A stretch of 64,000 nucleotides of DNA from Planctomycetota bacterium (GTDB lineage Bacteria > Planctomycetota > Planctomycetia > Pirellulales > Lacipirellulaceae). Under the pieces are notes generated by a model. It saw nothing but the letters and a program-made list of their open reading frames with translations. It was not told where the DNA came from and made no database searches. Position 1 is the first letter of the stretch, and each line of letters begins with the position of its first letter. This document shows positions 1-64,000 of this stretch, one piece after another. The stretch is from contig JAJDED010000043.1 in the NCBI GenBank assembly GCA_029259915.1, forward strand, positions 62,001 through 126,000, written 5' to 3'. A program made the translations under genes and the position numbers.

Positions 1-570
1 AGCCGCACGCATGGTTGCATGCAATTGAGGATACGCGTGCAGTCGGTTTCTGTCAAACGGATAGGCGTTTGGCCACGGGTGCCAAACCGCTAGCCCGCCT
101 GGAGTTACGTTGATTGGCCTGTTCATATCCCCCTGTTTCCACAGAAAACACGGTTCTGTCGGGTCTGGAAAGATTGATTTTTTGTCTCCCCGACAGGCGA
201 AGGGCGGAGAGCCAAGTGTGGAGGGTTTTCAGCTGAGAGCCAGGGGGAAAGGCCCCTGATCTAACTCTCCGCTCTTGATGCCTTGCTAGCTGACACAAGA
301 TTTCGAACAGGCTTGCTTTGTCAGTGTCCGGAACTCTACGGAACGGCCATCTTTGCATCGGGCGGCACCCATGCTTTGCTAGCGTGGGAACCTTGTTTGA
401 AGAAGAGTTTTCCGCTTTTCGCCCAGAGAAAGCAAAGTCGTTGTTAAACTTTTCCGATTATAGACTCTGTAGCTGTCAGGAAAACAATAGCGGCCGAGCT
501 CGCTACTACCTTGATGTTAACTGACAACCGCAAAAAACTCACTTACCTTACGCTGTAGCGAGACGAACTG
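1..570. other. Non-coding left edge with a short hairpin
   Basis: I find no convincing gene here: the open frames on both strands are short and lack family-like sequence or a ribosome binding site. A compact hairpin lies at 241-258 (CAGGGG, 6-nt loop, CCCCTG) without a T-run. The stretch 231-277 begins AGCTGAGAGCCA and ends CTCTCCGCTCTT. The same bounding words recur at 10611-10662, so this is probably one copy of a dispersed intergenic repeat. The last 100 bases presumably carry the promoter of the polysaccharide export gene, but I see no convincing -35/-10 pair. Confidence 0.5.
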
Positions 571-1635
571 ATGAAGCTGACCTACGAAACAAGCCGACCT
601 GTTCGCAGTGCATTGCTGATGCTAGCGTTGCTACTAGGGACGTCAGGATGCACAGCCTTTCTTGCTCCGCGTGATCCGTTCCCTGCGACTCCTCCTGGAC
701 CGCCGGTCGAGAGTAACGTTCCCCGCGAATTGGATAAGGTGGCATTACCACGCTATGTGATTGAACCGCCCGACATTCTGTTGATCGAAGGTGTCAAGCT
801 GGTTCCAAAATCACCGCACCGAATCGAAACATTTGATCTGCTGTTGGTGCGCGTTTCAGGCGCTTTTCCTGAGTTTCCGATTAACGACGCCTATCCGGTT
901 GACGCCGACGGGAGTGTGAACCTCGGGCCACGCTATGGCAGGATCAAAGTGGTTGATCTAACGATCGAGGAAGCAGAGGACGAAGTACGGTCCGAGCTGT
1001 CTCGGATTCTCACCGAAGTGGATGTTTCCATTTCGCTTGCCCAGTCTGCTGGGGCTCAGGCGGTAACGGGACAACATTTGGTGGGGCCCGATGGACGCGT
1101 GAATCTGGGAACCTACGGATCGGTTTTCATTGCAGGCATGACTATCGAAGAAGCCCGCGATGCGGTCGAAGAGCAATTGTCGCTGAAGCTGGAAGATCCT
1201 GTCGTGTTCGTCGACATCCTGGCCTACAACAGCAAGGTGTACTACATCGTGACGCAAGGCGGAGGATTTGGCGACAACGTGGTTCGGGCGCCGATCACAG
1301 GCAACGAAACGGTGCTTGATGCGGTCGCTGGAGTTGGCGGTATTTCGCAAGTGTCGTCTACGAATTTGTGGATTGCTCGACCTGCACCCAATGGGGTCGG
1401 TTGCGAACAAGTTCTGCCCATCGACTGGGAAGACATCACTCGGGGAGCCTCCACGGCGACCAACTATCAATTGATGCCGGGCGATCGACTGTTTATCGCC
1501 GAGAATAAGTACTCGAAGGCAACTGCCGTTGCTGCCAACTTTCTGCGGCCCTTCGAATCGGCCTTCGGATTCGTATCGCTGGCAACATCCACCGCGAATC
1601 GTATTGTTCGATTCGGGTTGGCAAATACGTTCTAA
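571..1635 (+). CDS. Polysaccharide biosynthesis/export lipoprotein (Wza/outer-membrane auxiliary family)
   Basis: Predicted outer-membrane lipoprotein of the capsule/exopolysaccharide export channel. The N-terminus has a hydrophobic stretch (residues 13-22) and a lipobox-like TSGC with Cys27. The Poly_export domain follows from about residue 55 (start YVIEPPDILLIEGV) and has two related blocks, DADGSVNLG...TIEEAEDEV and GPDGRVNLG...TIEEARDAV. An SLBB-like segment begins near VYYIVTQGG (about residue 217). At 354 residues it is of normal family length. The ATG at 571 is the first start and places the signal correctly, although the ribosome binding site is weak. A secreted Pro/Ser-rich protein and an EpsI protein follow, as at the edge of an exopolysaccharide/exosortase locus. 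The inner-membrane Wzc-like partner is not in the window. Confidence 0.88.
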   Translation: MKLTYETSRPVRSALLMLALLLGTSGCTAFLAPRDPFPATPPGPPVESNVPRELDKVALPRYVIEPPDILLIEGVKLVPKSPHRIETFDLLLVRVSGAFPEFPINDAYPVDADGSVNLGPRYGRIKVVDLTIEEAEDEVRSELSRILTEVDVSISLAQSAGAQAVTGQHLVGPDGRVNLGTYGSVFIAGMTIEEARDAVEEQLSLKLEDPVVFVDILAYNSKVYYIVTQGGGFGDNVVRAPITGNETVLDAVAGVGGISQVSSTNLWIARPAPNGVGCEQVLPIDWEDITRGASTATNYQLMPGDRLFIAENKYSKATAVAANFLRPFESAFGFVSLATSTANRIVRFGLANTF

Positions 1636-1760
1636 GGCGAAGGAACTTGCTTAGCTAACAATTTTATAACGGCTTGAAACCGCGTGTTATTAGCACACAT
1701 TGGCCAAGAAAATTCAACTTTGCAATTGACTACTGAAATTAAGCCAAAGGAATTCGCATC

Positions 1761-2552
1761 ATGATCATTCGCCGGATTCAAATCACTCGTCTGGTGCTGC
1801 TTAGCGTTTCGGCTTTGCTGTTTGGCGTTTTAATGATGTCTGATACGAGGGGGCTGCAACACGATCCCCCCACACCTAATCCATGCGCTGCCGATGGTGT
1901 CTGTCGTCCGAGCGGTCCCTGGGGCAGTAATAAAACGCGGTGGCGTCCTTGGCCTGGCGACACGTTGGGGCAGCAGCCTACGTCCGCGGATGAAGCCCAG
2001 GAGCGTGAGCAACTTCGTCTCAATCCTTACGAACTGCCTACCCCGGAAGACGAGAGCCTGCGAGGTCCCAAAAAATCGAAACGCAAGAAGTCCAGAAGTT
2101 CTGATGAAGCAGGCGAGGAAACTCCCGAACCTCAGCCGGTGGAGCCATTGCCCGGCGAGGATCCCTTCGAAGGATTCGACTTGCAAGGCGACGTGGGTTC
2201 CTCCAGACAGAAAACAAGTCCCCTGGCACAACCCTCTCGGGAAGACATTCCACCTTCGTTGCCGAGCAGTTTGCAAGGAATTTCCCGGTCTTCGCACCGC
2301 CCCTCGACGAATTTCTCAGCACAAACAGCCGAGCAACCGCTGGTATTTGCCGGCGACATGCCTGGCGTAATTCCTGCGCAGAAGAAGCCTGATACTCAAG
2401 CGGGCGAGACTGAGCCAGTTCCATCCGAGATTGTGCGAACTAGTGCCACGGGAACGCAAGGCCTTCGGTTGGTCAATCCGGCTGCCTCCTCGGTAGAGCG
2501 GCTTGAGCGTGAAGAGTTTCGTCAGGCTTATTTCGAGGCCAGCGATCGCTGA
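1761..2552 (+). CDS. Hypothetical exported Pro/Ser-rich protein
   Basis: Not recognised. Residues about 8-28 form a hydrophobic, probably uncleaved anchor or signal (LVLLSVSALLFGVLMM). The rest is low-complexity, rich in Pro, Ser, Glu and basic KKSKRKKSR-like stretches, with no catalytic motif visible. The ATG at 1761 follows AAAGGA at a good distance, which supports the start. It lies between the polysaccharide export gene and the EpsI gene in the same direction, so it may be a rapidly evolving accessory of the envelope or exopolysaccharide locus. That role rests on context only. It could equally be a planctomycete-specific envelope protein unrelated to export. Confidence 0.7.
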   Translation: MIIRRIQITRLVLLSVSALLFGVLMMSDTRGLQHDPPTPNPCAADGVCRPSGPWGSNKTRWRPWPGDTLGQQPTSADEAQEREQLRLNPYELPTPEDESLRGPKKSKRKKSRSSDEAGEETPEPQPVEPLPGEDPFEGFDLQGDVGSSRQKTSPLAQPSREDIPPSLPSSLQGISRSSHRPSTNFSAQTAEQPLVFAGDMPGVIPAQKKPDTQAGETEPVPSEIVRTSATGTQGLRLVNPAASSVERLEREEFRQAYFEASDR

Positions 2553-2690
2553 ACCTTTTAGCTCACTGGGTGTAGAGCTCGCTCGGCTAAGCCGCAAGCG
2601 GCTTGTCGCCAGTTGACAGGCCCTCGGATCACGCCTACCGTGAAGTGATTGGCTTCTCGCTTTCTCGCTAGTCTCTATGAGTGAATTGAT

Positions 2691-3407
2691 ATGTCTGGCC
2701 GTTTAATTCCTGTCGTGTTGGGTGGAGTCCTGATCATTGCCACGACTTTTGTCGAAGGAATTTATCTAAAAGATCGGTGGGGAAAACCAGACATAGAGGC
2801 AGAACTGATTGGCCAACGTTTTGCTCAGGTGCCTAAAGAAATTGGCGAATGGAAAGGCATTGATCTTCCTGTAGACGACGTCGTGAAGAAAACTGCCGGG
2901 GCGGTTCACTATGTGTCGCGACGTTATAAGAATTCGTCGACTGGCCAAGCGGTCGAGCTTTGGCTGATCGTTGGGCATTCCCGCGACATCATTCGGCATA
3001 CGCCGAACATCTGTTATCCCAACTCCGGTTTTCGTCCCAAAGGGAGCCAACTCCGACATACGGTTTATTACGGAAACGGCAAAGAAGGGCGCTTTTATAC
3101 AAGCAAGTTCGAAAAGGAAGACTCTTTTGTTCGTCAGGTACAACGAGTGTTTTGGGCATGGAACCATCCTAAGAAAAACAAGTGGGACGCCCCGGAGAAT
3201 CCAAGGTTCCATTACGGAATGTCCAATCGATCGCTCTACAAAGTCTATTTCACAAGCGCGGTGATGTCGGATGAGAACACCATCGACGACAACCCTGGAG
3301 CGGACTTTGCCAAGTTGATGCTGCCGGCGATCGATGCGGCGCTCTTTCCCAGCGAAAGCTCCCCCGGCACCGTCGCTGAAACGACTGATGCTGGCGAGGC
3401 CTTGTAG
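2691..3407 (+). CDS. Exosortase-associated EpsI family protein
   Basis: EpsI/DUF3485 proteins are encoded with or fused to exosortases, the membrane transpeptidase-like enzymes that process PEP-CTERM proteins. This 238-residue protein has an N-terminal membrane segment (about residues 5-25) and a soluble domain with the family signature around GHSRDIIRHTPNICYPNSGF (about residues 97-116), the conserved His...Pro-x-x-Cys-Tyr-Pro block. It ends in an Ala/Ser/Glu-rich tail. The ATG at 2691 has only a weak ribosome binding site but is the natural start for the anchor. No exosortase gene is visible nearby. A PEP-CTERM substrate lies about 30 kb away at 32153-33229, consistent with a functional sorting system elsewhere in the genome. 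Confidence 0.86.
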   Translation: MSGRLIPVVLGGVLIIATTFVEGIYLKDRWGKPDIEAELIGQRFAQVPKEIGEWKGIDLPVDDVVKKTAGAVHYVSRRYKNSSTGQAVELWLIVGHSRDIIRHTPNICYPNSGFRPKGSQLRHTVYYGNGKEGRFYTSKFEKEDSFVRQVQRVFWAWNHPKKNKWDAPENPRFHYGMSNRSLYKVYFTSAVMSDENTIDDNPGADFAKLMLPAIDAALFPSESSPGTVAETTDAGEAL

Positions 3408-3413
3408 CGCTGC

Positions 3414-4256
3414 TTAGTCCTTGCTTCCGATTTCAACGTCCACTAGAAAGTCGCCCAGTAAGAAATTTCTTCCTAGTAGCAGCGGATATTCCATGTTGTT
3501 GCGGTCGTTGAGTGTGACGAGGACTTTCTTCTCGACGCCCTTCCAAACCAAGGTGATTGGCACTTTATAGCGCCGCTCACGATTGGCGGAGGTCTTGACG
3601 ATGACGTATTTCTCGATGCGGCTTTCCAGCCAGTGAGTTTCGTCGCCACCATTTTTTATTCGGAAACGAATCACTTTGCCTTTGTTTTTGGCCATGGTGT
3701 CTTCTTCGTCGACGATTTCCATCTCTTCGATGTGCAGCGAGCAGCTTTTGGCACCTGTGTCGACACGGGCGCGAAACAGCAGCCCACTCTGTTTTTCCAG
3801 CAAGGTTGCCGTGGCGCCGATAATGCGTTTCTTCTTTTCGGGCGTTTCGTCATTCGGCTCTTCGTCATTCGGCTCTTCGTCAGCTTTGTCGACCGGCTGA
3901 GATTCTTCGCCTTCCGGATCCACTTCGATTGTTGGATCAGATTCTTCAGCGATCTCCTCTTCATTCTCCTCCGAGGAAGTTTCTTTAGTATCCTGGCCCT
4001 CAGTGGAAGAGGGACGATTGCTATCAGATTTCTGATCGCTCGAATCGGCCTCGGAGTCCTTTTCCTGGTCGGATTCACGAGAAGCTTGTTTTTTTGTCTT
4101 CTTTGGCGACATCGGTTTGCGTACAGTTGATTGGGAATCCTCTCCAGCTAGGCACAGCGAGTTTCCATCATACCCGGCTGCCATACACAGCGAAACGATC
4201 ACTGCCAAAGCAGCGAGAATCAAAGGGGCACGACCATTGGCCTCTGGTTTGCTCAC
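3414..4256 (-). CDS. Retropepsin-like aspartic endopeptidase (ATP-dependent zinc protease family, COG4067)
   Basis: The C-terminal domain begins IIGATATLLEKQSGLLFRAR and contains DTGAKSCSL, the Asp-Thr-Gly active-site motif of the retropepsin-like family often annotated as RimK-associated or ATP-dependent zinc protease. It closes with YPLLLGRNFLLGDFLVDVE. Before it lie a membrane/signal segment and about 110 residues of acidic, Ser/Glu-rich linker with a small duplication (PNDEEPNDE), which is unusual for this otherwise short family. I choose GTG at 4256 because GGAGAG lies 7 nt upstream. An ATG at 4307 is open but has no such site. It is divergent from the transglutaminase-like and ATP-grasp genes. 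In other bacteria these three families are linked, and a role in making or cutting amide-ligated peptides has been proposed. Confidence 0.8.
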   Translation of the reverse strand: MSKPEANGRAPLILAALAVIVSLCMAAGYDGNSLCLAGEDSQSTVRKPMSPKKTKKQASRESDQEKDSEADSSDQKSDSNRPSSTEGQDTKETSSEENEEEIAEESDPTIEVDPEGEESQPVDKADEEPNDEEPNDETPEKKKRIIGATATLLEKQSGLLFRARVDTGAKSCSLHIEEMEIVDEEDTMAKNKGKVIRFRIKNGGDETHWLESRIEKYVIVKTSANRERRYKVPITLVWKGVEKKVLVTLNDRNNMEYPLLLGRNFLLGDFLVDVEIGSKD

Positions 4257-4433
4257 AGCATCTCTCTCCTGTGGACAGGACAACTTTCTAAACCCTGAAT
4301 GCATCACATACCCTGCCCCACACGATGGTGATTACAGCGATTTGGGGAAATTTGTGCTGGATGGGATGGTTTCCTCGAGAAAAACAGCTTGGACCACGCC
4401 CCCCCCAACGATTCGCCAGCAATTACAATGGCC

Positions 4434-4449
4434 TATAATAACCTATAAT
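4434..4449 (+). promoter_or_regulatory. Tandem -10 boxes upstream of the transglutaminase-like gene
   Basis: Two perfect TATAAT hexamers start at 4434 and 4444, exactly 10 bp apart, in the divergent intergenic region 4257-4534. Neither has a good -35 at 16-18 bp, so activator dependence or two overlapping start sites are both possible. They would drive the plus-strand transglutaminase/ATP-grasp unit. I see no other element in this 280-bp gap. Confidence 0.4.
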
Positions 4450-4534
4450 TTTCTGTTGTGGCCGACTGGCCGATTCAATTCACCAAGTTTTCCCCCATAG
4501 CGGCCCATCAGCCTCGGGCCCTAGGTGTAGTGTT

Positions 4535-6133
4535 GTGAGTGCAAGGGTTCTTAGTCAACTAGTGGTCGCCGGATTTATTATTCTGGGTCTGATGTTCACC
4601 GGGATACGCTATCAATCCCGCCGCGAATCGCAATTGGCGGTCGAGGACAGCTCTTGGCGACTGACGTACAGCGTCAAATTCGAAGCCAATGAAAGCCTGG
4701 CTGACGAGCCCGACGCCACCCTGAGAATCGGCTTACCGACCGATCGGGCGTACGCAGAGATCCTGAACGAGGAATATTCGCACCCGGGATTAAAAGACAG
4801 AATCGCGGAATACGGCTCCTCGGGAAATCGCGAATTGATACTAACCACGCGGCATGGAGACAAATATGAGGTGCGTGCGGAATTCGAGATTCGGCTCCAC
4901 CCGGAAGCTTCCTGGCATGAGCAGCAACGCTTGGAAAGCCTGTCGGATGGTTCCCGATTACGATACATGCGTAGCGATGAAGAATTCCCTGTGCAAGACG
5001 CGGGGGTTCAGAAGGTAATTCGTCAGAGTCCGAAAGGAGAAAGCAGCGAGGGAGAAATTTTACAATGGCTTTTTGACTACTGTGCAAACGATCTGCAGTC
5101 GTCGACGAAAGATGATGAGGGTGGCGCTGATCGGGTCGATTGGGTATTGGCAAACAAAAAAGCAACCGCGCTAGGACGTGCACGAGCGCTGGTCACGCTT
5201 TGCCGCGTAGCAGGCTTGCCAGCACGGTTGGTCACAGGTTTCGAACTTCGGCAAATCGAGAATCCTCAACCCCATATTTGGATCGAAGTTTTCTATGGCC
5301 ACCGTTGGGTTCCTTTCGACCCAACGCATGGTTACGCGCGGCATATGCCAGCCGATTTCTTGCCTGTCCGCCGAGGTGGTGATTCCGTGGTGCGAGCGCC
5401 TGCTGGAGCCAAGCAGCTACTGACCAAGTATTCGCTATTGCGATTGCCTCCCGAAAAATCGCTGCTGCAATCACAGTCGCGGAGACCGGCCCAGATTTTC
5501 GATCTCACACGCTTGCCAGTAAAGATGCACGAGGTGATGTCGTTGATGTTGCTCTTGCCACTGGGGGCGTTAATTACGGCATTTTTCCGCAATGTGATCG
5601 GCATCCGCACGTTCGGCACGTTTTCTCCCGCCTTGTTGGCAGCGAGCTTTATCTACGCCGCCTGGGGAACGGGAATCGTGATCTTGGCCGTCGTCATGAT
5701 TGCAGGACTGGCGGGGCGGTTTCTACTAGAGCGGCTTCATTTGTTGATGGTCCCGCGGTTGAGCATTGTCTTGACGCTGATCATTTTGTGCGTGGTGTTC
5801 TGCGTGTCGTTGCTCGACTATTTAGCATGGACCCACAGCGGACAGTCCGTTTTGTTGCCGTTGGTGATTCTTACAATCTTGATCGAACGATTCCACGTCA
5901 CCGCTGAAGAAGATGGCATTGCCTTTGCGTTGCAGTTGGTCGTCGGCACGACCATCGTCGCGGCTTTCTGCTATTTGCTGCTGAAGTGGGACGATATCGG
6001 CCGGCTGATGTTGATTTACCCGGAAGCCCATTTTCTTACGATTGCCATGTTTATCATTATGGGCCGCTATTCGGGCTATCGCCTTGTCGAACTATGGCGG
6101 TTCCGTGATTTGGTAAAACCGAAAAAACAATGA
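4535..6133 (+). CDS. Inactive transglutaminase fused to seven transmembrane helices
   Basis: The N-terminus has one membrane segment (about residues 8-24), then a periplasmic region with a transglutaminase-like core: RARALVTLCRVAGLPARLV followed by PHIWIEVFYGHRWVPFDPTHG, which keeps the His and Asp positions. The usual catalytic Cys at the start of the first helix is not seen (the local sequence is ATALGRARAL), matching the family name inactive transglutaminase. From about residue 335 there are about seven hydrophobic helices (VMSLMLLLPLGALITAFF onwards), the 7TM_transglut domain. The GTG at 4535 is the start. The next gene, 36 nt downstream, is the ATP-grasp partner. Known genomics links this pair with the retropepsin-like protease found here upstream and divergent. 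The biochemical product is unknown. Confidence 0.85.
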   Translation: MSARVLSQLVVAGFIILGLMFTGIRYQSRRESQLAVEDSSWRLTYSVKFEANESLADEPDATLRIGLPTDRAYAEILNEEYSHPGLKDRIAEYGSSGNRELILTTRHGDKYEVRAEFEIRLHPEASWHEQQRLESLSDGSRLRYMRSDEEFPVQDAGVQKVIRQSPKGESSEGEILQWLFDYCANDLQSSTKDDEGGADRVDWVLANKKATALGRARALVTLCRVAGLPARLVTGFELRQIENPQPHIWIEVFYGHRWVPFDPTHGYARHMPADFLPVRRGGDSVVRAPAGAKQLLTKYSLLRLPPEKSLLQSQSRRPAQIFDLTRLPVKMHEVMSLMLLLPLGALITAFFRNVIGIRTFGTFSPALLAASFIYAAWGTGIVILAVVMIAGLAGRFLLERLHLLMVPRLSIVLTLIILCVVFCVSLLDYLAWTHSGQSVLLPLVILTILIERFHVTAEEDGIAFALQLVVGTTIVAAFCYLLLKWDDIGRLMLIYPEAHFLTIAMFIIMGRYSGYRLVELWRFRDLVKPKKQ

Positions 6134-6169
6134 CCGCGGCGACGTAACAAGCGGAGCCAACAATACGCA

Positions 6170-7150
6170 ATGGAAAATCAATTCAAACGATTTTGGGCCT
6201 GGCCCGAGGAACTGTCGCAGAGCGGGATTCTTGGGATCAACCACCGCAATGTGGGGGTGATCTTCGAGCACAATCCGCGGCATCTTTACCCGCGAGTTGA
6301 CAACAAACTCCTCACCAAGCAGATTTGTCAGGCCCACGATATCATGGTCCCGGAAACTTACTGTGTATTGCGGGAACATAGCGACTGTCGGCGTTTTCTG
6401 CAGATGATCGGCGATCGGAACGAGCTTGTTGTCAAACCAGCCAGTGGTGCTGCCGGACGGGGAATTATCGTGATCGCCCGTAGGGAAGGAAACACGTTTT
6501 TTACTTCCGGCAATCGAGAAATCCTCTGGAGCGATTTGCGATATCACTTATCCACGATTCTCTCGGGTTTATATTCGCTGGGAGGGCAACTGGATCAAGT
6601 GATCGTTGAGCGCAGGATTGTAAGCCACCCCTTGTTGATGAGCATTGCCACGGAGGGAACTCCCGACGTCAGAGTGATCGTTTATCGGGGTGTACCTGTG
6701 ATGGCGATGATTCGCTTACCTACGTCACGGTCGGGTGGCCGGGCCAACCTGCATCAGGGAGCGGTAGCGGCAGCGGTTGACCTGACCACAGGGATAACTT
6801 TCGGAGGAGTGTGCGAGAATCGCGCGATTACTCACCATCCCGATACGAAGCAGCCAATCGCTGGAATTGAGATTCCTAGCTGGCGCGAGCTGCTCGACGC
6901 TGCCATGCACACCAGCGATGCCTTAGAAATGGGCTACGTTGGAGTCGATTTCGTCATCGATATCAACATGGGCCCAGTGGTCTTGGAAGCCAACGCCCGG
7001 CCTGGTCTGGCAATTCAGCTTGCCCACCGGCAGGGCATTCTCCCGCGGCTACGTTTCGTCGATTCGCTATCTGAAGAAATGCGCACCGGCCAACAGCGTT
7101 GGGAATTAATCCCCAAACTGGCCGATCTCTCCACTTCGTCGATCGTTTAG
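6170..7150 (+). CDS. ATP-grasp alpha-L-glutamate ligase-like protein (RimK-related)
   Basis: ATP-grasp enzymes activate a carboxylate by phosphorylation and join it to an amine. This 326-residue protein has the fold features: an N-terminal lid region, ELVVKPASGAAGRGIIVI (about residues 84-101) as the nucleotide-binding loop, a central EGTPDVRVIVYRGVPVMAM strand, and VGVDFVIDINMGPVVLEANARPG (about residues 258-280), carrying the acidic Asp/Glu/Asn metal ligands. It matches the variant always found beside the 7TM inactive transglutaminase. The two genes are 36 nt apart and probably cotranscribed. The substrate is unknown. A soluble cytoplasmic ligase beside a membrane protein with a dead peptidase-like domain suggests a peptide or polymer tag handled at the membrane, which is inference. 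Confidence 0.85.
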   Translation: MENQFKRFWAWPEELSQSGILGINHRNVGVIFEHNPRHLYPRVDNKLLTKQICQAHDIMVPETYCVLREHSDCRRFLQMIGDRNELVVKPASGAAGRGIIVIARREGNTFFTSGNREILWSDLRYHLSTILSGLYSLGGQLDQVIVERRIVSHPLLMSIATEGTPDVRVIVYRGVPVMAMIRLPTSRSGGRANLHQGAVAAAVDLTTGITFGGVCENRAITHHPDTKQPIAGIEIPSWRELLDAAMHTSDALEMGYVGVDFVIDINMGPVVLEANARPGLAIQLAHRQGILPRLRFVDSLSEEMRTGQQRWELIPKLADLSTSSIV

Positions 7151-7156
7151 TCGCGG

Positions 7157-8491
7157 CTAGCGCCGGGTCGACTCGCGAATCCGCGCCGCCCAAGCGGCGG
7201 CCGTGAGTCGCAAGATAAAACCGAGTAGGAAAATTGCGAAAAAGTAATCGATGTGCAAACCGGCCCACGTTTTGCTTGCAAAATTTTTGCTGCCCCAATC
7301 GTAAAGCAAGCCGCCTGCCAAAGTGCTCAGCGCGTATACCAATTCGATCCAAGCAAACCAAGCCGCGGCATACGAAGCGTAGTTGGACCGACTGCTCAGG
7401 TTGAGCATCAACTTTGGCATTGCGGTGTTGATTCCTGCATAAGCAACCCACAGCAGATAAGCGCCCGCTATCCACCATTTGTGAGCAGGGGAAGCGATAA
7501 TGAAAAACAGCAATCCCATCGCAACAAGCACTTGGGAAACAACCAATACTGGCACGCTGCCCCACCGGTCCGTCAATCGGCCAGCGGTGGGCATCACTAG
7601 CGATTGAATCCCCTGCGAGGTTCCATCCAGCGTCAGACGCTGGGCATAGGAAATGTCGAGCACCCGCATTTGATAAAAAAACGCGGCCGTTTGCGTGATG
7701 CCGTTGGCCAAAGAAAACCAACCGCCATAAACGAGAAAACGTCGAAAGTTGCGATCAAAAAAAGGTGCGAACGCGGCTTTTAATGTGTGTTGCGATGTTT
7801 CGTCCCCTTGGCGGAGCGGACGTGCAATGTCAGGGGCTTTTGCCAACTGCAAAGCGGCGAGTCCCATAATTACGGCGCCGACGATTGCACAGACCGCGTA
7901 ACCAAGCCACATCATGTCGTTTTGATCCAGAAATTTGCATCGAGCCTTCCACCACCAGGTTCCCCCTGCCCCAAGGAGCATACCAAACACCTGAAAACCG
8001 TTGAGCAAACCGGCGCGTCGTCCGATAAAGCGACCTCGCAGCGAGCGCGGCACGACGTCGCCAATCCAGGACCAGAGAGCCACGATGCCCAAAAATTCCA
8101 GCAGATGGTAGATCGTCCACATCGACACCAAGATCGCCAATGAAACTGACAGGCTCATGTTCGGTTGCGGAGCGGAAAGAATTGGCAGCAACAAGAGCAC
8201 GCCAGAGCTGGCCAAAAACGAACGCACACAGAACGAGCGACGGTTGCCAACCGACGCAATAAGCATGGGCGTGGCAAGCCGCAACACGCCCACCAATCGG
8301 GGCGCCGCCAGGATCAAACTTATCGCAAAACCTTTGGCCCCATGAGCCCCAGCCAGATAGACGATCAGCGAAGAACTGATAATTCCATTCCCCAGCCCCC
8401 AGCAGGCGCCGTTGAGATAAAACCGGCGCATCGCATCGCGTCGGAACCCGGGTGAACGTTTGCTCTCGGGAGTTTTGCGTGCATGGGCCAT
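7157..8491 (-). CDS. Major facilitator superfamily transporter
   Basis: About twelve hydrophobic segments spread over 444 residues, with an MFS-like loop DVVPRSLRGRFIGRRAG (about residues 165-181, after the fourth or fifth helix) and a second-half counterpart AGRLTDRWGSVPVLVVSQ. It therefore has the usual 6+6 layout. I start at the ATG at 8491, because the further upstream frame opens only with TTG. An N-terminal Arg/Lys-rich stretch precedes the first helix. The substrate cannot be read from sequence. The gene is convergent with the ATP-grasp gene (6 bp between stops), so no functional link is implied. Confidence 0.85.
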   Translation of the reverse strand: MAHARKTPESKRSPGFRRDAMRRFYLNGACWGLGNGIISSSLIVYLAGAHGAKGFAISLILAAPRLVGVLRLATPMLIASVGNRRSFCVRSFLASSGVLLLLPILSAPQPNMSLSVSLAILVSMWTIYHLLEFLGIVALWSWIGDVVPRSLRGRFIGRRAGLLNGFQVFGMLLGAGGTWWWKARCKFLDQNDMMWLGYAVCAIVGAVIMGLAALQLAKAPDIARPLRQGDETSQHTLKAAFAPFFDRNFRRFLVYGGWFSLANGITQTAAFFYQMRVLDISYAQRLTLDGTSQGIQSLVMPTAGRLTDRWGSVPVLVVSQVLVAMGLLFFIIASPAHKWWIAGAYLLWVAYAGINTAMPKLMLNLSSRSNYASYAAAWFAWIELVYALSTLAGGLLYDWGSKNFASKTWAGLHIDYFFAIFLLGFILRLTAAAWAARIRESTRR

Positions 8492-8536
8492 GCGGACCAA
8501 CTTACGACGAACACCCCCTTGGCTGCAAGCAAGCTG

Positions 8537-8607
8537 TTAGCAGTTTGCTATTAGCGATTAGATTTTTATCCGAAAAACCTGTCCAGCATGGCTAACAGCT
8601 AATAGCT
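8537..8607. repeat. Inverted heptamer array (TTAGCNN family), copy 1
   Basis: Left arm 8537-8562 reads as consecutive 7-mers (TTAGCAG, TTTGCTA, TTAGCGA, TTAGA). The right arm 8591-8607 is the reverse complement of the same unit (GCTAA, CAGCTAA, TAGCT). The arms can pair into a hairpin over a 28-nt loop. It fills the gap between the MFS and CHAD genes. The same unit makes a second hairpin at 9671-9746. Confidence 0.75.
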
Positions 8608-8620
8608 CGCATGCAGTTAT

Positions 8621-9532
8621 TCATCCTGCAAAATCAAGCGAGGCATGGAGTCGGGACTCGAGCTTCGCGATTCGTCGTGGCGTCCACCAATGCAAAAACT
8701 CTTCGCGGATCTGCAATGCACATTCGTATTCTTCGCTAATGCGCTGCGCCAAATATGCAGCCTGGCCTCCCGGCGGAAGATCGACCAACCAACTCTGAAA
8801 CAGCGCCTGGGCTGTGGCATGGTCGTTGAGTCCACCCAGCCGATCCTGTAGTTTTTCCACAAACGGATAAACTTCGTTGCGCAACTCCTTGGGAAACACC
8901 CCGTGGAACAACTCAATCGAGTACCGCAACCTCTTTCCCGCAATTCGCAATTGATGAAGTTGAGGCGTCGTCGGCTGATGGAGTTCGGCAAGCTGGAAGA
9001 CCTTGCGACTTGCCGATTTCAGAGCGGTTTGTCCAAACTGCGCAAAACTGATGTCGCGCAATGGTCGGTCGGGTTTTTCAAACTGGCCCAGACACTCGGC
9101 TACCCCCTTTTTCCATTTCCCAGCGTGTGCCTTCTTTTCCACGGCATTGAGCATTTCCTGGGCCATTTCGCGCTGCAATTGCAATCGTGCGATGAGAGCT
9201 TCGAGATTCGAATCGGTCGGCACTTCTTGGCGGAATCGTTCCAGCAGCACATCGGCGTCTCTTGCGGGACCGGCAGCTTGGCGGATTCGCCGTAGCCAGC
9301 GGCGCAACGATTTCGATTTCCCACCCATCAGTGGACGAAACGCACGCAGTGCTGCCTCCGCGCGTCGACACCGCACCCGAAGTTGGTGGACGTATTCAAT
9401 ATCTTCGTCAGCTCGATGCGCAGCCAGCGGCAAAGTTTGCTCGACACCTTGCAAGCGCAGCGCAAGTGCCCGCTTTGCAACTTCTGCAGCAGGCACCGTC
9501 GGCGAGGGGACTTCGATCCATTTCGAGTTCAT
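8621..9532 (-). CDS. CHAD domain protein
   Basis: CHAD (conserved histidine alpha-helical) domains are all-helical, rich in conserved His/Arg/Lys and bind inorganic polyphosphate in characterised members. Here the domain spans most of the 303 residues: HQLRVRCRRAEAALRAFRPL near residues 49-68, the repeated half-site LHQLRIAGKRLRYSIELF in the second half, and LGGLNDHATAQALF. There is no fused CYTH triphosphatase domain. The ATG at 9532 is preceded by GGCAGG but at short spacing, so translation may be weak. Heptamer palindromes lie on both sides, which suggests it is transcribed alone. A role in polyphosphate granules is inferred from the family only. Confidence 0.88.
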   Translation of the reverse strand: MNSKWIEVPSPTVPAAEVAKRALALRLQGVEQTLPLAAHRADEDIEYVHQLRVRCRRAEAALRAFRPLMGGKSKSLRRWLRRIRQAAGPARDADVLLERFRQEVPTDSNLEALIARLQLQREMAQEMLNAVEKKAHAGKWKKGVAECLGQFEKPDRPLRDISFAQFGQTALKSASRKVFQLAELHQPTTPQLHQLRIAGKRLRYSIELFHGVFPKELRNEVYPFVEKLQDRLGGLNDHATAQALFQSWLVDLPPGGQAAYLAQRISEEYECALQIREEFLHWWTPRRIAKLESRLHASLDFAG

Positions 9533-9629
9533 CCTGCCAGACTAACTGCACAACCAGCGGTTAGCAAACGCTCTTGATCGTCAGGAACTCCGAATCCTAG
9601 TACGGACTGTGTCGATGAAACTGCAGAGG

Positions 9630-9659
9630 GTGACAATTGCTGGAAAGAATGGTTATATT
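9630..9659 (+). promoter_or_regulatory. Candidate sigma70-type promoter for the DinB-like gene
   Basis: GTGACA at 9630-9635, an 18-bp spacer and TATATT at 9654-9659 resemble a vegetative promoter. Transcription would start near 9666, immediately before the heptamer palindrome 9671-9746, so that hairpin would be in the 5' leader of the DinB-like mRNA. Prediction only. Confidence 0.45.
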
Positions 9660-9670
9660 GTTCGTAGCGG

Positions 9671-9746
9671 TTAGCAATTAGCTGTTAGCTATTAGCCCGG
9701 AGGTCGGGTTTCTTTTAAAAGCTAATCGCTAAAGGCTAACAGCTAA
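9671..9746. repeat. Inverted heptamer array (TTAGCNN family), copy 2
   Basis: The left arm 9671-9698 is four exact-length heptamers (TTAGCAA, TTAGCTG, TTAGCTA, TTAGCCC). The right arm 9721-9746 is three and a half units in reverse complement (GCTAA, TCGCTAA, AGGCTAA, CAGCTAA). The period of 7 is maintained in both arms although individual units differ at the last two bases, so the arms look like facing tandem arrays and not a simple diverged hairpin. Confidence 0.8.
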
Positions 9747-9775
9747 ATGCTTTCCGAACCAAGAAAGAGCCCCTC

Positions 9776-10276
9776 ATGAATGCCATCGCATTGCTTCGTC
9801 ACCAATTGGAGATGAGTAAGAATCTCACAGCCAGTTTGCTTGCCGACATGCAGGACGCGCCTTTGACTGCGCCGACCCCCAACGGCGGGAATCACCCGCT
9901 TTGGGTAGCAGGACACCTTGCCTATGCAGAGGCTCGACTCACGAGCGAAGCATTGTTGGGCACAGAAAATCCACTGGCCGATTGGAAAGAGATGTTCAAA
10001 GGTGGCTCCCAGCCGCAGTACGACGCGACCGGTTTTCCAACGATACCGGAGATTCTCGCCAAGTGGGACGAGGTGCGTGCCAATACTCTGAAGATTTTGG
10101 ATTCGCTCTCCGACGAAGATTTGGACAAGCCTGCGGCCAATCCACCCGCAGGACGCGAGGAAGCATTTGGCACGTACGGAAAGATCTACTCAATCCTAGT
10201 GATGCATTCCTTAATGCATCGTGGTCAGGTAGCTGACTCTCGGCGTGCGGCGGGACGAGACGTGTTGATGGCATAG
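9776..10276 (+). CDS. DinB-fold family protein
   Basis: A four-helix DinB/YfiT-like fold of 166 residues. A conserved His occurs in HPLWVAGHLAYAEARL (His47) and a C-terminal pair in LVMHSLMHRGQVADSRRAAG, the typical three-His metal site. Members include bacillithiol and mycothiol transferases, but many are uncharacterised, so the substrate is open. The ATG at 9776 has AAAGAG upstream. Its TAG stop shares a base with the GTG start of the next gene (positions 10274-10278), so the two are likely translationally coupled. Confidence 0.85.
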   Translation: MNAIALLRHQLEMSKNLTASLLADMQDAPLTAPTPNGGNHPLWVAGHLAYAEARLTSEALLGTENPLADWKEMFKGGSQPQYDATGFPTIPEILAKWDEVRANTLKILDSLSDEDLDKPAANPPAGREEAFGTYGKIYSILVMHSLMHRGQVADSRRAAGRDVLMA

Positions 10277-10608
10277 TGGCAGTGCCACTAGAATTTTTTT
10301 TCACGAAAGAAAATCGACTCTTGGAAAAAATTGGTGTTTCCTTCCGAAGTTTGCTCTCGCCCGACGAGGTGCGCAATACGTACGTCAATCCGTTGCAGGC
10401 TGCGCTCAAGCGGGATAGCGCGGGAATCTATACCAACTATCTGCGACAGGTGGATCCCGATTGTATCGAACCGACCGAACACCTGTTGGTTTTCGAGGTG
10501 AACGATTTCAAGTCGAGCTTGCGTTGCCTGCGGCTCGAACTAGAAAAAATCGGCGCGCCCGAGCACTTGATGTTCCAGAACCTCAACCCCTCGCAACCAG
10601 GGTATTGA
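10276..10608 (+). CDS. Hypothetical protein coupled to the DinB-like gene
   Basis: A 110-residue soluble protein that I do not recognise. It has no signal peptide or membrane segment. It is mildly acidic, with a central VRNTYVNPLQAAL segment and a C-terminal helix FKSSLRCLRLELEKIGAP. It starts at GTG 10276, overlapping the DinB-like stop codon by one base, so expression is probably coupled. This tight arrangement is the main evidence that it is a real gene. A joint role with the DinB-fold protein is plausible but unproven. Confidence 0.65.
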   Translation: MAVPLEFFFTKENRLLEKIGVSFRSLLSPDEVRNTYVNPLQAALKRDSAGIYTNYLRQVDPDCIEPTEHLLVFEVNDFKSSLRCLRLELEKIGAPEHLMFQNLNPSQPGY

Positions 10609-10610
10609 AA

Positions 10611-10662
10611 GCTGAGAGCCATGGGAGAAGTTCTCAATCTTCTGGCACTTAGCTCTCTGCTC
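10611..10662. repeat. Dispersed intergenic repeat (AGCTGAGAGCCA...CTCTTC)
   Basis: Begins AGCTGAGAGCCA and ends TCTCTGCTCTTC. The same boundary words enclose 231-277. The ends are partly complementary (GAGAGC with GCTCTC), so it can fold. It lies between the convergent hypothetical gene and the Rrf2 gene and may act as a transcription end. Confidence 0.45.
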
Positions 10663-10669
10663 TTCGCCC

Positions 10670-11095
10670 TCAGATATACCACATTGGCCCAGAAGTAGTG
10701 CATGCCTGCTCGACGAGATTTTCCAGAGTGATGCCTTCCAGCCGAGCTTGGCGCGAGGCGGCAATTTCTTGGCAAACTTCCATCAGCACGGGGGCCAAAG
10801 GCGAATGGACCGCTGCGCAATCGGTGGGCTCGGTGTTGTTTTCCACTGCGTCGAGAACATCGGCCAGCGTGATTTCTTTTGGTGGCCTGTGAAGTCGGTA
10901 TCCCCCGCAGGCACCGCGTGTACTGGTAACTAATCGAGCCCGTTTGAGATCCTGCAGAATCTGTATCAGGAAGGGTGCCGGGATGCCATGCCGCTCGGTA
11001 ATGCGGCGCACTTGCACAGGTTCGCCCACTTCAAACTGCTGGGCCAACTCGAGCATCGCCAGGCAAGCATATTCAGTCTTGGCGGATAGATTCAT
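10670..11095 (-). CDS. Rrf2 family transcriptional regulator
   Basis: A winged-helix repressor of 141 residues starting at ATG 11095 with AGGCGA upstream. The N-terminus MNLSAKTEYACLAMLELA and the helix-turn-helix/wing PAPFLIQILQDLKRARLV...GACGGYRL are typical Rrf2. Beyond the wing Cys only two Cys residues remain (TDCAAVHS and LMEVC), so the three-Cys cluster ligation of IscR is not clearly present and a CymR-like, cluster-free mode is possible. It lies downstream of cysH on the same strand, 175 nt after its stop. That makes sulfur or cysteine control the obvious guess, because CymR regulates cysteine genes in other bacteria. This is inference from family plus position. Confidence 0.87.
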   Translation of the reverse strand: MNLSAKTEYACLAMLELAQQFEVGEPVQVRRITERHGIPAPFLIQILQDLKRARLVTSTRGACGGYRLHRPPKEITLADVLDAVENNTEPTDCAAVHSPLAPVLMEVCQEIAASRQARLEGITLENLVEQACTTSGPMWYI

Positions 11096-11146
11096 CGGTT
11101 CGCCTGTTAGGTTAGGATTGAACCACAAAGTCACTAAGAATTATCA

Positions 11147-11245
11147 ATAGCCACAAAAAGCACAAAAAGTCACAAAAACAAATGATGGATATATCAAATT
11201 GAATAATCTCTTCTTTTCGTGCCTCTTCGTGTTTTTTGTGGCTAT
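11147..11245. repeat. CACAAAAAG-type inverted repeat between cysH and the Rrf2 gene
   Basis: The arms 11147-11173 and 11219-11245 match in 23 of 27 positions as inverted repeats. They begin ATAGCCACAAAAA and continue as near-10-nt units (CACAAAAAG, CACAAAAAGT). The 45-nt loop is AT-rich. It would form a long hairpin in the cysH-Rrf2 transcript, so it may separate or attenuate the two genes. Confidence 0.75.
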
Positions 11246-11270
11246 CAATTCATGGTTGCGGCTTCTTGCA

Positions 11271-12053
11271 TCAAATACCGCTACCGTCGCGTTCTTCGAT
11301 CGAATGCAAACCGCACTCGGTTTTGGCGGTTCCGCTCCAGCGCCCGGCGCGATCGTCGGTTTCGCCTTCTTGCACAGCACGTGTGCAAGGCCAGCAACCG
11401 ACACTCGGATACCCTTGGTCGTGCAACGGATTGTAAGGCACGTTCTCGTCGAGAATACGTTTCCACACGTCCTGTTTCGTCCAATTGGCAAGCGGGCTGA
11501 TTTTTACTAAGCGGAACTTCTTGTCCCAACCCACGATGGCTGCCTGTGCGCGGTCCGCGCTTTGGTTGCGACGGATCCCGCTCATCCAGGCATGTTTTCC
11601 TTCCACGCCACGTTGTAACAATTTTATTTTCCGATCGAAGCAGCACTGGTTCGGGTTGGTTTTGTAAAGTGGCCCGCCATGCGCGGCTTCGTACTCGGGT
11701 ACCGACAATTCAGGTTGGAGCATGTCGACTTCAATGCCGTACTTTTCTGCGATGCGATCCCGCAGGTCGAGAGTTTGTTGGAATTGGTAACCGGTATCGA
11801 GGTTGAATACATAAGTCTCGGGGGCAACCTTGGCCAGCATCGAAAGGATCACACATCCCTCGGGCCCGAAGGCGGTCGCCATCGTTAGGCGAGGACTATA
11901 ACGCTGGCTGGCCCAGGCGATGATCTCCTCTGGAGACGCACTTTCCAGGCGAACACTATGTTCGGCCAACTCGGCAAGAAACTCAGGCGTCGCTTCCAAA
12001 GGCTCGGCATCCTTCGGGATACTTTCAGCAGTGAGTGCTCCAGATTGGGGCAT
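11271..12053 (-). CDS. cysH: Phosphoadenylyl- or adenylyl-sulfate reductase
   Basis: Reduces activated sulfate (APS or PAPS) to sulfite in assimilatory sulfate reduction. The 260-residue product has the PP-loop-like core TMATAFGPEGCVILSML, the FNLDTGYQF strand and a C-terminal region with NQCCFDRK and GCWPCT. This is the Cys-Cys...Cys-x-x-Cys set that binds a [4Fe-4S] cluster in APS-type reductases, so APS is the likelier substrate. The terminal KTECGLH carries the redox-active Cys. I place the start at ATG 12053 and not at 12194, because a near-consensus promoter (12124-12152) lies between them and the family homology begins just after it. Downstream lie a palindromic repeat and an Rrf2 regulator gene. 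Confidence 0.92.
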   Translation of the reverse strand: MPQSGALTAESIPKDAEPLEATPEFLAELAEHSVRLESASPEEIIAWASQRYSPRLTMATAFGPEGCVILSMLAKVAPETYVFNLDTGYQFQQTLDLRDRIAEKYGIEVDMLQPELSVPEYEAAHGGPLYKTNPNQCCFDRKIKLLQRGVEGKHAWMSGIRRNQSADRAQAAIVGWDKKFRLVKISPLANWTKQDVWKRILDENVPYNPLHDQGYPSVGCWPCTRAVQEGETDDRAGRWSGTAKTECGLHSIEERDGSGI

Positions 12054-12123
12054 GGCAGTTTCTTTTCGTACTAGGGACGGGCTTGGGAACGTAGCGAATG
12101 CTTTAGACTGGGGAGAATGACTA

Positions 12124-12152
12124 ATCATAAGTATTCCGGTCAACAAAGTCAA
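12124..12152 (-). promoter_or_regulatory. cysH promoter with possible Rrf2 operator
   Basis: On the minus strand TTGACT (12152-12147), a 17-bp spacer and TATGAT (12129-12124) form the best sigma70-type promoter in the window. The predicted start is near 12117, giving a 64-nt leader. Overlapping the -35, positions 12156-12131 hold an imperfect dyad with half-sites ATACTTGACT and GACCGGAATAC, which resembles IscR/Rrf2-type operators. The operator reading is speculative. Confidence 0.6.
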
Positions 12153-12355
12153 GTATAGGTTTTTCCCTATTTCTATCGGCTTTTTATGTGCCAACGGCTG
12201 AGGAATTTTTAGGGCAAGGACGCTGATCCAGGCATTTCATAAAAAAGAAATCTGCTACTTGCAGGGGCTTCGACGCAAGTTGGCTGGGAAACTTTGACGA
12301 TTACAACGATTAGAAGGTCTTCTCGACTGTAAACCCAAACTGATGAAAGCATCAC

Positions 12356-12880
12356 ATGACAATCCCAAACCGACATTGGAAAAGCTTGGCTACTTGCATT
12401 TTGATTCTATTGCTAGCAGGTGAGACTGCCCGGGGACAACAAGCTGTGCAGGGGGCGTATGGTTTGGGCGGTCGGCAAGGCGCTCCCGCGACGCAATACT
12501 TTGGTGGCGGAGCTAACATGAACTTGGGTCGCCAACCTCTGCAACGGCAAGTGCCTGGCCCCCAGCCCGTTCAATTAGCCGGCAGCGCAAAACCGTTCCA
12601 AAACATCCACCGCCCCCCAGCGTTAAGTCCTTACCTCAGTCTCGACTTGATCAACGATAGTGGCACAGGGCTTCCCAACTACTACGCATTCTTTCAACCG
12701 CAAATGCAACAGCGGCAAGCCAACGAAGCCCAACAAGCGCAAATCCGCCGATTGCAACAGCAAGTCCGGGTCGCCAACTCCACAGGCGCACTATCCAATA
12801 ATTCGCAGGGCGGCATGCCTACCACGGGGCACAGTTCGCAATTCATGAACCTCGGCGGATACTTTCCTGCCATGCGATAA
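12356..12880 (+). CDS. Hypothetical secreted Gln/Pro-rich protein
   Basis: A 174-residue protein that I cannot assign. It has a clear signal peptide (WKSLATCILILLLAGETARGQQ; cleavage probably after ARG near residue 27). The mature part is rich in Gly, Gln and Pro, with a short helix-forming stretch QANEAQQAQIRRLQQQVRVA (about residues 118-137) and no Cys in the mature part. Such small Gln-rich exported proteins are common in planctomycetes and often lack relatives elsewhere. It faces rsmE convergently with a 14-bp gap. A structural envelope role would fit but nothing here proves it. Confidence 0.7.
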   Translation: MTIPNRHWKSLATCILILLLAGETARGQQAVQGAYGLGGRQGAPATQYFGGGANMNLGRQPLQRQVPGPQPVQLAGSAKPFQNIHRPPALSPYLSLDLINDSGTGLPNYYAFFQPQMQQRQANEAQQAQIRRLQQQVRVANSTGALSNNSQGGMPTTGHSSQFMNLGGYFPAMR

Positions 12881-12894
12881 GCCGTGAAGTTTCG

Positions 12895-13584
12895 CTAGAC
12901 CGTCAATCTAGCAATCAACGCCAAGGCGGCCGTCTCCACGCGCAGAATGCGGTCTCCCAAGCCGACGACTTCCCAACCCGCCTCGACCGCTTGTGCGATC
13001 TCTTCATCGGTGAATCCCCCTTCAGGTCCCACGGCAAGACAAGTTTCCTCGGCTTGTTGACAATCGATTTCGGCGAACGGTTTCCCGCCAGGGTGAGCAA
13101 TCACGCGCTGGGGCGACTGTTCGTTGCGAACAAAGTCGCCCCAATGTTCCGCGGGCGAAATTTCCATCAACCGATTTCTGCCACACTGTTTGCTAGCTTC
13201 GACGACATAACGCGCGAGTTTTTCGTTGGATTCGCCCTTGCCCAGGCTGCGTGAAGTTTTCAAGCAGGCTAGTCGCGACACACCGAGCTCGACCGCCTTT
13301 TCTATCAGCCATCGTTGGCGATCCCCTTTGGGCAGTGGTACCGCGAGGGAAATCCGATGGGGCAGTTCACGCTCGATTGCCTGGCGAGGGCTTACTGCAA
13401 ATTCAACTTTCGCACGATCGCAGCGAAAAACCTCGGCTTCGAATTCGCCCCCTTGTCCATCGAAAAGCACGACTTTCGTACCAGGCTCGGCACGCATCAC
13501 GTGCAGCAAGTGGTGGGCCTCGCATCCTGACAGCGTGACGGTGGGTCCCGTAATGGGCTCCGATGAAAAATAGCGGTCGGTCAT
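12895..13584 (-). CDS. rsmE: 16S rRNA (uracil(1498)-N(3))-methyltransferase
   Basis: A SPOUT-fold enzyme that methylates U1498 in the ribosomal decoding centre. The 229-residue product starts MTDRYFSSEP at 13584. The N-terminal PUA-like domain contains the family segment GCEAHHLLHVMRAEPG, and the C-terminal knot has AVGPEGGFTDEE and GLGDRILRVETAALALIA, the SAM-binding signature. The frame continues upstream to 13677, but that extension is unlike the family, so the internal ATG is preferred. No operon partner: the neighbours are convergent or separated by a palindrome. Confidence 0.93.
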   Translation of the reverse strand: MTDRYFSSEPITGPTVTLSGCEAHHLLHVMRAEPGTKVVLFDGQGGEFEAEVFRCDRAKVEFAVSPRQAIERELPHRISLAVPLPKGDRQRWLIEKAVELGVSRLACLKTSRSLGKGESNEKLARYVVEASKQCGRNRLMEISPAEHWGDFVRNEQSPQRVIAHPGGKPFAEIDCQQAEETCLAVGPEGGFTDEEIAQAVEAGWEVVGLGDRILRVETAALALIARLTV

Positions 13585-13599
13585 AGCATACTGAGTAAG

Positions 13600-13779
13600 G
13601 TTGAACCACGACGACACAACGGGCACGACGAGAGAAGGCTGTTTTTCGAGTATTTTTGACAATCCGGGATCACCCAAAATACCGTAGTGTTGCTGCTTTG
13701 GGAAATCTCTTCATTTGAATTGATTGGGGCCCACCTCATTCTGGATTTACGTCGTGGTCGTTGTGCCGTTGTGGTTAAC
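13600..13779. repeat. Palindromic repeat with CCACGACG/ACAACG arms
   Basis: The left arm 13600-13630 (GTTGAACCACGACGACACAA then CGGGCACGACG) pairs with the right arm 13750-13779 as an imperfect inverted repeat of about 30 nt with few mismatches. The 120-nt centre has no coding signal. It occupies the divergent gap 13585-13986 between rsmE and the ATPase gene. The rest of that gap holds nothing recognisable. Confidence 0.7.
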
Positions 13780-13986
13780 TTGACCATGCACTTTAGTGAT
13801 AGGTTGATAGCGGTGATAGCGGTGTTGCTGGGAAAGCTAGGAAGGTCGCGACGTAAGAATTGCCGCCGGCAAAAGTTTCGGATTACCGGCAACCGATGCA
13901 ATTAGCAGTCCGGCAATGGACGATAATTCCGACAGTACTCAGTAGCATTGTGCCGCGACCCTCGCCAACACTCAAGAGACGCACCT

Positions 13987-14787
13987 ATGTACCAGGCAAT
14001 TTGGGGGCTAGAAAAGCCGCCGTTTCCCAGCGGGCTCGACCCACGGCTGTTTTTCGAAGGAGCCAGCCATCACGAGGCGTTGGCTCGGCTAAGGTTTCTC
14101 CTGACAAACCATCGCCGGCTGGGTTTGCTACTTGGTGAGCCAGGCACGGGAAAATCGCTCCTACTCAAGGTCTTTGAAAAGCAGTGTCAGCAGCAGGCGA
14201 TCGTCACGGCTCGAGTCAACCTGTTCGGAATCACTACGCGGGAGTTCATCGGACAGGTTGCCGAGAAACTTGGCGCGCAAGTACGACTGGAAGATGACAC
14301 GGCCCGCATGTTTCGCCAACTGGTGGACCAGATTATGGAAAACCGATTGCAGGGGACTTCGACCGCGGTTTTGATTGACGACGTGCATCAGGCGGGCCCC
14401 GACTTGCTGGCCCAGATAGTCCGGCTGGCGCAATTCGACGCGACAGACGAAAACCCATTGACGATCGTGTTGGCTTCCAATTCCCAGCAAAGTTCGCGAT
14501 TGGGAGGCCAACTTTCGGAGTTGGCCGATTTACGTATCGACTTGGTACCTTGGGACGAACTCGACACGATTGGCTACCTGCAGTTGGCCCTGGTCGAAGC
14601 AGGTTCCGAGCGGCCACTGTTCGACGATGATTCGCTGGCCGAAATCCACCGTCTTGCTGCAGGCGTTCCCCGGCTAGTCAATCGATTAGCGGATCATGCG
14701 CTAATGATCGGTGCGGACGCGGCGACCGAGATCATCGACACGCCAACAATCCGCGCTGCCCACGAATCGCTGGGACCAAAGCTTTAG
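13987..14787 (+). CDS. ExeA/MshM-like AAA ATPase
   Basis: Starts MYQAIWGLEKPPF at 13987, the standard opening of the ExeA/GspA-type ATPase family, and is 266 residues long. Walker A is GEPGTGKS (residues 50-57) and Walker B is TAVLIDDVHQAG (about residues 127-138), followed by the sensor region and a C-terminal lid ending in the family-like AAGVPRLVNRLADHAL. Relatives power secretion or pilus assembly (ExeA, MshM) or partner transposases (TniB). No such partner lies nearby, so the process is unknown. Full-length ExeA proteins carry a C-terminal peptidoglycan-binding part that is absent here. The gene ends just before a palindrome shared with the convergent DUF2130 gene. Confidence 0.85.
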   Translation: MYQAIWGLEKPPFPSGLDPRLFFEGASHHEALARLRFLLTNHRRLGLLLGEPGTGKSLLLKVFEKQCQQQAIVTARVNLFGITTREFIGQVAEKLGAQVRLEDDTARMFRQLVDQIMENRLQGTSTAVLIDDVHQAGPDLLAQIVRLAQFDATDENPLTIVLASNSQQSSRLGGQLSELADLRIDLVPWDELDTIGYLQLALVEAGSERPLFDDDSLAEIHRLAAGVPRLVNRLADHALMIGADAATEIIDTPTIRAAHESLGPKL

Positions 14788-14827
14788 CAGTGGCACTTGT
14801 CAAAATACCTCAAAATAGTTCCGAGAG

Positions 14828-14933
14828 AACCACGAATAGACGCGAATGCACCCGAACCGTGCCATTTCGCGTGAACTTCGTTCACCGACGATCGACCAAT
14901 CCCTTTCGTGTTGATTGGTGTTCGTTCGTGGTT
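14828..14933. repeat. CCACGAAT-type palindromic repeat between convergent genes
   Basis: AACCACGAATAGACGCGAAT at the left pairs imperfectly with the reverse complement of the right end (AACCACGAACGAACACCAAT). The arms have a spacing of about 10 nt between CGAAT words. It ends 2 bp before the stop codon of the DUF2130 gene, so it could serve both convergent genes as a transcription end. Confidence 0.65.
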
Positions 14934-14935
14934 CG

Positions 14936-16186
14936 TTATTCTTCGGCACTGTCGCACGTTTCGATCGCCAGGAGGTCCATACCCTCGATTTCCTGCATGC
15001 CATTGCCGATGATTCCTTGCAAATCGCCATACAGGCCGGTGGTGCTGGCGATCGCACGATCGAGCTGTTTTTGCCGCTTGTTCCAATGTTTGTTGTAGGC
15101 CCGCTTTTCCGATTCCAGATCGGCCTGCATCTCGATGTAGGGCTCGACGAGCCCTCGAACGCGATTACGGAACTCGGCGCCGAACAGGTAGTTGTACACG
15201 AGCTCCATCTTGCCGTGCTGACCGTCGGATGCCGTTCGAGCCTGGGCTGTTTCGATCAAGACGCGCCGCAACGCAATTGCCGCACCGCGAGCACACGGCC
15301 AGCTTGCAACCCACACGCCGTTCACCTCGCCGAAGTGCTGTACCGATTCAGGCATTGCTGCAGTAACAATACAAGCACAGGCGGTTTTTGCTTCTTGTTG
15401 ATCGTCGATTACTTTGCCCAGCCATTTGTCGCTCCAGGTTTTGGTGCGTTTCGATTCCCACAGAATCGAGCCGCACTCGCGACCGTTGTGGTCGAACACA
15501 TGCTGCACGACATCGCCGCCCCGCACTCCTTTTGCCACGGGCTCGATCACGTCGCCAGGGAATTGCTCGGCAAGCATGTTTTCCAAAGCGAGCTCTTGCA
15601 CTTCGCCCTGTGTTTGTTGCGAGCCTTGCTCGGCGCGGAGTTTCAAGTCGTCGATCTGTTTGCGGAGCGATTCGATAGTGTGCTGGTTCTCGGCCTGTTT
15701 GAGCTGATACTGCTCCTGGGCTTGTTGCAGTACGGTATCGCGCACTTTTTTTCGTTCGCTGTCCATACGGCGTTCGATTTCCAGTTTCTGCTGTTCGGCC
15801 TGCTCTTCGAGTTCGCGTTTCATTTTCCGCAATTGTAGTTCCTGTTGTTGAAATTCCTTGAGCTTGGTTTGCGCACTTTTCAGTTGTTCGTCGCGATCTT
15901 TGATTTCGATGGCAACCGCCTGCTGGGCCTCAACCCGGGCCTGGGTGGCAATGGTTTCGCTCTTTTTTGAAATTGCCTGCTCAACGCGCTCGTCGAACGA
16001 TTCCTGTTGTGACGCAAGTTGCTTTTGCAACTCAGCCAATTTGCTTTTTTCGTCAGCCAGCTTACGGGCCTTCGTGGCATACTCGGCTTCGAGTTCACCA
16101 CGGATTTCCGCGGACAGTTGGGCGGAGAAAACCTGGTCGATTTGGAATTCCGACTGGCACTGGGGGCAGGTAACCGTATTGCTCAT
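14936..16186 (-). CDS. DUF2130 domain protein with N-terminal CxxC and coiled coil
   Basis: A 416-residue protein starting MSNTVTCPQCQSEF at 16186; the further upstream frame is not family-like. A single CPQC motif (residues 7-10) suggests half a zinc ribbon. Residues about 25-200 are a long Gln/Glu/Lys-rich coiled coil with many QQ and EEQ repeats. The C-terminal half is the DUF2130 domain (GVRGGDVVQHVFDHNGRECGSILWESKRTKTW), which has the acidic/Lys pattern IL(W)E(S)KRTKTW reminiscent of restriction-like nucleases. Members are widespread and uncharacterised. It is divergent from scpA, with a 273-bp gap in which I see no clear element. Confidence 0.85.
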   Translation of the reverse strand: MSNTVTCPQCQSEFQIDQVFSAQLSAEIRGELEAEYATKARKLADEKSKLAELQKQLASQQESFDERVEQAISKKSETIATQARVEAQQAVAIEIKDRDEQLKSAQTKLKEFQQQELQLRKMKRELEEQAEQQKLEIERRMDSERKKVRDTVLQQAQEQYQLKQAENQHTIESLRKQIDDLKLRAEQGSQQTQGEVQELALENMLAEQFPGDVIEPVAKGVRGGDVVQHVFDHNGRECGSILWESKRTKTWSDKWLGKVIDDQQEAKTACACIVTAAMPESVQHFGEVNGVWVASWPCARGAAIALRRVLIETAQARTASDGQHGKMELVYNYLFGAEFRNRVRGLVEPYIEMQADLESEKRAYNKHWNKRQKQLDRAIASTTGLYGDLQGIIGNGMQEIEGMDLLAIETCDSAEE

Positions 16187-16459
16187 AGAACTGTTTCCAT
16201 ACGTGTGGTGTGATGCAAGCGAGCGCTGGGGAGAGTCGATCTCGCCAGAATTGCCGGATAGACGAACAATTGGTGAACACCCGTCACCTGCCAATATGAC
16301 GGTCTGCGCCGACGAAAACAACCGGGTTTGCCGCTTCTTTTGGCCAGGAATCTAGGATGCTGGCACTGACGGGATGGGTAACGGGAGATGCTCTGGCCTC
16401 GCTTCGGCTCGGCAGCGATAATCCCCGCCCTAATTCTGACAGCAATTGTGGAAAGTGTG

Positions 16460-17230
16460 ATGCGATTTCGCGTGCAGCTCGACATGTTTTCTGGTCCTCT
16501 GGGACTGCTGTGGTACCTGGTGCGCAAGCACGAGCTCGATATTCTCAACATTCCCATCGCGCGCGTTACCGAGCAGTATCTGGAAATGATTACCGTGCTC
16601 GAAGAGATCGACATCAGCGCGGTGGGCGACTTTTTGGAACTTGCCACGCGATTGATGGAAATAAAATCGCGGATGATGTTGCCGCGGCATGACGAGGAGG
16701 AAGAAGAGGTCGAAGACCCTCGTCAAGACATGGTTCAGCGCTTGTTGGAATACAAAAAGTACAAAGATGCCGCGAGCATGCTCGAAGAGCGCGGGATCCA
16801 ATGGCAACGCCGGTTTGCCCGTCGAGTGAACGATTTGCCCACCGACCGGCTCGATCCGGCAGAACAGCCGATCCAAGACGTCGAACTGTGGGATCTGGTC
16901 AGTGCGTTCGCTCGCGTGATACGCGACAACGCAGCCGTGCAACCTTCGAACATCCGCTACGACGACACGCCCATCGAAGTTACCATGGACCTGGTCCGCA
17001 AGCGGCTAGCAGAAGAACCACGATTGGCGTTTACCAGCCTCTTCTCCCCAGGCATGCACCGCTCGCAACTGGTGGGCATCTTCCTAGCGGTGCTGGAGTT
17101 GATCCGCCATCACCACGTGCAAGTCGAGCAGGATGAACTGTTCGGCGAGATCTGGATTCTTTCTGTAGAACCGGTCGGCGATTCATCATTGCAAGTGGTC
17201 GACGACAGCCCCGAGTCAGACGCCGCGTAA
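16460..17230 (+). CDS. scpA: Segregation and condensation protein A
   Basis: Kleisin subunit of the SMC-ScpAB complex that compacts and segregates the chromosome. The 256-residue product starts MRFRVQLDMFSGPLGLLWYL at 16460, the canonical N-terminal SMC-neck binding region, and continues ELDILNIPIARVTEQYLE. An acidic hinge (HDEEEEEVEDPRQD, about residues 75-88) separates it from the C-terminal winged helix SFARVIRD...FLAVLELIRHHHVQVEQDE...IWILSV that contacts the SMC head. The scpB and smc genes are not adjacent in this window. The 3' end abuts the inverted-repeat element that begins at 17266. Confidence 0.92.
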   Translation: MRFRVQLDMFSGPLGLLWYLVRKHELDILNIPIARVTEQYLEMITVLEEIDISAVGDFLELATRLMEIKSRMMLPRHDEEEEEVEDPRQDMVQRLLEYKKYKDAASMLEERGIQWQRRFARRVNDLPTDRLDPAEQPIQDVELWDLVSAFARVIRDNAAVQPSNIRYDDTPIEVTMDLVRKRLAEEPRLAFTSLFSPGMHRSQLVGIFLAVLELIRHHHVQVEQDELFGEIWILSVEPVGDSSLQVVDDSPESDAA

Positions 17231-17326
17231 CAATAATGTCGTGAGTAGGCCTGCATAGAGCTCTGATAGAACACGGACAAACACGGATTAGGCAGATTCT
17301 CACGGATTGTTTTGAAAGGTGTACTG

Positions 17327-17703
17327 ATGTCCGATCATTTGTTGCATGGAAAATTACAGACGCAATCATCAAGAGTTTCTTCCATACTTATAACGCCCTC
17401 GGTACTGGTTTTCTGGAAAAGGTCTATGAAAACGCACTTAGAATTTCTTTGACGAAAGCTGGCCTAACTGTCAAACAACAATGGTCTATTACGGTCAGTT
17501 TTGAAGGTGAAGCAGTAGGGGAATATTTTGCCGATTTGGTCGTAAATGATACTGTGATTATAGAATTGAAAGCAGTTCAAGAATTTGTGCCAGCCCATGA
17601 GGCACAACTCATCAATTATCTCAAAGCAACCGGTTACCAGGTTGGTTTGTTATTGAACTTTGGTCCCAAAGCGGAATTCAAACGCAAGATATTTACGCAT
17701 TGA
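17327..17703 (+). pseudogene. GxxExxY protein (PD-(D/E)XK nuclease superfamily), frameshifted near its start
   Basis: The intact part reads AIIKSFFHTYNALGTGFLEK then VYENALRISLTKAG, carrying the signature G-x-G-F-L-E-K-V-Y (GxxExxY). It continues to GEYFADLVVNDTVIIELKAV, the Asp...Glu-x-Lys core, and FVPAHEAQLINYLKATGYQV. This is the standard family to its C-terminus. The family N-terminus is encoded from ATG 17327 in a different frame: reading MSDHF then shifting by one base in the run of five T at 17338-17342 gives VAWKITDAII in phase. Without the shift the ATG frame stops after about 22 codons. No good start codon exists in the intact frame before a TTG at 17449. So this is most likely a one-base insertion. 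Translation from an unusual start remains possible. Confidence 0.7.
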
Positions 17704-17718
17704 AGCCCGATCTGTGTT

Positions 17719-17940
17719 TGACTATCGCACTTTTTTTGGGAGGGGCAAGAACTTCACAAGTTCCGTCAAAAGAATAGAACGCAGATAAACGCTGATAAAA
17801 CGGATTGGCACCGATTGCGAGAAAGCTAGTAAGGTTTGTTCTCGTGGGCACAGTTATCCGTACCCTGAAAAATCTGTGAAAATCTGTATAATCTGTGTGC
17901 ATCCGCGTTCTATTCTGCTTGCTAAAAAGTGCAAAAGTCG
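17719..17940. repeat. Nested palindrome A (AGAATAGAACGCAGATAAAC arms)
   Basis: Inner arms 17771-17806 and 17881-17916 match as inverted repeats in 28 of 36 positions. Outer ends share GACT..GCACTTTTT (left, near 17719-17737) with its complement AAAAAGTGC..AGTC (17924-17939). The first 50 nt of the inner left arm match the copy at 53353-53402 in 48 positions, so the two are one element family. The inner arms are built of about 10-nt units (ACGCAGATAA, ACGCTGATAA, AACGGAT). Confidence 0.8.
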
Positions 17941-18013
17941 ATCTGTGCAAATCCGCCTAATCTGTGTCCATCAGCGTTCTATTCCCTTTCCGAATTACCC
18001 GCTGCAATCTACC

Positions 18014-18898
18014 ATGGGGGATTCTCCGCAAACCCCCCACCTGCCTCGTATTGCAGCCATGATTGAAAACGCCCCGGTTCAAACTCTCCAGCATGACGGA
18101 CTTACCATCGAGGGCTATTCTCGCGCGGCTGTGCAAACCTACTGGCGGATTCCGGAATTGAAGTTGGGATTCGACCTGGGAGCCCAGCCTTGGTCGTTCA
18201 TGGGTACCGACACCTGGTTCGTCTCGCATGGGCATCTCGACCATATCGCGGCGCTTCCCGTGTATGTCGCGCGGCGGCGGATGATGAAAATGTCGCCGCC
18301 GACCATCTATATGCCCAAAGTCATGATTGAACCTTGCAAACAAATTTTGCATCAGTTTCAGCGCATGGATCGGGGCCGCATGCCTTGCGAGCTGAAGTCG
18401 CTGGAGCCGGGCGAAGAAGTTCTGCTTTCGCGCGAATTGGTCGTCACCACCAGTGCCACCAAACACAGCGTGCCTTCGCTAGGATTTATCGTTTGGGACC
18501 GTCGACGAAAACTCAAGCCGGAGTACCAAGAACTCTCAGGCGAACAGATTCGCGATATTCGCCTGGCGGGGAAAGAAGTGACCGATGAGCATCGCCAGCC
18601 GATTCTCGCCTATGCTGGCGACACGTCACCTGCGGGCTTGGACAACTGCCCTGACATGTACAAGGCAAAAGTATTGATTTGCGAGCTAACGTTTGTGTCG
18701 CCCGAACACCGCAAAGAAAAGATTCATAAATTCGGCCACATGCATCTCGACGATTTTGTCGATCGTCGCGAGCAATTCAAAAACGAGCTCGTGATCGCCG
18801 CGCATTTAAGCACACGGTATCACGAAAAAGCAGTCGAACGGATGGTCCAACAAGCGCTCCCCGACATGCTCGATGGCCGACTGAAGCTGTGGCTCTAA
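18014..18898 (+). CDS. MBL-fold metallo-hydrolase (ribonuclease Z-like)
   Basis: A metallo-beta-lactamase fold with the zinc motif [12 protein letters not shown] (His-x-His-x-Asp-His), a [12 protein letters not shown] strand with the third ligand His, [11 protein letters not shown] with the bridging Asp, and a late AAHLSTRYH. The layout is that of RNase Z and related tRNA 3'-processing or ElaC-like enzymes, but the long loop and the [12 protein letters not shown] insertion leave its substrate open. I start at ATG 18014 (294 residues); ATG 18059 is also reasonable. A frame open further upstream runs through repeat DNA and is not coding. It follows the GxxExxY element directly, so part of its leader is the element's right arm. 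Confidence 0.85.
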
Positions 18899-18931
18899 GG
18901 GATGAATCAAGAATAACTTCGTCACATCATT

Positions 18932-19170
18932 ACGCCGAAGGCGTTGCACACCACAGCCCAGGGTCGCGGCGCAGCCGCGCACCCTGGGTCTCGATCGACC
19001 ACGGGATCGGTTACACCGAAGGTGTTATACAATCGCAATCGTGGACTGATTGCTTCAATCTCAATTCCCGCGTGTGTAACACCTACGGCGTAATGTCTTT
19101 ATGTGAACGAGTACCCATGGTGCGCCGGTATGCGGCGACCCTGGGCTGTGGTGTGTAACGCCTTCGGCGT
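18932..19170. repeat. Large two-level palindrome (ACGCCGAAGGCGTT...CCCAGGGTCG)
   Basis: The outer arms 18932-18971 and 19131-19170 are inverted repeats with only one mismatch in their first 36 nt (words ACGCCGAAGGCGTT and CACCACAGCCCAGGGTCG). An inner pair, TTACACCGAAGGTGTTA and TAACACCTACGGCGTAA, flanks the centre. Each arm also contains small self-palindromes (GCCGAAGGC). The element lies downstream of the MBL gene and upstream of the broken toxin gene. It carries no gene. Confidence 0.85.
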
Positions 19171-19230
19171 AGAGATTCGGCCAAAATGTCAATCGAGTGC
19201 GGAAGTTATTTTTGAGTCACCCCTAAGTGT

Positions 19231-19485
19231 TCACAAGAGACGAACGCGCAAAACTTCAACGACGCGATCCTCTTCTCGCACTGCGTAAAGAATGCGCAGC
19301 GGTGGAGCGAGAAAGAAACGCAACCCTTCGCTCAACTCACCGCCTTGGTTCAAGGCATTGACCGACAATGAGCGATCGATGTCGTCTGCTGCATTTGCAA
19401 CTGCCTCGCGGTCCTAGCAACTGAGCCATATTTCTGCCAGGTCGTCTTGCACATCCAATGGCCAAACGACCGTGTAACGTGTCAT
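19231..19485 (-). pseudogene. RelE/ParE-like toxin with an in-frame stop
   Basis: The frame starts at ATG 19485, overlapping the antitoxin stop by the ATGA arrangement, and would encode 84 residues: MTRYTVVWPLDVQDDLAEIW, LSC, then a TAG at 19416-19414, then DREAVANAADDIDRSLSV and on to LRFFLAPPLRILYAVREEDR and VVEVLRVRLL. Sequence on both sides of the stop fits the RelE/ParE toxin fold, so this is a single nonsense change and not a frameshift. The toxin is probably inactive. A suppressor or a sequencing error could also explain it. Confidence 0.75.
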
Positions 19486-19700
19486 TCAGCCTCCAAGGCA
19501 TTCAACCGGTCCATGGTTTCCTTTGTACTCAACCGAGGCTTGTCAGAAGCTAATCGTTCTTTGGCAATGGCCAGATCTTCGTCAGTAAAACCGTGAGCGA
19601 CAAATCCGAGATGTTTGCCTTGCCTGTCGCGGATCTCCAGATACTGCTGCGATTCAGCGATCAATTTTGCCTGTTGGTCGTCAACAACAATATGGATCAT
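19482..19700 (-). CDS. Antitoxin of a RelE/ParE-type toxin-antitoxin pair
   Basis: A 72-residue protein starting MIHIVVDDQQAKLIAESQQY at ATG 19700. The upstream frame to 19757 lacks support. The N-terminal half looks like the short beta-strand DNA-binding part of small antitoxins, and the C-terminal half is helical and charged (DLAIAKERLASDKPRLSTKE), as expected for the toxin-wrapping tail. Its stop overlaps the toxin ATG by four bases, the usual translational coupling. The exact antitoxin family is not certain. It appears intact although the toxin is broken. Confidence 0.7.
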   Translation of the reverse strand: MIHIVVDDQQAKLIAESQQYLEIRDRQGKHLGFVAHGFTDEDLAIAKERLASDKPRLSTKETMDRLNALEAE

Positions 19701-19743
19701 GGTTTGGTACTCGCTTGACCAGGTAGATTTCCTTCTTATCGCA

Positions 19744-19749
19744 ATTATA
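19744..19749 (-). promoter_or_regulatory. Candidate -10 box of the toxin-antitoxin pair
   Basis: On the minus strand TATAAT lies 44 nt upstream of the antitoxin ATG, inside the short gap after metG. The -35 17 bp upstream (TTTCAC) is poor and falls within the last codons of metG. This suggests the pair has its own promoter and is not read only from metG. Confidence 0.35.
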
Positions 19750-19775
19750 CCTGGCAATGCTGGAAAGTGAAAACA

Positions 19776-21836
19776 TTAATGCACGCGCTGCCCCGGGACG
19801 GCGCCGTCGTCGGGCGAAAGCAGGAATACTTCTTCCCCGCCGGGGCCGCTGGCGATGACCATTCCTTCGCTTACGCCAAATCGCATTTCGCGCGGTGCGA
19901 GATTCGCTACACAAACTACGAGCCGACCGACAAGTTGCTCGGGTTCGTAGGCCGCCTTGATTCCAGCGAAAACCTGTTTGGTGACTCCGCCGCCCAAACT
20001 CAGTTTCAGCTTCAGCAGCTTGTGGGCTTCGGGCACATGCTCGGCTTCGACCACTCGGGCAACGCGCAAATCGACCTTGGTGAAATCGTCGAACGTACAC
20101 TCCTCGGCCAGCGGTTCCGCGGCCAGCGCGTCGTCGCCGTCGTTATCTGACGTGCTTGTGCTTGCCCCGGTTGCAGATTCGTCGCCGTCGGCGGGTAATT
20201 CGGCTTTGCTTTCTTCGATCATGGCGTGGAGATCCTTTTCTTCGACGCGGCGGAGCATGTGTTGGAACTTCGCGACTGGTGTGCCAGTGAGTGGCGTTTT
20301 TGCCTGGTCCCAACTGGTGATAGGTTCTTGGAGTAGCTCGCCCGTTTGCGCTGCCAATTGCGGCAAAACGGGTGCCAGATAAATTGCCAATTGGCGGAAC
20401 AAATTGAGCGCTACGGTGCAAACATCTTGCAACCGCTGGGCCTCGGCGGGTTCTTTGCGTAGGGCCCACGGTTTGTTTTCTTCGATGTAAGGATTCGCGC
20501 GATCGGCCAATGCCATAATCAATCGCATTGCGCGGCTGGTATCGCACGCTTCGTAGGCGTTGGCAATTTCATCGCCAACCTGGGCGGCGTGGGCAAACAG
20601 CCCGTCGTCCTCGGGATACTTGGCCGAGAGGCCGGTCGATCCGACAAACTTCGCCGATCGGCTGGCGAGATTCACGAACTTGCCGACTAAGTCGGTGTTT
20701 ACCTTGGCCACGAATTCTTCAAGCGACAAATCAATGTCGTCGACTTTCGCCGAGAGCTTCGAGGCATAAAAGTAGCGCAAATAATTTGGATCGAGATGAT
20801 TCAAATAGGTTCGGGCGTTGACGAATGTGCCTTTGCTCTTCGACATCTTCTCGCCGCCCACGGTGAGAAAGCCGTGGATGTGCACTTTGGTCGGCAGACT
20901 GTAGCCGGCCGTTTTCAGCATGCCGGGCCAGAACAGCGTGTGGAAGTAAGTAATATCTTTGCCGATGAAGTGATGGATTTCTGTGTCGGACGACTTCCAC
21001 CAATCGTCGAAATTCTCGCCCGTGCGATCGCACCACTGGCGGGTGGAGGCGACGTAGCCGATTGGCGCGTCGAACCACACGTACCAATAGTTGCCCGGGC
21101 TGTCGGGAATCTCGAAGCCAAAATAGGGCGCGGGACGCGAGATGTCCCAATCGCGCAAGGGTTCACCCAGAAAATGGCCTTTTAGGTAATTGGCAATCTC
21201 CGGCTGGAGATGATCGCCCGATTGCGTCCATGTTTCCAGAAACTCGTGGAGTTGTTCCAGTTCGATAAACAAGTGCCCGGCAGAGCGGACTTCGGGCGTG
21301 GTGCCGCTAAGCGCGCTTTTGGGATAGACCAACTCGGCGGGGCTGTAATGATGGCCGCAAACGCTGCAGTTGTCGCCCGGTTGATCGGTGGCTTTACATT
21401 TGGGACAAGTGCCCCGCACAAAACGATCGGCCAAAAAGGTACTTGCTTCGACGTCGTAAAGTTGCTCGACGTCGGCTTCTTTCACCAAACCGGCTTCGCG
21501 AATCGATTGCCAAATCTCGCCGCACAGCGCGCGGTTTTCTTCGCTATGGGTGCTGCCATAGTTGTCGAACACGATGTCAAACTCGGCGAAATCCTTTTCA
21601 TGGCCTGCCTGCATCTCGGCAATCAAATCTTCTTCCCGGCGACTTTCCTCGCGAGCACGAATCATGATCGCGGTGCCATGGGTGTCGTCGGCACAAAAAT
21701 ATCGGCATTCGTGTCCGCGCAGTTTTTGAAACCGCACCCAGATGTCGGTCTGCAAATACTCAACCAAATGCCCAATGTGGATCGGACCATTGGCGTACGG
21801 CAGGGCGGAGGTAACGAGTATTCGGCGTGCGGACAT
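19776..21836 (-). CDS. metG: Methionyl-tRNA synthetase
   Basis: Charges tRNA-Met. The 686-residue form starts [17 protein letters not shown] at 21836; an upstream in-frame extension to 21893 is not family-like. HIGH is at residues 20-23 and KMSKS at about residues 340-344. The connective domain has a zinc knot CPKC...CSVCG (about residues 144-160). The C-terminal tRNA-binding domain (EMAP-like, [20 protein letters not shown]) is present after an acidic linker rich in Asp and Ser. This is the full bacterial long form with dimerisation domain. The toxin-antitoxin pair lies immediately downstream on the same strand. Confidence 0.97.
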
Positions 21837-22484
21837 AAAAAATCGGAACAGAGGAAAGCAGATTGGAAAATCAAGTGCCAGCCACGCTAGCACCGGTTCG
21901 CTTCATGGGGATCAATCAACGAGGAGGATCATTGTAACTGGCACCTGGTGCAACCGGGAAGCCACGATTGGCACGCCAAATGCTAATACGGAGCCTGCAA
22001 GGGTATTGAGCCTTGTGTCATTTCGAGGTCCCCCGAGAAATCTGGTCCGCCTCACACCAGAGCTTGGCGTGACAAGTCGTTTTGACGTTGGTTGGTTCGC
22101 ATTGAATTCAGTGCTACCACTGGTGCTACACCTGCGATTGGACTTGTAAGATTTACGTAACTGTAGCAAATTAACGACTCGCTCGTGCCCGTCGTAGTTG
22201 GAACGAGATAATTTTTTCAAGGTGGTTTCGTCAACAAAATTTTCGTGATTCATCGAGCCGAGAAGGATTCTCCTCGCGGATCGCGCACATGGCGAAATGC
22301 CAGTCGACGAGACAACAGGGATGTTGTCGCGATCGAGAATGCCACGCCCGGTGTTGCCGGAAGTGTGAGCTTCTTTGCCGCGATGCTTTCTTTTTTTCTC
22401 ATCGGCGTTGTTGTAACTAAATAATTGGGTCTGTCGGTTTTCGCGCTGTCGGCCCCAACGACCTGGTATCCATGGAGGGAACCG
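21837..22484. other. 648-bp non-coding divergent region
   Basis: No gene is convincing here. The longest open frame (minus strand, 22253-21912) lacks family-like sequence. The near-palindromic words GTGCCAGCCACGC and AACTGGCACCTGGTGC around 21876-21955 and the segment around 22015-22075 (TCATTTCGAGGTCCCCCGAG) look like decayed repeat DNA. The last 15 bp hold the strong ribosome binding site of the thioredoxin-trypsin gene (GGAGGGA, 22474-22480). I find no promoter of good quality for metG on the minus strand. Confidence 0.5.
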
Positions 22485-23930
22485 ATGGTCCGCTCGCGAT
22501 CTTTTACACTCTCGCTCTTTTCTTTAATTCTTTTTTCGTTGATTCTTTGTTGGCCGTGTGCCGCGGAAACGGTGCTGCTGGATTTCAGTTCGCCTTCTTG
22601 TGGTCCCTGCCAGCAGATGCGACCGATTGTCCACCGGCTTCAATCGACCGGCCTGCAAGTGCAGGAAGTCAACATCATGCGCCAGTCGCAATTGGCGGCC
22701 AGCTATCAGGTGTCTCAAGTGCCGACGTTCGTCGTGTTGGTCGACGGGCGTGAAGCGGCTCGGCTTGTGGGAGCCACCAGCTACGAGCAACTTCAACAAA
22801 TGGTAACGAAAGTCAGCCCACCGGCAGTTGCGCCGATCGCGCAGGCAGGGAGCGCTCTACCAGCAGTGGATCTCACCGAGCCCCAACCGGGCCGCATCCT
22901 CGAAATCCAACAGCCACAACCGCAAACCAGACAACCCGCGTCGCCGCGCGGTTCGCAAGCTCTTCAGCAAAATCTGCTTCAACGGCGCTTGATCGAAGCC
23001 ACAGTAAAAATTTCTATCGAAGACCCCGATGGACGGTCGGCCGGAACGGGGACAATTGTCGACGCCCGCAGCGGCGAAGCGCTCGTTCAAACATGCGGCC
23101 ATCTGTTCCGCAGTTCGGGCGGCAAGGGAGCAATCACGGTGACGCTTTTCCGGGCAGGGCCCTCTGGCGCAGAAGTGCGAGACACTTTGCCGGGGAATTT
23201 AATCCATTACGACTTGGAGCGCGATTTGGCCCTGGTGAGTATTCGCCCGAACGTGCCTGTGCAGCAAGTTTCAGTTGCTCGTGATGCAAAATCCATCGTC
23301 TCCGGGGCCACGGTTACCACTGTCGGTTGCAACCAGGGTCAGAACCCCACGGCGATTTCCACGCGCATCACGGCAGTCGACCGATACCAAGGGCACCCCA
23401 ACGTGGAAGCGGCCGGCGCGCCGATCGAAGGACGCAGTGGTGGCGGACTGTTTAATATAAATGGCGAGTTGATTGGTGTTTGCTACGCTGCCGACCCGCA
23501 GAATAACGAAGGCCTGTATGCATCGCTCCCCTCGATTCACGCACAACTCGACAGTCTAAAACTGGCGATGATTTACCAAAGTTCGTCGCCATCGAATACG
23601 ACTGTCGGACAGCCGCCAAGGAATCCGGTCTCGCAGGCATCGTTTGGGGAGCAACAAGTTGCTGCGATTCCCCAAGAAGATTTTGAGCGCGGGCAATATG
23701 ACGACAACGAGCAGGCTCCGCCTAACATAGCGATGCAACCGCCGGTAGAACTCACAACGTCATCATTGTCACCTGCCGAGATTGCGGCGCTTGAGGAGAT
23801 TCAACGTCGCGGCGCAAATTCCGAAGTAATTTGCATCATCCGCCCCAAGTCGCCCGGCGGGAAAAGCGATGTGATCACCTTGAGCAACGTTTCGCCCGCC
23901 TTTGTTCAGGCACTCACCCAACCGAAATAG
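22485..23930 (+). CDS. Secreted thioredoxin domain fused to a trypsin-like serine protease
   Basis: A 481-residue exported protein. The signal peptide ends near CWPCAAE (residue 27). A thioredoxin fold follows with CGPC at residues 39-42 and the cis-Pro motif VPTFVV (about 79-84). After a Gln/Pro linker (about 110-165) comes a trypsin-like domain with GTGTIVDARSGEALVQTCGH (His206), YDLERDLALV (Asp247) and EGRSGGGL (Ser318), the complete catalytic triad. A disordered tail ends in a small predicted domain (ALEEIQRRGANSEVICIIRP). ATG 22485 has GGAGGGA six bases upstream, so I prefer it to the frame starting at 22425. It is probably periplasmic or extracellular. A disulfide or quality-control role is inference. 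Confidence 0.88.
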   Translation: MVRSRSFTLSLFSLILFSLILCWPCAAETVLLDFSSPSCGPCQQMRPIVHRLQSTGLQVQEVNIMRQSQLAASYQVSQVPTFVVLVDGREAARLVGATSYEQLQQMVTKVSPPAVAPIAQAGSALPAVDLTEPQPGRILEIQQPQPQTRQPASPRGSQALQQNLLQRRLIEATVKISIEDPDGRSAGTGTIVDARSGEALVQTCGHLFRSSGGKGAITVTLFRAGPSGAEVRDTLPGNLIHYDLERDLALVSIRPNVPVQQVSVARDAKSIVSGATVTTVGCNQGQNPTAISTRITAVDRYQGHPNVEAAGAPIEGRSGGGLFNINGELIGVCYAADPQNNEGLYASLPSIHAQLDSLKLAMIYQSSSPSNTTVGQPPRNPVSQASFGEQQVAAIPQEDFERGQYDDNEQAPPNIAMQPPVELTTSSLSPAEIAALEEIQRRGANSEVICIIRPKSPGGKSDVITLSNVSPAFVQALTQPK

Positions 23931-23951
23931 CCGCGACTCTACGAGTCGCCG
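23928..23951. repeat. TAGCCGCGA hairpin overlapping the protease stop codon
   Basis: Starts with the TAG stop of the thioredoxin-trypsin gene, then GCGACTC (23933-23939), TAC loop, GAGTCGC (23943-23949): a perfect 7-bp stem with a 3-nt loop. Related units occur at 28492-28518 and 61251-61302. Here it fills the gap to the convergent purH stop. Confidence 0.7.
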
Positions 23952-23954
23952 GCG

Positions 23955-25550
23955 TTAGTGCCGAAAATGGCGTGTGCCGGTGAAAATCATCGGTAGGCCG
24001 TGTTGATTGCAGGCGGCGATCACTTCTTCATCGCGGCGTGAGCCGCCCGGTTGGATCACGGCGACAATGCCCGCCTCGGCGGCTTGGTGGATGGAATCGT
24101 CGAATGGAAAAAAAGCGTCGGAGGCCAACACCGAGCCCGACGCTCGGTCGCCCGCCTTGCGGATCGCGATTTCCACCGCGTCGACCCGGCTCATCTGCCC
24201 TGCCCCAACGCCCACCAACGCTCCATCATGTGCCAGAACAATCGCGTTGGATTTCACATGCCGACAAGCGGTCCAGGCAAAAGCCAAATCGGAACTGAAT
24301 GCGTCGGACGGCTGCGTTGTCGTGGCCACTTGCCAGCTTGAACAATCGTCAGGCCGATCGTCAGCCGTTTGACACAGCATCCCACCATCGACCTGTCGAA
24401 ACTCTAGCGATCCTGTACCGGGAGAAATCTCGCCCACCTGGAGCAGACGGACATTGGCTTTCCATTTTGGCTTGGTAGTCAGGATTTCTATTGCTTCTGG
24501 CGTAAACTCGGGAGCAACAATCGCTTCGACAAAGCGGCCCGGCTCGGCGAGAAATTCGGCCATGGCCCCGTCGACCGGCACATTCACTCCCAGCACCGAT
24601 CCAAACGCGCTCACGGGATCGCCTTCCCACGCTTTGGCCACCGCTTCGGCAAGCGTCGCCCCGGTTGCCGCTCCGCAGGGGTTGTTGTGCTTCAGCACCG
24701 CCACCGCTGGCGTTGGCAACGATCGGGCGATTGCCAGCGCCGCGTTGAGATCGAGAAAATTGTTGTAGGAAAGCTCCTTGCCGTGTAATTGTTCCGCGGA
24801 AACGAGCCCGTGGGAACTGGCATTCGTGTCGGCGTAAAGAGCCGCTGCCTGGTGAGGATTCTCGCCGTAGCGGAGCGTTTTTAGACGGCGCAGGTTTTTG
24901 GAAATTTCTTGGGGGAACTCTTCTGCATCGTCTCCCGTAGGGTCGGCATCCTGCGAGGTTTGCTGCGCGAAAAAGCTGGCGATTGCCACATCGTACGTTG
25001 CCGTTCGCATGAAAGCAGCACCGGCCAGTTTTCGGCGGGTTCCTAATGTCGTTGAACCGGAGGACTCGATTTCTTCGAGAATCGGCCCGTACTGCGCGGG
25101 ATCGGTCGCGATCGTGACAAACGCGTGATTCTTTGCCGCGGAACGGACCATCGAGGGCCCGCCGATGTCGATTTGTTCGATCACCTCCTCGGCAGAAACC
25201 CCCTTGCGAGCAACCGTTTCTTCGAACGGGTAGAGGTTCACCACCACCAATTCAAACGAAACAATGTCATGCTCGGCCAACGAGGCCATGTCTTGCGGAT
25301 TGTCGTGTCGACACAACAGGCCGCCGTGGACTTTGGGATGCAACGTTTTCACGCGGCCATCCATCATTTCGGGAAAGCCGGTGTATTCGGCAACATCGCG
25401 CACCGAAATGCCGGCTTCTTCCAGATGGCAACGCGTGCCGCCGGTGCTGAATATTTCGACGCCTGCTTCGACAAGTGATCGGCAGAATTCTACGAGGTTG
25501 GTTTTGTCGCTAACGCTTACCAGCGCACGTTGGATTTTGGGGGAAGGCAT
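23955..25550 (-). CDS. purH: Bifunctional AICAR transformylase/IMP cyclohydrolase
   Basis: Catalyses the last two steps of IMP synthesis. The N-terminal IMP cyclohydrolase (MGS-like) domain shows RALVSVSDKTNLVEFCRSL, FSTGGTRCHLEEAGI, VAEYTGFPEMMDGRVKTLHP and VHGGLL. The C-terminal transformylase has KTLRYGENPHQAA, the catalytic VLKHNNPCGAA (Lys-His-Asn pattern) and SDAFFPFDDSIHQAAEAGI. At 531 residues it is slightly longer than the E. coli enzyme, partly from an acidic loop DADPTGDDAEEF. The ATG at 25550 has no clear ribosome binding site. It is convergent with the protease gene. Confidence 0.97.
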   Translation of the reverse strand: MPSPKIQRALVSVSDKTNLVEFCRSLVEAGVEIFSTGGTRCHLEEAGISVRDVAEYTGFPEMMDGRVKTLHPKVHGGLLCRHDNPQDMASLAEHDIVSFELVVVNLYPFEETVARKGVSAEEVIEQIDIGGPSMVRSAAKNHAFVTIATDPAQYGPILEEIESSGSTTLGTRRKLAGAAFMRTATYDVAIASFFAQQTSQDADPTGDDAEEFPQEISKNLRRLKTLRYGENPHQAAALYADTNASSHGLVSAEQLHGKELSYNNFLDLNAALAIARSLPTPAVAVLKHNNPCGAATGATLAEAVAKAWEGDPVSAFGSVLGVNVPVDGAMAEFLAEPGRFVEAIVAPEFTPEAIEILTTKPKWKANVRLLQVGEISPGTGSLEFRQVDGGMLCQTADDRPDDCSSWQVATTTQPSDAFSSDLAFAWTACRHVKSNAIVLAHDGALVGVGAGQMSRVDAVEIAIRKAGDRASGSVLASDAFFPFDDSIHQAAEAGIVAVIQPGGSRRDEEVIAACNQHGLPMIFTGTRHFRH

Positions 25551-26182
25551 GGGGAGAGGGCGGAGGTCGGAGGTCAGAGGTCAGGACTGCTTACGATAGC
25601 ACGATTGGTGCGGAGGGGGAATGAGCACTGATGTGACAGAAAGCTGATTGAATCGGTCGAACAATATTAGCCGCTAGCGGAAGCCAGTGGTTCGACCCGT
25701 GTCGATTCTTCGCGCACGCAGACACAATGATTTTTAAGCGAACCAATACGCGATCGGTGCGTAATGAGGAGCAAGTGGCTGGCATAATGACGTGCCGGCC
25801 TTCTCTGGCAGGATGCTCTTATCCGTCGCTTCGCATTTCGGCGGGGACCTTACAAACGCTGCGATCAAGGCGTTCGTTACGATCGGACCAGGCGTTGAAA
25901 TCAGCTTGAGAGCTGCGATTCCCCGCCCGAAGTCCTTGCCACACCGGCTATGACGATCGCACGGGCCCCCTCTACAAAAGTAGTTGTAAACAGTGGGGCA
26001 AGTTTTTTGACCCGCGCCAAACCGTGAACTATATTCACTATGGGTAGCGAAATAGTCCCCTTTTGCTCCCTGTGCGCACCAAGGCCGGATTCACCCCAGT
26101 TTTCGGTTCGCGACCAAGCCGATGTGCGTGCGCGCCACAGCGCGAGCGACGCGACCTCCCCCACACACGGAACGAGCATCAG
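25551..26182. other. 630-bp divergent region with a heptamer array and the S41 protease promoter
   Basis: 25562-25585 is a short array of the heptamer GGAGGTC/AGAGGTC. The same unit sits inside the putA-like gene at 43820-43847. A single arm of another planctomycete-style repeat (TTAGCCGCTAGCGGAAGCCA) starts at 25669. The S41 protease promoter lies at 26007-26035. I see no gene. Confidence 0.6.
26007..26035 (+). promoter_or_regulatory. Candidate promoter for the S41 protease gene
   Basis: TTGACC (26007-26012), a 17-bp spacer and TATATT (26030-26035). The -10 is embedded in the palindrome GTGAACTATATTCAC (26025-26039), which could be an operator. The predicted leader is about 140 nt. Confidence 0.55.
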
Positions 26183-27892
26183 ATGCAATCACGGGTTTTC
26201 GCGCAATATCTTTCGAGATTGGGTCTTCCGAGAACGATCCGTCTCGGCCAACCACGTGTTGGACTCACGCTGTTTTTCGCATTTCTGGCGAGCGCCATGC
26301 TCGCGGCACCAGCCCTGTCGCAATACGCGCCGCCGGCTGAGCAAGTCAACATTCTTTCGGACCCAACGCCAGAGAATTTTCTGCTTGAAGTCCTAGCGAC
26401 TGGCAAGGAACTGGAAACCAATAGCCGGTGGGGCGATGCACTTACCCACTATGAAAATGCGTTGCGGGAACATCGAGACAACGAAACTCTGCGGCAACGG
26501 CACGACTTGGCCAAGCTGCACTACAGCCTCGACCGTCGATACCACGATCGGAGTTTTCTGCAATCAATTTCTGCTTTGAATCGGCAGCAAGCGCTATCGC
26601 TCTACTCGGAACTGCTGCAGAAGACCAACACCCATTACGTCAACACACCGCCCTGGCGTCAGCTTGCGGCACGGGGTGCTTCGGCGATTGAAGTTGCGCT
26701 GCTGGAAGAGGAATTCCTTTCGGCCAATCGGCTCAAAGTCACCGATCAACAGGTGGCTCAGCTGCGTCGCAATATTTATCAACTACTGGGCCAGCGCCCC
26801 GTAAATAATGCTCGCGACCTAGTGGCACTGGCTGACGAAGTCGCCCAATTGGCTCAGTTGCGGGTTGGGTTGCCTCCCACGGCTACTCTCCTGGAATACG
26901 TGACTGCCGCAGCCAACGGCTTGGACGATTACACCTCCTATCTGACCGCCGACCAGTTGCGAGAGGTCTATTCTCAGATCGAAGGTAATTTTGTCGGCCT
27001 GGGTGTCGAGTTGAAGGCTTCCGACGGTGCGCTGCAAATCGTGCATGTGATCCCCGGTAGTCCCGCGGAACGATCGGGCATCGTCGCTGACGATCGCATT
27101 GTGGCCGTCGACGGCAAAAGCACTGCCGAGTTGTCGACCGACGAAGCTGCCGCGATGCTCACCGGCTCCGAAGGGACTTGGGTACGAGTGACCGTCTACA
27201 CGCCAGGTGCACAGCCACGCGTGTTGAACGTGCGTCGGGAGCACATCGAGGTGCCCAGCTTAGAGGATGTGAAGATTGTCGATGCAGATTTCGGCATTGC
27301 CTACGTTCGCATTCCCACATTTCAAAAGACGACCAGCAGGGACCTGGAAGCGGCTCTTTGGGATTTACATCGCAAGGGCATGCGGTCGCTGATTCTCGAC
27401 CTGCGGGGCAATCCCGGGGGATTGTTGACTTCTTCGGTCGAAGTGGCCGACAAATTTTTGACCCAGGGCAACATCGTATCCACCCGTGGCCGGAGCCCCC
27501 AGGAAGATTTCAACTACCAGGCCCACTATGGGGGGACTTGGCGTGTGCCGCTGGTGGTGCTGATTGATGGCGACAGTGCCAGCGCCAGCGAGATCTTTGC
27601 CGGGGCGATCAAGGATAACAATCGGGGCCGAATTGTCGGTGAGACATCCTTTGGCAAAGGCTCGGTACAAGGCATCTTTCCGCTGGGCTATGCTGGGGCG
27701 GGGATCCGACTCACCACGGCCAAGTTCTATTCGCCCCATGGCAACCCTATCAGCCACCGCGGCGTCGAGCCCCACGAAATGGTGCGTTTGACGGCACGGC
27801 CCACGGGCACCATGAATCTCGCCCAGGCAGCCGACGACGCGATCTTGCAAGCCGGAATCCAGGCAGCCCGAAGCCGCGTTGCTCAGCGGTAG
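26183..27892 (+). CDS. S41 family C-terminal processing protease (CtpA/Prc-like)
   Basis: A periplasmic serine protease that cleaves near C-termini. It has 569 residues from ATG 26183; the frame upstream to 26063 is not protein-like. A long basic n-region and hydrophobic LTLFFAFLASAMLAAPALSQ give a signal peptide. Residues about 60-200 form a helical, TPR-like region not seen in short CtpA proteins. A PDZ domain (LGVELKASDGALQIVHVIPG, GSPAERSGIVADDRIVAVDG) is followed by the catalytic domain with LILDLRGNPGGLL, the Ser in DGDSASASEIFAGAI and the Lys in GETSFGKGSVQG. The helical N-terminal extension is the odd feature and may dock substrates or partners. Confidence 0.92.
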   Translation: MQSRVFAQYLSRLGLPRTIRLGQPRVGLTLFFAFLASAMLAAPALSQYAPPAEQVNILSDPTPENFLLEVLATGKELETNSRWGDALTHYENALREHRDNETLRQRHDLAKLHYSLDRRYHDRSFLQSISALNRQQALSLYSELLQKTNTHYVNTPPWRQLAARGASAIEVALLEEEFLSANRLKVTDQQVAQLRRNIYQLLGQRPVNNARDLVALADEVAQLAQLRVGLPPTATLLEYVTAAANGLDDYTSYLTADQLREVYSQIEGNFVGLGVELKASDGALQIVHVIPGSPAERSGIVADDRIVAVDGKSTAELSTDEAAAMLTGSEGTWVRVTVYTPGAQPRVLNVRREHIEVPSLEDVKIVDADFGIAYVRIPTFQKTTSRDLEAALWDLHRKGMRSLILDLRGNPGGLLTSSVEVADKFLTQGNIVSTRGRSPQEDFNYQAHYGGTWRVPLVVLIDGDSASASEIFAGAIKDNNRGRIVGETSFGKGSVQGIFPLGYAGAGIRLTTAKFYSPHGNPISHRGVEPHEMVRLTARPTGTMNLAQAADDAILQAGIQAARSRVAQR

Positions 27893-28013
27893 GCCGTTGA
27901 CGCTTTGCCTTGCAAGGCCGATACTGTGGTTTCATTCGTTTTAGCGGGCACAACGCGCCGGTAGCTCTCTTGCCCCCACAGGGCCCTCCTTTTTGCCACT
28001 TTGGAAGTGTTTT

Positions 28014-28463
28014 ATGGCTTACGACGACGAAGATCTGTTTGAAGAAGAATTCGACTTCGTCGATGACGACGACTCCGAAGTGGACGAACTCGACTCGGAG
28101 GAAGACACCGACAAAGACTCCGAGGCTGAGGAGGAGCCCGCGGCTAAGCCGAAACGTCGTTCGCCCCAAACCAAAAGTGCTAAGGGTGGCAAAAAAAAGG
28201 CTGATCAAGCCGACGCGGAAGAAGAGGCCGGCGAAGAAGTTGCTGCCACCGAAGAGCCAGAGAAAGAGCCTGAACCGCCAGGTCCGCCGGCCGATCATCT
28301 TGTGCATGTCTACGAGCATGGCAAGTTCAAGCGGACCATATCAAGGGAATTCACCGACGAGGACTCAGTGAAGTTCGCGGAAGAGTACAATCGTACTTCC
28401 AAGCCGCATGGTCGATGGGCGATCGCCTCCGAGAAGGACGAAGCCCCCGACCCGCAGCTATAG
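28014..28463 (+). CDS. Hypothetical acidic protein with a conserved C-terminal domain
   Basis: 149 residues from ATG 28014 with GGAAG upstream. Residues 1-50 are almost purely Asp/Glu. Then comes a basic patch (KPKRRSPQTKSAKGGKKK), a second acidic stretch, and from about residue 88 a compact part, PADHLVHVYEHGKFKRTISR and EFTDEDSVKFAEEYNRTS. There is no signal peptide, so it is presumably cytoplasmic. Not recognised as a named family. The block order acidic-basic-acidic is typical of disordered nucleic-acid or protein chaperone tails. It lies between the S41 protease and the TPR protein in the same direction, with its own leader. Confidence 0.7.
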   Translation: MAYDDEDLFEEEFDFVDDDDSEVDELDSEEDTDKDSEAEEEPAAKPKRRSPQTKSAKGGKKKADQADAEEEAGEEVAATEEPEKEPEPPGPPADHLVHVYEHGKFKRTISREFTDEDSVKFAEEYNRTSKPHGRWAIASEKDEAPDPQL

Positions 28464-28491
28464 TCCCTTCCCTAAATATCCTTTGCTGTGC

Positions 28492-28518
28492 TAGCCGCGA
28501 TCTTATAGATCGCCGGCT
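28492..28518. repeat. TAGCCGCGATCT hairpin
   Basis: GCGATCT, TAT loop, AGATCGC form a perfect 7-bp stem inside TAGCCGCGATC...GATCGCCGGCT. Same family as 23928-23951 and 61251-61302. The remaining 300 bp before the TPR gene (28519-28827) hold no clear gene. Confidence 0.7.
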
Positions 28519-28827
28519 TTGGCCCGTCGCATGCGGTTTTTCGGCGTTGCAATTGTCGTGACCGCTGCAATAGGAATCGGTCGTCGCCCCCGATTTTCTA
28601 CCCTTTTCGGGGGCCTTCGTTGCGACTGCCCCGGTCGGCCTAATCGACACAACAAAGCAGAAAAACAGCGTCCTAGCGCGCAAAACGCGTGCTTTCTGCC
28701 GATTTCTCGTGGTACGATGACAAGGGTTATCAGTTTTTCGCGCCCGCAAGTGAAACAATCTCAGCGGCAGTGGTGGCGGTTTTATCGCATCCCATTTGCC
28801 TGTCGGAACCGAGCAAGAGGTGGATTG

Positions 28828-30345
28828 ATGGAATCTTTACAGCATATTTTGCGTGTCGTTCTTTCATTGTTGTTGCTGGTAGCTGTTTCGGCGGTTGCCG
28901 AAGCACAGTCGACTCGCGATCCAGCGGTACAAGAAGCTTACGATGCGGGCCTCGAGTTGCTGGGTCAAGAGAACTATGACGAAGCGATTGTCGAGTTTGA
29001 TAAAGCCTCGGCCGCTGACGATACGTTTGCCGAAGCCTATCTAGGACGAGCCGATGCACTGCGTGCCATGGAAGATTATCAAGGCGCCTTGCAGGCGTAC
29101 ACGGCAGCCCGCGATCGCAGCCCTGATCTGTCACGAGTTCACTTTGGCATGGGAATGTGCCATCGCGAGTTGGGCCAGTTAGATTTGGCTCTCAATGCTT
29201 TCACAAATGCGAGCGACCTCAACCGCCGCGATCCCGAGATTGCCGCGAATTTGGGCAAACTCTATCTCGATATCAGCGATCCGGTAAACGCATTACGCAC
29301 TCTCGATGTCGCGATTGAGTTGGACCCGGACAACGCCGAGAACTACCGTCACCGCGGTTGGGCTCATACCCAACTTCGCGAAACGGAACAGGGAATCGAG
29401 GATCTCAAAAAGTCGATTGAACTCGACCCCGAAGAATATGAAACCTACTATCGATTGGCCAATGTCTATGGTTTTGATGAAGACTATGCCATGGTCATCG
29501 AGCCGCTGACCAATGCCATCAAATACTACGAGCCCGAGGAGAGCAGCGATCCCGAAATTTTCATCGGTGGCTATCTTTTGTTGGCCGACGCGCGGATTAA
29601 ACTTGCTTCGGATGAAGAAACTAGCGTGGAACAGCGCAATACCCTCTACGAAAAAGTGATCGAGGATGTCCAAGTTGTGCTGGATGAATTTCCCGACCGA
29701 TTTCCCGAATCGGGCAATGCTTTGTATTTTCGCGGACTGGCGCTGCGAATGTTGTCGCGCTATGGCGAAGCCATCAAGGCCCTTACCGACTCGATCCAAT
29801 TAATTCCCGCGGATAACGAAGCCAACTATTTGGGCGAAGCCTATCTCAAGCGAGGGGTCTGCTGGTTGAATCAGGGTGAAAATGGACTCGCGCGTCGCGA
29901 TTTCGAGCAGGCGGCTTCACTGAATTTCGAGGATCCACTGCCCCATCTCTTTATTGGCTTTACGTATGCCAAAGAAGAAGAGTACCGCAAGGCAATCGAC
30001 AGCTACAGCGAGGCGATCTCAAAAAGCGGGAACTTCGCGCGTGCCTTCGTCAACCGCGGTTTAGCCTATTTGCAGTTGGAAGAGTATCAGAAAGCGGTCG
30101 ATAATTTCAACGAAGCAATTCGCAACGAGCCGACCGTGGCTGAGCACTTTTTCAAACGGGGCGTCGCCTACATGTGGCTCGATGAGTACGAAAAGGCGTT
30201 TACTTCGTTTGAGCTTGCGACGCTGTATGATGAGCATCACGCCAAGGCCTTTCGAGGTGCCGCGATCGCACTGAAAAAACTGGATCGCGCAAACCTTGCA
30301 GCCCAATACGAGAGCAAAGCTGCCGAATTGGAAGCTGCCGAGTAG
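28828..30345 (+). CDS. Secreted or anchored TPR-repeat protein
   Basis: 505 residues from ATG 28828 with AGAGGTGG at good spacing. Upstream in-frame sequence to 28519 is not protein-like. The N-terminal signal is LRVVLSLLLLVAVSAVAEAQ. Almost the whole mature part is TPR repeats of 34 residues, about ten or more (for example YDAGLELLGQENYDEAIVEF, FGMGMCHRELGQLDLALNAF, FVNRGLAYLQLEEYQKAVDN). TPR arrays act as protein-protein scaffolds. A membrane pseudokinase gene follows 156 bp downstream on the same strand, so the two may belong to one complex at the envelope. That link is inferred from proximity. Confidence 0.85.
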   Translation: MESLQHILRVVLSLLLLVAVSAVAEAQSTRDPAVQEAYDAGLELLGQENYDEAIVEFDKASAADDTFAEAYLGRADALRAMEDYQGALQAYTAARDRSPDLSRVHFGMGMCHRELGQLDLALNAFTNASDLNRRDPEIAANLGKLYLDISDPVNALRTLDVAIELDPDNAENYRHRGWAHTQLRETEQGIEDLKKSIELDPEEYETYYRLANVYGFDEDYAMVIEPLTNAIKYYEPEESSDPEIFIGGYLLLADARIKLASDEETSVEQRNTLYEKVIEDVQVVLDEFPDRFPESGNALYFRGLALRMLSRYGEAIKALTDSIQLIPADNEANYLGEAYLKRGVCWLNQGENGLARRDFEQAASLNFEDPLPHLFIGFTYAKEEEYRKAIDSYSEAISKSGNFARAFVNRGLAYLQLEEYQKAVDNFNEAIRNEPTVAEHFFKRGVAYMWLDEYEKAFTSFELATLYDEHHAKAFRGAAIALKKLDRANLAAQYESKAAELEAAE

Positions 30346-30501
30346 TGCTTTAGCGATTTGAGACTCTTGTCACTCGTCTGTTTCCGACGGCATCTCGAAT
30401 TGCCCCTTTGCCAAGTACGACTACAATGGAGAGTGCTTCTGCGCAATCTCTAATTTTTATGTGACGATGCGCGGCTGAATCCCTGACGGCGGGCACACTC
30501 C

Positions 30502-32124
30502 ATGCAACTAACGCGCATCGGTCCATTCGCACTCGAAGAATCCCTCGATGGGAAAACCGAGAGCAACGTGCTACGTGGATACCACGTCGAGCGGAAATTC
30601 ACGATGGCCGTCAAGTTGCTGCCTAAAAGCATCGTCAATCGTCCCATGCGCGGCAGCACCACTTTTGCTGAGGACGTAAAAACGCTCCAGACATTGGTGC
30701 ACCCGGGCATCATTCGTTACTACGGCGGAGCCGTCGAGCAAGGTCAGCCTTACCTGGCCTTGGAATTGGTCCAGGGAGAGTCGCTCCGCGACTGGTTGAA
30801 TCGACGTGGTCGGTTGCCTTGGGAAATGACCGTCGATATAGCCGACGCTATTTGCCGAGCTCTGCACCATGCTCACGGCAAGGGAATTGTGCATCAACGG
30901 CTGACGCCTACACGCGTGCTGCTTACTGAAAGCGAAGAGACAAAACTGGCAGGTTTCGATTGTGCATGGGCCGACCGCGACGACGTGCTTGGACTGCGCT
31001 CGCCGATGGAAATTGCCCACTACCTGTCGCCCGAGCAATTTCGTGGCAAGCAGTCGGCTTCGTTCCCTCAATGCGACCTGTTTAGCCTGGGTGTGATTCT
31101 CTTCGAGTGTCTGACAGGCGAACTTCCCTGGCCAGCCAATACCCCAGCCGAGCTGGTCGAAGCACGCCGCACGTCGGTGGCTCCGCGGGTTTCGACCAAG
31201 GTGCTCGACTGCCCGGTGTGGTTGGATGTGCTTGTGTCGAAATTGCTTGCAGTGAAGCGAAGCGAGCGACTCGCGTCAGCCGAGGAAACCCATCGGGCGA
31301 TTGTCGACGCCAAACAGAAAGTCGCTTCGGGCATGGGTGCGGCTCAGCACGCCTGGTCGGGCCGACAGGGAACGCTCACCGTCGATTCCGATCGCAGTGA
31401 AGTGCGTCGCATCAAGCGTCAGCAACGGTCCACGCCGCGCGACAATAGCCCCTTTTACGAACGGGCTTGGTTTCTGGGCGTGTGCCTAGTGGCCCTGGTG
31501 GGCCTTGGGGCGTGGGCATTGCAGCCTCCCAGCGAGGAGGCCCTCTTTGCCAAAGCTAGGCCGCTGATGGAATCGGATATCCCGCTTGAGTGGAAACGTG
31601 CAGAGGAACAGTATTTGAATTCGCTGCGCGAGCGTTTCCCTGAATCGAAATACGCAGATCAACTACAAGAATTCGATAAACGTCTGGCTATCCATCGCGC
31701 TGAAACTCGGGTGAAAAATAATCAACGGCTGGGGAAAAAGCCTCTGTCGGAAGCGGAGAGACAGTTTGGCGAGGCTTCGCGCTACGAGCGATTCGGCGAT
31801 CGTCTCTCAGCTTGGCAGAAGTACGAGGCCCTTGTGAATCTGTTCGTTGATAGCGACGAAACGTACGATCGCGCATTCGTGGAGCTGGCTCGGCGACAGA
31901 TCGATCGCATCAAGGCAGATCAAACAACGGCCGAAAGCCAAACCGATTTCCTGGAAGGCCAGATCCTACGTGCCCAGCAATTGACCAAGGACGGAAATCT
32001 GTTCGAAGCGCGCCGGCTTCTCGATAGTATTGTCTCACTTTACGAGAAGAATCGAGAGCTCAAACCCCTGGTCGACAAAGCACGCGACGAAATCCGCCGC
32101 TTAGACCTCAGCGGCAACCGATAG
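30502..32124 (+). CDS. Membrane-anchored Ser/Thr pseudokinase
   Basis: 540 residues. Residues about 8-280 have the Hanks-type kinase fold: beta3 Lys38 (MAVKLLP), helix-C Glu57, hinge LALELVQGESLRDWL, and PEQFRG with CDLFSLGVILFECLTGELPW in the C-lobe. The catalytic residues are lost. HRDLKPEN is HQRLTPTR (131-138), so the proton-acceptor Asp, the Lys and the Asn are all replaced. DFG is GFD (151-153), and there is no Gly-rich loop. A transmembrane helix (WFLGVCLVALVGLGAWAL) near residues 323-340 leads to an external, helical TPR-like region. It is therefore a predicted inactive kinase with a sensor or scaffold role. Neighbouring TPR gene upstream. Confidence 0.85.
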   Translation: MQLTRIGPFALEESLDGKTESNVLRGYHVERKFTMAVKLLPKSIVNRPMRGSTTFAEDVKTLQTLVHPGIIRYYGGAVEQGQPYLALELVQGESLRDWLNRRGRLPWEMTVDIADAICRALHHAHGKGIVHQRLTPTRVLLTESEETKLAGFDCAWADRDDVLGLRSPMEIAHYLSPEQFRGKQSASFPQCDLFSLGVILFECLTGELPWPANTPAELVEARRTSVAPRVSTKVLDCPVWLDVLVSKLLAVKRSERLASAEETHRAIVDAKQKVASGMGAAQHAWSGRQGTLTVDSDRSEVRRIKRQQRSTPRDNSPFYERAWFLGVCLVALVGLGAWALQPPSEEALFAKARPLMESDIPLEWKRAEEQYLNSLRERFPESKYADQLQEFDKRLAIHRAETRVKNNQRLGKKPLSEAERQFGEASRYERFGDRLSAWQKYEALVNLFVDSDETYDRAFVELARRQIDRIKADQTTAESQTDFLEGQILRAQQLTKDGNLFEARRLLDSIVSLYEKNRELKPLVDKARDEIRRLDLSGNR

Positions 32125-32152
32125 CAGCTATGGGGCTCACAGAAATGTAGTA

Positions 32153-33229
32153 CTAGTGGCGCAACCAACTTGCACAGGCCAGCAGAGCAGCAAGTCCAAG
32201 GATAGTGATCGAGGCAGGTTCAGGGATTGCCGTGACCTGTGCCGCGATGGTGCCAGGCCCCGTCGTGTCCCATGCAGCAAGGCTCTGGGTCTCAAAATCA
32301 CCGTTGAGCAGGTCGCTGCCTGGGATCACGATGTTGTCCAGTGTCATAGTCGAGCCATTTGGGCCGTCGAACAGAAACACCAAGTCGGCCGCGTTTAGCC
32401 CCCACAAGGCCACATCGTTTACCTGGATGGTCGTTGGTGTGACGACTCCAGCAGTAGCAGTGTTAGCGTTGATCGTTCCGAGCGCCGTGCCTTCGAGCAA
32501 GACCTGCAACGAACCGCCACCGGCTGTCGCAGCACTATCAAACGAAACGTTGAAGTTGATGTCGAATACTGTGGCAGGTGTGGCAATCGGTTGATTGAGA
32601 GAGGCGGGCGAGCCTGCGGTGAAGAGGGCGCTGGTGTTAGTACTGGTGTCAAGCACTGTGATGTTCGTCGCAATGTCGGCAATAAACGCGCTGTTGCCGA
32701 AGAATTGGACTCCGCCTGTGTTGAACTCAGACGACGGTATGAAGCTGGCGTTCGGGGGGATCAACGCCTGTCCACTGATGATCGCGTCGTCGAGGTCCGT
32801 GAGTTTCAGGGCAGTGCCATTGAGGAACACCCAGTTTTCAAAGGCTCCCTTGGTGATTCCCTCGGGAGTGAAGTTACCGGCATCTACTGCGTAAATATCT
32901 GCGTTAAACGAGAAGGGAGCGTCTATGACTGAAATCGCCCCTTGTTCGGTGTAGACTGCGTTGGTCCCACCGTATTCCCACAAAATTGTGACCGGAGGCA
33001 GATCTGGGAATCCGTACAGCCCGAAGAACTGGTGAAAGTTCTCGGTCGTGCGTTGATCTAGGAGGGTGTCCTCGTATTCCACCGTGACAGTGCCTTGCGT
33101 GCCCACAGGTATACCGGTGAAGAGGTTAATGACTTCGACATCGACGCGAAATCGTACCATTTCAGCATGGGATGAACTGGTAATCATCGCCGCCATGTAC
33201 ATTGCGGCGAAAAAAATCCTTAAACTCAT
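32153..33229 (-). CDS. PEP-CTERM sorting domain protein
   Basis: 358 residues from ATG 33229, with AGGAGGG just upstream, a strong ribosome binding site that fixes the start well inside a longer open frame. The signal peptide ends near SSSHAEM (about residue 23). The extracellular part is beta-rich and Thr/Asn/Gly-rich, with no Cys, ending in a jelly-roll-like LLNGDFETQSLAAWDT. The C-terminal sorting signal is IPEPASITILGLAALLACAS followed by WLRH: Pro-Glu-Pro, hydrophobic helix, basic end. Exosortase is expected to process it. The EpsI protein at 2691-3407 indicates such a system. The ligand is unknown; it is probably a surface or matrix protein. Confidence 0.9.
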   Translation of the reverse strand: MSLRIFFAAMYMAAMITSSSHAEMVRFRVDVEVINLFTGIPVGTQGTVTVEYEDTLLDQRTTENFHQFFGLYGFPDLPPVTILWEYGGTNAVYTEQGAISVIDAPFSFNADIYAVDAGNFTPEGITKGAFENWVFLNGTALKLTDLDDAIISGQALIPPNASFIPSSEFNTGGVQFFGNSAFIADIATNITVLDTSTNTSALFTAGSPASLNQPIATPATVFDINFNVSFDSAATAGGGSLQVLLEGTALGTINANTATAGVVTPTTIQVNDVALWGLNAADLVFLFDGPNGSTMTLDNIVIPGSDLLNGDFETQSLAAWDTTGPGTIAAQVTAIPEPASITILGLAALLACASWLRH

Positions 33230-33499
33230 TGGGCCCTCCTTGTTGCATCGGCCTATTTGGCAGGTGTCGATTTGGCTGTCGAAAGAACTGGTAACCAAGA
33301 ACTTGAATTCGTGAAGAGACATTGTGACTGATAATTCGCCATGCTCAAAGAGCACTATTTCGAAGTACGTAGACAAATTGGTTGGACCAGCCTTGGCGTT
33401 GATGTGGGTTAGCATGAGCGTGTTTTAACACCTCACTCACGACAGAGCCGCAACGAAAGGACTGGTCCAATGACTACCAAACTACGATACGTCGCAAGC

Positions 33500-33565
33500 G
33501 ACACCGACACATGTCCGAAATAGTTGGCTCGATGGCAAAGCTTGCTACGGACAAGTGTCGGTGCC
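33500..33565. repeat. ACACCGACAC palindrome in the 33230-33880 gap
   Basis: The arms 33500-33517 and 33548-33565 are inverted repeats with 16 of 18 matches (GACACCGACACATGTCCG). It is the only structured element I see between the PEP-CTERM gene and the FabZ-like promoter. The rest of this 650-bp gap has no credible gene. Confidence 0.7.
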
Positions 33566-33781
33566 ACCCTTTTTCCAGTCATCAAATACGAACTTCCAGC
33601 TGCTTCATCATCAAAGTGTAAAATTTCACGAATCCGGGCGGCACCCTTTCAGGGCCGAGCCGAAGTTTATGGGCATTGCTATAAAATACGGGAATTAACC
33701 CAGGTTAACCGACAAGGTTGCCGTACTCTGTGCAATCAGGCTTCAGGGGTCGAAATCGGGCGAAAATGAGATTTCGTACCG

Positions 33782-33810
33782 TTGTCGTCCGTGAGGGGTA
33801 GGGCTATAAT
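33782..33810 (+). promoter_or_regulatory. Promoter of the dehydratase-ACP-ketosynthase cluster
   Basis: TTGTCG (33782-33787), a 17-bp spacer and TATAAT (33805-33810). The predicted start is near 33817, giving a 64-nt leader before the ATG at 33881. All four following genes are on this strand and end at the terminator at 36972-37006. Confidence 0.6.
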
Positions 33811-33880
33811 CGCCAGTTCGCTATTTTTCCATCCCACCTTAATCTAACACAGCCATGTGCTGCTCTTTGGATATTCGCCT

Positions 33881-34375
33881 ATGCGATTTTGGCTTCTGGA
33901 TCGGATCTGTTCGTATGAGCCCGATACCGAACTGACGGCGGTCAAGAATGTATCCCTTGCCGAAGAATACCTCGCGGATCATTTTCCGGAGTTTCCGGTG
34001 TTGCCGGGTGTTTTTATGCTTGAGGCTGCTACTCAGGCCAGTGCCTGGTTGGTCCGGCTCAGCGAAGATTTTGCGCACAGCATCGTTGTGCTTCACGAGG
34101 CGCGTGCGGTTAAGTACGCCGATTTCGTTACCCCTGGCAATGCGCTGCAAGTGCGCGTGGAGCAAACCAAGAGCGACGAGCGATACGTTCACTTTCGATT
34201 TGAAGGGAAGGTCGAGGACCGGGTTTCGGTGAGCGGGCGACTCGTTCTGGAACGCTATAACCTAGCCACCGACGATCCCGAAAAAGCAGGGCTCGATGCT
34301 CGAATGATTGCCTATCAGCGGTCTACTGCGGCGTTGTTAACACGGAATCTCGAAAAGGCGGTGGCGGTATCCTGA
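33881..34375 (+). CDS. FabZ-like 3-hydroxyacyl-ACP dehydratase (hot-dog fold)
   Basis: Removes water from 3-hydroxyacyl-ACP in the elongation cycle. 164 residues from ATG 33881 (MRFWLLDRI). The active site reads DHFPEFPVLPGVFMLEAATQ, with catalytic His34 and Glu48 in FabZ spacing. The C-terminal part, about 20 residues past the fold, is charged. A second hot-dog gene with the same His34/Glu48 spacing lies at 34998, so the cluster encodes a pair that may form a heteromer or act on different chain lengths. First gene behind the promoter at 33782-33810. Confidence 0.85.
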   Translation: MRFWLLDRICSYEPDTELTAVKNVSLAEEYLADHFPEFPVLPGVFMLEAATQASAWLVRLSEDFAHSIVVLHEARAVKYADFVTPGNALQVRVEQTKSDERYVHFRFEGKVEDRVSVSGRLVLERYNLATDDPEKAGLDARMIAYQRSTAALLTRNLEKAVAVS

Positions 34376-34569
34376 GCCCTTTTGTTTCTCCAAGATTATC
34401 AGAGAGAGAATTAGCATTTGATTCGATTTAAGAGGATCGTAGGCGATCACGTTGGGTCAAAGACAACACTATATTTTCCTTAGCTAGTTGGCGAACTGTC
34501 GGGCTTCTATGCAAGCCGCCGACGGCTCACCGAAAGAAAAAAAGAGAATTTGCGGAGGTTTGAATCACG

Positions 34570-34956
34570 ATGGCATCAGACGATGAAATTTTTGAAAAGG
34601 TACGCGAAGCGCTGGTCGACGCATTGGGAGTAGACGACGACGAAGTACTGCCAGGCGCGACTCTCCAGGGGGACCTGGATGCCGAGTCGATCGATTTCTT
34701 GGATATTGTTTTCCGGCTTGAAAAAGCATTCGATATCAAGATTGAGCGCGGGGAGTTGTTCCCCGAAGACATCCTCACCGATACCGAGTTTGTCCAGGAC
34801 GGCAAGGTCAACGAGGCTGGGATTGCCAAACTGCGCGAGCGGATGCCTTTTGCCGATTTGACAAAGTTTGAAGCCGAGCCCGTAGTGCAAAACCTGGGGC
34901 AACAGCTTACCGTGCAGGATATGTGTAAATTCGTGGCCCATAAACTGGCTGCTTAG
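34570..34956 (+). CDS. Acyl carrier protein with C-terminal extension
   Basis: 128 residues, against about 80 for a housekeeping AcpP. The ACP fold is at the N-terminus, with the phosphopantetheine Ser40 in GDLDAESIDFLDIVFRLEKA. Residues about 83-128 are an extra segment (VNEAGIAKLRERMPFADLTK and LGQQLTVQDMCKFVAHKLAA) not found in normal ACPs. GGAGG precedes the ATG at 11 bp. It sits between two dehydratases and before a ketosynthase, so it is presumably the dedicated carrier of this pathway. The upstream gap 34376-34569 has only a weak TATATT. Confidence 0.88.
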   Translation: MASDDEIFEKVREALVDALGVDDDEVLPGATLQGDLDAESIDFLDIVFRLEKAFDIKIERGELFPEDILTDTEFVQDGKVNEAGIAKLRERMPFADLTKFEAEPVVQNLGQQLTVQDMCKFVAHKLAA

Positions 34957-34997
34957 CACCCCGGAAATGCACTTCTTCGTGCTGCTGGAAGATACCC

Positions 34998-35534
34998 ATG
35001 CGGTGGTTTTGGATCGATCGGTTTACCGAATTTGTGAGCGGCTCGCATGCCGTGGCGGTGAAAGGTGTGTCGTTGTCCGAAGACCATCTTCACGACCACT
35101 TTGTCGGATATCCGGTGATGCCGAATTCGTTGGTAGTCGAAGGAATGGCTCAGTCGGGTGGCCTGTTGGTCAGCGAGCAGTATGGGTTCGGCGAGTTAGT
35201 GGTGCTGGGGAAGCTTGCCAAGGTGAAATTTCACAGTTGCGTGCGTCCTGGCGAAACGCTGACCTATCGTGTGCGTGTCGACACGATTCGCAACGACGGT
35301 GCGGCAGTTTCGGCGACCGCCCATGTCGGCGAGCGACTGCATGCCGAGTCTCTGCTGTTCTTCGCACGACTTGGGGATGCCAACGAAGCGTTGCAAGGAG
35401 AACGGCTATTCCGCCCCCGCGATTTGCAACACTGGTTGTCATTAGTGGGTATTTTTGAAGTGGGCGTTCATCAAGATGGCAGACGGTTGAAAGAGGCCGA
35501 CTATCCGCTTGAAGAATGTCCCGCCAACGCATAA
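34998..35534 (+). CDS. Second FabZ-like hot-dog dehydratase
   Basis: 178 residues from ATG 34998 with GGAAG upstream. The active-site segment DHFVGYPVMPNSLVVEGMAQ keeps His34 and Glu48, but the usual Pro-Gly after the loop is Pro-Asn, so substrate fit or activity may differ. It begins MRWFWIDRF, similar to MRFWLLDRI of the first dehydratase. This suggests an old duplication. It might be a partner subunit or a non-catalytic chaperone of the pair. The ACP stop and this ATG are 41 bp apart, and the ketosynthase starts 73 bp after this stop. Confidence 0.8.
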   Translation: MRWFWIDRFTEFVSGSHAVAVKGVSLSEDHLHDHFVGYPVMPNSLVVEGMAQSGGLLVSEQYGFGELVVLGKLAKVKFHSCVRPGETLTYRVRVDTIRNDGAAVSATAHVGERLHAESLLFFARLGDANEALQGERLFRPRDLQHWLSLVGIFEVGVHQDGRRLKEADYPLEECPANA

Positions 35535-35607
35535 TTTTGATTGTTTAAGCATCAGCCCTCCGATTGATTGTGTTGATCCGAGTTGAAATTTTCCCAGGAA
35601 GAATGCC

Positions 35608-36882
35608 ATGCGACGCCGTGTTGTCGTTACTGGAATTGGTTGTGTGACTCCGTTAGGGACTCAGGTCCACGAATTATGGGAAAATCTGGTCGCGGGCCAC
35701 AGCGGAGTGGGCCCAACCACATTGTTCGATGCGAGCAGTTTTCCGACCAAGATCTCCGCAGAAGTGCGCGATTGGACGATCGCCGATGTGGGCGAAGATC
35801 CTGATGTCTGGAAAAATCGCAGTCGCCACACCTGCTTTGCCGCCGGAGCTGCCAAGCAAGCAGTTGAATGTTCTGGCGTTTTAGGGACCGTCGAGCCAAC
35901 GCGATTTGGCGTTTATCTTGGTGCTGGGGAAGGGCAGCAAGATTTCTTCCAGTTCTCGAAAATGATGACCGCCGCCGTGAGCACTGGCGAGCTGAGTCTT
36001 AAGACGTTTCTCGAAGCGGGTCTCAAGGAACTGCAGCCACAGGCCGAGTTGGAGCAGGAGCCGAATATGCCAGCGGGCTATTTAGCCGGTATGTTCGATG
36101 CCCAGGGCCCAAACGTCAATTGTCTGACCGCCTGTGCTGCCAGCAGCCAGGCCATCGGCGAAGCAACCGAGATTCTCCGGCGCGGCGAGGCCGACGTCAT
36201 GCTTTCCGGCGGTACGCACAGCATGATTCATCCGTTCGGGGTTACCGGTTTCAATTTGCTGACCGCATTGAGCGAACGAAACGACGAGCCCGAGAGGGCC
36301 TCCCGGCCTTTCGATTTGAACCGCGACGGCTTTGTCCTTGGTGAGGGGGGGGCGATGGTGGTGCTTGAAGAATACGAGCACGCCCGAGCCCGCGGGGCGC
36401 AGATCTACGGCGAGATTCTCGGCTACGGCACCACAGCCGACGCGTTCCGTATTACCGATACGCATCCCGAAGGCCGCGGAGCGACCAGTTGCATCAAGAT
36501 GGCCCTGGCCGACGCCGGAAAAAACATCGACGAAGTCAACTACATCAATGCCCACGGCACGAGTACCGCGGTAAACGATAAAGTAGAAACGCTGGCCGTA
36601 CGAAAGTCGTTCGGCGAGTATGCCGACCAAATCCCGGTTTCCAGCACGAAGAGCATGACTGGCCACCTGATTGCCGCGGCAGGGGCGACGGAGTTGATCA
36701 TTTGTCTGATGACGCTCAAACATGGTGTGGTCCCGCCGACCATCAATTACGAGACGCCCGACCCCAACTGCGATCTCGATTATGTGCCGAACGTCGCCCG
36801 CGAACACAAGTGCGATACGGTGCTTTCCAATAGCTTTGGCTTTGGCGGACAAAATATCACACTCGTCGCAGGACGCGTGTAA
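35608..36882 (+). CDS. Beta-ketoacyl-ACP synthase (KAS II/FabF-like)
   Basis: Condenses acyl chains with malonyl-ACP. 424 residues. The Cys-His-His triad is complete: Cys176 in NCLTACAASSQAIGEA, His316 in NAHGTSTAVND and His353 in TKSMTGHLIAAAGATE. A Glu-rich insertion AGLKELQPQAELEQEP (about residues 137-152) is unlike E. coli FabF and may reshape the acyl pocket. AGGAAG precedes the ATG. It is the last gene of the cluster, followed by a palindrome and a strong terminator. No ketoreductase or malonyl transferase lies here, so those steps must come from the housekeeping set. Confidence 0.9.
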   Translation: MRRRVVVTGIGCVTPLGTQVHELWENLVAGHSGVGPTTLFDASSFPTKISAEVRDWTIADVGEDPDVWKNRSRHTCFAAGAAKQAVECSGVLGTVEPTRFGVYLGAGEGQQDFFQFSKMMTAAVSTGELSLKTFLEAGLKELQPQAELEQEPNMPAGYLAGMFDAQGPNVNCLTACAASSQAIGEATEILRRGEADVMLSGGTHSMIHPFGVTGFNLLTALSERNDEPERASRPFDLNRDGFVLGEGGAMVVLEEYEHARARGAQIYGEILGYGTTADAFRITDTHPEGRGATSCIKMALADAGKNIDEVNYINAHGTSTAVNDKVETLAVRKSFGEYADQIPVSSTKSMTGHLIAAAGATELIICLMTLKHGVVPPTINYETPDPNCDLDYVPNVAREHKCDTVLSNSFGFGGQNITLVAGRV

Positions 36883-36908
36883 CGGGCCTCCGCCCTAATC
36901 TTCTAATC

Positions 36909-36958
36909 CTAGCCCCCGGCGGAAGCCGGTGGGACCGCTGGCTTCCGCCTGCGGCTAG
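36909..36958. repeat. CTAGCC...GGCGGAAGCC inverted repeat
   Basis: Arms 36909-36927 and 36940-36958 match in 17 of 19 positions as inverted repeats with a 12-nt loop. A single arm of the same family occurs near 25669. It precedes the terminator between convergent genes. Confidence 0.7.
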
Positions 36959-36971
36959 AATCCCTACAAAA

Positions 36972-37006
36972 AAACAAGCCAGGCCGACTTGCGACCTGGC
37001 TTGTTT
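36972..37006. terminator. Bidirectional intrinsic terminator
   Basis: AACAAGCCAGG (with flanking A-run), an 11-nt loop and CCTGGCTTGTTT (36972-37006) make a 12-bp perfect stem with A-run on the left and T-run on the right. It is placed to end the ketosynthase transcript and the convergent chemoreceptor transcript. It is the clearest terminator in the window. Confidence 0.85.
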
Positions 37007-37056
37007 CGTTACCCTTTTGTGGGCCGATATTCATCTCATCGTTCTGTGCCAACCTT

Positions 37057-39993
37057 TTACAGTTGAAACTGACCAACCATCCCTTGCAGTTGCTCGGAGA
37101 GCTTGGACAGCTCGGAGCCAACCACTTGGGTTTGGGAAGCGCCTTGAGCCGTTTGCTTTGCGGCGTTGTCCACCCCAACGATATTGCGGGTGATTTCTTC
37201 ACATGCGGTAGCCGACTCGGCAACGCCCGTGGAAACCGACTTGGCTGCCAGAGCAGTCTGGTTGACGTTGGCGGCGATCTCTTTGGTGGTGGCACTTTGT
37301 TCTTCCACCGCCGCGGCGATCGTCGAAGATGTGGAGTTCACCTGTTGGATCACTTCGCCCACATCGCCGATTGAGCGAACGGCATCGCCCGTCGAACCTT
37401 GGATACCTTCAATCCGCTTGCGGATATCTTCGGTCGCCTCGGCAGTTTGTCGAGCAAGCTCTTTCACCTCGGTGGCCACCACGGCAAAACCCTTGCCGGC
37501 GTCGCCAGCCCGGGCGGCCTCAATCGTGGCGTTCAGAGCCAGCAGATTCGTTTGCTCTGCAATGTCCTGAATCACTTCGATCACCTTGCCAATTTCGTCT
37601 GCTGCTGATCCGAGTTGGCCAATCGTTTGATTGCTCGACTCGGTTAGATGAGCGGCCTTCTTGGCGATTGTCGAAGCCTGCTCAGCCGTCTTGGCGATTT
37701 CGCTAATGCTGGCAGTCAGTTCTTCAACAGCGGCGGCGACCGTTTGGACGTTGGTGGTCATCTCTTCGGTAGAGCTGGCCATCGTGGTCATGTTGGTCGA
37801 CATCTCTTCGGCCGCGGCCGCGACCGAGGCCGACTGGCTGGTCGTCTCTTCCGCACCGCCGGACATCTGGGTTGCCGTTGCCGCCAATTGCGTCGACGTG
37901 CTTGCCAGTTGCCCTGCGTTGCCGTTCAAACCTTGCACCACACTGCGAAGATTCTCGCACATCGCGTTCACCGCTTGCGAGATGCCTGCGAAGGTATTGA
38001 ACACGTCGGACGTATCGTCGTCGGCATCTGCAACTTCGTAGGTATGTGTCAAGTTGCCCTGAGCGATGTGGTTCATCACCTCTGAGAACTTAGCCACTTC
38101 GCTTTCTTGGAAAGCCGCAACCTTCTCCTCGCGGGCAGCTTGTCTGCGCTCTTTGGTGACATCCTTCCACTCGAGCGTGTTGCCGATATAGTTACCAGCC
38201 GCATCGAGCTGGGCTGTCACGAGCAATTCGATGGAAAGAGGGCCAACCTGGATGTCGGTCCTGTAGGGCAACTGGCTGGTGTCAGCCAGCAGATTACGTT
38301 GAACACTCGGGTCTTTGTGGAACTGATCAATGCACGCCCCGAGGAGATTGTTCGGATCGAACTTGGGCCACATTTTCTTGAACGTATCCTGGTGCTTAGT
38401 TAGCAGCGCGAGGGTTTGATCGTTCACGTAGGTCACAATAAAGTCGCGGTCGATCATCATAAATGCCGATTGTGACGTGTCGACAACCTTGCGTAGTGTG
38501 TACGCTTCCTTGTTGCTTTCCTCTGCAGCTTCGAGAGAATCAAGCATGCTGTTAAAGGAAGAGGACATTTCACCGATTTCATCTCGTGAGGTTACTTCCA
38601 CGCGCTGACTGAGGTCGCCCTTGCCGCTGGTGATGTCTTTCAACACGGTAACCAGAGCCTGAATCGGACGCACCAACGCACGAGTTATGAAGTAAGCGGT
38701 GATGAGCAAAGCAACCACGATGAACGAGGAAGTAATTATGTTGCTCCAGAGCACCTGGCTTGTGGCAGCGCTGGAAACTTCTTCCATAGTTGCCTGGGCC
38801 GCAAAGGCTTCGGAGGTATCCATTTTGGACAACATGGCCCACTTGATTCCCAACAGATCAACCGGACCGTAGGCAGTGATCGCCTCGTTACCCAAGTAGT
38901 CGGTCTCGGTGATAACGCCTTCTTCACCACGAATGGCACTTTGAACGACGTCACTTTCCACCTTGCCCGTCTCCGGGTTTCGGAACGAGTTGACCAGGCT
39001 GCGATTTTCTGGATCACGATGCGAGTTGGAACGCATCCGGAAGTCGGGGCCGACAAGAATCGTCTCGCCTGTTTCCCCCAGCCCTTCGCGATGCGACATA
39101 ATCGAAGTGATACGATCCACCGGCATCTGGAACATCAGAACGCCGACTTTTTCGTCTCCATCGAAGATAGGCGTAGCGATAAAGCTGGCCGGGGCCTCGT
39201 AGGATGGGGTGTATCGCTTGAAATCGACCAGCACGAAGCTGTCGGGCGTCGACAATGCATTCGCCTTGCGGAAAGCTTCGCCAAAGTTGGTGTTTGCGTA
39301 AGGACCGTTTTTAAGCGAAGTGGTGTAATCCAATTCTTTGAAGACCGAATAAACGATATCGCCCGTGTCGGGATCGACAAGAAAGATATCGTAGTACCCA
39401 AACTTCTCGAGATAACTGCGAATCACGGGATGGACTACCGAGTGGAGCAGACCGTAGTTGGTTTCCAGATCGGCCGTGTCGAGCTCGTGTTTTGAGCCGA
39501 GAGGATTCGAGTTGGCACGAATGTAAGCATGTTGCAGTGCAATGGAGTCTGCGTCAAGCTGGTTGAAGTACTGCAGTGCATTGGCAGAATCGCCATTATT
39601 GAGATTCTGATATTCGTTGGAGAAATCGTTGCTGTAGTAGGTCGATAGTTCTTGCTTCATGCTGGCGAGAGTTTGCTCGTCGATGCTTGCCTCTTCGCGA
39701 TACTGACGAAAGCTATTTCTAAATGCGCTCATCGCGTCGACGATCATGCGATCTTCGGAAAACGTGAGGACCTGATCGCGGATGCTTTCAAAGTACTGCT
39801 CGATTTGCACTTTCTTCAACGATTTTTGCGACTGGAGCGAAGCAGCCATTTTTTCTTGGATATCGGCGTTTGCCTGTTCACGTAGCGTGGTCATGCCACG
39901 ATTGATACCCATGTGGCTGGTTACCGCGGCGATTGCCAGTGGCACCAATCCGCATGCCAGGAATCCCAGCGTTAGCTTTGTGCGAATCTTCAT
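37057..39993 (-). CDS. Large methyl-accepting chemotaxis protein with Cache-like and PAS domains
   Basis: 978 residues from ATG 39993 with GGAGA upstream (an upstream frame to 40104 is not supported). Domains: TM1 (about residues 8-28), an extracellular region of about 380 residues of Cache type ([40 protein letters not shown]), TM2 (about 418-438, [16 protein letters not shown]), HAMP, then a PAS-like segment ([20 protein letters not shown]) and a second HAMP-like linker. The C-terminal signalling domain has [20 protein letters not shown] at its tip. No che genes are adjacent. Long for an MCP because of the added PAS, so it may combine external and cytoplasmic sensing. Confidence 0.9.
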
Positions 39994-40339
39994 TACTTTC
40001 TCTCCATCGTTTCTAAAGAATGATCGTTGATTAACAAAAGGCGACGCAGACGCGCCACATTCGTTTTGGTTAAAATTCCCCTTGTTTTTGCACCTCTTTT
40101 GCACGGAATCGAGGTCAGCGGCAATTGAAACTCTTGAAGAACATACTTTAGTGAAAACGCCTGCGCAGTTTGCGCAAACATTTTTTTTACAGAGGGTCCC
40201 TCAATCTTTTGGGGGTTTCCAAGGGTGTTGGGTGGGCTTTTACCGATCGCCGGGGTTGGTCTGGTTAGAGAGCTGTAGAGGGTGCGAGTTGTCGCCTGCC
40301 CAGATAACGCCACCCAAGCGGCAGCTTGTCTGTGAAGGG

Positions 40340-40368
40340 TTGATTCTGTACCTTGACGGGTTCATAAT
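40340..40368 (+). promoter_or_regulatory. Candidate dapL promoter in the 39994-40404 gap
   Basis: TTGATT (40340-40345), a 17-bp spacer and CATAAT (40363-40368), with a leader near 30 nt. The gap also has TGCGCA-GTT-TGCGCA followed by a T-run (40162-40188), which could be a hairpin. The rest, up to the chemoreceptor start, shows nothing recognisable. Confidence 0.45.
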
Positions 40369-40404
40369 TCCTCCAAACCGCAGAGAGAGCATACTGCAGT
40401 TACC

Positions 40405-41637
40405 ATGACCGATCCCTATTTTCAGCAGTTGTTCGCCGATCGCATCGGCGGGGCACAGTACGGCAAAGACGATGCGATTTATAAGTTTGAAAAAATCAAG
40501 CGGGCCAAGCGCAAGGCCCTAGCCGATTTTCCTGACCGCCGATTATTGGACTTTGGTATCGGCGAAAACGATGGCATCGCCGACGAGCGCATTCGCCAGG
40601 TGATGGCCGAGGAAATCCACAAGCCAGAAAACCGCGGTTATGCCGACAACGGCACCATCGAGTTTAAGGAAGCGGTCGCACGATTCATGCAGCGCCAATA
40701 TGGGGTCACACTCGACCCGACGACCGAAGTGAACCATTGCATCGGTTCGAAAACGGCCCTGTCGATTCTTCCGGGGGCGTTTATCAACCCGGGCGATATC
40801 ACGCTGATGACCGTGCCCGGCTATCCCGTGGCGGGGACGCATACCACGTACTTTGGCGGCGTGGTTTACAAACTGCCTTTGACTGCCGAGAACGGATTTC
40901 TGCCCGACTTGAAGAGCATCCCGGTCGACGTGCTTACCAAAGCCAAACTGCTGGTGCTTTGTTTTCCAAACAGTCCAACAGGGAGCACCGCCCCGCCAGA
41001 GTTCTACGAGGAAGTGGTTGAATTCGCGAAGGCAAACCAAATTGTAGTAATCCAAGATGCAGCACATGCCCTGCTCTCTTTCGATCGAGAGCCGAACAGT
41101 TTTTTAGCCGTTCCCGGAGCGAGAGATGTTGGAGTTGAGGTGCATTCGCTTTCTAAAGGTTTCGACATGATCGGCTGGCGAATGGGCTGGGTTTGTGGCA
41201 ATCCGCTCATCGTGCGAGCGTTTGCCGACGTGAAAGACAATTGCGACTCGGGCCAGTTTATCGCAATCCAAAAAGCCGCAGCCGCAGCGCTCGACGAACC
41301 GGCGATTCCTGAGCGGATTCATGCCAAGTACAAGCGGCGTCTGGAAAAGTTGGTGGCGATGCTTGGCCGGTGCGGTTTCCAATGCCAGATGCCCGGCGGC
41401 ACTTATTTTCTGTACACCCCCTCGCCGAAAGGCCTGGAAGGCGGCCCGACTTTCGAGAATGCCGAGGCGGCAAGCCAGTACCTAATCACCGAGCAATCGA
41501 TCTGCACCGTTCCGTGGGATGATGCGGGATCGTTTCTGCGTTTCTCGGTCACGTACGAGGCCGCCGACGAATCGGCAGAAGACGCCCTCATGGCAGAAAC
41601 CGAATCACGGCTCAAGGGCATCCGGCCCGTGTTTTGA
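40405..41637 (+). CDS. dapL: LL-diaminopimelate aminotransferase
   Basis: Converts tetrahydrodipicolinate directly to LL-diaminopimelate, a one-step route to lysine and peptidoglycan precursor found in plants, Chlamydiae and planctomycetes, among others. 410 residues. The PLP-binding Lys lies in HSLSKGFDMIGWRMG (about residue 253). The N-terminal FGIGENDGIADERI and YADNGTIEFKEAVARFM segments, together with LCFPNSPTGS and IQDAAHALL, fit the family. The subfamily assignment to DapL and not to another fold-type I aminotransferase rests on the N-terminal pattern and taxon, so confidence is a little lower. It ends 4 bp from the convergent putA-like stop. Confidence 0.82.
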   Translation: MTDPYFQQLFADRIGGAQYGKDDAIYKFEKIKRAKRKALADFPDRRLLDFGIGENDGIADERIRQVMAEEIHKPENRGYADNGTIEFKEAVARFMQRQYGVTLDPTTEVNHCIGSKTALSILPGAFINPGDITLMTVPGYPVAGTHTTYFGGVVYKLPLTAENGFLPDLKSIPVDVLTKAKLLVLCFPNSPTGSTAPPEFYEEVVEFAKANQIVVIQDAAHALLSFDREPNSFLAVPGARDVGVEVHSLSKGFDMIGWRMGWVCGNPLIVRAFADVKDNCDSGQFIAIQKAAAAALDEPAIPERIHAKYKRRLEKLVAMLGRCGFQCQMPGGTYFLYTPSPKGLEGGPTFENAEAASQYLITEQSICTVPWDDAGSFLRFSVTYEAADESAEDALMAETESRLKGIRPVF

Positions 41638-41641
41638 TCGA

Positions 41642-44600
41642 TTACAACACTTTCGCCCGGTCTTCCCCGCTCCGCGATCCCAGGTTCCCGTAACGGTGAT
41701 ACGCGTGCGATAGGCTTTGCTCTTGGAAGTACCAAAGCAGCTCCACGCGGCCGTGACAGCACACGGGGGCGTCGGCGATAAAGTGGCCCACGGCAGCGGC
41801 GGCGGTGCGGATGATCGGCGGGACGCGATCGGGATACGCGAAACGGATACGGTCGACATTTCCTTCGCGAATCGCTTGGGCCAGATCGGCATCGGTTTGT
41901 TCGACAAACTCGATAGCCCCCGCCCAGGTGTCGGTCAGTTGATCGAGCAACGCCAAGGAGGCCAATTTCAGCTCCGGCGAAAAGCTAACAACGGTTCGGC
42001 AACCCGCGGCACGCGAAGCGAGCGCTCGGGCAAATAGGTCGAACGTCGAATCGCTGGCGTGACCACGTACATAGACCTCTTGGATCGGCAGGTATCGGAG
42101 GTGGTTGTCTTCGCCCACTAGCTGGCAAGGATCGTGGGAATGGTCGAATTGCTGGGCCATCCAGGTTTCACAACTTTGGGCGGCGGCAACGATTTCTTCG
42201 CATTCGCGCTCATCCAGGTGTCCACGTTCGACGGCAATCCGCAAGGCCTCGCAGAAGTCGTCGAGCCCCGTGTCGCCCAAGTCCTTTTCAGTTTGCTGAT
42301 CACTTTGGCAAGCCGTTGGATCAATTTTGCCGTCGAAGTGCATTAGCGCAGCAACGTAGTTGGGCCCGCCCGCCTTGATGCCGGGGCCGACGGCGCTTTT
42401 GCCCATGCCGCCAAATGGTTGGCGTAAGACAATCGCACCGGTTGTCGACCGGTTGATATACAGGTTTCCCGCACGAATTCCCTGTTGCCAAAGTTCTTGT
42501 TCGCGGTCGTCGAGACTTTCCAATCCCGAGGTAAGTCCGTAACCCGTGGCATTCACTAAGTCGATTGCCGTGTGCAAATCCCGCGCAGACATCACACCCA
42601 ACAGCGGGCCGAAGAACTCTGTGCAGTGCGTCACACTGTTTGGCTGCACTCCCCATTTCACGCCAGGGCCGATCAAATGGGGATTTCCGTCAACGTGCAG
42701 TCGGGGCATCACCGCCCACGACTCCCCGGGTTCCAATTCCTTGAGAGCCCGTTCCAGGTCGCCGCCGGGCGGACGAATCAACGGGCCGATTCTTGTATGG
42801 AGTTGCCAGGAAGAGCCGACGTGCAAACTTTCTACCGCATCGCATAGCGCATTGCGAAACGCATCGTCGTGGTAAACTTCTTCTTCCAGGATCAAAAGCG
42901 ACGTGGCCGAGCATTTTTGGCCGCTGTGGCTGAATGCCGAATGCAGCACGTTTTTGATTGCCAAGTCGCGGTCGGCTAGTGCCGTGACGATGGTCGCGTT
43001 TTTACCGCCCGTCTCGGCCAGCAGCCGGATGGTCGGTTTGGCGGCGAGCATTGCCAGGGCGGTTTCGGTCCCGCCGGTGAGAATCACCGCGTCGACGTCG
43101 TCATGCGACACCAATTGCTGGCCAACCGTAGCACCGCTGCAGGGCATGAATTGCAACGCCGTTTTTGGCACTCCCGCTTTCCAAAAGCATTGGCATAGCC
43201 GGTAAGCGGTAAGCACCGTGTCGGAAGCCGGTTTCAGGATTACTGTGTTGCCCGCCGCCAACGCGGCCGCCACGCCCCCGCAGGGAATTGCCAGCGGAAA
43301 ATTCCAGGGCGAGACAACCACAACCACCCCCTGCCCTTGCGGATCGAGGCCTGGTAAATCGAAAAAGGTCTCGGCGCTTTGGGCGTAGAAACGGCAAAAA
43401 TCGATTGCCTCGGAAATCTCGGGGTCGCTTTCGGCGATGGTTTTGCCACCCTCGGCCAACATGACGCCGATCAATTCGCCCCGAGCGACAGACAGCTCTT
43501 CCGCGACGCGAAACAAGATTTCGGTTCGCCCCCGAGACGAGCGGCTGCGCCAACCATCCGGGTCGGAATTCGCGCAAGCTACCGCTCGTGGGACGTCGGC
43601 ACTGTTGGCAAGTTGGTAGCGGGCGACTACTGTGTCTGGCCGGGAAGGATCGATGGATTCTTGCGGCTTACGATCTGCGGTGATCTCATTTCCTTCCAGA
43701 ACCAGCGGCACGTTTGCGGCTTGTTCGCCGTGGCGAGGGCGCCATTGCTCGACAATACTCTCGGCCCATTGGCCATTTTGTGGGAGCGACCAGTCGGTAT
43801 CGGGTTCGTTGGTGAGGGAGAGGTCAGAGGTCGGAGGTCGGAGGTCAGGGGGATTTGTGCTTGCGCGGTTTTGTTTTCTTCGTGGTTGGGTGGCGAGAGA
43901 ATCTAACCGGGCAAAAGAATCGATGAATCCCGCTTCCAGACTTTGCCACTGGGGGCTGTCGACTCGTACGCTGAACGCGTGCCGTAGGAAATTGTCGGGG
44001 CCCGTGTTTTCGTCAAGCCGTCGTACCAAGTAGCCGATTGCGTGGATAAATTCTTCTTGCCGGCAAGCCGGGGCGTACAGCAACATATTTTGCGTAAGCT
44101 CGAACAGCGCCCGACGCTGATGATTGGCCATGCCTTCGAGCATTTCGAACTGCACCCTGTCGAGCAAACCGGCGCGCTCGGCGAGAATCAAACCGTAGGC
44201 CAACGTAAACATGTTGTGCGACGCGATACCCAATCGCACGGCAGCCAAGTTTTCTGGCCGCATGCCGAACTGCAGCATGCGGGCGTAATTGGCGTCGGTA
44301 TCGATTTTTTCCTGAAACGGCGCCTGCGGCCAGCCGCGCAAGCTGGCCTCGACACGTTCCATTTCCATGTTGGCTCCTTTGACCAACCGGATCACAACTG
44401 CCGCCCCCCCGTCGGCCACACGCCGTCGGGCCCATTCGGTGATCCGCTGTTGTGTGCTAAACGAATCGGGTAGATACGCCTGCAAAGCGATTCCTGCGCA
44501 CACGTGTTCCAGCCCTGGTCGATCCAGAGTGCGCATGAACACTTCGGCAGTAATCTCTTTATCGCGGTACTCTTCCATATCGAGATAGACAAATTTCGGC

Positions 44601-45355
44601 ACTTCCGTGCCGTCGCGATGCTTGAATCGTCCCTTGGCTGCCGCCCGGTACAGTAGTTCCAACCGATCGCATAACACTTCGATTGTATGTTCGCGGGCTA
44701 ACGCAGAAATCTGCGAATAAAGCGTCGAAATTTTTACCGAGACGACTTCAATTTCCGGTCTGGCAAGTGCCGCTAGATACGATTCCAGGCGTCGCTGCGC
44801 TTCTTTCTCGCCCAGCAGCGCTTCGCCGAGGAAGTTCACATTCATCCGCACCCCTTCCTGCCAGCGTTGGTGCAGATAACCGCCCAGCACTTCTTCTTCT
44901 GCCGGCAGAACGACGTTAGCCGTCTCGTGCTGCATCTTTTCCTTGACGAAGGGCATTGCCACCCCGGGCAAAAATGCACCGAACGATTGGAAACCTTTCA
45001 GCAAAGCTCGGTCCATCGCGCTAAAAAATCGTGGAACTCCCTGGACGTCGAGGATGTGAATCAACTGATCTGCCGAGCGATGGGGAAGCCGGGAGCGAAA
45101 TGCCTGGTCTGTCAACTCAATGAGTGTCGCTTTATCGCGAGGCGACTGGATCAAACGGTCCAATTCGGACTGCTGACGACGTTCGGCGGGAGTTTGCAAC
45201 GCGGTTGCGCGAGTTTGCAGTTGTCGGGCGAGATAAAGTGCTTGCTGAATTTCCTCGGCCAGCGGAGATTCTGCATCGCAGGAAAATTTTTTAAGGACTC
45301 GTCGAACTTGTTTCGCGACTTGGTGGGTTTTTTCAGGAGGAAGTGTAAAAGACAT
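41642..45355 (-). CDS. putA: Bifunctional proline dehydrogenase/L-glutamate gamma-semialdehyde dehydrogenase (PutA-like)
   Basis: Oxidises proline to glutamate. 1237 residues. The PRODH barrel spans about residues 130-470 (NVNFLGEALLGEKEAQRRLE, VSVKISTLYSQISAL, VIRLVKGANMEMERVEASLR). The aldehyde dehydrogenase domain, about 560-1040, has VVSPWNFPLAIPCGG, Glu781 in LLAETGGKN and Cys815 in SGQKCSA. A C-terminal tail of about 190 residues has no clear catalytic motif. There is no N-terminal ribbon-helix-helix, so it should not self-regulate as E. coli PutA does. Between the domains, residues 503-512 are encoded by a heptamer repeat, which explains the odd linker. ATG 45355 has a weak ribosome binding site. 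Confidence 0.92.
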   Translation of the reverse strand: MSFTLPPEKTHQVAKQVRRVLKKFSCDAESPLAEEIQQALYLARQLQTRATALQTPAERRQQSELDRLIQSPRDKATLIELTDQAFRSRLPHRSADQLIHILDVQGVPRFFSAMDRALLKGFQSFGAFLPGVAMPFVKEKMQHETANVVLPAEEEVLGGYLHQRWQEGVRMNVNFLGEALLGEKEAQRRLESYLAALARPEIEVVSVKISTLYSQISALAREHTIEVLCDRLELLYRAAAKGRFKHRDGTEVPKFVYLDMEEYRDKEITAEVFMRTLDRPGLEHVCAGIALQAYLPDSFSTQQRITEWARRRVADGGAAVVIRLVKGANMEMERVEASLRGWPQAPFQEKIDTDANYARMLQFGMRPENLAAVRLGIASHNMFTLAYGLILAERAGLLDRVQFEMLEGMANHQRRALFELTQNMLLYAPACRQEEFIHAIGYLVRRLDENTGPDNFLRHAFSVRVDSPQWQSLEAGFIDSFARLDSLATQPRRKQNRASTNPPDLRPPTSDLSLTNEPDTDWSLPQNGQWAESIVEQWRPRHGEQAANVPLVLEGNEITADRKPQESIDPSRPDTVVARYQLANSADVPRAVACANSDPDGWRSRSSRGRTEILFRVAEELSVARGELIGVMLAEGGKTIAESDPEISEAIDFCRFYAQSAETFFDLPGLDPQGQGVVVVVSPWNFPLAIPCGGVAAALAAGNTVILKPASDTVLTAYRLCQCFWKAGVPKTALQFMPCSGATVGQQLVSHDDVDAVILTGGTETALAMLAAKPTIRLLAETGGKNATIVTALADRDLAIKNVLHSAFSHSGQKCSATSLLILEEEVYHDDAFRNALCDAVESLHVGSSWQLHTRIGPLIRPPGGDLERALKELEPGESWAVMPRLHVDGNPHLIGPGVKWGVQPNSVTHCTEFFGPLLGVMSARDLHTAIDLVNATGYGLTSGLESLDDREQELWQQGIRAGNLYINRSTTGAIVLRQPFGGMGKSAVGPGIKAGGPNYVAALMHFDGKIDPTACQSDQQTEKDLGDTGLDDFCEALRIAVERGHLDERECEEIVAAAQSCETWMAQQFDHSHDPCQLVGEDNHLRYLPIQEVYVRGHASDSTFDLFARALASRAAGCRTVVSFSPELKLASLALLDQLTDTWAGAIEFVEQTDADLAQAIREGNVDRIRFAYPDRVPPIIRTAAAAVGHFIADAPVCCHGRVELLWYFQEQSLSHAYHRYGNLGSRSGEDRAKVL
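43820..43847. repeat. GAGGTCR heptamer array inside the putA-like gene
   Basis: Four exact heptamers (GAGGTCA, GAGGTCG, GAGGTCG, GAGGTCA) are read in frame as the linker PPDLRPPTSDLS of the PutA-like protein. The same heptamer occurs in an intergenic region at 25562-25585. No frame is broken, so the linker tolerates the insert. Confidence 0.8.
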
Positions 45356-45490
45356 CCGTGCTGGCCTCGTGGCGAGGGGGAATCGGTCGAATCCAGCGCA
45401 TTATTGGGCCCCACTGGTCACGAAGCAAGTGCAGGCAGCGGAACTGCCGGCGAACTGCAAAGTCAGATTTTTTGGCCTAATCGAGAAGGT

Positions 45491-45663
45491 CTCACGCGGA
45501 GTCGCAGAGCCGCGGAGTTTTATTGTAGATTTGAAACCACGTTCGATGGGCGTGGTTCGGGGAAAATAGTTCTCCCCTTTTTTGTTTTCGGAGAAATCTC
45601 GCAAAGGCGCTAAGGCGCAAAAGCATTTTGAGACTAGGTATCTGCTCTTTGCGCCTTTGCGAG
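45491..45663. repeat. CGCAAAGGCGC-type repeat region (gap 45356-45712)
   Basis: CTCGCAAAGGCGC (45598-45610) and GCGCCTTTGCGAG (45651-45663) are perfect 13-nt inverted repeats. The left one continues with about 8-nt units (GCTAAGGC, GCAAAAG). Upstream, CTCACGCGGAGTCGCAGAGC at 45491 is a related unit array. The gap separates putA and the zinc-ribbon CBS gene. No gene is seen in it. Confidence 0.7.
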
Positions 45664-45712
45664 AGTCAATCACTCGCGCACCTGGAAGAGAAGAATTGCA
45701 GGCTTGGTTGCC

Positions 45713-46231
45713 CTAGGCAGAAATGTCGATTCGCTGGGTCAGATAGTTGAGAATGTCGCGGACTGAAATCACTCCGACCAGATCGCCATCGGTCAGTATA
45801 GGGACATGGCGATAGCCTCCGACGTGCATCTTGTGGAGGGCGAAGGCGATCTTGTCTTTTGATTCCAGCGTAACTGGGTTGGGGGTCATCACGGTTTGGA
45901 TAGGTAGTTCGAGGAAATCAGCGACCTCGGCATTCAGACGCATCAGAGCGTCTCGTTCGCTGAAAATTCCCAGCAACTCTCTACCTTCGACGATGATCAC
46001 GCAACCAATATTTTTCTCAACCATTTTCTGCAACACTTCTCCGACAGGCATGTCCAGCGGAACGGTAAGTGGCGATTTAGGCGCGAGAACATCGATCCGA
46101 TCCTTGAGCAGTCCTTTTTCAACCGGCGACGAAGGCTGGGGAATGCTCAGGTCGGTGAGCGAATGCTGACAATCATCACAAATGTCAGCACCTTCCAAGT
46201 TTGTTGATCCGCAAAATGGGCAGGCTATCAT
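45713..46231 (-). CDS. Zinc-ribbon and tandem CBS domain protein
   Basis: 172 residues. The N-terminus has a zinc-ribbon-like CPFC (4-7) and CDDC (18-21) pair. After a short linker come two CBS motifs (PVGEVLQKMVEKNIGCVIIV...LLGIFSERDALMRL and KIAFALHKMHVGGYRHVPIL...LVGVISVRDILNYL). CBS pairs usually bind adenine nucleotides and sense energy state. Its ATG overlaps the korB stop by the ATGA pattern (46228-46231), so translation is coupled. A second CBS protein lies at the other side of korAB. Zinc-ribbon plus CBS suggests a regulator acting on the ferredoxin oxidoreductase or its gene, which is inference. Confidence 0.9.
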   Translation of the reverse strand: MIACPFCGSTNLEGADICDDCQHSLTDLSIPQPSSPVEKGLLKDRIDVLAPKSPLTVPLDMPVGEVLQKMVEKNIGCVIIVEGRELLGIFSERDALMRLNAEVADFLELPIQTVMTPNPVTLESKDKIAFALHKMHVGGYRHVPILTDGDLVGVISVRDILNYLTQRIDISA

Positions 46232-47253
46232 GCGACTTTCCAGGTTTCTCCCGAACGGAACAGAGTTTCCAAATCTCCTTTGCCCCGCTCTTTGGTGGCT
46301 TGGTCAATTTGATCATTCGTCTGTTCATCGTAGCGAGGTTTGTCGACCGAACGGAAAACACCAATCGGCTCAGGGAATCCATCTTCGTTACGCATCCGGC
46401 TCAGCAAGTACGCAAGGCTCGGCTCGGGACTTCGCTCGTCGTGGAACAAGAGATCGTCTTCAGTGATTCCTTTGCCAAGCTCGACAACTTCGGGATCCAG
46501 GCCGTTCAGGCGAATTCCCTTCTGTCGATCTTTGCCGAAAATAAGTGGCTTGCCATGCTCTAGTTCAAGGGTAGTTTCGGCTTTGGTGTCCCGAGATTTG
46601 GCATATTCCCAGGCCCCGTCGTTGAAGACGTTGCAATTCTGATACACCTCGATGAAGGCCGTGCCTTGATGTTCGGCACCACGCTTCAAGATGTTCCCCA
46701 AGTGCTTGATATTGGTGTCGATGCTGCGAGCGACGAATGTGGCTTCGCAGCCAATCGCAATCGAGAGTGGGTGCAGGGGGTTGTCGATCGCTCCCATTGG
46801 CGAGCTTTTCGTTTTTTTCCCCAAAGGGGATGTCGGCGAATATTGGCCCTTGGTCAAACCATAGATGCGATTGTTGAACAGCACGATATTCAGGTCCATA
46901 TTGCGACGAATCGCGTGCATCAAATGGTTGCCGCCGATCGAGAGCCCGTCGCCGTCGCCGGTGATGACCCACACTTGCAGGTCGGGCCGACATGTCTTCA
47001 AGCCGGTTGCCACCGCGGGCGCACGACCGTGGATCGAGTGCATGCCGTAGGTGTTCATGTAATAAGGAAAACGACTTGAGCAGCCGATTCCCGAAATAAA
47101 GACGATGTTTTCCTGGGGCGTGCCCAAAGTAGGCAGCATCTTTTTCATTTGCGCCAGGATGGAGTAATCGCCGCACCCTGGACACCAGCGGACATCCTGG
47201 TCGCTGGCAAAATCAGCAGGCTTAAGAACGGGTAGTGGGGAGTCGATGCTCAT
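46228..47253 (-). CDS. korB: 2-oxoacid:ferredoxin oxidoreductase beta subunit
   Basis: Thiamine-diphosphate subunit of the KOR/VOR/POR family. 341 residues from ATG 47253; an upstream frame to 47304 is not family-like. CPGCGDYSILAQM (about residues 23-35) contributes Cys ligands. The ThDP and Mg motif is WVITGDGDGLSIGGNHLMHA followed by NIVLFNNRIYGLTKGQYSPT. No ferredoxin domain is attached. It is encoded directly after korA, and its stop overlaps the zinc-ribbon CBS start. The combination of alpha/gamma fusion and separate beta indicates 2-oxoglutarate (or pyruvate) oxidoreductase; the substrate is not certain from sequence. Confidence 0.92.
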   Translation of the reverse strand: MSIDSPLPVLKPADFASDQDVRWCPGCGDYSILAQMKKMLPTLGTPQENIVFISGIGCSSRFPYYMNTYGMHSIHGRAPAVATGLKTCRPDLQVWVITGDGDGLSIGGNHLMHAIRRNMDLNIVLFNNRIYGLTKGQYSPTSPLGKKTKSSPMGAIDNPLHPLSIAIGCEATFVARSIDTNIKHLGNILKRGAEHQGTAFIEVYQNCNVFNDGAWEYAKSRDTKAETTLELEHGKPLIFGKDRQKGIRLNGLDPEVVELGKGITEDDLLFHDERSPEPSLAYLLSRMRNEDGFPEPIGVFRSVDKPRYDEQTNDQIDQATKERGKGDLETLFRSGETWKVA

Positions 47254-47355
47254 GGTAGTTGGTAGGGAATCTAAATAGGGAGGATAATCCTGAAGTGAAT
47301 GCAATCCGTTTTTTGTATTGTAGTGAATCTGTGGTGGGTGGAATTGTGTTCGACA

Positions 47356-49206
47356 TCACCCCAACACTTCGTTAATCTTGTCGACAATTTCTGCAACGCT
47401 AAACGGCTTACCTTGAACCTTGGTCAGTCCGATCGTATCGATCAAAAACTCGGAGCGAACCATGACGCTTAGTTGGCCCAGGTTCAGTTCGGGAATCATG
47501 ACTTTGTCGAAGCTCCGAAGAATTTTTTCGAAGTTTTTCGGGAATGGGTTCAAATAGCGCAAGTGGCAATGGCTCACTTTTTTGCCAGCACCTTGCGTTT
47601 GATGAACGGCCGTCGCACACGCGCCGTAGGTGCCGCCCCAACTGAGAACCAGCAGATCGCCGCTATCGGGTCCGTCGAGTTCCTGTAAAGGCACATCGTC
47701 GGCGACATTCGCCACTTTTTGAGCACGTGTTTTGCACATCTGCTCGTGGTTGTCGGGATCGTAACAGACATTGCCGGTGCCATCTTGTTTTTCTAGCCCG
47801 CCAAGCCGGTGCATCAATCCGGGAGTGCCAGGGATTGCCCAGGGTCGAGCCAACCGCTCGTCGCGATCGTAGGGCATGAATTCATCGCCATTGAGCGATG
47901 GGCCGGGGTGCTCGACATCCACGCTCGGCAACTCCGAAAGATCAGGAATTCGCCAGGGCTCCGAGCCGTTGGCCAAGTAACCGTCAGAAAGTATCATCAC
48001 GGGCGTCATGAATCGGACCGCGATTCTCCACGCTTCCTGGGCTACATCGAAACAATCGCCCGGGCTACTCGCTGCCAGAATCGGCATCGGACATTCGCCG
48101 TTGCGGCCATACATAGCTTGGAACAAGTCGGACTGTTCGGTCTTGGTGGGCAAGCCGGTCGAAGGTCCGCCGCGCTGCACGTTGATCACCACCATCGGCA
48201 GTTCCGTCATCACGGCTAGTCCCAGTGCTTCGCCCTTGAGGGCAATTCCGGGTCCGCTGCTGGCGGTAACCGCCATTTCGCCTGCGAAGGCAGCACCAAT
48301 GGTGGCGGTGACTGCCGCGATTTCGTCTTCCGCTTGGAAAGTAAGGACGTCGAAATTTTTGTGCTTGGACAGTTCGTGCAAAACGTCGCTGGCCGGGGTG
48401 ATGGGATAGGCACCCAGAAACAGCCGTTTTCCGCTTCGCTGTGCCGCGGCGAGCAACCCCCAGGCCAGGGCCGTGTTGCCCATGATGTTGCGGTACGTTC
48501 CCGATGGCAGTTTTGCGGGCCCTACGTGATACTGCGTGTTAATTGCCTCGACGGTTTCGCCGTAGTGGTAGCCAGCCTTTAGTGCCGAAGTATTGGCTTT
48601 GGCCACCTCGGGCCGTTTGCCAAACTTCTGCTCGATAAACCGTAGCGTCGGATCAAGCGAGCGATCGTAGAGCCAAAACACCAAGCCCATCGCAAAGAAG
48701 TTGCGGCAACGGTCGGCTTCTTTCACACTCAGACCAAATCCCTCGACAGCCAGCCGGGTAAGCTTGGTCATTTCCACGGAGTGGAGTTTATATTTTTCGA
48801 GGCCATCGCCTTCGGTGGGATCACTAGCATAGCCGGCCTGTTCGAGTCCCTTTTTCTCGAAGGCGTCTTTGTTGACGAGCAAGATTCCGCCCGCCCGCAG
48901 GTCGGATAAATTAGTTGCCAGCGCGGCCGGGTTCATGGCGACCAATGCGTCGACCGTGTCGCCCGGGGTGAAGATCTCGTTGCTGGAAAAATGGATTTGA
49001 AAGCCGCTCACCCCCGCTTTGGTACCGCGCGGAGCACGGATCTCTGCGGGAAAATCGGGAAACGTCGCGACATCGTTGCCCAACAGCGCGGAGGTGTTGG
49101 TGAACTGGGTTCCCGCCAATTGCATGCCATCGCCGGAGTCGCCACAGAATCGAACGGTTGCTTCGTCAAGAGTGGTAACGGGCTTCGAGGGAGTCGAGGT
49201 TGCCAT
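47356..49206 (-). CDS. korA: 2-oxoacid:ferredoxin oxidoreductase alpha subunit with fused gamma domain
   Basis: 616 residues from ATG 49206 with AAGGA upstream; a TTG start at 49227 is less likely. The gamma-like domain occupies about residues 15-190 ([36 protein letters not shown]). The alpha domain follows ([57 protein letters not shown]). The fused gamma-alpha arrangement is typical of many KorA proteins, with korB next, 102 bp downstream. Together they decarboxylate 2-oxoacids with reduction of ferredoxin. CBS genes lie before and after, so energy-state control is likely. Confidence 0.93.
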
Positions 49207-49235
49207 GGTTGTCGGCAATTCCTTCAATCTTAGGT

Positions 49236-49241
49236 ATTATA
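49236..49241 (-). promoter_or_regulatory. -10 box ahead of korA
   Basis: TATAAT on the minus strand, 30 bp upstream of the korA ATG, with no convincing -35. If used, korAB and the zinc-ribbon CBS gene could be transcribed separately from the upstream CBS gene. Confidence 0.4.
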
Positions 49242-49284
49242 GAGTGTCGTAGAACAAAATGAGGTGGAATTATTTCTTAAATCG

Positions 49285-49779
49285 TCAAGCACCTTCCCGT
49301 TCGCCGGCCACTGTGCCAGGCTTGGGAGGCAGTGTGTAAATTGTTTGTGGGAAGTGATCGACCAGGAAATGAACGATTCCACGTGCCCCGGCCATTCCGG
49401 TCGGTTGGCCTTCGGCCGAAAGGATCGGCAGGCGTCGATAGCCACCCTCGGACATTAACCGAATCGCTTCACCCATGGTGGCGTCTTCGTTGAGTGTCAC
49501 CAGGTTGCGAGACATGAAATCGGCAATTGGTTCTTCTACCGATTTTCCCGAGGCCATCCACTTCAACGCGTCGCGTTCCGTGAAAATACCCAATAACTTG
49601 CGCTCTTCGCAGACAAGGACGCTCCCAGCCCGATGGGTGCGCAACAGTTGCAAAACATCGCCTACGGTTGCGTCGGGCGATACCAGCAGTGGGTTGTTAG
49701 GAAAGGCAGCCGTCACCGGTTCGGTGTTGAGGCTGAGATGAAAGCTCACGGCATGGTGCCCTATTCGTTTCGTCGACAC
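49285..49779 (-). CDS. Tandem CBS domain protein upstream of korAB
   Basis: 164 residues from GTG 49779 (GTG 49749 is also possible). Two CBS motifs: TVGDVLQLLRTHRAGSVLVC...LLGIFTERDALKWM and TMGEAIRLMSEGGYRRLPIL...AGARGIVHFLVD. In the second, MAGARGIVHFL has Gly-Met-Ala where Val-Gly-Val is usual, so one nucleotide site may be altered. It lacks the zinc-ribbon of the other CBS protein. It is the gene before korA on the same strand (78-bp gap). A regulatory link to the oxidoreductase is inferred from both flanks carrying CBS proteins. Confidence 0.85.
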   Translation of the reverse strand: MSTKRIGHHAVSFHLSLNTEPVTAAFPNNPLLVSPDATVGDVLQLLRTHRAGSVLVCEERKLLGIFTERDALKWMASGKSVEEPIADFMSRNLVTLNEDATMGEAIRLMSEGGYRRLPILSAEGQPTGMAGARGIVHFLVDHFPQTIYTLPPKPGTVAGEREGA

Positions 49780-49996
49780 GACTTGAGGGTTGCTTCATGC
49801 AAATAAAAACATCAAAGAATGATTTGCCGAACCTTGGCAAATCGGAGCAAGGCAACCGATACGACATCCTTGTTGAACTGAACTGAGCGAAAAAAATCCT
49901 TCTTCACACGGGACAGAGTGAACCAAGCTATCCTTACGGAAATTTACCATCTTGCGACCGAGTGTTGAACAGCAAAACGGGGGAATTACCGCAATT

Positions 49997-50929
49997 TCAT
50001 TCTGGTTTGGTGTGTCGTTCATCGTTTTGCTCCGCTGCATAGAAACGCTCAAGCTGGATCCCGCCACGCTGCTCCTCCTCTACGAGCTTGAGCCGAGAAC
50101 CTAGTTGTTCCACCCGGCGTGCCAGCATCGGCAACAGGCGTTGCTCAGGATCGGCTGCCCTGGTCCGCGGCACTTGGGGGTAGCCCAATTGCCGATGAAG
50201 AGCCGCAAAGAGCACCAACGGGTCTTTGCGGCGGTTGGCCCAAGCAATGCGTCCCTCACGAACGCCAAAAAGCACCCCTGTTGCAGGTACAGGGGCATCT
50301 GCTGCTGAAGTACCTTGATCCCCTTGTAGCTCGTCGGGCGACGGTGCCGAGCCTTCCAGCCTTGCCTGCTGTTGGCGGTAGTGTTCGCTCCGGACGTACA
50401 CCAAGTCGGCAAGTTCAACAATTCCAATCTGGCGACGAACCGTCAGAATCCAGTCTCGCCATGGCTGATTGTAAGAGGGGTCTTGGGCCATCGCCTCCAG
50501 CCCAGGGTCGTAGCCCAGCCGGTTGCGGCAGAGGGCTTCGAACTGATATAGAAAGAGCCCCTGCCGCGAGATGTCTTCTGTGCGGTATTTTGCCTCGCGG
50601 GCTAGGATTTCCAGACCCACGCGCAAATCGAATCGGCGACGATCGCTCTCCGCTTCGTGGATCACATAGCACTGAAACGGTGTGAAATAATGTCCAAGCT
50701 GTCTCATGCCTGCGGCAAACGCCCCCTGGTGTCGTAGCTCGGAGAGCAGAAAGTCAATTGCCAGGGGCAGCTTGGTGGTCGCCAAAACTTCCTCGCGTAC
50801 CAAGGCCAACACTTCCTGGGCCGGGACGTTTTCCACCAACCCTTGGCCGAGCACCGTGAAGAAGTGGTGCTGCTCGATATACTCTTCGCGTTCCAAAGGC
50901 GATAGCGATTCCCCCTTCTCGTCGATCAT
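49997..50929 (-). CDS. Hypothetical protein coupled to an esterase gene
   Basis: A 310-residue soluble protein that I do not recognise. It is mainly helical, with segments HHFFTVLGQGLVENVPAQEV, LPLAIDFLLSELRHQGAFAA, FTPFQCYVIHEAESDRRRFD and, after a Gln/Pro-rich loop (about 200-220), VLFGVREGRIAWANRRKDPL. It has no signal peptide or membrane helix. Its ATG overlaps the esterase stop by the ATGA pattern, so the two are translated together. Context is the esterase, this gene, then CBS-korAB on one strand. The gap 49780-49996 to the CBS gene holds no clear element. Confidence 0.72.
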   Translation of the reverse strand: MIDEKGESLSPLEREEYIEQHHFFTVLGQGLVENVPAQEVLALVREEVLATTKLPLAIDFLLSELRHQGAFAAGMRQLGHYFTPFQCYVIHEAESDRRRFDLRVGLEILAREAKYRTEDISRQGLFLYQFEALCRNRLGYDPGLEAMAQDPSYNQPWRDWILTVRRQIGIVELADLVYVRSEHYRQQQARLEGSAPSPDELQGDQGTSAADAPVPATGVLFGVREGRIAWANRRKDPLVLFAALHRQLGYPQVPRTRAADPEQRLLPMLARRVEQLGSRLKLVEEEQRGGIQLERFYAAEQNDERHTKPE

Positions 50930-51795
50930 TGCAATTCCTCGCCATGCAATGCCTGGGAGAGAAACTCGACGCTCTTACGCAACGCCCGCTTGTCCATCAC
51001 CGCAAAGTTATGGCCCAAGTCTGGCACGATGTACAACTCGGCGGGGATTCCCGCTTGTTTCAACGCCCAGCACATGCTTTCGGGGCTAGCGCGCGGAACG
51101 AGTTCGTCTTTTTCGCCGTGGAAGAAGAACATGGGGGGATCGTCAGGCGAAACAAAAGCTGCGGGCGAAGCGAGGCGATACTGCTCTGGCTTTTCACCTC
51201 GAGTGCCTCCGAGCCAAAACGAGAGCATCCGAGAGTCGGGCGGAAGTGTGCGAAAATCGCAAGGCGCGCCGCCACATGCCACGGCCTGCAACCGGGTGCT
51301 GGGAGACCCTTCCGCGACGGTCTCATTTTCCGAGTTCGCCTCTGAATCGCTCGTCCCCAGCAGCGATACCAGCTGTGCCCCGGCCGAGTAGCCGAAGCCG
51401 CCGATTCGATTCTCATCGATTTTCAACTGGTGGGCTTGTTCGCGCATCCACCGAACGGCTGCCTGGCAATCTTCGATCTGCGCCGGGAATTTGTGTTCTG
51501 GCGCAAGCCGATAGCTAATTGCCACCGAAGCCAAGCCGTTCTGGGCCAATAACTGTGCAACCCCAGAAAGCTGTGCCCGAGTGCCAATATGCCATGCCCC
51601 CCCGTGAACGACCAACACTCCCGGAAACGGACCCTTCCCAGGCGGCAGATAGACGTCTGCCTTGAGCGGACCGGAATCTCGCTCGACATAGACTTCGCCA
51701 TAACGCGTCTCGATCTCGTCGGCTGCCGTGGCTGCCCAGCCGACACAGCCAACAAAAACCGACAGTAGCAGAGGTGCAATTCTCGACCGGTTCAC
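50926..51795 (-). CDS. Secreted alpha/beta hydrolase (esterase/lipase family)
   Basis: 289 residues with a signal peptide (IAPLLLSVFVGCVGWAATAA, cleavage near residue 25). Oxyanion motif VVHGGAWH, nucleophile in GGFGYSAGAQLV (Ser of GYSAG), acid in FFHGEKDELVP and base in VPDLGHNFAV form the triad of the HSL/BD-FAE-like esterases. YLPPGKGPFPGVLVVHGGAW and DVYLPPG fit the carbohydrate-esterase side of the family, so deacetylation of a polysaccharide is plausible. The start ATG 51795 gives a correct signal peptide. Its stop overlaps the next gene by four bases. Confidence 0.88.
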   Translation of the reverse strand: MNRSRIAPLLLSVFVGCVGWAATAADEIETRYGEVYVERDSGPLKADVYLPPGKGPFPGVLVVHGGAWHIGTRAQLSGVAQLLAQNGLASVAISYRLAPEHKFPAQIEDCQAAVRWMREQAHQLKIDENRIGGFGYSAGAQLVSLLGTSDSEANSENETVAEGSPSTRLQAVACGGAPCDFRTLPPDSRMLSFWLGGTRGEKPEQYRLASPAAFVSPDDPPMFFFHGEKDELVPRASPESMCWALKQAGIPAELYIVPDLGHNFAVMDKRALRKSVEFLSQALHGEELQ

Positions 51796-51816
51796 AGAAA
51801 TCTTCTCCAGGGGCGG

Positions 51817-51846
51817 TTGGTTGCAAGAGCGACTCCCCCTTATAAT
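51817..51846 (+). promoter_or_regulatory. Candidate ribBA promoter
   Basis: TTGGTT (51817-51822), an 18-bp spacer and TATAAT (51841-51846). The leader to the GTG at 51961 would be about 108 nt. I compared it in mind with the FMN riboswitch core and see none of its conserved helices. Confidence 0.45.
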
Positions 51847-51960
51847 ACTCGTGGCTTACCGCGTGAACGGCAAGATTCTCTCTAAAGGGATCGTTGCATA
51901 GCTTAATTGGCACGACGGTTGGCCGACTTGCCCATCATTTTCGCAGCGGAGGGTTCACTA

Positions 51961-53172
51961 GTGCCCGGAAGTTTTTCCACTATCGAGGAAGCCACCAAAG
52001 CTATCGCCGAAGGAAGCGTGATCATCGTTGTCGACGACGAGGATCGCGAAAACGAAGGCGATTTCATTTGTGCGGCTGAAAAGGTGACGACCGAGACAGT
52101 TAATTTTATGATCACCCACGGTCGGGGCCAGCTCTGCATGCCGATTTTGCCCGATATTAGTCAGCGGCTAGAACTGAATCCGATGGTCGAGGCCAACACG
52201 GCTCCCCTGGGCACCAACTACACCGTGCCGGTCGATCATCGCACGACACGCACCGGAATCACTGCGGCTGAGCGTGCAAAGACAATTCTCGCGCTTTGCG
52301 ACCCCACGAGTGTGCCCGCCGATTTTCATCGCCCGGGACACCTTTTTCCGCTTGTGGCAAAAGAAGGGGGCGTGTTGCGTCGTGCCGGGCATACCGAAGC
52401 GGCTGTCGACTTGGCGCGATTGGCAGGACTAACGCCGGCCGGTTGCCTCTGCGAAATTCTCAACGAAACTGGTGATCGAGCCAGCCGCGACGCTCTCCAC
52501 GATTTGGCCCAGCAGTACCGCCTGCCGCTGATATCCATCGAACAGCTTATCGCCTATCGCCGGGTGCGTGAAAAATTGGTTTACCGGCAGGCCGAGGCGA
52601 GGTTGCCCACCAAGTACGGCCAGGGCCAGATCATTGCCTACGGAGTCAAGTACGAAACCCAGCAACCGCTGGTCTATGTACTCGGAGATCCCTCCAAGCT
52701 TGCTGCCCCGTTGGTGCGGTTGCACTCGTCCTGTTTTACCGGAGATCTGTTGGATTCGCTCCGTTGCGATTGTGGCGACCAACTGCACATGGCACTCGAC
52801 ATGATCAGCCAAGAAGGTTGCGGAGTGTTGGTATATCTTCCCCAAGAGGGCCGTGGCATCGGGTTGGTCGAAAAAATCAAAGCCTACAAGTTGCAAGACG
52901 AGGGGCTCGACACGGTCGAAGCCAATCTGGCGCTCGGATTCAAGGCCGACTCGCGCGATTATGGCGTTGGCATCCAACTCTTAAAAGACTTGGGCCTGTC
53001 GAAAGTGCGGCTGCTGACCAACAACCCGAAGAAAACCGACGCCTTTATCTACGGGGGATTCGATTTGGAGGTTGTCGATCAGATACCGATCGTCCCGCCG
53101 ATCAACGAACACAACGCCAGCTATTTGGCCACCAAACGCGATAAACTGGGGCATCATCTGCCAGGAAATTAG
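51961..53172 (+). CDS. ribBA: 3,4-dihydroxy-2-butanone 4-phosphate synthase/GTP cyclohydrolase II
   Basis: Makes both precursors of riboflavin. 403 residues from GTG 51961, which has GGAGGG seven bases upstream. The frame continues to a TTG at 51907 without a binding site. The RibB domain has VVDDEDRENEGDFICAA, ITHGRGQLCMPI and RAGHTEAAVDLARLAGL. The RibA domain has SSCFTGDLLDSLRCDCGDQL with three zinc Cys residues, YLPQEGRGIGLVEKI, LGFKADSRDYGVG and LLTNNPKKTDAF. All catalytic residues expected for both halves are visible. Other rib genes are not in the window, so riboflavin genes are scattered here. Confidence 0.96.
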   Translation: MPGSFSTIEEATKAIAEGSVIIVVDDEDRENEGDFICAAEKVTTETVNFMITHGRGQLCMPILPDISQRLELNPMVEANTAPLGTNYTVPVDHRTTRTGITAAERAKTILALCDPTSVPADFHRPGHLFPLVAKEGGVLRRAGHTEAAVDLARLAGLTPAGCLCEILNETGDRASRDALHDLAQQYRLPLISIEQLIAYRRVREKLVYRQAEARLPTKYGQGQIIAYGVKYETQQPLVYVLGDPSKLAAPLVRLHSSCFTGDLLDSLRCDCGDQLHMALDMISQEGCGVLVYLPQEGRGIGLVEKIKAYKLQDEGLDTVEANLALGFKADSRDYGVGIQLLKDLGLSKVRLLTNNPKKTDAFIYGGFDLEVVDQIPIVPPINEHNASYLATKRDKLGHHLPGN

Positions 53173-53195
53173 TGTCAGTAGTTCCCAACTCAATA

Positions 53196-53258
53196 TGAGC
53201 CGAACGCGCTAGCGTCGGTTGAAGTGAAGTAAAACTCGCGGCTAGCGCCTACGGCTCA
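53196..53258. repeat. TGAGCCG...GCGCTAGC inverted repeat
   Basis: The arms 53196-53213 and 53241-53258 match in 16 of 18 positions as inverted repeats (TGAGCCGAACGCGCTAGC). It lies just downstream of ribBA and just upstream of palindrome B, and may end the ribBA transcript. Confidence 0.7.
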
Positions 53259-53294
53259 GTTTGAGCCCGTATGTTCCGATCGAAATTTGGAACT

Positions 53295-53532
53295 ACTCAG
53301 TTCGACTTTTGCACTTTTGGGGGTTCAGTAACTACCACTTTTTCGTGAAAAAAGAATAGAACACAGATAAACGCGGATAAAACGGATTGGCACCGATTGC
53401 GAAATAATCGAGAGACGCGTTTTCTTAGACGCTGTTATCAGACCCCTGAAAGAAATCTGCGGGAATCTGCATGATCCGTGTGTATCTGCGTTCTATCCTG
53501 AATGCTAAAAAAGTGCAAAACTCGAACTGAGT
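53295..53532. repeat. Solo palindrome B, related to the GxxExxY element
   Basis: Outer arms: ACTCAGTTCGACTTTTGCAC (53295 onward) and its near-perfect complement at 53507-53532. Inner arms: AGAATAGAACACAGATAAAC (53353) and the complement ending about 53498. The first 50 nt of the inner arm are 48/50 identical to copy A at 17771. No GxxExxY gene is present between the arms, so this is a solo copy. A small hypothetical gene starts 30 bp after it. Confidence 0.85.
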
Positions 53533-53561
53533 GTATGTTTCAAAACCCACACGAACTTACC

Positions 53562-53906
53562 ATGCACTATCGATTTCACGTCAATGTGTTCGGCAGTCCT
53601 TTCCCATGCACTTGGGAAGATGCCGCTGCGGCGCTGGAGCGGCTGCCGCGGATGATTTTTGAGCCGGACGGCAGTTGGATTTGGTCTGGCGGCATCGGCA
53701 ACCAGCGCTGGCAGATAGACGGTCATCTCTTCGATTTCGATGGCCGATTGCACCGTGTTGAATTGCGTGGAAGTTGCCCCCAAGAGCAGTGGGACCAATT
53801 GCTCGCCTGCTTCGGCGAGCTTCAAGCACAATGGAAGTTTGAGCTGGTTCAGGAAGGCGTGCAACTCGACGAACTCGATTTTCGCCAGCACGCGGTGAAA
53901 AATTGA
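53562..53906 (+). CDS. Small hypothetical protein
   Basis: 114 residues from ATG 53562 (MHYRFHVNVFGSPFPCTWED); the open frame extends upstream into palindrome B, which is not coding. It is compact, mildly acidic and aromatic, with WEDAAAALERLPRMIFEPDG, SWIWSGGIGNQRWQIDGHLF and a helical end. It has no signal peptide, no metal motif and no recognised family. Its end is convergent with the FixJ-like gene through a possible hairpin. Whether it is expressed is unknown; the regular hydrophobic pattern and the tidy fit between the palindrome and the hairpin suggest it is real. Confidence 0.6.
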   Translation: MHYRFHVNVFGSPFPCTWEDAAAALERLPRMIFEPDGSWIWSGGIGNQRWQIDGHLFDFDGRLHRVELRGSCPQEQWDQLLACFGELQAQWKFELVQEGVQLDELDFRQHAVKN

Positions 53907-53962
53907 GGAATGAGGGAAGTGGAGGAAATCTTTTTCCTGCTCTTCTTGTATTCTTTCATTCC
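53907..53962. terminator. Possible hairpin between convergent genes
   Basis: GGAATGA (53907-53913) pairs with TCATTCC (53956-53962), and GGAGGAAA pairs with TTTTCC inside. There is no long T-run in either direction, so it is a weak terminator candidate. Confidence 0.3.
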
Positions 53963-53988
53963 ACAAATCTTAGCCGCTATGTTCTTCC

Positions 53989-54606
53989 CTAACTCTGATG
54001 TACGCGCGATTCGAGGACAACCTTCACTAGCTCTGCCACGGAATCCACACGGAGCTTCGAGAAAATTTTGCGACGACGATTTTCGATCGTCCTTAGGCTC
54101 ACATCCAGCTTCGAGGACATTGTTTTATTTGTCGTGCCTTTGAGAATGTAATCGAGCACCGTCTGCTCTTTCCCGCTCAAACTCTTTAGTCGCAAACGGA
54201 TCTCCGCAAAGTCATTTTTCTGTTGCCGTTGTAGTACATCTCGGTTCAATGCAACACGGATCGCCTTCCAAAGATTGTCATTGTCATACGGCTTGTCGAT
54301 CAGCGTGACGGCCCCGTTTTTGATAGTCTGAACGGTCATTGGAGTACGGGCAAAGGCGGTGACGACAATCAGTGGGAGTGCATTGCCCTGTTTGATCAGC
54401 GCTTCTTGAAGCTGGATGCCGTTCATGCCGTGCATCCGGTAATCGGTCACCACGCAACCTGCTTGGCCTTGATAATACTTCAGAAACTCTTCGCCGGAGT
54501 CGAAACCCTCCGCGGGAAGCCCCATCGAACGAACTAGTGCGCACACAGAGTCTCTTGCTTGTATTTCGTCATCGACGACAAAAACTGTCGGATCCCTATT
54601 GGTCAT
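53989..54606 (-). CDS. FixJ-like LuxR-type response regulator
   Basis: 205 residues from ATG 54606, one base after the histidine kinase stop, with GGAGG at nine bases; the upstream frame to 54627 is inside the kinase end. Receiver domain with Asp12/Asp13, phospho-acceptor Asp55 in CVVTDYRMHG, Thr and Lys in VVTAFARTP and LIDKPYDND. The output is a LuxR-type helix-turn-helix: LSGKEQTVLDYILKGTTNKT and LDVSLRTIENRRRKIFSKLR. It is the FixLJ/TodT layout and should be phosphorylated by the PAS kinase encoded just upstream. Regulated genes cannot be read from here. Confidence 0.93.
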   Translation of the reverse strand: MTNRDPTVFVVDDEIQARDSVCALVRSMGLPAEGFDSGEEFLKYYQGQAGCVVTDYRMHGMNGIQLQEALIKQGNALPLIVVTAFARTPMTVQTIKNGAVTLIDKPYDNDNLWKAIRVALNRDVLQRQQKNDFAEIRLRLKSLSGKEQTVLDYILKGTTNKTMSSKLDVSLRTIENRRRKIFSKLRVDSVAELVKVVLESRVHQS

Positions 54607-54607
54607 A

Positions 54608-57259
54608 CTAACGATCCTCCCGATCATCGTATTTGAGTTTGAAATGGAAAGTCATTCCACCCCAGTCGTTCTTTTCGTAAGCCAGGTTACCTTCATGCGC
54701 CTCGATAATTGTTCTACTAATTGCTAGTCCTAAGCCGACACCGTCTTTTTTGGTCGTGAAAAAGGGCTCAAGAATTTTATCTTTCCCACTAGCCGAAATT
54801 CCTGGGCCATTGTCCACGACCGCTACGGTAACGCTATCTTCGCAACGCGAGGTGCGTATCACTATGCGAGGAGAAGGGCTTTCATGTTGTTGGTGGGCTT
54901 CGAGAGCATTTTTCAGGAGGTTGATCAGTACCTGTTGTATCTGTACTCGGTCGACGTGGACTGCCGGGGTATCTTCGTCAAGCTCACACTCAATCTCGAC
55001 ATGCGCTTGTAGGGCTTCTAAGGCAAGCAAGGCAATTGATTCACGGATGATCTGCTTCATGCAGGAGGTTTTGCCTTGTATCTCAGCCCGTTTGACAAAC
55101 GATCGGAGTTTCTTGACGATCTGTCCCCCGCGAGTCGCCTCTTGAAGAATTTGTTCTACCCAGTTTCTAACTTCCGAAACATCATTTTTCTTGCCGCTGT
55201 CGAGCGTATTGGCCACGGCATTCGCATAGTTAAGTATTGAGAACAAAGGCTGATTGACTTCATGAGCTAACTCTGCCACAAATTCTCCCATCAAAGAGAG
55301 ACGCGAAGCATGCATCAACGATGTTTCCTGCTCCTTGAGTCGACTTTCAACTTCTTTTCGTTCACTGATATTGCGTGCAATTCCCAGGATACCAGTGACC
55401 TTGCCGTCTTCTGTGAGAGGCAGTTTATCAATCTCATAATACACGTTCGTGCCATCTTGATTCTTTGCGCAAACCTCCATTCGGCGAATTGCCTCACCCC
55501 TCAAGATCGTTTCGTCGGTTTGGCGTGCAGTATTTACCAGGCTTGGAGGCATCCACGAATCGGAATTTTTCTCGAGAATTTGATCTAATTTCAACTGCAT
55601 ATGTTCACAATAGGCTCGATTGGCCAACAACATCTTTCGCTGGCTGTCTTTGACGAAGATCTCGTCGGGGACGGTTTCGAGAATCAACTCCAACAGTGCT
55701 TTTTGTCGGCGGAGTTCTAATTCTCTTTCCCTTTTCTCAGTCACATCGCGGCAGAGACCAACAATTCCCGATATTTTCCCATCAATGCGTAGTGGTAATT
55801 TCGTGACTTCATGATGGTGCTCAATTCCATCCTCTCCAAGACCCGAAAAAGATCGCTGCACAAGTTTCCCTTCGCGCAGTACGGCTTCGTCGGTTTCGCG
55901 CGAGATTTGATGGATGCTAGTACTGATGACGTCATCATTCTTCTTTCCAATGGGGTCCGCCGATCGAGTGAATGCGCTCTGCTTGAAAGCAGGATTGCCC
56001 AGGATAATTTCTCGATCAATATTTTTGACGTAAATCTGGTCGGGGACCGTTTCGAGAATGAGTTCCAGCAATGCCTTCTGCTGCGAAAGTTGTTCTTCTG
56101 CCTGCTTGCGCGCGGTGATGTCCTGGGCACAGCCAATGACTTCTACGGACGAAGGTTCATCAGTGGCTACCAATTGAGTCGTGAGGTGAATCCATCGGAC
56201 TGTGCCATCGGGCCTTAGAATCCGGTACTCGACGCTGCAGGGCTCACTGAAGAAATGGTTTTGGTAATGGTCGATAATGCGTTCTTGATCTTCCGGGTGA
56301 ATCGACTTAATAAAACTCGTGGGGTCTGCGACCAATTCCTCAATCTTGCGGCCAAAGATGTGTTCGTAGGCTGAGTTGATAAACAATATCTTCTCACGAG
56401 TGCGTCGAAAACAGATGGCCGGGATATGGTCCACAAAGTCCTTGAATTCTTGATTCATGCGCCGCATTTTGGCTTCTGATTGGGCGCGTCGGGCAGACTC
56501 ATTGACGACAAGCCGGATTGCATCTTGTCGTTCCCGAAGTTGGCTCTTCTGTTTTTGCAGCAGGAATGCCGAGAAGTCTAATGCCGATCGAATCGACGCA
56601 AAAAGTGCGTACGATAACGAAGGAGCTACAGCCAAATGGGCAATGAGAACGGTTCCAGAAAATGCGAGTCCACTTTGCATCCAAGCAATGGCCCATGCCA
56701 AGGCAATTGCGATGTTGGCAAGGATTAGGGAAAAGAGCGTGTGCACCAAAATCGAGACGCAAAACGTCAAGATCAAGAACCCCTTGGATAGTTCGTTGAT
56801 GGGGCTCCATAGGTGCATCGAAGCGAACAGCGCCGCCCCCACCAAGACCAGGCCAAGCTTGAAGCGATCCGCTTGCTCGACCGGAGTCCGAATGTTCCGC
56901 GAGATTCGTAGTATAGAAAAAACTGCAACCAGCGTGGCCATCGACCAGGATGCGTGCATCCAACTTTCAGGCGCCTGGTACAGGACCAGCGGGGAAAGAG
57001 CGACCAACGCCAGAATGCCTCCAACCCCGATGAGCCATGCAGGGAAAATTCGCCCCCCGGCCTCGCTGCCAATATCATCGTTTGGCGGCATGCTTCCAAA
57101 GGAGTGTGCTGTGTCGACTCTTCTTCCAGTTTCAGGAGGCAAAGGATGATTGCTGCCCACGTCAGACGTACCGAAGCCACTCTTGCTCGGAGTAGCACCT
57201 TGGTGGTCCTGGCTATGCAGCGGGCCTGGGTCAAGCGGAGGGTGAGGAGTGTTCGACAT
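54608..57259 (-). CDS. Membrane PAS-sensor histidine kinase
   Basis: 883 residues. A disordered N-terminus (about 1-70) is followed by five to six membrane helices (about 72-235), then a coiled coil and three PAS domains (EFKDFVDHIPAICFRRTREK, LELILETVPDQIYVKNIDRE, LELILETVPDEIFVKDSQRK). The second and third are recent duplicates (LELILETVPD in both). HisKA has the phospho-acceptor His666 in FVAELAHEVNQPLFSILNY, a FixL/TodS-like dimerisation pattern. HATPase: INLLKNALEAH, VVDNGPGIS, GVGLGLAISRTIIEAHEG. It is one base from the FixJ-like gene, so they form a two-component pair. Confidence 0.93.
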   Translation of the reverse strand: MSNTPHPPLDPGPLHSQDHQGATPSKSGFGTSDVGSNHPLPPETGRRVDTAHSFGSMPPNDDIGSEAGGRIFPAWLIGVGGILALVALSPLVLYQAPESWMHASWSMATLVAVFSILRISRNIRTPVEQADRFKLGLVLVGAALFASMHLWSPINELSKGFLILTFCVSILVHTLFSLILANIAIALAWAIAWMQSGLAFSGTVLIAHLAVAPSLSYALFASIRSALDFSAFLLQKQKSQLRERQDAIRLVVNESARRAQSEAKMRRMNQEFKDFVDHIPAICFRRTREKILFINSAYEHIFGRKIEELVADPTSFIKSIHPEDQERIIDHYQNHFFSEPCSVEYRILRPDGTVRWIHLTTQLVATDEPSSVEVIGCAQDITARKQAEEQLSQQKALLELILETVPDQIYVKNIDREIILGNPAFKQSAFTRSADPIGKKNDDVISTSIHQISRETDEAVLREGKLVQRSFSGLGEDGIEHHHEVTKLPLRIDGKISGIVGLCRDVTEKRERELELRRQKALLELILETVPDEIFVKDSQRKMLLANRAYCEHMQLKLDQILEKNSDSWMPPSLVNTARQTDETILRGEAIRRMEVCAKNQDGTNVYYEIDKLPLTEDGKVTGILGIARNISERKEVESRLKEQETSLMHASRLSLMGEFVAELAHEVNQPLFSILNYANAVANTLDSGKKNDVSEVRNWVEQILQEATRGGQIVKKLRSFVKRAEIQGKTSCMKQIIRESIALLALEALQAHVEIECELDEDTPAVHVDRVQIQQVLINLLKNALEAHQQHESPSPRIVIRTSRCEDSVTVAVVDNGPGISASGKDKILEPFFTTKKDGVGLGLAISRTIIEAHEGNLAYEKNDWGGMTFHFKLKYDDREDR

Positions 57260-57473
57260 CAGCTCGCCAAAAATCCGTTTATACCAACACGCTCAAACAG
57301 GAGCCTGTTCGGAAACTAGCAATCCCAAGATGCACCAACGCCTATCGCTGGCTGGGAAAGGCACGGCAGAATAGCCGATCGGGAGAGATTATGGCACAAT
57401 TTGTCCGTGCGTGGCAACTCAAACGCTGAGAATTCAAAGATAAGTACAAGTCATCGGACAGTGGCAGGCAGAT

Positions 57474-58352
57474 TTAGTCGTGCATGACGAATTGCCCTGC
57501 GATTTCGTAGAAAGGTCCCAAAGGCTTGCAGCGGGTGATTTGGAATGCTGCTTTAAGGGAACACTTGGGAGTAAGTGCGCTTCGCCAGCGCAGGGCAAGA
57601 TATTCGGAGCTGATCGATCGCGTATGCATAAAACAGGCTCCAGTTTCCGAGAGATCGCAGAAAGTCATCTTGAAAACTTCACCACGAGGAATAAAGTCTT
57701 TGCTGACCGGCAAAGCGACAGCCGTGGAGAGCAGTGAGAAACGCTCGGTTTCACGTCGCTCCGATCCGGCGGCGTGTTTGGCAAGCAGGCGTTTCATAAA
57801 CTCGACTTGTGCCTTGGGAGGGTCGGTTACCGCGTCTTCCCCTGTGATCAAAAGTTGCTCCACGTGCTCGGGAACACACATCGAAAACAATTCCAGCGCT
57901 TCTTCGACTTTGCCGATTAGTCCAAACGCACTAGATCCCGAGTTGCTATTTTGAGGATCGTTCGTGTTGCGATTTTCGTTTTTCCTGCGGAACAGGGAAC
58001 TCAACTTCGCGGAGAACAAGCCAAAGTTGACCGGTTTCTGAACGACGTCTACCACGCCCCGATCCATCAAGTCTTTGACCAGCCGCGGTTCGGCAATACC
58101 TGTAAGTACGATGATGTGAGGAGGCGTTTCCTCTTGAAGCAGTTCCTTGATCAGCGCATGTCCATGTTTGTTGGGCATTCGCAAGTCGGTCACAACCAAA
58201 TCGTAGCGGCCTTGACGAAATTTTTCGATGGCTTCAACTCCATCGGCGGCCGTATCGCACCAGAACGATTCTGCAGACATCGATCGTGAGACCGCTTCCC
58301 GGATCATCGGTTCATCGTCGACTACCAATGCTCGATAGATTTGTGAACTCAT
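57474..58352 (-). CDS. REC-PilZ protein (receiver fused to c-di-GMP-binding domain)
   Basis: 292 residues. N-terminal receiver: Asp12/Asp13, phospho-acceptor Asp56 in DLVVTDLRMPNKHG, Lys106. The linker has a helical segment (KVEEALELFSMCVPEHVEQL). The C-terminal PilZ domain has the two c-di-GMP motifs RRETER (Arg200, Arg204) and DLSETG (Asp233, Ser235, Gly238), both complete, so ligand binding is likely. AAGGAAA precedes the ATG. It lies 34 bp after the hybrid kinase gene and is the probable partner. Such proteins couple phosphorylation with c-di-GMP level. The final output is unknown. Confidence 0.88.
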   Translation of the reverse strand: MSSQIYRALVVDDEPMIREAVSRSMSAESFWCDTAADGVEAIEKFRQGRYDLVVTDLRMPNKHGHALIKELLQEETPPHIIVLTGIAEPRLVKDLMDRGVVDVVQKPVNFGLFSAKLSSLFRRKNENRNTNDPQNSNSGSSAFGLIGKVEEALELFSMCVPEHVEQLLITGEDAVTDPPKAQVEFMKRLLAKHAAGSERRETERFSLLSTAVALPVSKDFIPRGEVFKMTFCDLSETGACFMHTRSISSEYLALRWRSALTPKCSLKAAFQITRCKPLGPFYEIAGQFVMHD

Positions 58353-58386
58353 GGCGTTTCCTTGCCCTGTTGGCTTGTTGATTCAA

Positions 58387-60000
58387 TTAGCAAGATTGAT
58401 CAGCAGGTTCCCCGTTGAGGGTTTTTCGAATGCTGCTGAGCAAGTCGTTTTCGAGGAAGGGTTTTTGCAGGACGTCGCATCCCATGGAGCGGAGCGATTC
58501 GCTTTGTGCAGCGGCGGGGTCGTAACCGGTGCAAAAACAGATCGGCACACTCGAGTTGAGACGACGGATGTGTTCGAATACTTCGCGTCCCGTCAGTCGA
58601 GGCATCACGATATCCATCAGCACGAGATCGATTTCGTGGGCGTGGAGGATAAACAAGTCGAGTGCTTCTTCGCCATTGCTAGCAGTGATGACCTTGTAGC
58701 CGCCTTTCTCTAGCATGCGTCGTCCCACTTCGCACACCAAAGGATCGTCTTCCGCCAGCAATAGGGTTTCTCCCCCCGAGGAGTAATTCATATCCAAGAT
58801 TTCTGAGGCCATGGTAGGTTCCTTGCTAACAGGAAAATAAATTCGGACGGTCGTACCCTGATCGGGATTGCTGTGTATTTGCAACTGCCCCTTGAATTGT
58901 TGAACGACTCCGAAAACCATCGAAAGTCCAAGTCCGGTTCCCTTGCCGACCTCTTTGGTCGAGAAGAACGGTTCAAAAATGCGTTGCTGGATTTCCTCAG
59001 GGATGCCCGTTCCCGTATCCGTCACTTGAATCTGTACGTATTGTCCGGGAGAAATATTGTTGAAACCCTCTGAGGCCAATTCGTTGACCGTGATGGCTTG
59101 GGTGCTGACGAGCAATGGCCCACCATTGGGCATGGCATCGCGGGCATTGATGCAAAGATTCAGCAGGGCCTGTTCCGTAAGCTGGGGGTCCACACAAACA
59201 GGTGTATTCGAAGCATTCAAGTTCAAGTGGAAATGGATGTTTTCCGGAAGCAGCGGTCGCAGCAGGGCTTCCAAGTCCCATACGATATCGTCGACAATCC
59301 CATCACGTGCGTTGGCCACCTCGTTCCGGCTAAAGTTCAGCAACTGGCGGGTCAACATTGTAGCCCGACCTGCGGCGGTGAGAGCTTGCTCGATGTCCCG
59401 ATACGCTTGAGAGTCGGGGGCAAGCGACTCTTGAGCAAAGGCCGAGTAACCGGTGATTGCCTGTAGCAAATTGTTGAATTCATGCGCGATACCCCCCGCT
59501 AAGGAGCCCATCGCATCCAATTTCTGCTGCTGAATAAGCTGAGCTTCCTTCTCGTCGAGCATCTGTTCTGTGCGCTTTAAGTCGTCGATATCTTGAATCG
59601 ACCCAGCCATAAGGACCGGCTGGCCCTGGTTGTTGCGATAGGCTACACCTTGCGAGTGAAACCACCGGTACTCCCCGCTTTTCTTAGCTAGGCGATATTC
59701 TGACTCAAACGTCTTGCCTGTCCGTATATGGTTTTCGATCTCGCTCCACGTATGTTCGGCATCTTCGGGATGCAACTGTTGTTGCCAACTTTCGATGACT
59801 TCTGGAAATTCTTCGGAGGTGAAATCAAGAAGTTCTAGAAAGCGAGGAGAATACCACACCTGATCGGTAAGCAGATCCCATTCCCAAAGTCCGATCGAAG
59901 AACCATTGATTGCACGTTCGAGACGATCGAGCTTTACGATCATTTCTGATTCGGAATCATGTTCTCGATCGGTAGCAGTGTTGATTATGCTCAGAGTCAT
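58387..60000 (-). CDS. Soluble PAS hybrid histidine kinase with C-terminal receiver
   Basis: 537 residues without membrane segments. PAS domain of PAS_3 type (about 28-140: [40 protein letters not shown]), HisKA with His173 in [18 protein letters not shown], a NtrB-like phosphatase/kinase pattern, HATPase ([35 protein letters not shown]) and a C-terminal receiver with Asp463 in [13 protein letters not shown]. The REC-PilZ gene follows at 34 bp. The two may form a phosphorelay. The ATG at 60000 has an A-run upstream and no Shine-Dalgarno-like site. Confidence 0.92.
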
Positions 60001-60366
60001 TTTTTTCGACGGTGCGTTGAGTATTTACTAGTTGTCTTGTTGTTCTTGCGCATAGCAAAATGCGTTGGTAACATCTTTCGTTAACCAAGCAGCAGGCCCA
60101 CGGAGGTGTCTTCTGCTTAGCCGTGATAAGCCTATTTATCCAAGCTCTCGGCCATGTCCAAGAGGCCGGTGGGAGGAAACAACCCACGAAAAAATAGGTT
60201 TGCTAAAGACGGTACGCGGCAAGAAATAGCACTAAAAGGTGGTTTTCACCCACTAAAAGATGCGCCGGTATTGCTGAACAGACTGAAAGTAGGCCTTAAA
60301 CGACCGTTATTCCCTAGGGAATTCTAGCGGTGAAAACGCCACAAAAGTCATGTCTTTTGTAAACAA
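60001..60366. other. 366-bp non-coding region upstream of the hybrid kinase
   Basis: I see no gene, repeat or clear promoter here. A weak inverted pair (GGTGGTTTTCACCCACTAAA near 60239) and mixed AT-rich stretches are the only structure. It probably contains the promoter of the signalling cluster on the minus strand. Confidence 0.45.
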
Positions 60367-60612
60367 TCACTCTTCTTCTGCGAGATCGAATACATATCGA
60401 TCAATGCATGCCAACACACCCAACGCAACGGCAGAGCCGACAAACGACGCTGAAGCTTGGCCCGCTTTAGTGAGATAGCCAATACTCTCTTCGCCGCCGA
60501 AATTACGAACCCACAATGCGAACATCCAAATCGCATCGCACAAGAAGACAATGCCCATGATAAACGCCACCCAGGCTGCGAGCTCGATCATGCGTTCGAA
60601 TAACCAATCCAT
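60367..60612 (-). CDS. Small two-helix membrane protein
   Basis: 81 residues from ATG 60612, with a perfect AAGGAG nine bases upstream. The first hydrophobic helix is LAAWVAFIMGIVFLCDAIWM (about residues 11-30). The second is SFVGSAVALGVLACIDRYVF (about 56-75). The C-terminus is acidic (DLAEEE). No family is recognised. The strong ribosome binding site argues that it is real and well translated. Neighbours are the kinase cluster and another membrane protein, so no role is implied. Confidence 0.7.
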   Translation of the reverse strand: MDWLFERMIELAAWVAFIMGIVFLCDAIWMFALWVRNFGGEESIGYLTKAGQASASFVGSAVALGVLACIDRYVFDLAEEE

Positions 60613-60782
60613 TATTAGCTCCTTGTTGAATTGCTATTTCACATGAGAAAAGTGTTCTTAACGACGAGTGAAATTCGATCGGCAACATCGTTATGTTAGC
60701 CGATTATAGCCTGGATGCCCAATTGGAAAAAGCTGAGCCTGGGTCGGCACGCTTCGGCAGAAAGTTGCCTCTGGTTGTGTTA

Positions 60783-61202
60783 TCAAGTGCCCCGATCTGC
60801 CTGCAAAAATTGTAGCAGTACGAAGCCAACTAAACTGGCCAGTAAAATTGTGGCCAACACGTGATCGGTCCACAGGAGTGGATTTAGTTTGGCCGTGGCA
60901 CTTGCCTGAGCGGCGTGGGTTTGTGCACCAATAGCCAACCCGACGAGTAGAACATAGACAACCAGATTCAGCACGGCCAAGTATTCTCGCCTGTAGACAT
61001 TCAGATTTTCTAAGAGCGAGAGCGTCGCGCCCCAGCCAATCAGTGCCAACGCAGCCGCGATGGGGACCAAGGGCCAGATTTGTGCGGCGAGAATCACCGT
61101 CAGCCCGATGCCAATCAGCACAGGCCCCCGATGTTCGGCATAAGCAGGAAGCGAGAATCCTGACACAATCACCACCTGGAAAGAGAGAATAAAGAACTTC
61201 AA
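60783..61202 (-). CDS. Small multi-helix membrane protein
   Basis: 139 residues; the longest frame starts with TTG at 61202. GTG codons about ten codons further in are other candidates, and no ATG is available. About four hydrophobic segments follow (PVLIGIGLTVILAAQIWPLV, VPIAAALALIGWGATLSLLE, YLAVLNLVVYVLLVGLAIGA, VLATILLASLVGFVLLQFLQ). No motif or family is recognised. It is the gene downstream of ftsH on the same strand, with a hairpin repeat between. Possibly an integral membrane partner, but nothing specific supports that. Confidence 0.6.
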   Translation of the reverse strand: MKFFILSFQVVIVSGFSLPAYAEHRGPVLIGIGLTVILAAQIWPLVPIAAALALIGWGATLSLLENLNVYRREYLAVLNLVVYVLLVGLAIGAQTHAAQASATAKLNPLLWTDHVLATILLASLVGFVLLQFLQADRGT

Positions 61203-61250
61203 AAGGAGTCTTTATTCTGATTGGGGTGTGTTGCTGCGCCAAGTTGCGAA

Positions 61251-61302
61251 TAGCCGCGATCTTACAGATCGCTGGCTCCGGCGAGCTGTAAGATCGCGGC
61301 TA
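61251..61302. repeat. TAGCCGCGATCT inverted repeat, two copies facing each other
   Basis: TAGCCGCGATCTTACAG (61251-61267) and CTGTAAGATCGCGGCTA (61286-61302) are perfect 17-nt inverted repeats, and the left copy itself contains the GCGATCT-TAC-AGATCGC hairpin. It lies after the ftsH stop and may end its transcript. Confidence 0.85.
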
Positions 61303-61325
61303 CCTTGATGTACGAGCCACGTGGT

Positions 61326-63377
61326 TCAGCCGCCGGCGGAACCGGGGGATGCGTCTTTGGCGGGGGTGTCCGATTTTGTGGGGCGCTTAAGTTCTGAGTC
61401 GGTCCCGGGAACGATCATCGGGCTGGGCGAATTTTCTTCGATGATGCGGGACAACTCTTCGGAATCGATCACTTCCTGCTCCATCAATTCTTGCGAAGTC
61501 GCATCGAGCGCTGCGCGCCGTTTGCCCAGGATGTGCCGAACGCGTTCGAGACCCTCGTCGATAATGCGTTTGACCTCTTCGTCGATTTCGCGGACCGTCT
61601 GTTCGCTATGATTTTGCATACGTGGAAATTCACCACCCCCGGCAAGGAACGGGCTGCGATTGCTCTCGCGATAGTTCACCCGGCCCAGGCGGCTCATGCC
61701 GAAATCCATTACCATGCTGCGGGCGATTTCGGTAGCGCGCTCGAGGTCGTTCTGCGCACCAGACGAAATGTCTTCGAACACTATTTCTTCTGCCACGGTG
61801 CCGGCAAGCAGCACTTGGATTCGGCTTTCCAGTTCGCCTTGGGTCATCAAGAAGCGATCTTGCTCGGGCCGCTGCATCGTGTAGCCCAAAGCTGCCAGCC
61901 CGCGGGGAATAATCGAAACTTTGTGAACCGGATCGGTATTGGGTAGCGAATAGGCGACGAGCGCGTGACCGCTTTCATGGTAGGCGACGCGTAGTTTTTC
62001 GTCGTCCTGCATGATCCGGTTTTTCTTTTCCAATCCTGCGCTGGTGCGTTCGACGGCCTCGTTAAGCTCGGCCATGCCGACCGCTTTTTTCCCGTTTCGG
62101 GCCGCCAGGAGAGCCGCTTCGTTGACGATATTGGCCAGATCGGCTCCGACAAAACCACTGGTGATAGCTGCCACGTTTTTCACGACGACATCTTCGCCCA
62201 TGCGGATATTTTTCAAATGGACATTGAGAATTTCTTCGCGACCGCCAACATCAGGACGATCTACCAGCACATGGCGATCGAATCGGCCCGGTCGCAGCAA
62301 GGCAGGGTCCAAAGTTTCGGGTCGGTTGGTGGCGCCCAGCACAATGACGCCGCTGTTGGAGCCAAAGCCGTCCATTTCCACAAGCAGCGCGTTGAGCGTT
62401 TGTTCGCGCTCGTCGTGTCCGCCGATTTGGCCGCTGCCGCGAGTTTTTCCCAGTGCATCGAGTTCATCGATGAAAATGATGCAGGGAGCCCGCTGTTCTG
62501 CCTGGCTGAACATGTCGCGCACCCGTGCGGCACCGACACCGACAAACATCTCGACAAAGTCGGAACCGCTCAGGCTGAAAAAGGGCACCCCCGCCTCTCC
62601 TGCAATCGCTTTTGCGAGCAGCGTTTTGCCGGTGCCGGGAGGACCGACCAAGAGTACGCCCTTGGGGATACGGCCTCCGAGGCGTTGGTAGCGCTCGGGA
62701 GTTTTTAGGAAATCGACCACTTCGCGCAGCTCGTCGACCGCCTCTTCGATGCCGGCGACGTCGTCGAACGTGACTTCAATTTCTTCCTGGGCGACCAATT
62801 TCCCCCGGCTGCGACCGAACGCCATCGGCGAACCCGCGCCCCCCATCCGCCGCAACATCACGACCATCAAGAGCAGCAGCATCCCGGTGAGCATCAGCAC
62901 GGGAAGATAACCCAGAAGCGCGCTGGGAGGATCGGCCACTGTGTGCGGCAGATTGTTTTCGCTTAAGAGTTGTTGCAGACGATCTTCGTTGGGTAGCCGT
63001 GCTGTGCGGAACGGAATCTGTTGGGTTTCTTCCCAGTCGGCATCTTCCGTTTTTTTACTCGACAGAACTGCCCCAGTCACCTCGTAAGCGCCGACTTTGA
63101 TTTTCGAGGGTTTGCTGACTCGCCGTGTGACGGCAGGGGATTTGCTAGTGTCTTCGAATTCGACGTAATCGATCGACTCGGTTATTTCGGGATTGCTGAC
63201 TTTGATCAGCCGTTCGAGATCGTACCAGGCGATGGTCAGCCGATCTTTATCGCTCATTGCGGTTCCCACCAGCAACAGCAATACAATCAATCCCAGAACA
63301 TACCAGACGAAATTGCTGTTCTGCGGAGGGGCCTTTTTTTCGGGAGATCCCTTGGGCTTGTCTTCGGAGTTTTCCAT
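61326..63377 (-). CDS. ftsH: ATP-dependent zinc metalloprotease FtsH
   Basis: Membrane AAA+ protease that degrades misfolded and regulatory membrane proteins. 683 residues from ATG 63377 (a GTG lies one codon before it). Two membrane helices (about residues 24-41 and 158-176 of the frame that starts with the GTG) flank a periplasmic domain of about 115 residues. Walker [10 protein letters not shown] at about 245-253, Walker [13 protein letters not shown], second region of homology [18 protein letters not shown], and zinc motif HESGH at about 468-472 with the later Asp in [17 protein letters not shown]. All catalytic residues are intact. The C-terminus is a Ser/Pro/Lys tail. Monocistronic by context. 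Confidence 0.97.
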
Positions 63378-63541
63378 CACACTTCTACTTTGTCAGGGTG
63401 AGATTATCTGTTCTGTGCCCCCCCGCCAGAGGTCCTGTTAGCCTCGCGGGGAAAGTTCGATCTTCAGTCCATACTAAGTTAGCACTTGAGAAAAGACAAC
63501 GAAGCTTCTCCAGCGAGTGACAGGCATCTCTTGTGGTCGGG

Positions 63542-63570
63542 TTGTCGCAGCAGCGTGTGACCCCTAGAAT
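63542..63570 (+). promoter_or_regulatory. Candidate dxr promoter in the 63378-63772 gap
   Basis: TTGTCG (63542-63547), a 17-bp spacer and TAGAAT (63565-63570). The -35 is the same as that of the dehydratase cluster promoter. The leader to dxr would be about 196 nt. The small open frame that starts at 63594 inside it is not family-like. Confidence 0.5.
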
Positions 63571-63772
63571 GGCCGACTTGCGCCGTTTGCACTATGATCG
63601 ACCCTGAAATCGCAGGTTTTGCGCGGACGAGATCAGCGGGAGCGGGCAATCCCTACGATTGTTACGCTTGCCATTATCCTTTTGTGCGTTTCTTTGCTGG
63701 TCATTGCGAGAAACCCCTCTTAACGGTTGGTTTACAGCCACGCTCCAAAACCAGCAGTAAAAACATCAAGCC

Positions 63773-64000
63773 ATGGCAGAAAATTGCAAACAGATCGCTG
63801 TGCTAGGCTCCACGGGGAGCATCGGCACTAGTGCATTGGAAGTGATCGCCGCTAGCGGTGGGCGCTTGCAGGCGATTGCCCTTTCGGCACACTCGCAATT
63901 TGACCGGTTGTTGAAACAGGCGCAAGAATTTCAGCCCCGTTGGGTCGTGGTGACCGATCCCCAGGCGGCCGAAGCGTTTGATTGGTCGGCGTTGCCTGTC
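63773..64000 (+). CDS. dxr: 1-deoxy-D-xylulose 5-phosphate reductoisomerase, N-terminal part
   Basis: Second enzyme of the non-mevalonate isoprenoid pathway. Only the first 76 residues are in the window: MAENCKQIAVLGSTGSIGTS (the NADPH-binding Gly-Ser-Thr-Gly-Ser-Ile-Gly motif) followed by ALEVIAASGGRLQAIALSAH and QEFQPRWVVVTDPQAAEAF. This is a textbook Dxr N-terminus. The gene runs off the right edge. No clear Shine-Dalgarno-like site is seen before the ATG at 63773. Confidence 0.93.
   Translation, partial: MAENCKQIAVLGSTGSIGTSALEVIAASGGRLQAIALSAHSQFDRLLKQAQEFQPRWVVVTDPQAAEAFDWSALPV

Follow-up and report, generated by a model that had tools for sequence, protein, structure and literature searches.

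The question raised by this locus is why a small gene of the GxxExxY family should lie between long inverted repeats with a second palindrome nested beside it, and whether such an assembly behaves as a mobile unit. The window, by which we mean the whole stretch of 64,000 nucleotides that was analysed, lies in contig C38 of a Bythopirellula genome (G000) of 4.2 Mb in 64 contigs. The left arm of the unit (17266..17307, plus strand) consists of GAAC followed by the words CACGGAC, CACGGAT, CAGAT, and CACGGAT, and the right arm (17941..17984, minus strand) was extended by our repeat search past position 17982. The 32 of 42 inverted matches that the initial annotation had counted between 17266-17307 and 17941-17982 were exact, and the best pair of 42-mers from the two flanking regions matched at 33 of 42 positions; in 100 dinucleotide-preserving shuffles the best pairs averaged 22.2 and never exceeded 25. 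The word order and spacing of the left arm recur at a locus of another genome with non-homologous flanks (L102).

The gene between the arms (PF13366/TIGR04256; 17353..17703, plus strand, with the domain at 17362-17700) is the PD-(D/E)XK-like nuclease gene that had been proposed from its letters, scoring 131 bits against TIGR04256 (E 2.3e-38, cut-off 35) and 138 bits against PF13366 (cut-off 22). Its domain frame contains no ATG, GTG, or TTG upstream of 17449, and the likely start, the ATG at 17327 (MSDHLLHGK...), is in a frame other than that of the domain. Because start codon and domain are in different frames, this copy is probably broken near its start or misassembled there, although it may use a rarer start codon. 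None of the seven GxxExxY matches in the window genome contains an internal stop codon.

The 220-nt palindrome that had been described beside the gene is present, without a gene of its own, at 17720..17939 between the gene and the right arm. It is built from inner arms (17771-17816 and 17871-17916; 35 of 46 positions matching) and an outer bracketing pair (17720-17735 and 17924-17939), and it belongs to the same word family as the unit's arms, sharing AGAATAGAAC, CGGAT, and CAGAT with them as had been claimed. Similar elements of about 250 nt are dispersed more widely, with other copies of this family at 53285..53540 in the window and at L030, L031, and L035, all 74-84% identical in a plus-strand search of the fetched loci. 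The second window copy encloses no GxxExxY gene and is 79.7% identical to 17768-17945 over 182 columns. The nested palindrome is not special to the window site, since the arm-gene-palindrome-arm order is found again at L102; two further loci with the same arm class as the window unit (L106 and L114) are without it.

To score enclosure, we took the best local alignment between the 500 nt upstream of a gene and the reverse complement of the 500 nt downstream. GxxExxY matches occurred in at least 31 of the 39 genomes searched, from which 96 loci were chosen for good scores and 28 more, many of them partial, were added, the uncounted remainder being mainly short fragments, many in G022; six of the 96 and one of the 28 were dropped for a flank shorter than 500 nt. 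In the first set, 83 of 90 testable loci scored at least 28 and 74 at least 34, compared with 4 and 0 of 87 when the same loci were shifted 500-1000 nt outward, and with 69 and 33 of 900 for partner-swapped flanks. Repeats in direct orientation reached these scores at 21 and 13 of the 90 loci and were commoner than in the shifted control. The additional matches gave 23 of 27 (shifted, 1 of 23). The expected enrichment of such palindromes near GxxExxY genes relative to other genes was therefore borne out in the window genome and its relatives, with 106 of 117 testable genes lying between inverted repeats at a score of at least 28; arms at this score were not detected for the other 11. Outward-shifted controls reached the score in 5 of 110 cases, and housekeeping genes did so in 4 of 59 (frr 2/29, scpA 2/30). 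Chance repeats were rejected as the source of the arms because shuffles, shifted loci, and the mirror and gene controls were all low.

All seven GxxExxY genes of the window genome are flanked by inverted repeats, and each has its own iterated word: CACGGAG, CGCCAAG, CGCAGAG, CACGGAT/CAGAT (the window unit), CACGACG, CGCGAAT, and, weakly (score 24), CACAGAT/CACGGAT. Two units of different word classes stand in tandem in this genome (G000:C30:74237-76249; L002 and L005), and adjacent pairs of units are also found in G002 (L327/L075) and G008 (L342/L096).

The association reaches beyond the relatives into other phyla. For one class of proteins (L073-like, from GTDB genome contigs), 80 loci were returned, of which three were dropped, and 67 of the 77 testable loci scored at least 28 (outward control, 0 of 69), a count that includes four duplicates of first-set loci (L207, L208, L210, and L221, excluded from the protein-word and G.U/A.C analyses below) along with 17 that come from a single Nostocales site. 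As labelled, the taxa with arms comprise Cyanobacteria, Desulfobacterales and other Deltaproteobacteria, Myxococcota, Acidobacteria, Chloroflexi, Ignavibacteria, Verrucomicrobia, SAR324, Gammaproteobacteria, Gracilibacteria, and Planctomycetota, with many of the loci coming from metagenome bins. A plasmid collection yielded four GxxExxY matches, and the three that were examined all had arms (Bacteroides, score 45; Bernardetia, 36; Sphingomonas, 41).

An arm usually carries a 7-nt word, approximately C-R-C-N-R-A-K, three or four times over at intervals of 8-11 nt. Most left arms lie 10-110 nt ahead of the domain match, and most right arms 0-180 nt behind it. In 73 of 83 units, two or more hexamers RCNRA[GTA] were present in each arm. 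Of 289 spacings between neighbouring hexamers, 257 were of 8, 9, or 10 nt, and by eye the spacing pattern was usually repeated in both arms of a unit. The word itself varies between genes, so the idea of the arm as one sequence to be searched for did not hold: different gene classes have different iterated words.

This variation follows the protein. Among the 83 planctomycete units, protein and arm similarity were correlated (Spearman 0.275; null 0.00 +/- 0.035, maximum 0.13 of 999). Once pairs with homologous flanks had been removed, alike arms (score of at least 34) were found in 0-2% of pairs below 50% protein identity, 8% at 50-60%, 48% at 60-70% (n=90), and 60% above that (n=10). Comparing the same 83 units with 55 units from other phyla gave nearly the same steps, 0-2% below 50% identity, 10% at 50-60%, 47% at 60-70% (n=391), and 57% above (n=23), although these pairs are far from independent because the other-phyla loci all belong to one protein class. 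Homologous-flank pairs were left out of this second comparison too, as were planctomycete-labelled loci from the other-phyla set. From these alignments we concluded that the word tracks the protein. Orthology was rejected as the cause of the covariation because the effect persists without the homologous-flank pairs.

Arms were common to only 5 of 214 pairs of units within one genome, compared with 250 of 5351 pairs between genomes. Since units of one genome seldom share arms, a single genome can apparently hold several different protein/word pairs, although same-genome sharing is only about half the between-genome rate and orthogonality of the pairs is thus not proven.

Palindromes of this type are also abundant away from any GxxExxY gene. 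A census of 464 kb of the window genome (the window plus 20 stretches of 20 kb) returned 37 inverted repeats with scores of at least 34 (mirror control, 0), of which 16 were, by reading, iterated-word palindromes and only one, that of the window, adjoins a GxxExxY gene. Another gene-less palindrome in the window has the same layout with a different word, CACAAAA (11147..11245; census score 40), and a relative at L171:9391-9486. Searched as exact patterns in the 39 genomes, CACRGAG arms numbered 0-101 per genome and CGCCAAG arms 0-99, with 0 or 1 in the backward-read controls. The median number of CACRGAG arms was 43 in the 11 genomes with a recognised cognate gene and 2.5 in the other 28 (p 7.5e-4), and that of CGCCAAG arms was 34 in 8 genomes with the gene and 0 in 31 without (p 4e-5), kinship being ignored in both tests. 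Within the genus the CACRGAG contrast was weak (p 0.07). Some genomes with the cognate gene have almost no CACRGAG arms (G004, 3; G006, 3; G008, 1), and others are rich in arms without a recognised gene (G036, 101; G002, 63 of the CGCCAAG type); because cognate genes were assigned just from arms scoring at least 28, some of the genomes counted as without may hold an unrecognised one.

In G011, 24 close pairs of CGCCAAG arms converge, at distances of 63-116 nt, and none diverge. On a three-protein tree, which covers the 24 of 39 genomes with all three proteins and has some weak nodes, including the placement of G000 (0.37), the CGCCAAG-rich genomes G000, G002, and G011 are scattered within the genus among poor ones, suggesting that expansions or losses of these arms were repeated. 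Two other kinds of repeat were seen in the same material. A short dispersed hairpin of the TAGCCGCGATCTTACAGATCGCTGG type, lacking iterated words, has five copies in the 464 kb (window 61251-61302; L161:10163; L163:1212; L166:10904; L176:5142), and gene-less palindromes of GAGGTCAG-type words lie at L163:19548-19649 and L171:7445-7521, with similar words flanking a four-helix-bundle gene (L351).

The domain at 17362-17700 was modelled with AF2 (pLDDT 91). The model has the order alpha-beta-beta-beta-alpha-beta, and its nearest fold match is Cas4 SSO0001. The D, E, and K of the PD-(D/E)XK motif are all present in the window copy, which is thus a member of the GxxExxY family (TIGR04256; PF13366, PDDEXK_3) by HMM score, fold, and catalytic residues. 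The match to Cas4 is one of fold, and a 7-sequence profile matched no solved structure in the PDB at E<=1; compared with Cas4 and RecB-type nucleases and archaeal Hjc, the protein is small, with 113 residues against about 200 in 4ic1, and identity to the best matches is 16-22%. The D-[E/D]-K pattern is kept in 173 of 176 relatives, which had been chosen as good matches. The three proteins with altered motifs (L001 and L060, D-E-E; L109, D-K-K) keep their arms nonetheless, at scores of 39, 42, and 43. Of 11 pairs, 10 gave a defined dN/dS, always in the range 0.03-0.16, which indicates that the GxxExxY genes are under purifying selection.

Taking these results together, we consider it fairly probable that the GxxExxY genes and the word palindromes form an alliance like that of REPINs and RAYTs, run by a Cas4-like PD-(D/E)XK nuclease. 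Each gene would be the resident enzyme of one word-palindrome family, a single-domain nuclease recognising arms in which its own short word is repeated three or four times, and the gene-less palindromes with the same arms would be its non-autonomous partners, multiplying at a low rate alongside it. The gene would stay single-copy per word, often long inherited at one site and kept there by purifying selection, and gene and arms would sometimes change together as one cassette, through replacement at the same site or acquisition across phyla. As for the mechanism, we infer that the protein binds its arms and makes a cut in or next to them, with a hairpin or cruciform of the arms as the probable substrate, and that repair copying then leads to the spread or maintenance of the palindromes.

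The history of individual sites bears on how far the gene itself moves. The window unit lies between scpA and an MBL-fold gene, in a gap of 831 nt. Among 12 congener scpA loci, the scpA-MBL gap was short in two: that of G006 (113 nt) is empty of the unit, and that of G004 (305 nt) contains a gene-less palindrome built from a different word. The remainder had longer gaps, other genes, or no adjoining MBL-fold gene. At a second site, the pyrH-frr gap, read by eye, there was a gene-bearing CACGGAG unit in G000 and G002, a gene-less palindrome with CACRGAG words in G001, G009, and G017, an apparent single-arm remnant in G005 and G008, a mosaic with a second palindrome in G011, and no unit in G004, G006, G007, and G013. 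Empty sites in relatives, which the initial annotation had proposed to look for, thus exist at both positions. The pyrH-frr gap (L287-L316) has the appearance of a hot spot, with CACGGAG, GGGGATA, TGACCAA, GGCCAAT, and GGGGCGA word types across the relatives.

Of 45 cross-genome pairs of units at 70% identity or more, 26 shared both flanks and 17 neither, some of the contigs being short. It would accordingly seem that most gene-bearing units have long stayed where they are and that some have been relocated or transferred. Movement of the gene would be rare, because many units occupy the same site in different genera. Direct repeats of at least 5 nt at the ends of the units were found in 14 of 74 cases compared with 9.1 expected by swapping, a comparison for which the junctions are approximate and lack a closely related empty site. 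The proposal of a small mobile unit with structured ends is therefore supported in part: the component present in many copies is the gene-less palindromes, and the gene-bearing unit does not have the look of a freely jumping element given its rarely shared arms within genomes, its recurrence at the same sites across genera, and the lack of a clear excess of target-site duplications.

Replacement in place was seen at one conserved site represented by 17 Nostocales loci, in which two arm classes occur, CGCAAAG and CGCAGAG. With the flanks aligned separately and 81 pairs having both flanks at least 80% identical, gene identity fell short of flank identity by 0.140 in the 30 pairs that combine the two arm classes and by 0.007 in the 51 pairs of a single class; for L267 and L284, the flanks are 92% and 95% identical and the genes 75%. 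Since gene identity drops between arm classes while the flanks stay alike, we conclude that gene and arms were replaced together in place, although the 81 pairs represent few events, being drawn from 17 loci at a single site. A cruder version of the test, with one alignment of 2-kb slices for all 136 pairs, showed no difference (0.048 vs 0.042, p 0.08).

These patterns are what would be anticipated from the main rival to the alliance, a homing-type cassette. Its nuclease would cleave its fixed site wherever that is empty or has a divergent allele, or else cognate palindromes, and double-strand-break repair would copy gene and arms into the cut; the gene-less palindromes would be relics or targets and not partners that multiply independently. 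Long occupancy of the same site by the 26 flank-sharing pairs, the swap of gene and arms between similar flanks, and the coexistence of gene-bearing, gene-less, single-arm, and empty states at pyrH-frr are all consistent with it. Homing alone, however, does not place many gene-less palindromes at unrelated sites of one genome, and swaps between neighbouring word classes would be unexpected if cutting were strictly word-specific. We therefore regard homing at a fixed site as unlikely to be the better account, while noting that it may operate alongside the palindrome alliance.

A different kind of doubt comes from a second protein family with a parallel layout. Genes for four-helix-bundle proteins (PF05635, S23/IVP) are present in 29 of the 39 genomes, often in several copies, and in two batches of loci (L177-L206 and L348-L359, with the gene at about 1501 to length-1500; 4 of 30 in the first batch clipped) 32 of 38 testable genes lay within iterated-word inverted repeats scoring at least 28 (shifted control, 3 of 38). 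Their words are of the GTTAGC, GTCAGC, GGCAGT, and TTCAGTG types with a period of about 7-8. Because these non-nuclease genes share it, the layout alone needs no nuclease action, and two unrelated families in similar palindromes might mean that the gene is a passenger, the palindromes owing their movement or origin to enzymes of the host or to others, such as Y1/RAYT-type transposases, or to replication slippage. The window genome does have 10 Y1_Tnp matches. Yet each family has its own words, with none of 3392 cross pairs of four-helix-bundle and GxxExxY arms scoring 28 or more, and within each family the word tends to follow the protein (for the four-helix bundles, in 3 of 7 pairs at 60% identity or more, few as these pairs are). 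Furthermore, the inverted repeats scoring at least 28 at 4 of the 5 testable Y1_Tnp loci are of other sequences, and word triplets were near just one of the 10 (L362). We consider the passenger account quite unlikely. REPs made by RAYTs were likewise rejected as an identity for the word palindromes, the Y1_Tnp genes of G000 having other palindromes.

The arms might also be regulatory or RNA elements of the gene they flank, such as terminators or RNase III substrates like those of 23S rRNA intervening sequences, with neither mobility nor recognition of the arms by the protein. Other bacteria have S23/four-helix-bundle ORFs in stem-loops of their 23S rRNA (PMC4990558), and the layout of the four-helix-bundle genes here is parallel. 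In the L073-like multi-phylum set, sense-strand G.U mismatches in the arms were somewhat commoner than A.C (62 vs 43, p 0.08), but the planctomycete set had 72 G.U and 83 A.C, with no sense-strand wobble preference. Because no such preference is clear, a role of the arms at the DNA level is more likely than one as an mRNA stem. Terminators and RNase III stems were set aside since they leave unexplained both the abundant, dispersed gene-less copies and a word that tracks the protein across phyla, which a generic stem would not need to do; we consider this reading very unlikely. An ordinary DNA transposon with MITEs, in which GxxExxY would be the transposase, was set aside as similarly improbable, since the terminal inverted repeats, the catalytic residues, the dispersed gene-less derivatives, and the 17 pairs that share no flank are countered by the lack of a clear duplication signal, the rarity of shared arms within genomes, and long residence at one site under strong purifying selection.

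A broader claim can be made, though more tentatively and with slightly less than even confidence. The units may represent an undescribed class of bacterial mobile DNA, 'word palindromes', in at least 10 phyla as labelled, in which a minimal nuclease reads three or four copies of a word at 8-11-nt spacing, specificities co-evolve with the protein, several orthogonal pairs reside in one genome, the nuclease drives the copying of gene-less palindromes, gene and arms form one cassette, and the four-helix-bundle proteins are a second, independent branch. Were this so, the widespread GxxExxY family would gain a function as partner of large populations of palindromic repeats, a second enzyme class would stand beside the HUH transposases in REPIN-like alliances, and such alliances would have arisen more than once. 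Because protein similarity and the repeated word are so sharply linked, a recognition code may be readable from the sequences, and the many natural protein/word pairs could be aligned to predict which residues read which bases. The same reasoning offers a lead for the similar four-helix-bundle genes.

Searches of the open literature, to which most subscription papers and all preprints are external, returned no function for the GxxExxY family. Two papers name it, once each and just in passing, in passages that make no mention of repeats, and a single paper was listed for PF13366/TIGR04256. Among the matches listed for palindromes, four-helix-bundle genes, Pirellulales repeats, RAYTs, and dispersed repeats of cyanobacteria in the same literature, with the same limits, the association was not found, and those listed for six arm sequences held no relevant mention.

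Among known systems, the S23/IVP ORFs of 23S rRNA intervening sequences are alike in that a small ORF is enclosed by inverted repeats (PMC4990558), and differ in having a protein unrelated to GxxExxY and other words. MITEs and IS elements share the terminal inverted repeats and the gene-less derivatives, but the GxxExxY units are without a clear target-site duplication signal and rarely share arms within a genome. The window genome also appears to contain a genuine REP/RAYT system, distinct from the GxxExxY palindromes, in that a long palindrome at 18931-19171 (score 83) resembles, by eye, the flanks of a RAYT-like Y1_Tnp gene (L361).

The closest parallel is with REPIN-RAYT systems. REP sequences bear a GTAG/CGTC tag. 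One point of difference is that the GxxExxY arms are iterated 7-nt words at 8-11-nt spacing. Published accounts of REPIN-RAYT systems (PMC3116915, PMC8049555) describe palindromes that are dispersed as converging pairs and are more numerous where the gene is present, a cognate gene bordered by repeats of its own type, and several distinct genes per genome that persist for long periods. The GxxExxY system likewise has converging gene-less palindromes, its own arms around the gene, and long persistence; its palindromes are commoner where the cognate gene is present, a statistical link that ignores kinship; and the cognate genes are single-copy and distinct within a genome. The comparison that the initial annotation had drawn with REP elements is therefore stronger than first proposed, because the association spans genomes and phyla and empty sites exist in congeners. 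The enzyme is a PD-(D/E)XK nuclease and not an HUH/Y1 (PF01797-type) transposase, so that the system falls outside the REPIN-RAYT class on its enzyme, while probably working in much the same way.
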